Virus record (IMG/VR): IMGVR_UViG_3300031976_000422
Location: 1 to 28,531 of that record
Strand: one strand, 5' to 3'
Length of the DNA: 28,531 bases
Source: a virus
Positions 1-28,531 of the stretch are shown here, piece after piece. A model generated the notes under the pieces. The model was not told the DNA's origin. It saw only the letters and a program-made list of their open reading frames with translations, and made no database searches. Each line of letters begins with the position of its first letter. Positions within the stretch are counted from its first letter, which is position 1. Made by a program: the position numbers and the translations under genes.

Positions 1-312
1 ACGCCTTGTACCAGAGAACTTATCACTCAAAGGTTCACTTGAAACCTCTGTTACTGGTTGTGCAGTGGGTGCTGGTTGTATACTTTCAATCGCAGAAATC
101 AAATCATTTACTTTTGAATTGGGGCCTACAGTAATACCAGAACCAACATAGTTTTTGACAAGATTAAAGTCATCACAGTTCATAGTAGGTGGATTACTTA
201 GTTTAAGTGTTCCACGTTCAACATTATCACTGCACTTAATCGTTACACTGTTTGCACTAGCAGCGGTACTAAAAAGTACCACTGCTGATGCGATCATAAT
301 AAAAGTCTTCAT
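1..312 (-). CDS. Exported protein, partial (3' end outside window)
   Basis: An open frame starts at 312 and runs off the left edge, giving 104 codons. The N-terminus (MKTFIMIASAVVLFSTAASA) looks like a signal peptide with an AxA-type cleavage site, so the product is probably exported. The mature part has two cysteines about 23 residues apart (IKCSDN and MNCDDF) that could form a disulfide. The gene begins 3 nt after the gp32 stop, so it is probably co-transcribed with gp32. I do not recognise the family. Confidence 0.75.
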   Translation of the reverse strand, partial: MKTFIMIASAVVLFSTAASANSVTIKCSDNVERGTLKLSNPPTMNCDDFNLVKNYVGSGITVGPNSKVNDLISAIESIQPAPTAQPVTEVSSEPLSDKFSGTRR

Positions 313-315
313 CAA

Positions 316-1227
316 TTAACCTTCTTCTGCAAGTTTTTCAAAATATGACATGGTGTCATCATCGTCTTCAGTATTACTCATTGATACTGTAGGAGCAGGC
401 TCCTCTTTCGTATCCACTACAGTTGCTGTAGAGGGTGAGTCATCAAATGCACTACCAGTTTGCATATCTGTTACATTACCAACTTTGGTAGTGCCTGACA
501 GAACTGTATTCAAACGAGTCTGCAATTCATCATAGGACTTGAAGTTAGTAGGAGCAGTAAACTCTGAAAGAGAATATTGTTTTCCCCAAATCTCTTCTAA
601 CTTCTCATCATCCTCAGCAAGAGCAGATGGTTTTTCAAACTCTGACTTGTCATAGTTCCAGTAACCATCTACCTTACGTAGTTTCAACTTGAAGTTTGCA
701 CCTTCCCAGAAATCAAATGGATTTACTGGAGTCTCATCTTCAAATGCAGGCTGCATTGTCTCCATGACCTTATCAAAGATTTTCTTACCATAGCGATAAA
801 GGAATACTTTACCTTCATTCTCTGGATTGGCACTATCTTTGACAACGTAGATGTTGGAGTAGTACTGCAACTTACGCTTCTGTCTACGTGCGATCTCTTT
901 ATCAGACTCTACACCAGAGTTCCAAAACTTGGAGTTTAATTCTGACACTGGATCATTTTGACTAATGGTAGTAAGAGAGTTCTCAATATACCATTGACCA
1001 GTTGGGCCTTGAAACGCATGGTTCCAAAGTTTTACCCAAGGAAGTTCTTCGTCCTTTGGTGCTGGAAGAAAACGAATGATAGCAAAACCATTACCAGTTT
1101 TGTCCATGACAGGTTTCCAGATACGTTCATCCACGTATGACTTCTTTTCTAGGGGTTTGTTTTCTTGTACTGCTGCACCGAGCAGTTTGTCCAACGAATT
1201 GGACTTCTTCATTGCGCTTAACGACAT
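316..1227 (-). CDS. 32: gp32 single-stranded DNA-binding protein
   Basis: This is the T4 gp32 homologue. It coats single-stranded DNA at the fork and coordinates polymerase, helicase loader and recombination proteins. The OB-fold core is clear: WNHAFQGPTGQWYIEN (near residues 68-83), VVKDSANPENEGKVFLYRYGKKIFDK, and FWEGANFKLKLRKVDGYWNYD. The tail is acidic (EDDDDTMSYFEKLAEE), as in the protein-interaction domain of the family. Length 303 aa is close to T4 (301). The T4 zinc ligands (one His, three Cys) are not kept; the whole protein has no cysteine. Start is set by AAGGAG six bases upstream of ATG. Its leader carries repeats and a sigma70-like promoter, listed separately. Confidence 0.96.
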   Translation of the reverse strand: MSLSAMKKSNSLDKLLGAAVQENKPLEKKSYVDERIWKPVMDKTGNGFAIIRFLPAPKDEELPWVKLWNHAFQGPTGQWYIENSLTTISQNDPVSELNSKFWNSGVESDKEIARRQKRKLQYYSNIYVVKDSANPENEGKVFLYRYGKKIFDKVMETMQPAFEDETPVNPFDFWEGANFKLKLRKVDGYWNYDKSEFEKPSALAEDDEKLEEIWGKQYSLSEFTAPTNFKSYDELQTRLNTVLSGTTKVGNVTDMQTGSAFDDSPSTATVVDTKEEPAPTVSMSNTEDDDDTMSYFEKLAEEG

Positions 1228-1233
1228 ATGTAT

Positions 1234-1275
1234 CTCCTTATGTTATCGTATGTAATCGTATGTTTTATTGTATGT
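1234..1275 (-). repeat. Tandem ~10-nt repeats in the gp32 leader
   Basis: Read on the minus strand, the leader has four consecutive units: ACATACAATAAA, ACATACGATT, ACATACGATA and ACATAAGGAG. The last contains the ribosome binding site. The stretch is A-rich and looks unstructured. T4 gp32 represses its own translation by binding an unstructured A/U-rich leader segment next to a pseudoknot. These repeats sit where such a binding site would be. The role is inference. Confidence 0.6.
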
Positions 1276-2062
1276 TTAATATATCACAAAGTTTTTCTTT
1301 TGTCAAGTACCTTATGTTTTTTTCTAGGAAAACACCGTCTTCCTCATGATCAACCCAATAAAATTTAGTATCAGGAAACTCATTAAAAACAATACCTAAC
1401 TGTTTCATCCAGCTAACTGGCGTGAACCCTCTCGCATCTTCGGGAAAATAATAGTCAGTTCCCTTATAGATGTTATTTATAAGTTTATTTGGTGAGCTTA
1501 AATCAAACCCTACCATGTATACTTCTTTCGCACCATCCTGACAAGCGAGATGTAGTGCAGTAGTACCAGCTGCCCACTTCTTCGGAAAGTCAATGTCCTT
1601 TATACTATCATCCTCGTTAACATAGGTAATCCAGACACCAACATCTTTACCCATTTTAATTTGTAAGTCTTTCATATCAAGATTAGGAAACTGTTCAGTT
1701 GCAGATTTAATTTTTTCTGCCCTAAGCTTAGGATCAGCACCAGCAATTACACACTGATCTGTAACTTTTTTACTTTTATGAACAAAGTCTTCTGCAAAAT
1801 CAGCGGTCATCAATAATCCATCTACAACACTTGCTGGAAGTATATTCCAATCTGCAAACCAACACTGATTCCATTTATGGTATCCTGAGTCATATATTTC
1901 TTGTTGTATACCATGATCTATTGCAACAAGGTTATTAACATCACCATCACGATAGATTGCATTACAACCCCATGTGATTACATCATTGGTGACTATTTTC
2001 TTTTCACTTGGATTGAACCAAGCCCTAGACTCACCATTACCTAGAACTAAATGTTTAGTCAT
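1265..2062 (-). CDS. DUF115 / GT42-like protein (putative)
   Basis: This 265-aa protein opens with a strand-glycine loop (LVLGNGESR, residues 5-13). It has a second conserved-looking block near the middle, GTTALHLACQDGAKEVYMVGFDLS. That pair resembles the DUF115 / sialyltransferase-like (GT42) proteins, where a GNG(P/E)S loop and a G(T)xxLhLAxxxGxxEIyLiGfDls block form the nucleotide-binding fold. A sugar-transfer or surface-modification role is possible but not shown. The start ATG overlaps the stop of the 56-aa gene upstream, so translation is probably coupled. The gp32 promoter lies in its 3' end. Confidence 0.6.
   Translation of the reverse strand: MTKHLVLGNGESRAWFNPSEKKIVTNDVITWGCNAIYRDGDVNNLVAIDHGIQQEIYDSGYHKWNQCWFADWNILPASVVDGLLMTADFAEDFVHKSKKVTDQCVIAGADPKLRAEKIKSATEQFPNLDMKDLQIKMGKDVGVWITYVNEDDSIKDIDFPKKWAAGTTALHLACQDGAKEVYMVGFDLSSPNKLINNIYKGTDYYFPEDARGFTPVSWMKQLGIVFNEFPDTKFYWVDHEEDGVFLEKNIRYLTKEKLCDILNIQ
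1278..1306 (-). promoter_or_regulatory. sigma70-like promoter for gp32
   Basis: TTGACA at 1306-1301 and TATATT at 1283-1278 are separated by 17 nt. The promoter lies inside the last codons of the upstream gene and gives gp32 its own early transcription start just before the leader repeats. Confidence 0.75.
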
Positions 2063-2225
2063 TTACTCTGTCTCGTAATTCTTGTACACGATTTTCTAAA
2101 ACACTTACGGCTGTTCGTAAATGCTTTGTGTCACTATCTGTATATCTACTTTTTATTACAGCAATTTCTTCCATCAAAACAATAATTTTATCTACAGTCA
2201 CTATATTACTTTCATTGTTATACAT
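2055..2225 (-). CDS. Small coiled-coil protein, 56 aa
   Basis: A short frame sits between thyX and the GT-like gene. It starts MYNNESNIVTVDKIIVLMEE and ends with a heptad-like helix (AVSVLENRVQELRDRVND). GGAGG lies 9 bases before the ATG, inside the end of thyX. Its ATG overlaps the thyX stop region, and its own stop overlaps the next start. The family is not recognised. The tight coupling on both sides and the strong ribosome binding site support it as real. Confidence 0.75.
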   Translation of the reverse strand: MYNNESNIVTVDKIIVLMEEIAVIKSRYTDSDTKHLRTAVSVLENRVQELRDRVND

Positions 2226-2895
2226 CTCTTAGTGCCTCCCATGAGTTTGGAAATAGTTCTTTTGCAAGAACATCAATTTGGTCTGCAACCATTTGGGTTT
2301 CAACTTGAGTATCTGGTTTGCATCGTAGGTTGCATACACGAGCAAATGCCATTAAAGTACCACTCCAATACCATTCTGTATACATTGATTGTGGTAGAAC
2401 CATTCGAGCCATCTCTGGTGCAATTTTCATTTTTAACATATTTTCGTAACATTGTTTTGCCCATCCATGAATTGCAGTTACACTAGGCATAGCATCAGAA
2501 CTAACATCATACTTTATAGTTTTATCAGAGGAACCCTGTTTTTTGTCCTCTGCTGCAAGACGCCATTCAGTAGGTTCATAGAACTCTACTTCACTATCTA
2601 CATAACGTCTGGATACTTCGTTCCACACTAAACCAACCTGATGTTTAACCAGTTGTCTTGCAACAAAGATTGGAGCCTTAACATGAAACTGCATAGACGC
2701 ATGACCAAAGGGACTCCAGTGATTGTGCTTTGCAAGATACTTAATTAGGCGTTCATCCCCCTCACTCAACAATCCCTCTACAGGGCCTTCAGCAAAAGGC
2801 ATTGTTCCCCATTCAGACGTTTTTGAAAAAGATACACGGGCAGCATTAACAACAGTCAAATCACTTCCCATGTGATCTATTAGTTTTACTTTCAT
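2218..2895 (-). CDS. thyX: ThyX flavin-dependent thymidylate synthase
   Basis: ThyX makes dTMP from dUMP with FAD, NADPH and methylene-tetrahydrofolate. It is common in marine phages that need extra dTTP. The signature region reads RQLVKHQVGLVWNEVSRRYV, a variant of the family RHRxxSxNxxSxR motif with KHQ in place of RHR. A second block, RMVLPQSMYTEWYWSGTLMA, matches the family's C-terminal active-site helix. Length is 225 aa. I start at ATG 2895, which has AGGAG five bases upstream. The longer open frame would run through the neighbouring tRNA. Confidence 0.93.
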   Translation of the reverse strand: MKVKLIDHMGSDLTVVNAARVSFSKTSEWGTMPFAEGPVEGLLSEGDERLIKYLAKHNHWSPFGHASMQFHVKAPIFVARQLVKHQVGLVWNEVSRRYVDSEVEFYEPTEWRLAAEDKKQGSSDKTIKYDVSSDAMPSVTAIHGWAKQCYENMLKMKIAPEMARMVLPQSMYTEWYWSGTLMAFARVCNLRCKPDTQVETQMVADQIDVLAKELFPNSWEALRDV

Positions 2896-2909
2896 ATTCA
2901 CTCCTAAAA

Positions 2910-2984
2910 TGGTGCCGGTGGTAAGAATCGAACTCACAACCTATTGCTTACAAAGCAATTGCTCTACCGTTGAGCTACACCGGC
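2910..2984 (-). tRNA. tRNA-Thr(TGT), CCA encoded
   Basis: A complete cloverleaf reads on the minus strand. The acceptor stem GCCGGTG pairs with CACCGGC, followed by discriminator A and an encoded CCA. The anticodon loop is TTTGTAA with stem ATTGC/GCAAT, so the anticodon is UGU (Thr, ACA codons). The T-loop is TTCGATT. It lies between the 77-aa gene and thyX. Confidence 0.96.
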
Positions 2985-2992
2985 AATTCCAC

Positions 2993-3226
2993 TTATCCTC
3001 GCTTTTTGAAGCGGTCATGTCTACGAGGAGAATACCCCTTAGGCCATGCTGGTTGTCGTGATGCAAGTTTAGTAACTCGCTGACCTAACTCATCGTTTTT
3101 AACGACAAGTTGAGCATTGTCAAATTGCAATGCCTTGATTTGGTTCTCAAGAGTAACAACTTTACCCTCAAAAAACCCTTCTTCTCTTACGGCAGGATTA
3201 CCGTCAAGATGTACAGTGATTTCCAT
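2993..3226 (-). CDS. Coiled-coil protein with basic tail, 77 aa
   Basis: Residues about 22-55 form a likely coiled coil (KVVTLENQIKALQFDNAQLV...). They are followed by a Pro/Arg/Lys-rich tail (YSPRRHDRFKKRG) that could bind nucleic acid. The ATG shares a base with the gp59 stop (TAATG), so it is translated with gp59. The family is not recognised. Confidence 0.75.
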   Translation of the reverse strand: MEITVHLDGNPAVREEGFFEGKVVTLENQIKALQFDNAQLVVKNDELGQRVTKLASRQPAWPKGYSPRRHDRFKKRG

Positions 3227-3804
3227 TAACTGGACTCCTCTATAAGTTTCAATAATTTCATTCTATACCTTTCGGCATCAATTGTCAAGAACCCTTTGTA
3301 ATTTTTCATAAGTTTTTTTACATCAGGCCACACAAAATCATCCCATACTAACTCCTTATCCCATTTATTACTAAATTCAACAAGTTCATCCAATATAATC
3401 ATAGTCTCAATGGAGACTCTTTTACCCAAATATTCTTTTAACAATGTAGGATGGTTATCATTTTTACACTCAAAAAGAGGTTCAAAGTTCTTGACAAACG
3501 GCTGCAACTCTTGAGAGAAGAGTTCATAGAACATCTTTCTTCGTTGCATCCATTCTTCATAATTTTTGGTGTTAAAGTTTGCAATGTATCCGTCACGTTC
3601 TTTAATAAAGTTTGATACAAAATAATTGAGGACTTCTTTATCATCATACCTAGTAGCAGTTTTGACAAAGAAAATGCGGTCTTTCCGTTTCCAGAATGAA
3701 TCTCTAGAAACTTTTGTTTTACCACTAAATCTGTGGTAATCATAATCACCTTTGAAGTGAGCTTTCAAGGCACAATACATTAGATAGGTATCAACTGCTT
3801 GCAT
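3226..3804 (-). CDS. 59: gp59 replicative helicase loader
   Basis: Homologue of T4 gp59, which loads the gp41 helicase onto gp32-coated DNA at forks and recombination intermediates. The T4-like blocks are TYLMYCALKAHFKGDYDYHRF, the basic SRDSFWKRKDRIFFVK, and the C-terminal LVWDDFVWPDVKKLMKNYKGFLTIDAERY. At 192 aa it is a little shorter than T4 (217). There is no clear ribosome binding site before this ATG, but the N-terminus aligns with the T4 protein from here. It lies near gp33 and gp32, as in T4. Confidence 0.88.
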   Translation of the reverse strand: MQAVDTYLMYCALKAHFKGDYDYHRFSGKTKVSRDSFWKRKDRIFFVKTATRYDDKEVLNYFVSNFIKERDGYIANFNTKNYEEWMQRRKMFYELFSQELQPFVKNFEPLFECKNDNHPTLLKEYLGKRVSIETMIILDELVEFSNKWDKELVWDDFVWPDVKKLMKNYKGFLTIDAERYRMKLLKLIEESS

Positions 3805-3807
3805 AAT

Positions 3808-4017
3808 TTATTCTGGTTTTTTAAGTTTCCAAAAGATATAAGGCTCTTCACCCTCGACTTGTGCTGATATAGATTTGGCACTAGGATCAAGAGATTGTTT
3901 ACCAACATAATTCCACTCATAACCCTCATTAACTTGTTTTTCGACTTGATCGAAAAATTCTTGATTATCCACTGCAAATAATCCACTAAAAAGTGCTATC
4001 ACTAATATTGTTCCCAT
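3808..4017 (-). CDS. Small protein with N-terminal hydrophobic segment, 69 aa
   Basis: The first 16 residues (MGTILVIALFSGLFAV) form a hydrophobic helix that could be a signal peptide or anchor. A soluble acidic part follows (EFFDQVEKQVNEGYEWNYVGKQ ... YIFWKLKKPE). It sits between gp33 and gp59. The family is not recognised. Confidence 0.7.
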   Translation of the reverse strand: MGTILVIALFSGLFAVDNQEFFDQVEKQVNEGYEWNYVGKQSLDPSAKSISAQVEGEEPYIFWKLKKPE

Positions 4018-4027
4018 AATATATTCC

Positions 4028-4243
4028 TTATACTGGTAGTTGTGCGTGTCTAGGAAGGAAATTCAAATCTCTTGCATTTGCTTCAATCTTTTGTTTAAGT
4101 GCTTTAGATATCAAATTACCTACTGTGTCTGGTTCGATACCTTCATTCTTACAATACCAAAGTACTGCTTCCATGTGTGTAATTCTTTTTTCTTGTGCGA
4201 TACTCTCTATTTTAAGAGAGAATGTTTTAGTTGTATTCATCAT
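4028..4243 (-). CDS. 33: gp33 late-transcription co-activator
   Basis: T4 gp33 bridges RNA polymerase and the sliding clamp so that the gp55 sigma can use late promoters. This 71-aa protein matches the conserved core of T4 gp33: MEAVLWYCKNEGIEPDTVGNLISKALKQKIEANARDLNFLP against the T4 segment around SYLEATTAFLEENSIPETQFAKFI. The N-terminal extension of T4 gp33 is missing, as in other marine relatives. The start overlaps the iscU stop (TAATG). The position just upstream of gp59 and gp32 supports the call, and exact TATAAATA motifs in the window fit a working late system. Confidence 0.82.
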   Translation of the reverse strand: MMNTTKTFSLKIESIAQEKRITHMEAVLWYCKNEGIEPDTVGNLISKALKQKIEANARDLNFLPRHAQLPV

Positions 4244-4641
4244 TAGTCCTGTTTGTTCAATTCACTTCTTTTAGTTTTATAGTCAGCGACTGCGGCCTTA
4301 ATTGCATCTTCAGCGAGAACTGAGCAATGAATCTTAACAGGCGGTAGTGCTAATTCTTTTGCAATATCTTTGTTTGTTATAACCGTTGCTTCGTCTAATG
4401 TCTTACCCTTGATCCATTCAGTTACAAGGGAACTTGAGGCTATTGCAGAACCACAACCAAAAGTTTTAAAACAAGCATCTTTTATGATACTGTCCTCATC
4501 AACCCTAATTTGTAATTTCATAACATCACCGCAAGCAGGCGCACCAACTAGGCCAGTACCTACGTTATCTTCATTCTTATCTAAAGACCCAACATTACGT
4601 GGATTTTCATAGTGATCTAATAACTTGTTACTATATGCCAT
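4243..4641 (-). CDS. iscU: IscU-type Fe-S cluster assembly scaffold
   Basis: A full-length IscU (132 aa, host proteins about 128). On IscU the cysteine desulfurase IscS and an iron donor build [2Fe-2S] clusters, which are then passed on with HscA/HscB. All cluster ligands are present at the positions of E. coli IscU: Cys37 and Asp39 (PACGDV), Cys63 (FGCGSA), His105 and Cys106 (IHCSVLAED). The HscA recognition motif LPPVK is at 99-103. It is therefore likely to be active with host partners, not a relic. It shares bases with the gp33 start. No IscS, HscA or ferredoxin gene is seen in the window. Confidence 0.95.
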   Translation of the reverse strand: MAYSNKLLDHYENPRNVGSLDKNEDNVGTGLVGAPACGDVMKLQIRVDEDSIIKDACFKTFGCGSAIASSSLVTEWIKGKTLDEATVITNKDIAKELALPPVKIHCSVLAEDAIKAAVADYKTKRSELNKQD

Positions 4642-4660
4642 TTTTTATTCCTTTAAAAGT

Positions 4661-4680
4661 GAGGGTTAACCATGACCCTC
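4661..4680 (-). terminator. Possible weak terminator hairpin between HTH gene and iscU
   Basis: On the minus strand GAGGGT and ACCCTC form a 6-bp stem with an 8-nt loop, followed by ACTTTTAAAGG. The short T run makes it a weak terminator or a leader hairpin of iscU. Confidence 0.35.
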
Positions 4681-4712
4681 GGCGTGTGTATTAAGGCACA
4701 ACCCCCTTTGCA

Positions 4713-4970
4713 TTACGCTGTGCGTAGTGCTGCATAACCAGCAGCAACAACTGCTCGTGTTGGTGTACCAATCATATACTTCATATATGTTTCACCATCA
4801 AAAGATGATACACGCTTGTTCAAATAGATTGAAAATCCTTCTGAACGAAGTTTGCTAATAACTGCACGAACATTCTTAACACCATAACGTGCTGAAATCT
4901 GTTTAGCGGTTAGTTCTGCACCATTCTCTAGTGCAGCTGCGACCTTTGCGGTCTGTGTAGTAGTAGTCAT
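4713..4970 (-). CDS. Small winged-helix/HTH DNA-binding protein, 85 aa
   Basis: The protein reads like a single helix-turn-helix domain. LTAKQISARYGVKNVRAVISKLRSEGFSIYL (residues about 20-50) gives helix, turn, recognition helix and wing. It ends in a short alanine-rich helix (TRAVVAAGYAALRTA). Such proteins are frequent in marine T4-like phages and are presumed regulators; targets are unknown. It lies directly downstream of the tmRNA, in the position T4 uses for dsbA, but I see no sequence similarity to DsbA. AAGGA precedes the start. Confidence 0.8.
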   Translation of the reverse strand: MTTTTQTAKVAAALENGAELTAKQISARYGVKNVRAVISKLRSEGFSIYLNKRVSSFDGETYMKYMIGTPTRAVVAAGYAALRTA

Positions 4971-5024
4971 TTAAATGTTTTCCTTAACATTACAAATAAG
5001 CTGGAAACATTCCAACTTTTAAAG

Positions 5025-5058
5025 TGGTAGTTTTTAGTCCTATAAAAGAGAACTACCA
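5025..5058 (-). other. Hairpin downstream of tmRNA
   Basis: TGGTAGTT (5058-5051) and AACTACCA (5032-5025) form an 8-bp stem with an 18-nt loop on the minus strand. It follows the tmRNA 3' region and precedes the HTH gene. It may end the tmRNA transcript or protect its 3' end, but no T-run follows. Confidence 0.45.
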
Positions 5059-5064
5059 AACTCA

Positions 5065-5477
5065 TTAAGTGTCGATATAGCAATAGGTTGCCGTCACTTA
5101 AATTAAGTGGGGATGTTTCTGTTGCTAAGTACATCCCCGAAACTCCATGAGATTATGCAGCTAGTGCAAAATCTTCAATTTGCAAATTATCGTTTGCGTT
5201 TAGTGTTTTGACCATTAACGGAGTCATCCGACAATTCTCCACTTCTCTAATCAACACCTGTCGATCCTAGTTCGCCCCCATCAAAAGTAGACCAGCTTCC
5301 GAAAATATCAATGCACTTCAATCTTCTACTGAATTTAATCGTCCCAAATCTATTGACTAAGGAGCTACCTTAAATCTCATTTAGCTGACGCTCAGATTTG
5401 CTAGTCTACTTATGGTGGAGGCGTTGGGTACTGCCCCCAAGTCCAATCTGCCTTTCAATCTGCTTCATCGAACTGTA
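5065..5477 (-). ncRNA. ssrA: Circularly permuted (two-piece) tmRNA
   Basis: tmRNA rescues stalled ribosomes by acting as tRNA-Ala and then as a message for a degradation tag. Here the gene order is permuted. The 3' acceptor part comes first, with T-arm TTGGG/CCCAA and then CGCCTCC-A-CCA ending at 5413. A spacer follows (5412-5280). Next comes the 5' part, starting GGGGGCG at 5279 with GAACTAGGATCGACAGG (D-arm region), then a tag frame. GGGGGCG pairs with CGCCTCC over 7 bp and keeps the G3:U70 alanine identity pair. The spacer ends AAGTAGACTAGC and GCTGGTCTACTT pair over 12 bp, extending the acceptor stem as in precursors cut into two pieces. After the tag are a stem GGGGATGT/ACATCCCC and a further long hairpin (5101-5065). 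Outer ends are estimates. No smpB is seen, so host SmpB is presumably used. Confidence 0.93.
5153..5197 (-). other. tmRNA tag reading frame (ANDNLQIEDFALAA)
   Basis: The resume codon GCA at 5197 opens 14 codons encoding ANDNLQIEDFALAA, then TAA. The ANDN start resembles alphaproteobacterial tags. The ALAA end is the usual ClpXP degradation signal. The frame lies 82 nt after the mature 5' end, where a tag is expected. Confidence 0.93.
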
Positions 5478-5481
5478 ACTA

Positions 5482-5512
5482 TATTTATACCACATCTAAT
5501 TTAAAAAGTCAA
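5482..5512 (-). promoter_or_regulatory. tmRNA promoter: overlapping sigma70 and T4-late motifs
   Basis: TTGACT at 5512-5507 is followed after 17 nt by TATAAA at 5489-5484. The same bases extend to an exact T4 late motif TATAAATA at 5489-5482. The tmRNA could thus be made early by host sigma70 and late by the phage-modified polymerase. The predicted start is near 5477. Confidence 0.75.
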
Positions 5513-5520
5513 GTGCTTTT

Positions 5521-5949
5521 TTATAAAGATGTTCCTTTTGTCGTATTTTTAAAGTTTCCAACACCTACTAATAATATACATAAAAGTCTTTCTTCTAATG
5601 GCATCTGTTCAAACACTGTAAAGCTTCCAGTTTCATTATTATATGTAATTGTTACCATTGGAATAATATGATCACCTGTAGTTGGATGTAAAGCTTTACT
5701 CTGTCCTAAAAATACTGGCCTCTCACCAAATTTAGTATACATATTGTTTAGAATAGCATCTGCTCTTCCACACACAACAGGTTTACTACTATTAACAAGT
5801 TGGCCAGACTCTATTGGTTTGTCCTTAAAAGGGTTTACTATTGAGATTTTTTTATTGATAGTTTCTAGCTTTGTTTCTGTATCAGACGATTGAGTTGTTT
5901 GACAACCCACTATCAGAAACATCGCCATCAACAAGGATAGGTGTTTCAT
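5521..5949 (-). CDS. Lipoprotein, 142 aa
   Basis: The N-terminus MKHLSLLMAMFLIVGCQT is a lipoprotein signal with lipobox (IVGC). The mature part has two more cysteines (VVCGRAD and LLCILL) and no family that I recognise. I start at the MKH methionine; three more codons are open upstream. Its first 68 nt overlap the end of the PD-(D/E)XK gene in another frame. It ends just before the tmRNA promoter. Confidence 0.72.
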   Translation of the reverse strand: MKHLSLLMAMFLIVGCQTTQSSDTETKLETINKKISIVNPFKDKPIESGQLVNSSKPVVCGRADAILNNMYTKFGERPVFLGQSKALHPTTGDHIIPMVTITYNNETGSFTVFEQMPLEERLLCILLVGVGNFKNTTKGTSL

Positions 5950-6625
5950 TCTGCACACTCCATTCGGTAACTGTTTCCTCTAACATAGGAAGATACTTGT
6001 CTTTGTTCTTTATAAATTCTTGAACAGTGCCATCCTCAGTTACCACAAGAATGACTACTTGATTTATTTCAATTCCTGTTCTTTCACCAAACATTTCTGC
6101 ATACGCTGAACCTTGTATGTAGTAGTTTTCATTCCAAGCCTCAGTTCGTTCTTTAGTAGACGTTTTGAAATCAATAATAGATGAAACACCTTTGTACTCT
6201 GCAATACAATCAACTCGGCCTGCAACCTTATATTTATCACTATAGAGTCCTGCTTCTTGTGCATAGATGTTATCTATATTACACAATACTCCTCTTCTTA
6301 GTCTTTTGAATAAACACCAAGGAAGAAAATTCTTTGCGTGTTCTGCAAACTTTTCTGGAGATTCATTGTGCATATTATTAAGGTAGTCTTCACACATATG
6401 GTGAACCTTCGTACCTCTTGCAGCGGCAGTTCTTGCGATATGGTTTGCAACTTGTTCACCGACACGTTTACGCCACTCAAACAATCCTTGTTTATTACGG
6501 ACTGATAGAACAGTAGTTATAGAAGGATACTTATTTCCTTCTGGCGTTACATAAAATCTTTTACGATTTATCGTTTCTGTTGTAAGTTCTTGTAGTTTCA
6601 CTGGTATGTGATTGTAGTTCATCAT
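5882..6625 (-). CDS. PD-(D/E)XK exonuclease (Cas4/RecB-like)
   Basis: A 247-aa nuclease with the full PD-(D/E)XK core: His76 (KVHHMCED), Asp139 (VAGRVDCIAEYKG), Asp152-Phe-Lys154 (SIIDFKTSTK), and the downstream helix YYIQGSAYAEMF that carries the family Gln and Tyr. Similar proteins in marine T4-like phages are annotated as exonucleases and probably act in recombination or host DNA breakdown. The N-terminal RKRFYVTPEGNKYPSITTVLS is a usual start of this family and supports the chosen ATG. Confidence 0.87.
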   Translation of the reverse strand: MMNYNHIPVKLQELTTETINRKRFYVTPEGNKYPSITTVLSVRNKQGLFEWRKRVGEQVANHIARTAAARGTKVHHMCEDYLNNMHNESPEKFAEHAKNFLPWCLFKRLRRGVLCNIDNIYAQEAGLYSDKYKVAGRVDCIAEYKGVSSIIDFKTSTKERTEAWNENYYIQGSAYAEMFGERTGIEINQVVILVVTEDGTVQEFIKNKDKYLPMLEETVTEWSVQNETPILVDGDVSDSGLSNNSIV

Positions 6626-6782
6626 TATCTTCTTTCATATTATATGGAACATGAGATACATCTTCCCAAACATCGTAATTAATTTTATCTTTGTATTCTT
6701 CAAGTTTATTTTTATACTTGTATTTTTCTGGCACTTTGCCCCAACCTATTTCTTTGTCCCACTGTGATTGAGTATATTTCAT
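6561..6782 (-). CDS. Uncharacterised charged protein, 73 aa
   Basis: The start ATG shares bases with the lysozyme stop (TGATG), so it is probably coupled. The protein is charged, with many Lys, Glu, Asp and Trp residues (KYTQSQWDKEIGWGKVPEKYKYKNKLEEYKD). Its last 65 nt overlap the next gene in another frame. No family is recognised. Confidence 0.65.
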   Translation of the reverse strand: MKYTQSQWDKEIGWGKVPEKYKYKNKLEEYKDKINYDVWEDVSHVPYNMKEDNDELQSHTSETTRTYNRNDKS

Positions 6783-7222
6783 CACACATTTCTCATGCGT
6801 TCCACTAATCGCTCTGCACGATTTGTCACTTGGCGATACCACGCACTATCAACCATCTCATCGGCAGCTGCGTTCCAATCTCTGGCATCTACACCACGTT
6901 TCATTCCTTTGAACTTACTCAAACGAGGGCGACCCATGTTGAACATCATATTCGCAACTATTTGTTGAACTTCTTCTGGCAAATCATCAAAGTTTTCGTA
7001 TAGGATGTTGCAGTCTCGCAAGACGTTTTCGCAATCCTGCTCGAAGGCCTCAATGACTCTGGACTCACTGATTGAAGTCCCGAGCTCAGAGCCGTGCTCT
7101 GGGTCTGACTCAAGTACCAGATGGCCCACACCAAAAGTAGCATAACCAAGATGATCATTGTATATTTCATACTTAACACCCTCATCTAATTCTAGCTGTT
7201 TGCGTAACTTATCTACATCCAT
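6782..7222 (-). CDS. T4-type lysozyme (GH24 endolysin)
   Basis: A muramidase that cuts the MurNAc-GlcNAc bond in peptidoglycan. The T4 lysozyme triad is present: Glu14 (LELDEG), Asp23 (IYNDHLG) and Thr29 (GYATFGVGHL). The C-terminal lobe motif MMFNMGRPRLSKFKGM ... WYRQVTNRAERLVERMR matches T4 (VFQMGETGVAGF ... WYNQTPNRAKRVITTFR). It has no signal peptide, so release would need a holin. It overlaps phoH by one base and the 73-aa gene by a TGATG. Confidence 0.93.
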   Translation of the reverse strand: MDVDKLRKQLELDEGVKYEIYNDHLGYATFGVGHLVLESDPEHGSELGTSISESRVIEAFEQDCENVLRDCNILYENFDDLPEEVQQIVANMMFNMGRPRLSKFKGMKRGVDARDWNAAADEMVDSAWYRQVTNRAERLVERMRNV

Positions 7223-7932
7223 TATTCAATTCCTATTCCTAGTTTGGTCTTGTTAATAAGATAACTACGAACAAAACCAGAGCGAACAATGTCGCCTATG
7301 GTAAATTCTGTACAACTAAATTCTTCCATCTCTTCCAAGATACGTAGAAAGTCGTGTAATCCATTTTTCTCATTTGTCTTTTGTAAATCAGACTGACCAA
7401 AATCACCGCAAAATACAATCTTAGAATCCTGACCAACTCTTGTGATGATTGTATCTAGCTCATGAAAATTCATATTCTGACACTCATCCACAATAATAAT
7501 ACTATTGTCAAATGTCAATCCTCGTAGGAATGAAGTTGACAGAAAATATAATGATCCCTGTGCTTTTAATTTGTCGTATAAAGAGTTAAACTGCTGTTCG
7601 TTATTCATTTCAAACATGAACTGTACCATGTTTTGATAAGGTACTTGATATAGTGCAGACTTATCTTCTTCATCGCCTGGCAGAAAACCAATCTCTCTAG
7701 TAGGAATAAGAGAGCGAACTAACACAACTCTATCATATTTTGTTTTTAAGTCAAAAATATCTTGTAGTGCTAGATACAATGATACAAAAGTTTTACCTGT
7801 ACCAGCACAACCAAATAGAAATTGGTTCTTTTCTTTCTTCCAAGATGAAAAAACCTGTTTTTGATTGTCAGTAATTGGTTTAATAGTAACTAAACTATTG
7901 TGATTAATTTCTTTATTTTTCTTTGCTGCCAT
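7222..7932 (-). CDS. phoH: PhoH-like ATPase
   Basis: A P-loop NTPase of the PhoH family, widespread in marine phages and often used as a marker gene. Walker A is GCAGTGKT (41-48), Walker B IIIVDE (145-150) with the family CQN, and the sensor GDFGQ is at 176-180. At 236 aa it is the short phage form without extra RNA-binding domains. The exact role is unresolved; RNA metabolism has been proposed. A strong hairpin and a small leader frame lie directly upstream. Confidence 0.95.
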   Translation of the reverse strand: MAAKKNKEINHNSLVTIKPITDNQKQVFSSWKKEKNQFLFGCAGTGKTFVSLYLALQDIFDLKTKYDRVVLVRSLIPTREIGFLPGDEEDKSALYQVPYQNMVQFMFEMNNEQQFNSLYDKLKAQGSLYFLSTSFLRGLTFDNSIIIVDECQNMNFHELDTIITRVGQDSKIVFCGDFGQSDLQKTNEKNGLHDFLRILEEMEEFSCTEFTIGDIVRSGFVRSYLINKTKLGIGIE

Positions 7933-7955
7933 GATATATCCTATTTAAAATGGGT

Positions 7956-7991
7956 GGGGAGTGCTAATTGAAGCGCTCTATAACACTCCCC
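7956..7991 (-). promoter_or_regulatory. Strong hairpin in the phoH leader
   Basis: GGGGAGTG and CACTCCCC form a perfect 8-bp GC-rich stem with a 20-nt loop that holds AGCGCT. The phoH ATG is 24 nt downstream. ACCCATTTT follows the stem, so it could be a weak terminator, an attenuator or an RNA end-protecting structure. The stop codon of the 31-aa leader frame lies just inside it. Confidence 0.6.
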
Positions 7992-8073
7992 TTGGTGCAT
8001 AGGCGGATTGACTTCCCAGCTTACATAGATACTGTGCATCTAATGCTGAAGTTTGATGTCTCGCCCGCACCAT
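7978..8073 (-). CDS. Possible leader peptide, 31 aa
   Basis: A short frame starts MVRARHQTSALDAQYLCKLG and ends YAPRGVL. It begins just after the stop of the 106-aa gene and stops inside the 5' region of the phoH hairpin. The composition (Arg, Ala, Gln, Gly) is unlike the Lys/Asn-rich neighbours. No ribosome binding site is clear, so translation is uncertain. Confidence 0.45.
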   Translation of the reverse strand: MVRARHQTSALDAQYLCKLGSQSAYAPRGVL

Positions 8074-8075
8074 AA

Positions 8076-8396
8076 TTATTTAGTAACTAATGGGTTCTTT
8101 TTCTGATGTTTTCTAACCACTTCCTTAGCCTTTAATTTCTTATGAGATTCACCAGTTTTGTATCTATCACCCAAATGAGAATTAGGATGAGCAGATGCAA
8201 TTTGACTCATACGTTCTTTCCATCCTTCATCATTCTTAGGCCCAACACCCATAATGTGATCTCCTGTGTAAGCAAACATTACAGGGACTTGTGTAATATT
8301 AGAATGTGATTTTAAGTATGTTTCTCTCTCACTGAAAGACATAAATTCATCAAACACTTTACCTGTATTTGTATCTTTAAATTTATACGTTGGCAT
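8076..8396 (-). CDS. Conserved phage protein, 106 aa (FmdB-like N-terminus)
   Basis: The opening MPTYKFKDTNTGKVFDEFMSFSERETYL resembles the start of FmdB/zinc-ribbon proteins, but no cysteine is present, so no zinc ribbon can form. The second half (ASAHPNSHLGDRYKTGESHKK ... VVRKHQKKNPL) is basic and of a type I associate with T4-like marine phages. Function is unknown. Confidence 0.75.
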   Translation of the reverse strand: MPTYKFKDTNTGKVFDEFMSFSERETYLKSHSNITQVPVMFAYTGDHIMGVGPKNDEGWKERMSQIASAHPNSHLGDRYKTGESHKKLKAKEVVRKHQKKNPLVTK

Positions 8397-8423
8397 TATA
8401 TTGTAGTTCCTTTATGAACACAG

Positions 8424-8621
8424 TTATTTAAAAAGTTCCATTTGTTTATCTTTGACATATTGCAATTCTATTATACGATTGTAAGCGTTTTGCAATTGTT
8501 CTTGAAGTTCTTTTACATTATTACGAAGTATTACATTTTCTTCTAATAAATTTAAAGATTTATCTGTTTTAGATTCTTGCATCATTCTAAGTATGTAGTT
8601 CGACCGGCTTTCCCTCTGCAT
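8424..8621 (-). CDS. Coiled-coil protein, 65 aa
   Basis: Most of the protein is one helix with heptad leucines (LNLLEENVILRNNVKELQEQLQNAYNRIIEL). AGGAG six bases before ATG 8621 supports this start, which overlaps the previous gene by 35 nt. An internal ATG at 8585 would avoid the overlap but has no ribosome binding site. Function is unknown. Confidence 0.6.
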   Translation of the reverse strand: MQRESRSNYILRMMQESKTDKSLNLLEENVILRNNVKELQEQLQNAYNRIIELQYVKDKQMELFK

Positions 8622-9111
8622 TTGTTTCTCCTAAAAACCATGCTGGTGTTTCACGTTTAGACCACTTTGCAAAACCAGACTTCTCTCTTATATAGTATTT
8701 CTGATATGCAAGTACTGTATCCTCACCCTTACATTCTTCTGGCATACATTGTGGTGGATCAGTAAATTTGCCCCCATAAGGAATGTTGTTAGGAGTACGA
8801 GCAAGACATTCTTTCAATCTTTCAGTCGCATGGGTTTTACCATAACGATGCGTGTACTCTCGCATGAGAGCAGTCATGTGTCTCCATAACCAAATGTAAT
8901 TTTGAACACTAGAACGAGTCCAAATAGTACTTGGATGGTTCTTGTGAGCCATCTTGTACATACCTTTGGAGTCTGCAATATCATCACCATCAAGAACACG
9001 GTGTGTACTACATAACATCTGAGCAGACTCAAGTATCATCTTCACAACGTGCTTATCACAACTCATTTGAGCTGCAATTATAGGGTCTTTATCAAGGTAG
9101 AAGATGTTCAT
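8587..9111 (-). CDS. Conserved phage protein with CDKHVVKM motif, 174 aa
   Basis: The N-terminus MNIFYLDKDPIIAAQMSCDKHVVKMILESAQ, followed by STHRVLDG, is a pattern I associate with an uncharacterised family in marine phages. Conserved-looking His, Asp and Cys residues (CDKH, AHKNHPSTIW, Cys in PPQCMPEEC) suggest a metal site or an enzyme. The end KWSKRETPAWFLGE is also typical. No activity can be assigned. It overlaps its upstream neighbour by one base. Confidence 0.75.
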   Translation of the reverse strand: MNIFYLDKDPIIAAQMSCDKHVVKMILESAQMLCSTHRVLDGDDIADSKGMYKMAHKNHPSTIWTRSSVQNYIWLWRHMTALMREYTHRYGKTHATERLKECLARTPNNIPYGGKFTDPPQCMPEECKGEDTVLAYQKYYIREKSGFAKWSKRETPAWFLGETNAEGKPVELHT

Positions 9112-9692
9112 TACATATAATCTCTAACATATTCTGATGCAATTTGAACAGGCATTTCACCAACTAATTCACTTACCATTTCATAAAATTCTGGTTTAAT
9201 GTTAGCTTTACCATAATTTGTGTTAATAAGATTTCTATTCCTTTTTGCTACAACTGCTTGAGCAATCTGTATCGCAACAAAGGCAGGATTTCTATTTGCA
9301 AAGTTAAGTTTAGGGTGTTCACCTATAACAATTTTTCCATTCTCATCTCTACCCATAAAATTTAATTCGCCAAGTTGTAGTCTGTCTGGATGCTTTGTAC
9401 CATCTGGCCTAGGACTAGTACAACCATTGCCGCCCCTTTCCCGATCACAAACTGACGTTAAATAATTACTTCGGCCACATTGTATTTCTTTAAAATAATA
9501 TTCACCGCCTTTGTTAGAACCTTCTATTGAATAATCATCGGCATCACAACAAACCCAATAGTCTATTTCTTTTTTGTTACAATCCCACAATTTCCAACCA
9601 TCTTCTGCTTTACCAGTATTTTCCCAATCACCGTCAAAATCTGAATTATCATCTTCTTCAACGTATTGTAACATTTCTCTTGATATTTTCAT
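9111..9692 (-). CDS. Uncharacterised acidic, cysteine-containing protein, 193 aa
   Basis: Six cysteines lie in the first half (LWDCNKK, WVCCDADD, IQCGRS, SVCDRERGGNGCTS). They may bind metal or form disulfides. The second half has NPAFVAIQIAQAVVAKRNRNLINTNYG. The start overlaps the end of the 75-aa gene. No family is recognised. Confidence 0.7.
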   Translation of the reverse strand: MKISREMLQYVEEDDNSDFDGDWENTGKAEDGWKLWDCNKKEIDYWVCCDADDYSIEGSNKGGEYYFKEIQCGRSNYLTSVCDRERGGNGCTSPRPDGTKHPDRLQLGELNFMGRDENGKIVIGEHPKLNFANRNPAFVAIQIAQAVVAKRNRNLINTNYGKANIKPEFYEMVSELVGEMPVQIASEYVRDYM

Positions 9693-9916
9693 CGATTAAA
9701 TTCTCCATATCCCATCACAAAATTTTCTGCACAATCTTCAGCATATCGTTCATTGTGATTTTCCATACAACGCATTTCTGAACGACCTAACATTTCCATA
9801 TCCACATAATACTTTTTTTGTATGTCATCCCAAAGAACTTTAGCAGTTCTATCTTTGTATTCTTCAGAACCCATATAAGTTGATAATTCTTTGTAGTAAC
9901 GACCATTTACAATCAT
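9689..9916 (-). CDS. Uncharacterised protein, 75 aa
   Basis: It starts MIVNGRYYKELSTYMGSEEYKDRTAKVLWDD and ends AEDCAENFVMGYGEFNR. It is acidic with two cysteines. It overlaps its neighbours by four bases on both sides, which supports translation. No family is recognised. Confidence 0.7.
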   Translation of the reverse strand: MIVNGRYYKELSTYMGSEEYKDRTAKVLWDDIQKKYYVDMEMLGRSEMRCMENHNERYAEDCAENFVMGYGEFNR

Positions 9917-10467
9917 TTAACTGGCCCTCCTTTTTGTCCAATTTCCCAACGATAGAATATATGATCTTCAATTTCAACAGTCCTAGTTTTAGTTTCTGCC
10001 CATGCAGGGTTAACATAATCAGCGTGGTAGTGTGTAGCTCCATCTGTAATATCTATGAAGTTAATAGTATTATACACTATAGACTTAGCAATTGTCAATA
10101 ACCTTTGATAAGTTTTTTTATCTCTTGGTTCATCACCTCTACCATCACAATACCAAGAAAACTGACAACGATGTTTTACAGGATAGAAGGTAGCATCATT
10201 AGGATCAGGAGTTTGTCGAGTCTTCCAACTCTCTCTTGTCGGGCCTTGATATATAACTCCACAAATTGTATTGGGAAATCTTTTATCCTTAACTCTGTTG
10301 AAAACAACAGAAGACACGCCAAGAAGTCCAGCACTACCTTGACCTCTGGCTTCATGATACATATTAAGTGCAAGACATTCTACAGATGCACTTTTATCTT
10401 CTGGTATATCAGTAATTACTGGAGTGAATATCATCATTCCTACTGAAACTAATTCTGTTAGATTCAT
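9913..10467 (-). CDS. SleB/CwlJ-type cell-wall hydrolase
   Basis: Belongs to the Hydrolase_2 (SleB) family of lytic transglycosylase-like enzymes. Visible motifs are ECLALNMYHEARGQ with catalytic Glu39, GVSSVVFNRVKDKRFPNTICGVIYQ, CQFSWYCDG, and the C-terminal ATHYHADYVNPAW. The first 20 residues (MNLTELVSVGMMIFTPVITD) are hydrophobic and could be a signal-arrest segment or a poor signal peptide. It is the second peptidoglycan hydrolase in the window besides the GH24 lysozyme. Two tiny membrane proteins are encoded directly upstream. Confidence 0.87.
   Translation of the reverse strand: MNLTELVSVGMMIFTPVITDIPEDKSASVECLALNMYHEARGQGSAGLLGVSSVVFNRVKDKRFPNTICGVIYQGPTRESWKTRQTPDPNDATFYPVKHRCQFSWYCDGRGDEPRDKKTYQRLLTIAKSIVYNTINFIDITDGATHYHADYVNPAWAETKTRTVEIEDHIFYRWEIGQKGGPVK
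10069..10098 (-). promoter_or_regulatory. Consensus sigma70 promoter inside the SleB gene
   Basis: TTGACA (10098-10093) and TATAAT (10074-10069), both perfect consensus hexamers, are separated by 18 nt. The site lies within the hydrolase coding region and would drive the downstream block of small genes from 9916 on. Confidence 0.6.
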
Positions 10468-10468
10468 T

Positions 10469-10555
10469 TTAGGCCACCATCCACATAAAAAACCATATGG
10501 TAAATACTAAAATTCCAAAAATAAACATTAGTAATTCATCATCAATATTTTTCAT
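10469..10555 (-). CDS. Single-span membrane microprotein, 28 aa
   Basis: It reads MKNIDDELLMFIFGILVFTI and ends WFFMWMVA. A short acidic N-terminus is followed by one hydrophobic helix covering almost all of the rest. It sits between the 24-aa membrane peptide and the SleB hydrolase gene. Size and placement suggest a small membrane-acting peptide; a holin role is only a guess. Confidence 0.6.
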   Translation of the reverse strand: MKNIDDELLMFIFGILVFTIWFFMWMVA

Positions 10556-10556
10556 T

Positions 10557-10631
10557 TTAGAACGCTACTAATGCAGCATAACCCATTCCAAAAATAAGAA
10601 CAATACCTATTGTACTTTTAATCGTTTCCAT
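10557..10631 (-). CDS. Single-span membrane microprotein, 24 aa
   Basis: It reads METIKSTIGIVLIFGMGYAA and ends LVAF. One hydrophobic helix follows a short polar start. It ends 2 nt before the 28-aa frame and begins 2 nt after the 114-aa gene. The gap-free packing of both frames favours them being real. Confidence 0.55.
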   Translation of the reverse strand: METIKSTIGIVLIFGMGYAALVAF

Positions 10632-10632
10632 A

Positions 10633-10977
10633 TCAGGCTCCTGTCCAACGAATTTCATAACCACCGTCAAAGACGTTTCCACGAGCAAAGTTCCTAGCAG
10701 GAGCATTGTAACCAGCTGGTTTTAGAATGTCACCTTTTTTGAACTTCTTGTCGTTATCGACTGCAACGATAAAAGCAGATACACTTTTATTTGTAACAAT
10801 CTTAACATATTTCTTATTGTAAGAAACACTGAAACCATCAGCATACTCATCCCACATCTTTAGAGCAATTTCACAACCTTTATCACTCCACTCACCGTAG
10901 TCGGCAATCATTGCCCTTTTCATGGCTTCAACACCTTCAATGATATTCGTGGTTTTTTCTTTCACATAAACAGCCAT
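10633..10977 (-). CDS. Uncharacterised protein, 114 aa
   Basis: A soluble basic protein (VYVKEKTTNIIEGVEAMKRAM ... GFSVSYNKKYVKIVTNKSVSAFIVAVDNDKKFKKGDILKPAGYNAPARNFARGN). The middle looks like a small beta-rich fold. It overlaps the 76-aa gene by one base and shares its promoter at 11239-11267. No family is recognised. Confidence 0.72.
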   Translation of the reverse strand: MAVYVKEKTTNIIEGVEAMKRAMIADYGEWSDKGCEIALKMWDEYADGFSVSYNKKYVKIVTNKSVSAFIVAVDNDKKFKKGDILKPAGYNAPARNFARGNVFDGGYEIRWTGA

Positions 10978-11207
10978 TATACTAACTCCAAAGCACGTTT
11001 CAACAATAACATTGCACCATCATCGGTTTCAAAACCATCTTCTGATGCAAAATCCATAGAAGAATCACCCATCATGGTTTCTGCAATTCCACAAGTTTTC
11101 AAGGTATATGCAACACCTTTTGCAGTCTTCGACCATCCTTTAAGGTTTCCATAGTTTCCGGCATACATTTTTAATCCACCGTTATAAGCACTTACATGAG
11201 TAATCAT
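10977..11207 (-). CDS. Uncharacterised protein, 76 aa
   Basis: It reads MITHVSAYNGGLKMYAGNYG followed by a Met/Asp-rich second half (ETMMGDSSMDFASEDGFETDDG). It is the first gene after a strong sigma70-like promoter, so it is probably made early. No family is recognised. Confidence 0.7.
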   Translation of the reverse strand: MITHVSAYNGGLKMYAGNYGNLKGWSKTAKGVAYTLKTCGIAETMMGDSSMDFASEDGFETDDGAMLLLKRALELV

Positions 11208-11238
11208 TGTTTTCTCTCTCTCTCTTGATTATATTATT

Positions 11239-11267
11239 AGTATATCATACAAAATAAGGTTTGTCAA
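11239..11267 (-). promoter_or_regulatory. sigma70-like promoter
   Basis: TTGACA at 11267-11262, 17-nt spacer, TATACT at 11244-11239. The leader carries AATCAAGAGAGAGAG, which is also the ribosome binding region of the next gene and resembles the leader of the 61-aa gene upstream. Confidence 0.8.
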
Positions 11268-11296
11268 CCATTAATTTCACTTTTTTTGAAATTAAT

Positions 11297-11482
11297 TTAG
11301 GCGTAAGCCGCACTTCTCCAACTCTCTGTGTATGCCCAATACAAATCAGTAACATACTCTACATCCACAACAACATATTTTGCACTAACTTGAGAAATAA
11401 CATCCTCAAGGGTTTCTGCACCATCTTCTATTATGGATAGAACCACATTTTCTAGTTCAACTAAATTTTCTGTTACACTCAT
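11297..11482 (-). CDS. Small acidic protein, 61 aa
   Basis: Strongly acidic (MSVTENLVELENVVLSIIEDGAETLEDVISQ ...) with an aromatic end (YVTDLYWAYTESWRSAAYA). It has its own promoter and a GAGAGAGG ribosome binding site. A small acidic early protein could be a DNA mimic or an inhibitor of a host protein, but this is a guess. No family is recognised. Confidence 0.68.
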   Translation of the reverse strand: MSVTENLVELENVVLSIIEDGAETLEDVISQVSAKYVVVDVEYVTDLYWAYTESWRSAAYA

Positions 11483-11512
11483 AACGAATCCTCTCTCTTT
11501 TGATTATGTCTT

Positions 11513-11541
11513 ATCATACCATGTTCAGAAGGATTTGTCAA
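11513..11541 (-). promoter_or_regulatory. sigma70-like promoter
   Basis: TTGACA at 11541-11536, 17-nt spacer, TATGAT at 11518-11513. The spacer CTTCTGAACATGG resembles that of the promoter at 15288-15316. Confidence 0.8.
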
Positions 11542-11569
11542 CAAGAAAATGCACTTTTTTGAAAGAAAA

Positions 11570-12043
11570 TTAACGAGTTGCCTGACGATGAGCTTGTGGA
11601 TAACCTTCAATTTTCATATATTTTTCATCCCAATCAAATGCTTCTTTGACTACATTATCAGAAAGGCCTTTGTATTTACGATGCAATTCTTTATTCTTTG
11701 CAGCAACAAGCACCTCAGCATCAGTCTGATGCAACCCTTCTAGTAACTGAACGAACATACTTTCACGCTTACTCTGGTTCAAATCTGCATTACCACCTTC
11801 TAAATAATGAAATAACTTTCGTGCTTCAGCATGAAGGTTAGTATGTTCTGTACCTTCTGGAGCATCGTTCTTTTCATAAGGAACTTCACCGTCTGGAAGA
11901 GCCCATTTGATTTCAGGGTCAAAAGATGATTTGATTACCATGCGTAATGCATCAGAGTCATAATGCTTTAGAAAAGAAACCTTTTCTTTTTTTGTTTTAA
12001 TCTTAGAAACTTTTTCTAAGATTTCAGATATTAGTAAGTCCAT
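11570..12043 (-). CDS. DUF6433 family protein
   Basis: A 157-aa protein matching a family conserved in T4-like marine phages (DUF6433): LKHYDSDALRMVIKSSFDPEIKWALPDGEVPYEKNDAPEGTEHTNLHAEARKLFHYLEGG, then KRESMFVQLLEGLHQTDAEVLVAAKNKEL. Function is unknown. It ends just before the promoter at 11513-11541 and follows RNase H without a gap, so it may belong to the replication block. Confidence 0.82.
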   Translation of the reverse strand: MDLLISEILEKVSKIKTKKEKVSFLKHYDSDALRMVIKSSFDPEIKWALPDGEVPYEKNDAPEGTEHTNLHAEARKLFHYLEGGNADLNQSKRESMFVQLLEGLHQTDAEVLVAAKNKELHRKYKGLSDNVVKEAFDWDEKYMKIEGYPQAHRQATR

Positions 12044-12044
12044 G

Positions 12045-12908
12045 TCAAAATTCTCCTATGGATTCTATGAGATTCTTCAATCTCTTCTTTGTAAAATAAT
12101 TTAGTAGTTTGCTACGATCACCTTCTGGAGATTCTTGATATGCTTTCAAACAAGACATAAAAATTTCTTCTGGTGCTTTAGACAAATCTATCAACTGTTG
12201 ATTTCTTTGAAAATTACGTTTCACTTCACCATCTGGTATAGCCATCTCTACAGGCATTAGAATTTCACCTGTCCATTCTGCAATCTTCTTTTTACTCAAA
12301 GGTTTTTGTCGTATTCCATCAACAAATGTATTGTCTGGTGATAATACATTTGGAACTCCATCACTTGTATCACCTTTGAGAATGTGTTCATCCAAATATT
12401 TGTAGGGATCATGGCCGTTAATCATTTTTTTAGTGATAGGACTGTATTGAGATACATTACTAAATCTATGTAACTGAATAAAGTCTTTGTCTCCAGAAAG
12501 AATTAATGTCTTTCCATTGTCGTATTCAAGTTCAAGGCACAATGCAGCGATTACATCATCTGCCTCTGCACCATATACCTCAACGTGTTTGTATGGGAAA
12601 ACATCTTTTAGTTCTTGTTTAATCTCATTGAGACAACCAAATATTGCATCCCAATCTAGATTAGAACTTTCTCTACTCTTTTTACGACTAGCCTTGTAGT
12701 TTGGAAAGTGATCACGCCTCCAGTAGTGACGAGAATCAAAACAGAGAACTAACTCTCCAAACTCTTGTTTAAATTTACTACGATACATTCTTAGAGAATT
12801 AAGTATCATGTGACGTACCATACTCTCATCTGGTTTGGTAGTCTTATTCATATTCAGATGCATCATCATACTGGCTAATGATATCTGACTTATATCAACT
12901 AAAATCAT
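12045..12908 (-). CDS. rnh: RNase H / 5'-3' exonuclease (T4 rnh-like)
   Basis: T4 RNase H removes RNA primers from lagging-strand fragments and belongs to the FEN1/5'-nuclease family. The metal-binding acids are all visible: Asp5 (LVDISQ), Asp58 (CFDSRHYWRRDHFPNYKASR), Glu115, Asp117 and Asp118 (YGAEADDVIAA), Asp140 and Asp142 (LSGDKDFIQL), Asp180 and Asp183 (KGDTSDGVPN). Length 287 aa is near T4 (305). It overlaps its upstream neighbour by 4 nt (ATGA). Confidence 0.93.
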   Translation of the reverse strand: MILVDISQISLASMMMHLNMNKTTKPDESMVRHMILNSLRMYRSKFKQEFGELVLCFDSRHYWRRDHFPNYKASRKKSRESSNLDWDAIFGCLNEIKQELKDVFPYKHVEVYGAEADDVIAALCLELEYDNGKTLILSGDKDFIQLHRFSNVSQYSPITKKMINGHDPYKYLDEHILKGDTSDGVPNVLSPDNTFVDGIRQKPLSKKKIAEWTGEILMPVEMAIPDGEVKRNFQRNQQLIDLSKAPEEIFMSCLKAYQESPEGDRSKLLNYFTKKRLKNLIESIGEF

Positions 12909-13276
12909 GCTGGGTTTTTATCCTCACTCTTTAAGAAATTTATTACACTTTCTACTTTACTATAATCTATATAAAAATGTTTTTCATCGTTATTATATTC
13001 AGTTCCACACAAAAGAGATACAACTTCTTGAAATGGATGCTCTATACTATAGTTATAATAAGTTGCTCCCTTTAATAACTCTGTTAAAAATAGGATATAT
13101 CTAATACTTTCATCACTAGGATCATCTGGTGCAATACCACTCTCTACAAGGTTTTGTAAAACAGAAATCGTACAATCACTTACTATACGATCACACTCAG
13201 CAAGCACTTTGGCTGCTTCGAGTTCTTCTGATGTTGAGTTCTTAGCCCAAGGGCCAGTTATGATCTCAGCGGTCAT
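12905..13276 (-). CDS. Uncharacterised protein, 123 aa
   Basis: An acidic, probably helical protein (EELEAAKVLAECDRIVSDCTISVLQNLVESGI, then SIRYILFLTELLKGATYYNYSIEHPFQEVVSLL). It lies between the 196-aa basic protein and RNase H, overlapping both. Proteins of this kind are common next to rnh in marine T4-like phages. Function is unknown. Confidence 0.75.
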   Translation of the reverse strand: MTAEIITGPWAKNSTSEELEAAKVLAECDRIVSDCTISVLQNLVESGIAPDDPSDESIRYILFLTELLKGATYYNYSIEHPFQEVVSLLCGTEYNNDEKHFYIDYSKVESVINFLKSEDKNPA

Positions 13277-13863
13277 TTTTTACTCTTTCTTTTTTTCTTT
13301 TTTGTTGGTTCTTCAAATATACCATGATCTTCGTTATACATCTCTTGTGTATATTTACACCCCATGTCTGGATAAAATACACCTATATCTCTTTTAGGAT
13401 TGCCCTTATCATCATACGCAAGTGCTACACATCTTCTAGTAGTTTTATGTTCCATATACTCACCATAGAAACTATCTATATAATCTCCATCTCGTAAATA
13501 TTTAACAAGATTACGAACATATCCTTCATGAGTAGATTGTTTTGCATATGCACCACTAACACCCTGTTTTGCTGACCTTCTTTCAGATGCAGCAAGTTCT
13601 TTTTGTGTCTTGATCCACTTTCTAACTTTCTTTGGATGAGCACGATGGTCTTCTGGAAGATTGCGTAAACTCTCATGAATATTTGATTGGCCATAATCTG
13701 GATTTTTTGCAGCACGAGCCTCTCTTGCTTTCTCAAGACGAGCAGATGCGGCTTGTTTCTGTTCCTCAGTCATAGGTTTACGTGGTTTACGAACCTTTTT
13801 TCTTTTAGGTTCTACCCATTTACTATTATCAGTAGTCGCTTTAATCTTTTTACCTTTAACCAT
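13273..13863 (-). CDS. Basic protein, 196 aa
   Basis: Both ends are rich in Lys and Arg (VEPKRKKVRKPRKPMTEEQ and EEPTKKKKRKSKK), which suggests nucleic acid binding. The middle has a helical Lys/Ala/Glu/Arg segment (KQAASARLEKAREARAAKNP) and a compact C-terminal part (YVRNLVKYLRDGDYIDSFYGE ... CVALAYDDKGNPKRDIGVFYPDMG). The function is not recognised. It overlaps both neighbours by a few bases. Confidence 0.75.
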   Translation of the reverse strand: MVKGKKIKATTDNSKWVEPKRKKVRKPRKPMTEEQKQAASARLEKAREARAAKNPDYGQSNIHESLRNLPEDHRAHPKKVRKWIKTQKELAASERRSAKQGVSGAYAKQSTHEGYVRNLVKYLRDGDYIDSFYGEYMEHKTTRRCVALAYDDKGNPKRDIGVFYPDMGCKYTQEMYNEDHGIFEEPTKKKKRKSKK

Positions 13864-14168
13864 TAGAGTACCTTCATCGTCCAGTTTACAATACCATTTA
13901 GAAAAATTGCAACTGCGACTGCATTTACAATTATAAGAGCTCTATCATTCCATATGACAGAAACCCACAACCAACCAGCAACACCTATGAATTGTAAAAA
14001 CATATTCCAAGGATATAAATCATTGGTTGTCGCAATCATAGCAAAAATTAAAACAATAGAAGAGGCCCACTTCAAATACCAACTTAAAGGATGATGTTCC
14101 TTTAATGGTGTTGATGTTGCAGAAAAATTCTCGTAGTCTTCTAATTCTTGTAATTCTTCAGTATCCAT
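13863..14168 (-). CDS. Three-span membrane protein, 101 aa (DUF6552-like)
   Basis: An acidic N-terminus is followed by three hydrophobic helices: WASSIVLIFAMIATT, MFLQFIGVAGWLWVSVIW and ALIIVNAVAVAIFLNGIV. The core HPLSWYLKWASS ... YPWN ... GWLWVSVIWNDRALIIVNAV resembles a small membrane family of marine phages (DUF6552, from memory). The role is unknown; a holin is possible. Confidence 0.72.
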   Translation of the reverse strand: MDTEELQELEDYENFSATSTPLKEHHPLSWYLKWASSIVLIFAMIATTNDLYPWNMFLQFIGVAGWLWVSVIWNDRALIIVNAVAVAIFLNGIVNWTMKVL

Positions 14169-14176
14169 TTAATCCT

Positions 14177-14698
14177 CTATAGATAATTAATGTTAATATT
14201 TACTCTTCTTTTTACATCAGTAGTAGAAGTGCTATGGTGAGGTTGAGTAGGATCAAAAAACAATACCCTATTAGCAACACTATCAAACTTTTCATCTCCA
14301 ATAACGGTTCCCCCATCGCAAGTATTTAACGAAAATAAAGCACCCATGTGTTCTTGTTTCATATCCACATGATCTGGATGATGAACTATCTCTGGAGTTC
14401 TACCATAAAGATTTATTTTAGCCCTCATAAGAAGTTTAAAGTCTGGTAGTTTCTCAAAGAGAGGTTCAAACAAATGATAATAACCACTCTTTTCAGGCGG
14501 TTTTGGTAATGTACCATCCTTCGGCATCTCTGCAAGTCCCATGTATAACATATGTATAAAATACATATCGGTTTCTTCTTCAGAACCATCAGCAACACTA
14601 TAACTGTAGTGCCAGTCAATATCTGGGCCACTAACAGCATGAGCGATATTCATAAATTCTTTTTCATTTAAGAAATTATCAACGATATATGGTTTCAT
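14177..14698 (-). CDS. 2OG-Fe(II) oxygenase family protein
   Basis: The C-terminal half has the expected iron and 2-oxoglutarate residues: His110-Val-Asp112 (HHPDHVD), distal His154/155 (DPTQPHHST) and Arg164/165 (VKRRVNINI). SVANRVLFFDP is the strand before the distal His. Such proteins are very common in marine T4-like phages and are thought to hydroxylate proteins or nucleic acids. The substrate is unknown. It overlaps rpsU by one base. Confidence 0.85.
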   Translation of the reverse strand: MKPYIVDNFLNEKEFMNIAHAVSGPDIDWHYSYSVADGSEEETDMYFIHMLYMGLAEMPKDGTLPKPPEKSGYYHLFEPLFEKLPDFKLLMRAKINLYGRTPEIVHHPDHVDMKQEHMGALFSLNTCDGGTVIGDEKFDSVANRVLFFDPTQPHHSTSTTDVKRRVNININYL

Positions 14699-14901
14699 TA
14701 GTATCCTGACTCCTCAAATCTTTTTTCAAGGTTCTTTTTAGTCCTACGAATAGCAGATGCTTTAGACCTTCTTTTCTTTTCACTCTTGGTCATATAATAT
14801 TCTCTTTCACGCAATTCATTAAAAAAACCATCATCTTGTAGTTTATTTTTTAGAACTCGCATAGCCTTATCGACATTATTATTACGAACTGTTACTTTCA
14901 T
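14698..14901 (-). CDS. rpsU: Ribosomal protein bS21
   Basis: A full-length S21 (67 aa). The start MKVTVRNNNVDKAMRVLKNKL, the middle FFNELREREYYMTKSEKKRRSK and the Arg/Lys-rich end match bacterial bS21. S21 sits at the platform of the 30S subunit near the anti-Shine-Dalgarno and helps initiation. A phage copy may replace or compete with host S21 to favour phage messages. Its ATG overlaps the stop of the tRNA-containing ORF by ATGA. Confidence 0.95.
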   Translation of the reverse strand: MKVTVRNNNVDKAMRVLKNKLQDDGFFNELREREYYMTKSEKKRRSKASAIRRTKKNLEKRFEESGY

Positions 14902-15281
14902 CTTCTCTTTCCTGTTGTTGGATCACTTTGTTCTGTTCTTGACAGCACTTGTAATCCACCTTTGTTGTATGCTTGACCTATAACATATTTACTAGATATA
15001 TCTAGTTTGTAACTTTTGTCCTCTTTTGTACAGGGAGTCCAACGAGAGACATCTGGTTTTTGGTGGAGTCGGGCGGAATCGAACCGCCGACCTTCTGGTT
15101 GCAAACCAGACGCTCTCCCTACTGAGCTACGACCCCCATTGGATTTACCGACACCCATACGTTTGAGATACTTTGCGTGTTCTTGTTCTGCAACAAGTAA
15201 CGACTTAGATTTCTTCTGTTTCTTACGTTTACGACTGCTCGTAGTTGTGTAATAAACAGGTAATAAATGCATACCACTCAT
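14898..15281 (-). CDS. Basic phage protein with an embedded tRNA-Ala gene, 127 codons
   Basis: The frame is open for 127 codons although a complete tRNA gene lies inside it (about residues 49-73, translated RSSVGRASGLQPEGRRFDS...). The N-terminal part (YYTTTSSRKRKKQKKSKSLLVAEQEHAKYLKRMGVGK) and C-terminal part (KEDKSYKLDISSKYVIGQAYNKGGLQVL) read as normal protein of a type I associate with marine T4-like phages. It has its own promoter, and its stop overlaps the rpsU start, so it is probably translated. What happens to the mRNA when the tRNA is cut out is unclear. Confidence 0.7.
   Translation of the reverse strand: MSGMHLLPVYYTTTSSRKRKKQKKSKSLLVAEQEHAKYLKRMGVGKSNGGRSSVGRASGLQPEGRRFDSARLHQKPDVSRWTPCTKEDKSYKLDISSKYVIGQAYNKGGLQVLSRTEQSDPTTGKRR
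15061..15136 (-). tRNA. tRNA-Ala(TGC), CCA encoded
   Basis: The minus strand folds as a standard cloverleaf. The acceptor stem GGGGTCG pairs with CGACTCC including the G3:U70 alanine identity pair, then A and an encoded CCA. D-arm GCTC/GAGC, anticodon stem TCTGG/CCAGA with loop TTTGCAA (anticodon UGC), T-arm GGCGG/CCGCC. It reads GCA codons, the resume codon of the phage tmRNA. Confidence 0.96.
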
Positions 15282-15287
15282 ATTATT

Positions 15288-15316
15288 ATATTACTATGTT
15301 CAATAAGATTTGTCAA
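15288..15316 (-). promoter_or_regulatory. sigma70-like promoter for the tRNA-Ala/rpsU group
   Basis: TTGACA at 15316-15311, 17-nt spacer, TAATAT at 15293-15288. It lies just before the tRNA-containing ORF and would drive this ORF, the tRNA and rpsU. It closely resembles the promoter at 11513-11541. Confidence 0.8.
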
Positions 15317-15324
15317 GTGTTTTC

Positions 15325-15786
15325 TTAATTTAATGTAGAGGATTTAAAATCAAATGCTTTATTAGAATCATATGGTTCTAGTAATACATTTATATAGTCA
15401 ATAGCCTCATCTAAGTTCCAAAATAAAGCACCAGACATATCCATAAGAGGATGGTCTTGCACATGAATGTCATCAGATACAATCACTACTGGTTTCTGTA
15501 AACTATATCCCCACGCAATTTCAAATGTCGTACCATAAGAAGCCCTTCGAGCATTAATTTCTTTGGGAAGATATGCAAGAATTAAATCACAAGATGTTGT
15601 ATCCATGTAATTCTTCATCATAATTCTTTTTCGTGCTTCTGGATCATCAGAGTGTGTTTCTGCACGATAGGGATTAATACCTACAAGATTTTCTGAGAAT
15701 CCTATGTAACACTTTTGTCTCCACTGATTGATTTCATGGTTATTACAACCTTCAATTGGGCCTGCAAGGTATACATATTTTTTCAT
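15325..15786 (-). CDS. Nucleoside 2-deoxyribosyltransferase-like protein
   Basis: The start MKKYVYLAGPIEG and the block CDLILAYLPKEINARRASYGTTFEIAWGYSLQKPVVIV match the nucleoside 2-deoxyribosyltransferase fold. The family's catalytic Glu is at residue 89 (GTTFEIAWG), with acids at 62 and 67. These enzymes move deoxyribose between bases and would fit nucleotide salvage or modification. I start at the MKKY methionine because it overlaps the upstream stop by ATGA. Longer in-frame starts are possible. Confidence 0.78.
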   Translation of the reverse strand: MKKYVYLAGPIEGCNNHEINQWRQKCYIGFSENLVGINPYRAETHSDDPEARKRIMMKNYMDTTSCDLILAYLPKEINARRASYGTTFEIAWGYSLQKPVVIVSDDIHVQDHPLMDMSGALFWNLDEAIDYINVLLEPYDSNKAFDFKSSTLN

Positions 15787-16322
15787 TGATAAATTTCCTT
15801 CATTACCCATTCATTATTTTCAAGACAAGCAGTTCCTTTAACATTTCTCAACTCTTTTCCAACTGTGACTTTAGATATCCACTCTTTACAATTTCCACTC
15901 GTTGCAACAGGGCCTTGTGTTACACTAAAACCTTTTTCTGGGTTTCCCCATGTAGACATTTGGCCATTTGCATTATGAGTAAGAGTTTGTCGCAATAACA
16001 TTGTAGCATATAATCTATCTACCTTATCAAAGTGAGCTCCAACTTCATGACCAACTGCCATACCAACAACAGCACCAGCAGCACTTGTTAATGGACTACC
16101 TCTACCTAGATATGCACCTGTCACAGCGCCACCAACAGCACCCATTTTTGCTTTAGTAAAACTAGATTGTTTTGGTGCCCAAACACCTCGGCCAGGCAAA
16201 TAATAATCTTTAGACGTACATCCTGTTATTGGACTGCACCCAAGAGTGGGGTTGATACCCGAAGGCATCAAACACCCACTCAGAGAGAAAGCAAGAATAC
16301 TACTGAGAAGTATTTTTTTCAT
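15783..16322 (-). CDS. Outer-membrane lipoprotein, 17-kDa surface antigen-like
   Basis: Signal MKKILLSSILAFSLSGC with lipobox Cys17. A glycine-zipper segment (MGAVGGAVTGAYLGRG ... AAGAVVGMAVGHEVG) is followed by a domain like the rickettsial 17-kDa antigen family: RLYATMLLRQTLTHNANGQMSTWGNP ... GNCKEWISKVTVGKELRNVKGTACLENNEWV. Homologues are alphaproteobacterial outer-membrane lipoproteins, so this gene may be host-derived. A role in envelope change or superinfection exclusion is conceivable. It overlaps its neighbours on both sides. Confidence 0.78.
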   Translation of the reverse strand: MKKILLSSILAFSLSGCLMPSGINPTLGCSPITGCTSKDYYLPGRGVWAPKQSSFTKAKMGAVGGAVTGAYLGRGSPLTSAAGAVVGMAVGHEVGAHFDKVDRLYATMLLRQTLTHNANGQMSTWGNPEKGFSVTQGPVATSGNCKEWISKVTVGKELRNVKGTACLENNEWVMKEIYQ

Positions 16323-16962
16323 CGGAAACCAACTTTTCTACATTAACCATTGATTTCGCTTCGTCTAATTCTTCAGACTTAGTAACTTCTGCTTCAAGTT
16401 CTTTCCAAGCTTTGTTGGAACGCAAACGAGAGTAGACCATACGATCTTTACGCAAACGATTGAAGATGATCTTTGCAGCTTCTTTATCAGAATACTCCAA
16501 GAGAACAAATGCACGATATTGAGTGCCGGAAGGGAAAACGTCTACCTTAATAGGACTATACCCTGCAACATCAACATTTGCAATTACATTCTTTGCAACC
16601 TTTTCAATCTCTGACATTACAGTTGCATCAGCATCAGTTTGACCTAACTTTGCCATCCACGTTTTAGTCATCGCTTTAAGTTTACCATTGATACGATCTG
16701 CAAGAACAACCTTTGCATTAATAGTTGCAATATCAACCGCAAACTGTAAATCAGGTGCAGTTGCAGAGCCAGTTGTAAAGATAGAACCTTTCTTTTCAGG
16801 CATCTCTTTGTACCAACTTGGAACAACTGAAACTGCTGCATTTACTTTTGCAGTTTTGTAAATAACCTCTGGTGTTTCTGCAAGAGGTTTTGGTTCTTGA
16901 CTTGCACAAGCATTAAGAACCAGAGCAAGTGTAGATACACTCGCCATCAATTTGGTGTTCAT
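16300..16962 (-). CDS. LPP20-like lipoprotein
   Basis: The N-terminus MNTKLMASVSTLALVLNACAS is a lipoprotein signal (LNAC). The mature domain resembles the LPP20 family: VPSWYKEMPEKKGSIFTTGSATAPDLQFAVDIATINAKVVLADRI. The C-terminal half is rich in charged helices. LPP20 proteins are surface lipoproteins of Gram-negative bacteria. In a phage it is likely an acquired envelope protein. Its stop overlaps the 17-kDa antigen gene by 23 nt. Confidence 0.72.
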   Translation of the reverse strand: MNTKLMASVSTLALVLNACASQEPKPLAETPEVIYKTAKVNAAVSVVPSWYKEMPEKKGSIFTTGSATAPDLQFAVDIATINAKVVLADRINGKLKAMTKTWMAKLGQTDADATVMSEIEKVAKNVIANVDVAGYSPIKVDVFPSGTQYRAFVLLEYSDKEAAKIIFNRLRKDRMVYSRLRSNKAWKELEAEVTKSEELDEAKSMVNVEKLVSDEKNTSQ

Positions 16963-17105
16963 TATCTAATCTCCTTCAATGTTTCCACCACACTATCTCT
17001 AGCGCCACCTGGCTCTAGAAACTTATATTTGACTATAGGTACGACACTTGGATAATACGCACAAATGACAAGACCTACAATCACTCCCATAATAAATTTA
17101 AACAT
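16962..17105 (-). CDS. Single-span membrane protein, 47 aa
   Basis: It starts MFKFIMGVIVGLVICAYYPS with one membrane helix, and then has a short soluble part ending SVVETLKEIR. Both ends share bases with neighbours (TAATG), so it is embedded in the envelope-gene run. No family is recognised. Confidence 0.72.
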   Translation of the reverse strand: MFKFIMGVIVGLVICAYYPSVVPIVKYKFLEPGGARDSVVETLKEIR

Positions 17106-17323
17106 TATTCAGACTCTTCTTCTTTCACTCTCTCAAGAGAAGAAACTGGAACCCATTTTTCAACTGGACTTAAAAAATCAGACATCGCTTGACGTTTTGC
17201 ATTAATGTCTGTTTTAAAACCACTCATGGTATTACCACAGCCCGTCAGAAACACTAATAATAGTATCGCAGACAATATTGCCGTTGATACTTTTATTTGG
17301 AATCTCATTTCACTTTCTTTCAT
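17105..17323 (-). CDS. Small lipoprotein, 72 aa
   Basis: A hydrophobic signal (VSTAILSAILLLVFLTGCGN) ends in the lipobox LTGC, followed by a short charged part (FKTDINAKRQAMSDFLSPVEKWVPVSSLERVKEEESE). The ATG overlaps the upstream stop (ATGA). Function is unknown. Confidence 0.73.
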   Translation of the reverse strand: MKESEMRFQIKVSTAILSAILLLVFLTGCGNTMSGFKTDINAKRQAMSDFLSPVEKWVPVSSLERVKEEESE

Positions 17324-17766
17324 TTTTCACAACTTTCCGTAAATTTAACTTTACCAATACTGGTATTCATGTATATCACTTTACATGACTTTCGTACATT
17401 TGTCAAGTGACAATTTAAACTTTTTTCACTTTTTAGTGTTTCTGGTATAATTTCTCTCATTATTCCTTTCTTTGCACGATCTTCGGCATGAGTACAGGCG
17501 TCCATTTGAGACATATCTGGCCCAAACATATATTCACCCTTTGATGGATACCATTCACCATCAACTCTGGCTTCAATAGAAACCTTACAATTTTGTATAT
17601 CTTTTACTTTAGGAACTTTATCTATAGACTTAGACACAAGTCGAACACTCTCTATATGACCTTCATAGATAATCTTATTATCTACCTTGTAGTCACAAGG
17701 AGCATCTGCAAGAGCCGTAGAAGAAAGTAAAGTAAAAACTATCGCAAGTTTAGTTTGATTTTGCAA
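17320..17766 (-). CDS. Exported cysteine-containing protein, 148 aa
   Basis: A signal peptide (MQNQTKLAIVFTLLSSTALA) is followed by a mature part with six cysteines (PCDYKV, QNCKVS, DACTHA, LNCHLT, KSCKVI, ESCEK). That count fits three disulfides in the periplasm. No family is recognised. It lies in the envelope-gene run with lipoproteins on one side and an anchored protein on the other. Confidence 0.73.
   Translation of the reverse strand: MQNQTKLAIVFTLLSSTALADAPCDYKVDNKIIYEGHIESVRLVSKSIDKVPKVKDIQNCKVSIEARVDGEWYPSKGEYMFGPDMSQMDACTHAEDRAKKGIMREIIPETLKSEKSLNCHLTNVRKSCKVIYMNTSIGKVKFTESCEK
17378..17406 (-). promoter_or_regulatory. Possible internal sigma70-like promoter
   Basis: TTGACA at 17406-17401 with the ACTTGACAAATG context seen at other promoters, then 17 nt and a weaker TAAAGT at 17383-17378. 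It lies within the coding region of the exported protein. Confidence 0.4.
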
Positions 17767-17977
17767 TCCTGTCTTCTCTTATAATTTGTGAGATTGGAAT
17801 TAATTCAATCTCTCCATCAGATTTAACAGTGGTTTTGATATAACCACCACTTTCAAGTTTCTTCATAACGAAAGCAACCATCTCTTCTGATAGGGATTGA
17901 ACGGTGAAATAGCGACCAGCATAAAATGCAACTGCAATACAGCCAGTGGCTAAAAGTGTGTGTATTAAACTATCCAT
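17750..17977 (-). CDS. Single-span membrane protein, 75 aa
   Basis: One hydrophobic helix (TLLATGCIAVAFYAGRYF) is followed by a soluble part with a helix and short strands (EEMVAFVMKKLESGGYIKTTVKSDGEIELIPISQII). It is the first gene after the promoter at 17984-18012 and starts the envelope-gene operon. Function is unknown. Confidence 0.72.
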   Translation of the reverse strand: MDSLIHTLLATGCIAVAFYAGRYFTVQSLSEEMVAFVMKKLESGGYIKTTVKSDGEIELIPISQIIREDRIAKSN

Positions 17978-17983
17978 TGTTTT

Positions 17984-18012
17984 ATAATACTATACCTAAT
18001 AACATTTGTCAA
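17984..18012 (-). promoter_or_regulatory. sigma70-like promoter for the envelope-gene run
   Basis: TTGACA at 18012-18007, 17-nt spacer, TATTAT at 17989-17984. The TGA of TTGACA is also the stop codon of the 43-aa gene upstream. Confidence 0.8.
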
Positions 18013-18140
18013 GTACTTTCTTTAATATTATTTCTACTATATTGCTTACCCCATAACCAACTGTTAAATCTGCTCGAATTACGAGAAATCCACATTACAA
18101 AGTTGCTGTTCCAAAACCAATGATTGTATCTACTAGTCAT
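18009..18140 (-). CDS. Trp-rich repeat microprotein, 43 aa
   Basis: Five tryptophans occur in 43 residues. Two internal repeats are visible: RYNHWFWNSNF (4-14) and RFNSWLWGKQY (24-34). AAGGA precedes the ATG. The Trp/aromatic/Arg pattern could suit a membrane-interface or protein-binding peptide. No family is recognised. Confidence 0.65.
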   Translation of the reverse strand: MTSRYNHWFWNSNFVMWISRNSSRFNSWLWGKQYSRNNIKEST

Positions 18141-18158
18141 AATTTTTATCCTTCAATT

Positions 18159-18638
18159 CTAATAATTATTACAGGAAGTAATCATCATAAAAAATAATCT
18201 ATTCATTTTTATTGTGTCCCAAACACTAACACTATATTTTTCCTGTAACCACTCATCTTGTAAAGTATAGGCTTCTTTTTCAAGATCACCTACACATTCT
18301 ACATTACTATCTATGTCGTTCTCAAACTGCATATGGTGAACTAATTCATGAAATAAGACAGATTTATCATGAATTGTTTCTATATCAAACTTTTTGTTTA
18401 CTATAATAGTTTTATTTTTATCGTCATATAGAGCTATAGGATTTGTTCTATCCAAATCCCAATCTTTTTTTGCAGCACAAAGTTCTATGTTCTGACTTGG
18501 TATGGGTGTTAGTTCGCATCCATAAGCATAGGAGCGAAGTTCCATAGTGTTTAAATAATTGATATTAGGAATTTCTGGAATACTATACCCTGTGGCGGTG
18601 TGAATCCACATCATCATAGCAATAATTATTTCTTTCAT
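18159..18638 (-). CDS. Secreted zinc metallopeptidase-like protein (DUF6647-like)
   Basis: A zincin motif HELVH is at 97-101 (SVLFHELVHHMQ), and a likely third ligand Glu122 lies in DLEKEAYTLQ. The N-terminus (MKEIIIAMMMWIHTATGYS) can serve as a signal peptide. Cys41 and Cys54 may pair. It resembles DUF6647 proteins of marine phages, from memory. It may cut host envelope proteins, but the substrate is unknown. Confidence 0.75.
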   Translation of the reverse strand: MKEIIIAMMMWIHTATGYSIPEIPNINYLNTMELRSYAYGCELTPIPSQNIELCAAKKDWDLDRTNPIALYDDKNKTIIVNKKFDIETIHDKSVLFHELVHHMQFENDIDSNVECVGDLEKEAYTLQDEWLQEKYSVSVWDTIKMNRLFFMMITSCNNY

Positions 18639-18642
18639 AGAA

Positions 18643-18771
18643 TTATCTCTGTTTTGCTGATTTATAATACATATTTATTATGTGTTGGTAATATGCTAGT
18701 GTAGCACTCATAAGTATTTCTCCTTTTCTATAAATACTTATAAGAGAAAAGGAAAAAGTATCTTTGTTCAT
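18643..18771 (-). CDS. Microprotein with two possible starts (42 or 22 aa)
   Basis: The long form starts MNKDTFSFSLISIYRKGEIL with GAGG six bases upstream. The short form starts at 18711 (MSATLAYYQHIINMYYKSAK, ending QR) with GGAG eight bases upstream. The inner start lies at the edge of a hairpin that overlaps a late-promoter-like motif, so the short form may be the late product. No family is recognised. Confidence 0.55.
   Translation of the reverse strand: MNKDTFSFSLISIYRKGEILMSATLAYYQHIINMYYKSAKQR
18709..18742 (-). promoter_or_regulatory. Late-promoter-like motif forming a hairpin over the inner RBS
   Basis: ATAAGTATTT (18741-18732) and AAATACTTAT (18719-18710) form a 10-bp stem with GGAG in the loop or stem edge and ATG at the stem end. 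The 5' arm contains TATAAGTA (18742-18735), one base from the T4 late consensus. A late transcript would start near 18729 and lack the 5' arm. Confidence 0.55.
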
Positions 18772-18806
18772 TTACTACCTCTGATATGTGTCTAACGCAT
18801 GACTAC

Positions 18807-19361
18807 CTACTTACCTCTCATACCAGCAAGAGGATTCTCAAGTGCTTTCTTAATTTTTTCATTGATAGAATCGTTCAACTCTTTCATTTGAGATTTTATT
18901 CTCTGTTCAAGAGTATCCATGTCATTGCGTAGTTGTTCTCTGCGATTATCAAACCGTTCTGAATTATCTGTAATCATCTTACGAACTTTAGTATCGTTGT
19001 TCTCAATACTCTCTCTTTGCAATCTAAATGCTTCCTTACCACGCCTCTCAACATCATCAACTTGTGTTTCTATTGTGTTAAGATCAGCTTTGAGATCGTT
19101 CTTTATGTCTCTGGTATAATCTCTTGCTTGCGTTACAGAGTCTACCACACCATCCATCTTCTTGTCAAGGATTGATATTCTTTTGTCAAAACCTGACAAG
19201 TCTGGTGCTTCATAACTCTCTATTCTCTCTCTCATATTCATATAGTCTTTATAAAACTCAAAGCCACCCCATAGACCGCCACCTAACGTGCCAAGTATAG
19301 GTAGCAATAACAACATTTTTCCACCTTTGATTTTTGCACCGGCGATTTCTACTTCGGCCAT
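18807..19361 (-). CDS. Membrane-anchored coiled-coil protein, 184 aa
   Basis: One membrane helix near the N-terminus (GGKMLLLLPILGTLGGGLWGG, about 13-33) is followed by a long coiled coil to the C-terminus (RISILDKKMDGVVDSV ... MKELNDSINEKIKKALENP). The MAEVEIAGAKIKGGK start is a pattern I associate with marine T4-like phages. It lies next to the large secreted protein. Function is unknown. Confidence 0.78.
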   Translation of the reverse strand: MAEVEIAGAKIKGGKMLLLLPILGTLGGGLWGGFEFYKDYMNMRERIESYEAPDLSGFDKRISILDKKMDGVVDSVTQARDYTRDIKNDLKADLNTIETQVDDVERRGKEAFRLQRESIENNDTKVRKMITDNSERFDNRREQLRNDMDTLEQRIKSQMKELNDSINEKIKKALENPLAGMRGK

Positions 19362-19370
19362 CTTCTTCTC

Positions 19371-20975
19371 CTATTTGTATTGACTATCTACTAATGCCCT
19401 ATGGGCAACATCACTGCCTCCAATCATGTAATATGCAGCTCCTGTGTTGTCTGCAATTGTGTTATCTGGTATTATATCACTCGTAAAGAAATTAGGGATA
19501 TCTGGAATTGTTCTCTGAACACTAAAGAATGATCTAGAGTTTCCTAACGCACCCATCACCACAAGTGTTCGTATCTGGTTCGTTGAGTCATAACGACCTT
19601 TATCTCCCATACTCTTTACTATTTTACGTGCAACCTTTTGTTTTGCATCCTTCTTTGCTTGTTTTACGCTCTTCGATTTACTTTTACTCCCACCGGCAGC
19701 CTTTCCAGCCTTTGGGGACTCTCGTACATCTCCGTCACCTTCCTGTGACTCTGACTCTGCGGTTTGCTCTGGTTGTTCATCCGACTGTGCATCAGTTCCC
19801 TCTGATTCTCCACTTCCTTCATTAGATTCACTAGGTTCTGCCTCTGTTGTTTGTTCTGTAGATTCTGTTTCAGTTGTTGATTCTGACTGTGGTTCGGGTT
19901 CAACATCTGCACTGGCTCCACTCTCCGTTGACGAGGCTGTTTGTAAATCTCCTGTAGCATTATCCATCTCCACTTCTATATTTGCGACTTCTGTTTGTGT
20001 TTCCATTGGGCCTGTTTCTACTGGTGCTTCAAAGGTAGGAACCTCTATTGATGCAACCTCTACAGGAGCCATTTCTATACTAGTCTCCATACCACCTGTA
20101 TCTGCGGCAGGAAGTTCTATAGTAAAAGAGTCAACCTCATTTCCTATAGGGTCATTTATCGTAATCTCAAATGATTGTGGTTCCGTTATAACATCAGTTG
20201 CAGCTTCTATCTGTTGATTGACAACATCCATTGCTTCATCGACAGCAGCTGCAATCACATCAAGTGTTGCCTGTGTTGTATATGTCACAGCTAAATGTAC
20301 GTTGTCTGCTCTTGGGCCACCCCAACCACCACCAGTAAATCCTTCATCTATACCGTACAACCTTAGAGTTGCAATTGCAGAGGTATAGTCGTTTGATGGT
20401 ACTGTGCTTGTATAATTATCATACGTGCTTGTATCCCACCCTGTCCACGATATGTCTTTATACTCATGTTCAAATTGATGAAGTTGATTTCCTGCTGAAT
20501 CTTTGATGGTAAGTGTGATACTAAATGTGTCCTTACAGTCTTGTCCTTGCACTCCACTACAAACTGGAACAGTGGCATTGTTGGAATATGAATACACATC
20601 TGCACCATATTTTAAATCAAAACCGTTGTTTACCTCATCTTGAGTCATAGTATCAAATAGATCAACAGACTGACTAATCGCACCACCTCTTTTATCCGTC
20701 ATCACAGCATTACCACCAAATGGCCCACAAGTATCACATACGTAACCATCACCCTCTACTGTCCACTCAGGAACAGTGGTTGTGTTAGTTGAGTCCTCAA
20801 ATCCTCTATTTTTTAATAATTGATCAGAGGTGGTTTCCTCTGCTTTAGAATAAGAAAGTGGGAACACCAAAGAAAAGACCAATAGCACCAACGAAAGTTG
20901 CGGCAGGAACCCACCCAAACTCTTCTGGTGCTTCAGTAATTCTTTCCTCTTCGGAATAGTCATCAGGGTTTTCAT
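19371..20975 (-). CDS. Large secreted protein with Gal-binding-like domain and low-complexity tail
   Basis: A signal peptide (PQLSLVLLVFSLVFPLSYSKA) is followed by a beta-rich region of about 200 residues with LLKNRGFEDSTNTTTVPEWTVEGDGY ... FSITLTIKDSAGN ... GGPRADNVHLAVTY. This has the layout of a galactose-binding-like (jelly-roll) module. Then come helices, a Pro/Glu/Thr-rich stretch and a long Ser/Glu/Gln/Thr tract (about 350-425), a Lys-rich segment and a conserved-looking end. Related proteins occur in marine T4-like phages. Start ATG 20975 is chosen; GTG 20981 is also open. Confidence 0.78.
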   Translation of the reverse strand: MKTLMTIPKRKELLKHQKSLGGFLPQLSLVLLVFSLVFPLSYSKAEETTSDQLLKNRGFEDSTNTTTVPEWTVEGDGYVCDTCGPFGGNAVMTDKRGGAISQSVDLFDTMTQDEVNNGFDLKYGADVYSYSNNATVPVCSGVQGQDCKDTFSITLTIKDSAGNQLHQFEHEYKDISWTGWDTSTYDNYTSTVPSNDYTSAIATLRLYGIDEGFTGGGWGGPRADNVHLAVTYTTQATLDVIAAAVDEAMDVVNQQIEAATDVITEPQSFEITINDPIGNEVDSFTIELPAADTGGMETSIEMAPVEVASIEVPTFEAPVETGPMETQTEVANIEVEMDNATGDLQTASSTESGASADVEPEPQSESTTETESTEQTTEAEPSESNEGSGESEGTDAQSDEQPEQTAESESQEGDGDVRESPKAGKAAGGSKSKSKSVKQAKKDAKQKVARKIVKSMGDKGRYDSTNQIRTLVVMGALGNSRSFFSVQRTIPDIPNFFTSDIIPDNTIADNTGAAYYMIGGSDVAHRALVDSQYK

Positions 20976-20985
20976 ATTCACTTAT
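20845..20985 (-). CDS. Hidden overlapping frame: acidic N-part plus membrane helix
   Basis: In the -1 frame relative to the upstream gene, codons after ISEY read ENPDDYSEEERITEAPEEF, then GWVPAATFVGAIGLFFGVPT, ending FLF. It looks like a real small membrane protein but has no ATG, GTG or TTG start. It could come from a -1 slip at the A9 run at 20996-21004 in the upstream gene, from an ATA start at 20985, or from a one-base sequence error. It overlaps the signal-peptide region of the large secreted protein. Confidence 0.45.
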   Translation of the reverse strand: MSEYENPDDYSEEERITEAPEEFGWVPAATFVGAIGLFFGVPTFLF

Positions 20986-21446
20986 CCCTGTGACTCTTTT
21001 TTTTTAAACACTTTACTATCTGCTGGTGCATCTTCTGGGTTTTCTTCCCAAGATTTCTTTGCATCATCACCGATTGCACCTTTATATGGACAAGGTGTTC
21101 CAGCCATCCACATGGCATCAAATGCACGAGCATCCTGACACAACATAGACACAGCAGCAACCTTCATGCCCATTCCGTACATGGAACGTGCAAGTTTAAG
21201 TCTCTCACAGTTTTCATCTGTGACAGTGATGCCAGATGCAAAACCTAGAATCTGTGTTTGTATCGCAGCCGATGCAGCACTCTTACACACATCACTATTA
21301 TTAATGACAATGGATGGAGCAGATGCAGTTGGTGGTGCCTTGTCTACTACTGTAGAAGAAACCGTTGTGTTAGTATCTGCCGCATATAATATAGAAGGAA
21401 ATAGTGCCACAAAAGCTGTCATAACAAAAAGTTTGAAAGCTTTCAT
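20982..21446 (-). CDS. Exported conserved phage protein, 154 aa
   Basis: Signal peptide MKAFKLFVMTAFVALFPSILYA. The mature part starts with a Thr/Ser/Ala-rich linker, and then has a helical domain with five cysteines: SDVCKSAASAAIQTQILGF, ENCERLKLARSMYGMGMKVAAVSMLCQDARAFDAMWMAGTPCPYKG. I associate this domain with marine T4-like phages; function is unknown. A late promoter lies 36 nt upstream, so it is probably a late or virion-associated product. The gene ends after an A9 run (FKKKESQG). Confidence 0.78.
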   Translation of the reverse strand: MKAFKLFVMTAFVALFPSILYAADTNTTVSSTVVDKAPPTASAPSIVINNSDVCKSAASAAIQTQILGFASGITVTDENCERLKLARSMYGMGMKVAAVSMLCQDARAFDAMWMAGTPCPYKGAIGDDAKKSWEENPEDAPADSKVFKKKESQG

Positions 21447-21481
21447 AGGTTCTCCTTAGTTACTCTCTACCTTCATATAAG

Positions 21482-21489
21482 TATTTATA
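21482..21489 (-). promoter_or_regulatory. T4-type late promoter (TATAAATA)
   Basis: Exact TATAAATA reads on the minus strand in the gap before the exported 154-aa gene. The predicted start is about 30 nt before the ATG, with AAGGAG in between. No -35 box is seen, as expected for a late promoter. Confidence 0.75.
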
Positions 21490-21499
21490 TATTAAATTT

Positions 21500-21832
21500 C
21501 TATTTTAAGTGAATCTTAACGAAATATTCTGCATCAACCACTACTAATGGTTTTTGATTATTACGTTTAATAAAAACTACAGGTTCATAGTCACCAGAAT
21601 TTTCAGTTGCTTGTTCATATGATTTCCATATATTTATGGATTCTTGATTTTTACACTCAATAGAATAAGGGAACTTTTCTCTTGCAGCTCGAGCCATGAT
21701 GAGGTCTTCACCACCAGCACCCATACTACGAGATTCTATATCTTCGGGGTGTACGTCTAACTGTTCGATTAGTTGGTCACGAACCCACTGTTGAAATCTA
21801 CGACCTTTTGCTTTAGCACTTTGTGTTTTCAT
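21500..21832 (-). CDS. Small PD-(D/E)XK nuclease, resolvase-like
   Basis: A 110-aa protein with a compact nuclease core: SRSMGAGGEDLIMARAAREKFPYSIECKNQE, with Glu42/Asp43 and Glu59-Cys-Lys61. It is followed by a helix and PVVFIKRNNQKPLVVVD. This resembles small Holliday-junction-resolvase-like phage nucleases. It could process branched DNA, but the substrate is inferred. Start ATG 21832 is supported by AGGAAAG seven bases upstream. Confidence 0.78.
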   Translation of the reverse strand: MKTQSAKAKGRRFQQWVRDQLIEQLDVHPEDIESRSMGAGGEDLIMARAAREKFPYSIECKNQESINIWKSYEQATENSGDYEPVVFIKRNNQKPLVVVDAEYFVKIHLK

Positions 21833-21983
21833 AATCTTTCCTAAAGATAACCTGTCTGCAATCTTCATCCCAAAGACCATAAATTTTTTTGTGACATCCA
21901 GCGCATGATGCAGAACCAGATGATTTTGGTAACAGATTAACTATTTCTCTATCGCACCACTTACAAGTTTCATTAGTCTTCAT
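21813..21983 (-). CDS. Small zinc-ribbon protein, 56 aa
   Basis: It starts MKTNETCKWCDREIVNLLPK and has CxxC at the N-terminus and a second CAGC in the middle (SGSASCAGCHKKIYG). These four cysteines form a likely zinc ribbon. It overlaps the neighbours at both ends. A role in nucleic acid or protein binding is possible. Confidence 0.68.
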   Translation of the reverse strand: MKTNETCKWCDREIVNLLPKSSGSASCAGCHKKIYGLWDEDCRQVIFRKDYENTKC

Positions 21984-22125
21984 CTTCCCATTCCATATCA
22001 TCTTCTAATTCATCAGAAAGGTCTGCACCACAAAAAGTACAATGAAGAACAACATAGTAAGTCTCATTTAAATTATGTTTTATTTGATACTCTGCTTCAC
22101 AAGATTCACACACTATTAATTTCAT
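21973..22125 (-). CDS. Zinc-ribbon protein with acidic tail, 50 aa
   Basis: It starts MKLIVCESCEAEYQIKHNLN. The second CxxC pair is in LHCTFCGADL, and an acidic tail (SDELEDDMEWEDED) follows. This CxxC-x(19)-CxxC layout resembles transcription-factor zinc ribbons and is common as a small protein in marine phages. It follows nrdJ in transcription and overlaps the next zinc-ribbon gene. Confidence 0.75.
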   Translation of the reverse strand: MKLIVCESCEAEYQIKHNLNETYYVVLHCTFCGADLSDELEDDMEWEDED

Positions 22126-22128
22126 ATA

Positions 22129-24048
22129 TTAAATCTCACATCCACCAGCAACACAAGCTAATTCTTGAGCACCGATTGTCATATCAGTTTTTTCATAGTC
22201 TCCAAGTTTAGACCAATCAATTTCTTTGGGCATTTTATTCAACAACATTTCAAACTCTTCTTTTGCAACATCTTGATATGGTGCTTGTTTATATGTATGT
22301 TCTGAAAATGGAAGGAAACTCACACCACTCATCATGTCAAAGTTATCGTATACCCATGCACCAACTTCAAGCCACTCATTCTCTTTAACAGAGATAGTCA
22401 CAGAAGGTTTGTGTTCACACCAGTTTTCCTGATAGACTTTCCACAACTTCAATTGGTCAATCGCAGTCATGTCTGTACGAAATACTGCATCCTTATTAAC
22501 ACTCATAGGAAAAGAGAACACTGCTGTATGACTAGGATTCATTACATCATCTTCTACAGGGAAACCCATATCCGTCATCATCTTAGTAAGTGGGTCTTTC
22601 TTATCACCACGCACTGTACGAACATAAAAAGGATTGTGTCTTGCATGAATACCAGAAGCTGCATCTACTAACTGACTTACTGTACCAGATGGTTTAACAC
22701 AAGTAACTGCTACAGATTGATTGATACCAATCTTCTTTGCAAACTCCTCGTTAGTTTTAACTGCCTGATCTTTTAGGTCTTGCAGTATGGATGGTAGTTC
22801 ATTACTTGAACCTTTACCATTGAGAAGTTTGTTGTCCATAATACCAGTAAGAGAGACTCCTAAAAGTCTCTCTTCTTCGCAATTATTTCTCCAGACTGAT
22901 GATACGTACTTGAAATTCACAAGGGTTGATTGAATTGTACCAAGAATAGTAGCAAGTCGCACTTTCTCCATAAGTGTTTCTTTAGTGTCAGTAGAACGCA
23001 CCACCACCTCTGAAAGATTACAAAACTCTCTACTACGCAAAATAATTTCTGAACATGGGTTTGTTCCAAAGTCCTGATCTGCATCTCTACGACCATTCTT
23101 TGCGGCTTGTTTCATTGCACTTTCACGATTAAAGATACCACGCTCACCAGACTTTGATTCGTATAATGCTTTCCATTCATCCATAAATGTACCGATATCT
23201 GGTTTCTCTGTATAACAAGCAGAGTTATTTGCCAATGCACGTTGTGGTTCTGTATTCCACCACTGACCCGACTTTGCGGCTCTCATACGGTCATCAGAGA
23301 GGTTAGAGAGACTTATGAGTGCGCTTCGTCTTACACCCCCTACTACAACTACCTCTGCAATCTTACAAACAAGATCATGACATTCGATAGAAGATAACTT
23401 ACGGCCAGGTGCATTTTTAAAGATATTTACAGCAAAATTGAATAATGATTCTAGTGGTTCTGGGCCTGACGCTCGACCACCAAATGTTTTAAGAGGAGAA
23501 CCAGCAGGACGAATCTTAGATAAATCCCAACGAGGAATCTGACCAATATACAACATACCAACAAGTTCTTTAAGTCCCTTTGCCCATCCTAACTTAGAAT
23601 CTGCAATCGTGATAGTAGTTTCTGTGTGATGAAAGTCATCTGCAACGTGAGGTAGTTGTGCAACGTGTTGACGTTCTACACTAAATCCAACACCTGTACC
23701 ATTCATCAGAATGTAAAGGATTTCATCAAATGCATGAACACGATTGACTGCAACATAGGAACAATTATAACCAGCAATGTTTTCACGTTTGAGTGCTTCA
23801 CCAGCAGTCATAAGACAACGCATTGAAGGCATCACACGTAAATCTAATACAGCATCCTCTAGTTCTTTTCTTAGACTGTCACTTAAATTAAATTCATGTA
23901 AATCTTTTAAATGACCTTTGAAGAAATCAAAATACCTTGCAACTGTTTCATCCCACGTTTCTCTTCTTCCTTTATCCGGCAACCAACGTGAATATCTTGA
24001 TAGGTGAATAAATTCTTGGTATGGTGTAGGTAGATAGTTGCTAGTCAT
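22129..24048 (-). CDS. nrdJ: Class II (B12-dependent) ribonucleotide reductase, monomeric
   Basis: Adenosylcobalamin-dependent ribonucleoside-triphosphate reductase (639 aa) that makes dNTPs without oxygen or an Fe subunit. All key cysteines match the Lactobacillus enzyme spacing: Cys96 (NCSYVAVN) and Cys343 (EFCNLSE) as the redox pair, Cys332 in NPCSEI as the thiyl site with Asn330 and Glu334, and the C-terminal shuttle pair Cys632 and Cys637 (ACVAGGCEI). It depends on host cobalamin. It overlaps the primase gene by 8 nt. Confidence 0.95.
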   Translation of the reverse strand: MTSNYLPTPYQEFIHLSRYSRWLPDKGRRETWDETVARYFDFFKGHLKDLHEFNLSDSLRKELEDAVLDLRVMPSMRCLMTAGEALKRENIAGYNCSYVAVNRVHAFDEILYILMNGTGVGFSVERQHVAQLPHVADDFHHTETTITIADSKLGWAKGLKELVGMLYIGQIPRWDLSKIRPAGSPLKTFGGRASGPEPLESLFNFAVNIFKNAPGRKLSSIECHDLVCKIAEVVVVGGVRRSALISLSNLSDDRMRAAKSGQWWNTEPQRALANNSACYTEKPDIGTFMDEWKALYESKSGERGIFNRESAMKQAAKNGRRDADQDFGTNPCSEIILRSREFCNLSEVVVRSTDTKETLMEKVRLATILGTIQSTLVNFKYVSSVWRNNCEEERLLGVSLTGIMDNKLLNGKGSSNELPSILQDLKDQAVKTNEEFAKKIGINQSVAVTCVKPSGTVSQLVDAASGIHARHNPFYVRTVRGDKKDPLTKMMTDMGFPVEDDVMNPSHTAVFSFPMSVNKDAVFRTDMTAIDQLKLWKVYQENWCEHKPSVTISVKENEWLEVGAWVYDNFDMMSGVSFLPFSEHTYKQAPYQDVAKEEFEMLLNKMPKEIDWSKLGDYEKTDMTIGAQELACVAGGCEI

Positions 24049-25078
24049 TTATTTTTCTCCATGTTGCAAACCTAACTGCCGCTGATGCAGATTGGTATGT
24101 GTTATTTTTAATTATCTTCTGTACTTCCTCTTTGGTGTATCCACCCAAAATCATATCATTGATATCTTTGTATTTCATCGTATCTGGCCAAAGACAAATC
24201 TTAACCCCACTTTTAATTGTCTTTTTTATTAATTTACATATCTCCTTGTTTCTTGGTTCATTATCAAATACTACTGTAAAGTCACAATTCAAACTAGGCA
24301 TATCTGCACCAGCAACTGCAATACAGTTATCTAAAAATAAACTATCAAGGGGGCCTTCAACTACATAAACTTCTTCTTTTTTATTCACTCTGTCTAAACC
24401 AAAAATCTTATCCCTATCCTGTAACTTGATAGTTAGATATTTTGGTTGTTCATTTCCAAAGGCTCTGCCTTGATATGCAAATATTTCTCCTTCTTCATTT
24501 CTAAACGGTATCAACAACCTTGGATGATCGCCATCTAAGGAAGGAAACTTATTTGGTATTAACTTATTTGTAAACTTATAAAATTCGGAACAGAGAAATA
24601 AATCTTTGTAAGAGTTTTTAGGTAGTTTTCTTTGTTCAACAATTTTTCTAGCAGGATGTTCATGGGGAAGTTCTGATATTGATTTGAGTTCTTTAACAAT
24701 TGACTCAGAACTTGGTTCCAGTTTTTTCCCTTTTGAAGATTTATTTTTGTTGAATACTGGTGCATTAAATTTAAACTCTGGCTTTGGAGTGATCGTATCA
24801 CTCCCTGTTTTATATCTCTCCATTATATAGTCTTTGTAAGTATTCAAGTCTAGATACTCAATCAACTTACCAAGTGTAGCACCTACACCACAATTATGAC
24901 ACTTATAGAACAGGTCATTCTTTTTACGAAACACGAAACCTCGAGCCTTTGTGCGGTTCTTTTTAGAGTCACCACAATAAGGACAACGAAAATTCCAAAG
25001 AAAATCACCCTTCTTCTTAAATTGTTGAAGATAGGGTGATATGAGATTCACATACTTTACATCAATATAACTTTGCAT
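24041..25078 (-). CDS. 61: gp61-like DNA primase
   Basis: T4 gp61 makes RNA primers together with the gp41 helicase. An N-terminal zinc ribbon is clear: Cys32, Cys35, Cys60 and Cys63 (RCPYCGDSKKNR ... FYKCHNCG). The TOPRIM core follows: EVYVVEGPLDSLF with Glu241, then VVFDNEPRNKE (271-274) and KYKDINDMI (304-308). Length 345 aa is close to T4 (342). It begins right after a sigma70-like promoter. Confidence 0.92.
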   Translation of the reverse strand: MQSYIDVKYVNLISPYLQQFKKKGDFLWNFRCPYCGDSKKNRTKARGFVFRKKNDLFYKCHNCGVGATLGKLIEYLDLNTYKDYIMERYKTGSDTITPKPEFKFNAPVFNKNKSSKGKKLEPSSESIVKELKSISELPHEHPARKIVEQRKLPKNSYKDLFLCSEFYKFTNKLIPNKFPSLDGDHPRLLIPFRNEEGEIFAYQGRAFGNEQPKYLTIKLQDRDKIFGLDRVNKKEEVYVVEGPLDSLFLDNCIAVAGADMPSLNCDFTVVFDNEPRNKEICKLIKKTIKSGVKICLWPDTMKYKDINDMILGGYTKEEVQKIIKNNTYQSASAAVRFATWRKIND

Positions 25079-25084
25079 TATAGT

Positions 25085-25113
25085 ATCATATACTATTCAA
25101 AGGTAAATGTCAA
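25085..25113 (-). promoter_or_regulatory. sigma70-like promoter for primase-nrdJ
   Basis: TTGACA at 25113-25108, 17-nt spacer, TATGAT at 25090-25085. It overlaps the last codons of the coiled-coil gene and would drive primase and nrdJ as an early unit. Confidence 0.78.
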
Positions 25114-25544
25114 CCTCCTATTACCATATATTTTTGCAATACAAATCCTACAATTATAGAACCACCTATGATGAGCCATCTCCAGCGTTCTAGAACACCT
25201 ACCCTGTTACTCAATTCTTCTCGTATTTTTTGAATTTCTTTATTCTGTTCAGCGTGTTGTGCAGCTGCACTAACCATTATCTCTTTAGTATTTGTTGTGA
25301 CTCTGGAGTGTAAATCATCTATTTTAGTTAAAAGTTCTGACCTACGACTTTCTATTTGTTTCTCCAGTTCTACACTTGAATCTTCCTGTCTTGAAAGTTT
25401 TTCTTCGTGAACTGCAAGCATACGATTAATGCAGTTGGAAACATCGGTTAACTTATCAATGGCCACATCAAGTCTACCATGAATAGATTTGATATCCTCT
25501 ATGTCACGTTTGATTAGTTGAACCTCTGTTTCCAAATCTGCCAT
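25110..25544 (-). CDS. Coiled-coil protein with C-terminal membrane anchor, 144 aa
   Basis: A long coiled coil (TEVQLIKRDIEDIKSIHGRLDVAIDKLTDV ... EIQKIREELSNRVGVLER) ends in one membrane helix (WLIIGGSIIVGFVLQKYMVIGG). This tail-anchored layout is common in small phage proteins of this kind. Role unknown. Confidence 0.75.
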   Translation of the reverse strand: MADLETEVQLIKRDIEDIKSIHGRLDVAIDKLTDVSNCINRMLAVHEEKLSRQEDSSVELEKQIESRRSELLTKIDDLHSRVTTNTKEIMVSAAAQHAEQNKEIQKIREELSNRVGVLERWRWLIIGGSIIVGFVLQKYMVIGG

Positions 25545-25546
25545 AA

Positions 25547-25714
25547 TTAATTGTCCTTACAAATAGACCAAACGCCCCAAGCTAGAGCACCCCAAACAAC
25601 TACTTGTGTTAGGGGAATTGCAAACCAAATAACCGCAACTGCTGCAGCGGTAACGATTGCACCTTGGTGACTTGACGCTTCTTTAATTCGTCTAGATATC
25701 CAATTCGCTATCAT
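25547..25714 (-). CDS. Two-span membrane protein, 55 aa (holin-like)
   Basis: It starts MIANWISRRIKEASSHQGAI and has two hydrophobic stretches, AIVTAAAVAVIWFAIPL and VVVWGALAWGVWSI, with a charged end CKDN. Size and layout fit a small two-span holin, but no test is possible here. Its ATG overlaps the upstream stop (ATGA). Confidence 0.73.
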   Translation of the reverse strand: MIANWISRRIKEASSHQGAIVTAAAVAVIWFAIPLTQVVVWGALAWGVWSICKDN

Positions 25715-25965
25715 TTCTTTTTCTCCTTTTCCAGTTTCTTTAATCTGGCTTCTAACTTTTCAATTCTTAGCGCTACATTAGGATACTTCTTCTTCCAATC
25801 CTCTTCATCTTGCAGTACCTTCAAACCCAATTTTTTAGAAGCCCATGTCGAAACATCGTCAACTTTCTTGTAGAACCACATACCTAACTTGGTCTGTGAA
25901 AACCAACTATCGGCAGCGTTTCCTAGAACACTTCCTGCTATTGCAGATACTAACCAGAACCACAT
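25711..25965 (-). CDS. Membrane-anchored coiled-coil protein, 84 aa
   Basis: The start MWFWLVSAIAGSVLGNAADS is an N-terminal hydrophobic segment. WFYKKVDDVSTWASKKLGL follows, and then a Lys/Glu-rich coiled coil to the end (LRIEKLEARLKKLEKEKKK). GGAG seven bases before ATG 25965 supports this start. I associate this pattern with marine T4-like phages. Role unknown. Confidence 0.75.
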   Translation of the reverse strand: MWFWLVSAIAGSVLGNAADSWFSQTKLGMWFYKKVDDVSTWASKKLGLKVLQDEEDWKKKYPNVALRIEKLEARLKKLEKEKKK

Positions 25966-25966
25966 T

Positions 25967-26065
25967 TTAATCTCCAAAAATTGTTAAATATTTAATTAGA
26001 GCTGAACAACCAGAAGTAGATAAAACTACAATTCCTAGTGTTACTATTCTGCACAACATTCGCAT
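25967..26065 (-). CDS. Lipoprotein microprotein, 32 aa
   Basis: MRMLCRIVTLGIVVLSTSGC is a lipoprotein signal with lipobox STSGC, followed by only 12 residues (SALIKYLTIFGD). A strong GGAGG lies 8 nt upstream. It overlaps the Cys-rich gene's end. After processing it would be a tiny lipid-anchored peptide. Confidence 0.65.
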   Translation of the reverse strand: MRMLCRIVTLGIVVLSTSGCSALIKYLTIFGD

Positions 26066-26139
26066 AAATTTTCCTCCGTACATTCACAAGGGTCACAATC
26101 ACAATCTAAACTTTTACATTTTTCATTATCGCAAGCCAT
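26044..26139 (-). CDS. Metallothionein-like cysteine-rich microprotein, 31 aa
   Basis: Nine cysteines occur in 31 residues, spaced as C-x4-C-x4-CxC-xx-CxC-x5-CxCC (MACDNEKCKSLDCDCDPCEC ...). The rest is mostly Asp and Glu. This is metallothionein-like in composition and spacing but unrelated to any family I can name. AAGGAG precedes the start. It may bind Zn, Cu or Fe. Confidence 0.7.
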   Translation of the reverse strand: MACDNEKCKSLDCDCDPCECTEENLCECCAE

Positions 26140-26152
26140 TTCTATCTCCTTA

Positions 26153-26299
26153 CTAAGGCAAAGACTGCCGGTAAGTTGCGAGACAGTTATCGCAACTACA
26201 GTTTCTACAAACTTCTATTTCAGTTCCAGACCTGTCCACATCTTTTCTTAAAGGAACGCCACAATGAGATTCGTGGCCACAATTCTTACATCTAGTCAT
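26153..26299 (-). CDS. Cysteine-rich zinc-binding protein, 48 aa
   Basis: It starts MTRCKNCGHESHCGVPLRKD and has a second cluster CRNCSCDNC. Seven cysteines plus His9 and His12 suit one or two zinc sites. It starts right after the DUF1353 gene and is followed by the metallothionein-like gene. Confidence 0.72.
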   Translation of the reverse strand: MTRCKNCGHESHCGVPLRKDVDRSGTEIEVCRNCSCDNCLATYRQSLP

Positions 26300-26761
26300 T
26301 TACTTTGCAGACCAACGACCAAACAAACGAACCGCCCAATAGGCTGGATACATTTTCCAGAAAGGTACTTTTGGGTCAGCAGACTTCATACCCAACAAAA
26401 ATATTTTGTCAGATAGAACCTTTGCTGCTTTCCATTTCCAATACCAATTACTACTCATACCATGGCCTGAACTATAGTAATGTCTAAGTTTTGCATAAAG
26501 ATGATCGTGAATAATAGCAGCACGAGCAACATCCCAAGGTGAAATCAATGCCCATATAATTCTTGGAGTAGACGCAAGGTCTGTTCTCATTCCCTTTGTG
26601 CAAGTAATCACACCCGAATCTTTAATGTTTGCTCCAACATCTCTGAGAAGTTTAACTTGTTCTTTAGTAAGAGTACCCTCTCTAAATCCTAAGTCCTCTT
26701 CTAACTTCCATGTCTTAGGTGGAGTGAACTCCGCTGTTATTTTGTTAGTAAAACTTCCCAT
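26300..26761 (-). CDS. DUF1353 family protein
   Basis: A 153-aa protein with the DUF1353 signature: GMRTDLASTPRIIWALISPWDVARAAIIHDHLYAKLR. These proteins are common in phages; the conserved Asp and His residues suggest a peptidase- or hydrolase-like activity, but none is proven. It lies in the block of membrane and spanin-like genes, so a lysis or envelope role is possible. Confidence 0.82.
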   Translation of the reverse strand: MGSFTNKITAEFTPPKTWKLEEDLGFREGTLTKEQVKLLRDVGANIKDSGVITCTKGMRTDLASTPRIIWALISPWDVARAAIIHDHLYAKLRHYYSSGHGMSSNWYWKWKAAKVLSDKIFLLGMKSADPKVPFWKMYPAYWAVRLFGRWSAK

Positions 26762-26770
26762 AAATTTCTC

Positions 26771-27400
26771 CTATAATTGTTTATTCAGTTCTGCAATCAT
26801 ATGAGCTTTAGTTTTTCTTCTATCTAAAATAATACCATTTTCTTCTGCCCACTCATCTAAAGCTTTCTTTGACATCTTTTTAAAATCTGGAAGTTCTACT
26901 TCCTCATGCGTATGTGGCTCGTCACCATCTTCGTGATCATGTGTCGTACCGTCTTCATGGTGATGATGAGGTTCATCACCGCCTTCATGAGAATGAACTG
27001 TTCCATCATCGTGTTCATGTTCATCTTCATGATGACCATCTTCGTGTGGATGAGAATGAACAGTACCGTCATCGTGTTCGTGTTCATGTTCGTGTGCATC
27101 AGGATCAATATCTAATTCTAATTCTGGTTCTGGCACTCCTAAACTTCCCATATAATTTTCAAAGCTAACTTGTTCTTGCGAAGATGTTCCCCATTCAGTT
27201 ATGGTACAATCTCCCTTTTCAATATCAGACTTAATTACTCCATCAGATACTTTTGCAACGATAGACTTTCTATCTGCTCTTTCATTTCTAATTTCAACAC
27301 CAATTTCTGAAGCCAAATCAATCAGGTAAGAATTGGAGTATTTGGCATCACTGTTCCACTTTTCAATGATATCCCATTTTACTTTTGCATAACTTGTCAT
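26771..27400 (-). CDS. Histidine-rich metal-binding protein with C-terminal helical domain
   Basis: Residues 103-165 hold 21 histidines among Asp and Glu, in a repeat (HEHDDGTVHSH twice, then DEPHHHHEDG and DEPHTHEE). Such tracts bind Zn, Ni, Cu or Co. The N-terminal 90 residues include a helical domain (SNSYLIDLASEIGVEIRNERADRKSIVAKV). The C-terminus (KMSKKALDEWAEENGIILDRRKTKAHMIAELN) resembles a HeH/LEM or SAP-like nucleic-acid or protein-binding helix pair. It overlaps the o-spanin-like gene by 4 nt. Confidence 0.75.
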   Translation of the reverse strand: MTSYAKVKWDIIEKWNSDAKYSNSYLIDLASEIGVEIRNERADRKSIVAKVSDGVIKSDIEKGDCTITEWGTSSQEQVSFENYMGSLGVPEPELELDIDPDAHEHEHEHDDGTVHSHPHEDGHHEDEHEHDDGTVHSHEGGDEPHHHHEDGTTHDHEDGDEPHTHEEVELPDFKKMSKKALDEWAEENGIILDRRKTKAHMIAELNKQL

Positions 27401-27795
27401 TTCTTCACCTTTTCCTTTTCTCTTGGTTTAACTGCTTCTTCATAGTAAATAATAATCTCTTTCTGTTGTTCAATGTATCTTTTAATCTCTGCCATGTTTA
27501 ATGCGAGTGTTTCGTAATCTTTTACACTTAATACATATGCAACTAAAGGATCACCATTTTCTTTTTGAAACTTCTCTTTAAACTCTTTAAAATTCTCTTC
27601 TGTAACTACCCACCATTTCATAGTGGTATTCATTCTGATAGGTTGAGGACGATTTTGTGTAGGTATGTTTCTTTCTACCTCTACCGTCTGAACTTCAATT
27701 TGTGTAAGTTTGGGCCAAGACCAAGAACTGCAACCACTAATTACTAGGGATAGCAGTAATAGACTCGAAACTTTCAAGCACTTCTTTAGATGCAT
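27397..27795 (-). CDS. Lipoprotein, o-spanin-like
   Basis: Signal MHLKKCLKVSSLLLLSLVISGC with lipobox ISGC. The mature part (NRPQPIRMNTTMKWWVVTEENFKEFKEKFQ ... IKRYIEQQKEIIIYYEEAV) ends in charged helices. It starts inside the i-spanin-like gene, in another frame, by 59 nt. This is the usual arrangement of outer-membrane and inner-membrane spanin genes, which fuse the two membranes at lysis. The start at MHLKK is chosen; two longer methionines are open. Confidence 0.68.
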   Translation of the reverse strand: MHLKKCLKVSSLLLLSLVISGCSSWSWPKLTQIEVQTVEVERNIPTQNRPQPIRMNTTMKWWVVTEENFKEFKEKFQKENGDPLVAYVLSVKDYETLALNMAEIKRYIEQQKEIIIYYEEAVKPREKEKVKK

Positions 27796-28123
27796 TATTA
27801 ATCTTCCTTTCCCAAACTGCTGGTTCTTCAGCACTTAACTTAGTAAGATTTATCTTTCTTAACTTACTTAGTAGTTGGTTCTTATATTTATTCGCATTAA
27901 CCAACTTAGTTTGCAATCTACTATTTAGTTCTGCATACTTCTTCGCATCTGCTTGTAGAGTATCTATAGTGTTCTTCTGCAACTTTGCAGCAGTTTCTAG
28001 TTTTGCACTGTTCTTTGTCAACGTCTGAATACGTGTTTGTGTGTCCTTATAGTAGTAGTAACCGCCATAGACAACACCACCAACAAGACCAAGAACAACT
28101 ATTAACATATAAACTTTTAACAT
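27737..28123 (-). CDS. Inner-membrane coiled-coil protein, i-spanin-like
   Basis: One N-terminal membrane helix (VYMLIVVLGLVGGVVYGGYYYY) is followed by a periplasmic coiled coil (LTKNSAKLETAAKLQKNTIDTLQADAKKYAELNSRLQTKL) and a C-terminal helix. It is the layout of Rz-type i-spanins. The lipoprotein gene begins within its 3' end. The call rests on architecture, not on sequence identity. Confidence 0.7.
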   Translation of the reverse strand: MLKVYMLIVVLGLVGGVVYGGYYYYKDTQTRIQTLTKNSAKLETAAKLQKNTIDTLQADAKKYAELNSRLQTKLVNANKYKNQLLSKLRKINLTKLSAEEPAVWERKINNASKEVLESFESITAIPSN

Positions 28124-28135
28124 ATCACTTCCTAT

Positions 28136-28531
28136 TTATCCTAGTGCAATTGCTAGTGCTGTTGCTTCTCCAGCAACATCATCTGTTGTTGCAACAGTTC
28201 CAGTTGTACTTCCTAAAGTAAGAGTAACATCTGCTGTAGATGCTGGGCCAATCAAAGTTACTTTGTTTGTTCCGTTGCCACTATTTTCAAAAAATTCTAC
28301 AAATCCTGCTGAAGATGAACCATTCTTTACAGATAGTCCAACACTGTGTACGTCTTTTTGTGAGAATGTTGTTACACCATCAGATGCGATTGTAATAGCA
28401 TCTGCATCAGAAGCAGAACCTATCGTGCCACCATCCTTAATAAGAATATCGTCTTTAAACGTAACTATACCAGTAGAGGCAAGTGTCATTACATCTGCAA
28501 CTGAAGCATTACCTATTGTACCACCATCTTT
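28136..28531 (-). CDS. Repetitive structural protein, probably tail fibre, C-terminal part
   Basis: The frame is open to the right edge, so only the C-terminal 131 codons are seen. It contains at least two copies of a repeat of about 27 residues: KDGGTIGNASVADVMTLASTG and KDGGTIGSASDADAITIASDG. The end reads TLTLGSTTGTVATTDDVAGEA, as in phage fibre or structural proteins of marine T4-like phages. The C-terminus (AGEATALAIALG) stops 12 nt before the i-spanin-like gene. Confidence 0.75.
   Translation of the reverse strand, partial: KDGGTIGNASVADVMTLASTGIVTFKDDILIKDGGTIGSASDADAITIASDGVTTFSQKDVHSVGLSVKNGSSSAGFVEFFENSGNGTNKVTLIGPASTADVTLTLGSTTGTVATTDDVAGEATALAIALG

Follow-up and report, generated by a model that had tools for sequence, protein, structure and literature searches.

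The window, as the whole 28,531-nt stretch analysed here is called, is a 28.5-kb IMG/VR contig of a T4-like marine phage, and its complementary strand carries a complete circularly permuted two-piece tmRNA gene at 5476-5106, as found with Rfam covariance models. The tmRNA is real and very probably functional, judging by its anatomy and by its conservation in related phages. With a probability of roughly 0.8, it is a functional phage tmRNA of the alphaproteobacterial type that is transcribed from a composite early/late promoter, uses the SmpB protein of the host and acts in ribosome rescue. A two-piece tmRNA in a phage is an already known kind, described in 2022. The composite promoter, and a leader RNA found directly downstream of the gene, add to the published picture. 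The features of the window are listed in Table 1.

Table 1. Coordinates of the tmRNA gene, its promoter, the downstream leader RNA and neighbouring genes in the window.
Feature	Positions	Strand	Remarks
gp32	316-1227		
gp59 helicase loader	3226-3804	-	conserved downstream neighbour of the tmRNA
gp33-type late-transcription coactivator	4028-4243	-	PF16805, E 1.3e-17; phrog_254
IscU/NifU_N protein	4243-4641	-	directly before gp33
Small winged-helix protein HTH_39	4713-4970	-	PHROG 4973; after the leader RNA
Leader RNA, separate, conserved and structured	4971-5104	-	134 nt; just before the HTH_39 gene
tmRNA, coding piece	5106-5279	-	5' tRNA half, tag frame, 3' terminal hairpin
Tag frame with TAA stop	5153-5197	-	tag ANDNLQIEDFALAA
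tmRNA, intervening segment	5280-5412	-	133 nt, ends paired over 12 bp; probably removed in processing
tmRNA, acceptor piece	5413-5476	-	3' tRNA half, T arm, acceptor 3' strand, CCA end at 5413
TATAAATA, T4-type late box doubling as sigma70 -10	5482-5489	-	predicted start about 5476-5477
-35-like hexamer TTGACT	5507-5512	-	17 nt upstream of the -10/late box
PD-(D/E)XK exonuclease	5882-6625	-	conserved upstream neighbour of the tmRNA

Anatomy and surroundings of the tmRNA gene

Two Rfam models matched over their full lengths and above their gathering cut-offs, namely RF01849 (alpha_tmRNA) at 5516-5106 (115.5 bits against a cut-off of 50, E 3.7e-31, model positions 1-355 of 355) and RF04321 (tmRNA_permuted) at 5476-5153 (108.8 bits against a cut-off of 47, E 1.2e-20, model positions 1-213 of 213), both on the complementary strand. 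This search had been proposed as a check in the original prediction, made from the sequence alone, and together with the T4-like neighbours it bears out the claim of a permuted two-piece tmRNA carried by a phage. ARAGORN did not find the tmRNA at 5476-5106.

The gene order is permuted, such that the acceptor half, with the terminal CCTCCACCA, precedes the spacer (5412-5280) and the 5' half that begins at 5279. The acceptor stem of 7 bp (GGGGGCG/CGCCUCC) includes G3:U70, the alanine identity pair, and is followed by the CCA end. In the folded spacer (z -2.8 compared with shuffled sequences), the two ends form a 12-bp helix. Each of these elements had been predicted, including both ends, the spacer length and the pairing, and all were confirmed, as was the tag ANDNLQIEDFALAA with its LAA ending, read at 5197-5156 before the TAA stop at 5155-5153. 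The predicted span of 5065-5477 holds for the tmRNA itself but not for its lower limit, as the model ends at 5106 and the separate leader RNA at 5104-4971 follows. Spacers range from 10 to 260 nt in the phage tmRNAs compared with 7-58 nt in the alphaproteobacterial genes examined, and spacers of 18, 32, 62, 159 and 177 nt recur (phage loci L035, L053, L114, L182 and others).

Profile and PHROG matches identified the surroundings of the tmRNA gene as T4-like, and the neighbours also include a primase-like protein. The IscU/NifU_N protein is 71-81% identical to bacterial IscU proteins and is absent from several relatives; it was uninformative for assigning a host, since its top matches are scattered over alpha-, beta- and gammaproteobacteria. 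No SmpB was found in the window fragment, the complete genome of phage Melnitz or 12 related contigs. Hence, host SmpB is presumably used, and its use, suggested in the original prediction, is supported as the most likely arrangement.

Conservation among related phages

Relatives were fetched by similarity to the gp59 and PDDEXK genes of the phage itself. A simple structural test detected a permuted tmRNA in 87 of 90 distinct intervals between PDDEXK and gp33/gp59, a count of non-independent events given that the relatives were chosen via the phage's own genes; two of the remaining three intervals contain the conserved 5'-piece motif. This frequency suggests that earlier counts based on ARAGORN, e.g. 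17 of 47 contigs, may be underestimates, because ARAGORN misses the copy in the window.

The acceptor stem is fully paired in 96 distinct phage copies and occurs in five variants related by compensatory changes, among them GGGGGCG/CGCCUCC, GGGGGUG/CACCUCC and GGGCGGG/CCCGUCC. Full pairing was a requirement of the search, and the informative observations are the variants and position 3:70, where all 96 copies have G:U though G:C and other standard pairs were also permitted. The tags, read at 100 loci, are highly diverse, yet nearly every one ends in ALAA or a similar LAA-type sequence, and almost all of the relatives retain an open tag frame. As read from these sequences, the conservation, the compensatory changes and the tag endings are the pattern of selection for tmRNA function. 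The window differs from one relative (L004) at 25 positions over about 590 nt, mostly within roughly 100 nt (5205-5104) that hold the tag and the 3' end of the tmRNA, as might result from recombinational exchange of a tag cassette.

In a tree of 64 tmRNAs, 36 phage copies lie on one side of a branch with 99/100 support, apart from 27 bacterial ones, and in this tree the phage tmRNAs constitute a separate lineage. The tmRNA of Pelagibacter phage HTVC008M grouped with the bacterial sequences on a long branch. A direct DNA search of 385 alphaproteobacterial genomes returned mostly short conserved stretches and no close tmRNA donor. The ANDN start of the tag had been taken as a hint of an alphaproteobacterial host. 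This did not hold up, as ANDN is the common start in the phage lineage and Melnitz, which has the same tag type, infects a member of the Methylophilales (gammaproteobacterial); the tag therefore does not reveal the host of the window phage. The separation of the phage tmRNAs from the 27 alphaproteobacterial ones further weakens the hint.

Promoter of the tmRNA gene

At the usual spacing between a T4 late box and the transcription start, the predicted +1 of the tmRNA lies at about 5476, where the RF04321 match begins. An exact TATAAATA at -73 to -68 from CCACCA occurs in 82 of the 94 phage tmRNAs whose upstream sequence is long enough, compared with none of 27 alphaproteobacterial genes; these 82 come from relatives selected by the phage's own genes and, like the intervals above, do not count as independent. 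When tmRNAs were sampled more widely by their own sequence only, 37 of 72 had the late box. TTGAC is located at exactly 17 nt in 66 of the 71 distinct relatives that have the box, and within 5 nt of that spacing in 70. A plain T4 late promoter has no -35 element; because the -35 is conserved here, the promoter is called composite, and an assignment of the tmRNA as a plain late gene was modified once the conserved TTGAC was seen.

Both halves of this arrangement have counterparts in Melnitz. There, TATAAATA precedes the genes for the major capsid, tail sheath, prohead core, baseplate and tail-fibre proteins, mostly without TTGAC, and the word shows a modest enrichment in the genome (25 observed, 12.3 +/- 3.4 expected). 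Of the 41 Melnitz promoters of the TTGAC-(16-18)-TATA type, 39 keep the final T (position 6) of the -10 hexamer and the other two read TATAAATA, one of these being the tmRNA promoter. A second composite TTGACT-17-TATAAATA is present at 12133-12163 of Melnitz (L291), before the gene for a 361-aa protein. The late box is absent from the HTVC008M tmRNA. Of the genes for the late machinery, gp33 is present in the 28.5-kb window fragment, Melnitz encodes gp55, gp33 and the clamp, and gp55 and the clamp are also annotated in HTVC008M.

Thus, the tmRNA promoter is best read as a composite TTGAC-17 nt-TATAAATA element that is likely to direct both early and late transcription. The -35 and TATAAA could also constitute a pure sigma70 promoter with an incidental TA tail. 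Buchholz et al. 2022 (PMC9004378) placed the Melnitz tmRNA under an early promoter, and their Methods state that promoters neither intergenic nor near the end of an ORF were discarded. The annotated Melnitz tmRNA (45984-46436) contains the late box, at 46000, and the box may have been missed in the published analysis because the annotation covers it. The composite promoter is new information and revises the published reading of early-only timing.

A leader RNA downstream of the tmRNA gene

The leader RNA is predicted to fold into P1/P2, P3, P4 and a hairpin around the Shine-Dalgarno site (z -2.4). Its core was found in 67 IMG/VR stretches. Relatives that are mostly 70-80% identical in gp33 and gp59 retain 94-100% identity across P1-P3. 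Pairing is preserved through double changes at 4 of the 33 predicted pairs; examples are P2, where G-C replaces C-G in 9 of 23 sequences, and P4, where it replaces A-U in 7 of 23. This covariation is modest evidence from a shallow family, given that the covariance model of the leader is nearly all-or-none across related loci. Where the gene behind the leader is readable, it is HTH_39 in most of 33 distinct instances and gp33 itself in four.

No Rfam family matched the leader above its gathering cut-off, the best being RAGATH-23 (E 0.076, 19.9 bits compared with 92.6 required). A glutamine riboswitch, as published for Melnitz, gave no match even at E 10. The leader is not a part of the tmRNA, being separated from it by about 750 nt in one relative (L050) and missing from some relatives that have the tmRNA. 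Different cis-regulatory RNAs fill this one slot between tmRNA and gp33 across phages. It is occupied by the glutamine riboswitch RF01739, a structured cis-regulatory RNA, in Melnitz (L002:6404-6452), and by manA RNA (RF01745) in another phage (L026:1813-1987), where the RNA ends 18 nt before the gp33 start; the window leader matches neither.

The leader is the most novel part of the locus. Its position, structure and conservation tentatively suggest a cis-regulatory RNA of a new class, which may be a riboswitch and might control the HTH_39/gp33 late-transcription operon, though this assignment is somewhat doubtful. If it is right, the locus, with the leader and the composite tmRNA promoter together, would be a point at which metabolite sensing controls the late-transcription switch. 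The leader, an unclassified RNA of widespread ocean phages, is a concrete candidate for a new regulatory element.

Proposed function and alternatives

The course of events proposed here, from the timing of transcription through processing, charging and tagging to the benefit for the phage, is our reading of the sequences. Host sigma70 polymerase would transcribe the tmRNA early from the composite promoter (TTGACT, 17 nt, TATAAATA), and the T4-type late machinery of the phage (gp55/gp33/gp45) would continue its transcription late. Enzymes of tRNA processing would excise the 133-nt spacer and leave two pieces joined by base pairs. The acceptor with G3:U70 would be charged with alanine by host AlaRS, and host SmpB would bring the charged tmRNA to ribosomes stalled on broken (nonstop) mRNAs. 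The stalled protein would then receive the tag ANDNLQIEDFALAA, the LAA end of which would be read by host ClpXP. The phage would probably benefit from continued ribosome recycling at a time when host mRNA is being degraded and phage translation peaks. That phages carry rescue RNAs suggests that the cost of stalled ribosomes is high enough to justify a gene.

That the gene is an inert passenger, a host ssrA captured by chance, e.g. via a temperate relative integrating at ssrA, and without function in infection, is very unlikely. Integration at ssrA is common, and Buchholz et al. (PMC9004378) suggested that the gene was captured from a temperate phage, but the tmRNA is kept in 87 of the 90 non-independent intervals, its acceptor stem has undergone compensatory changes and G3:U70 is invariant. 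The phage copies further form one deep group with a phage-type promoter box that is absent from the bacterial ssrA genes examined. A relic of prophage integration is not favoured either, as the gene is complete and is surrounded by T4-like genes. Even more improbable is a decoy, which would inhibit rescue by competing for SmpB with the tmRNA of the host. Such a role has been proposed for mycobacteriophage DS6A, whose tmRNA has no tag, and in E. coli the endogenous tmRNA is inhibited by a tRNA-like domain of the DS6A type (cited in PMC4131195, PMC11915505). However, a decoy needs none of the resume codon, tag frame and stop that are complete in the window, nor a frame that is open in nearly all relatives.

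The alternative closest to the published view is an early-only gene, by which host proteins are tagged and degraded before phage proteins are made, as Buchholz et al. read it. It agrees with the good -35 conserved at 17 nt and with the early promoter that sigma70 prediction gave in Melnitz. It is nonetheless unlikely, as the -10 deviates from TATAAT and instead spells the late box in 82 of the 94 (non-independent) phage tmRNAs, whereas other early promoters of Melnitz keep the final T. Moreover, the published filter kept late boxes only if they were intergenic or close to the end of an ORF, and the Melnitz tmRNA annotation covers the box. Transcription of a functional tmRNA both early and late in infection is the reading preferred here.

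Comparison with known systems

Whether phage copies of this kind had been described was left open in the original prediction, and they have (PMC9004378; PMC11915505). Buchholz et al. 2022 reported a two-piece ssrA with the same neighbours in Melnitz, a phage of Methylophilales (OM43), and 133 unique tmRNA structures in 402 phages, 53 of them two-piece and 50 of these from marine or aquatic sources; descent of the phage tmRNA from the alphaproteobacterial (SAR11) side was suggested (PMC9004378). A tmRNA database of 2025 lists 79 unique phage tmRNA sequences of all forms (PMC11915505).

Alphaproteobacterial tmRNA (RF01849, Caulobacter type) shares with the window the permuted order, G3:U70 and a tag of the ANDN...LAA type, and differs in its shorter spacers (7-58 nt), the lack of a late box and its separate group in the tree. 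HTVC008M (KC465899) likewise has a permuted tmRNA downstream of a PDDEXK-type gene (145103-145414; L295), but this forms a long branch outside the main phage group, lacks the late box and encodes the tag ANFNEYALAA, which is also found in L377 and L379. The closest annotated phage tmRNA is that of Melnitz (MZ577097), at about 76% identity over 64% of the query and with the tag ANDNYVPVDYALAA. As in the window, a permuted alpha-type tmRNA with an ANDN...ALAA tag and a TTGAC-17-TATAAATA promoter lies between the PDDEXK nuclease and gp33/gp59, and the gene order PhoH - PDDEXK - tmRNA - gp33 - gp59 - ThyX - gp32 is shared. The Melnitz tmRNA is followed by the glutamine riboswitch, whereas that of the window is followed by the unclassified leader RNA.
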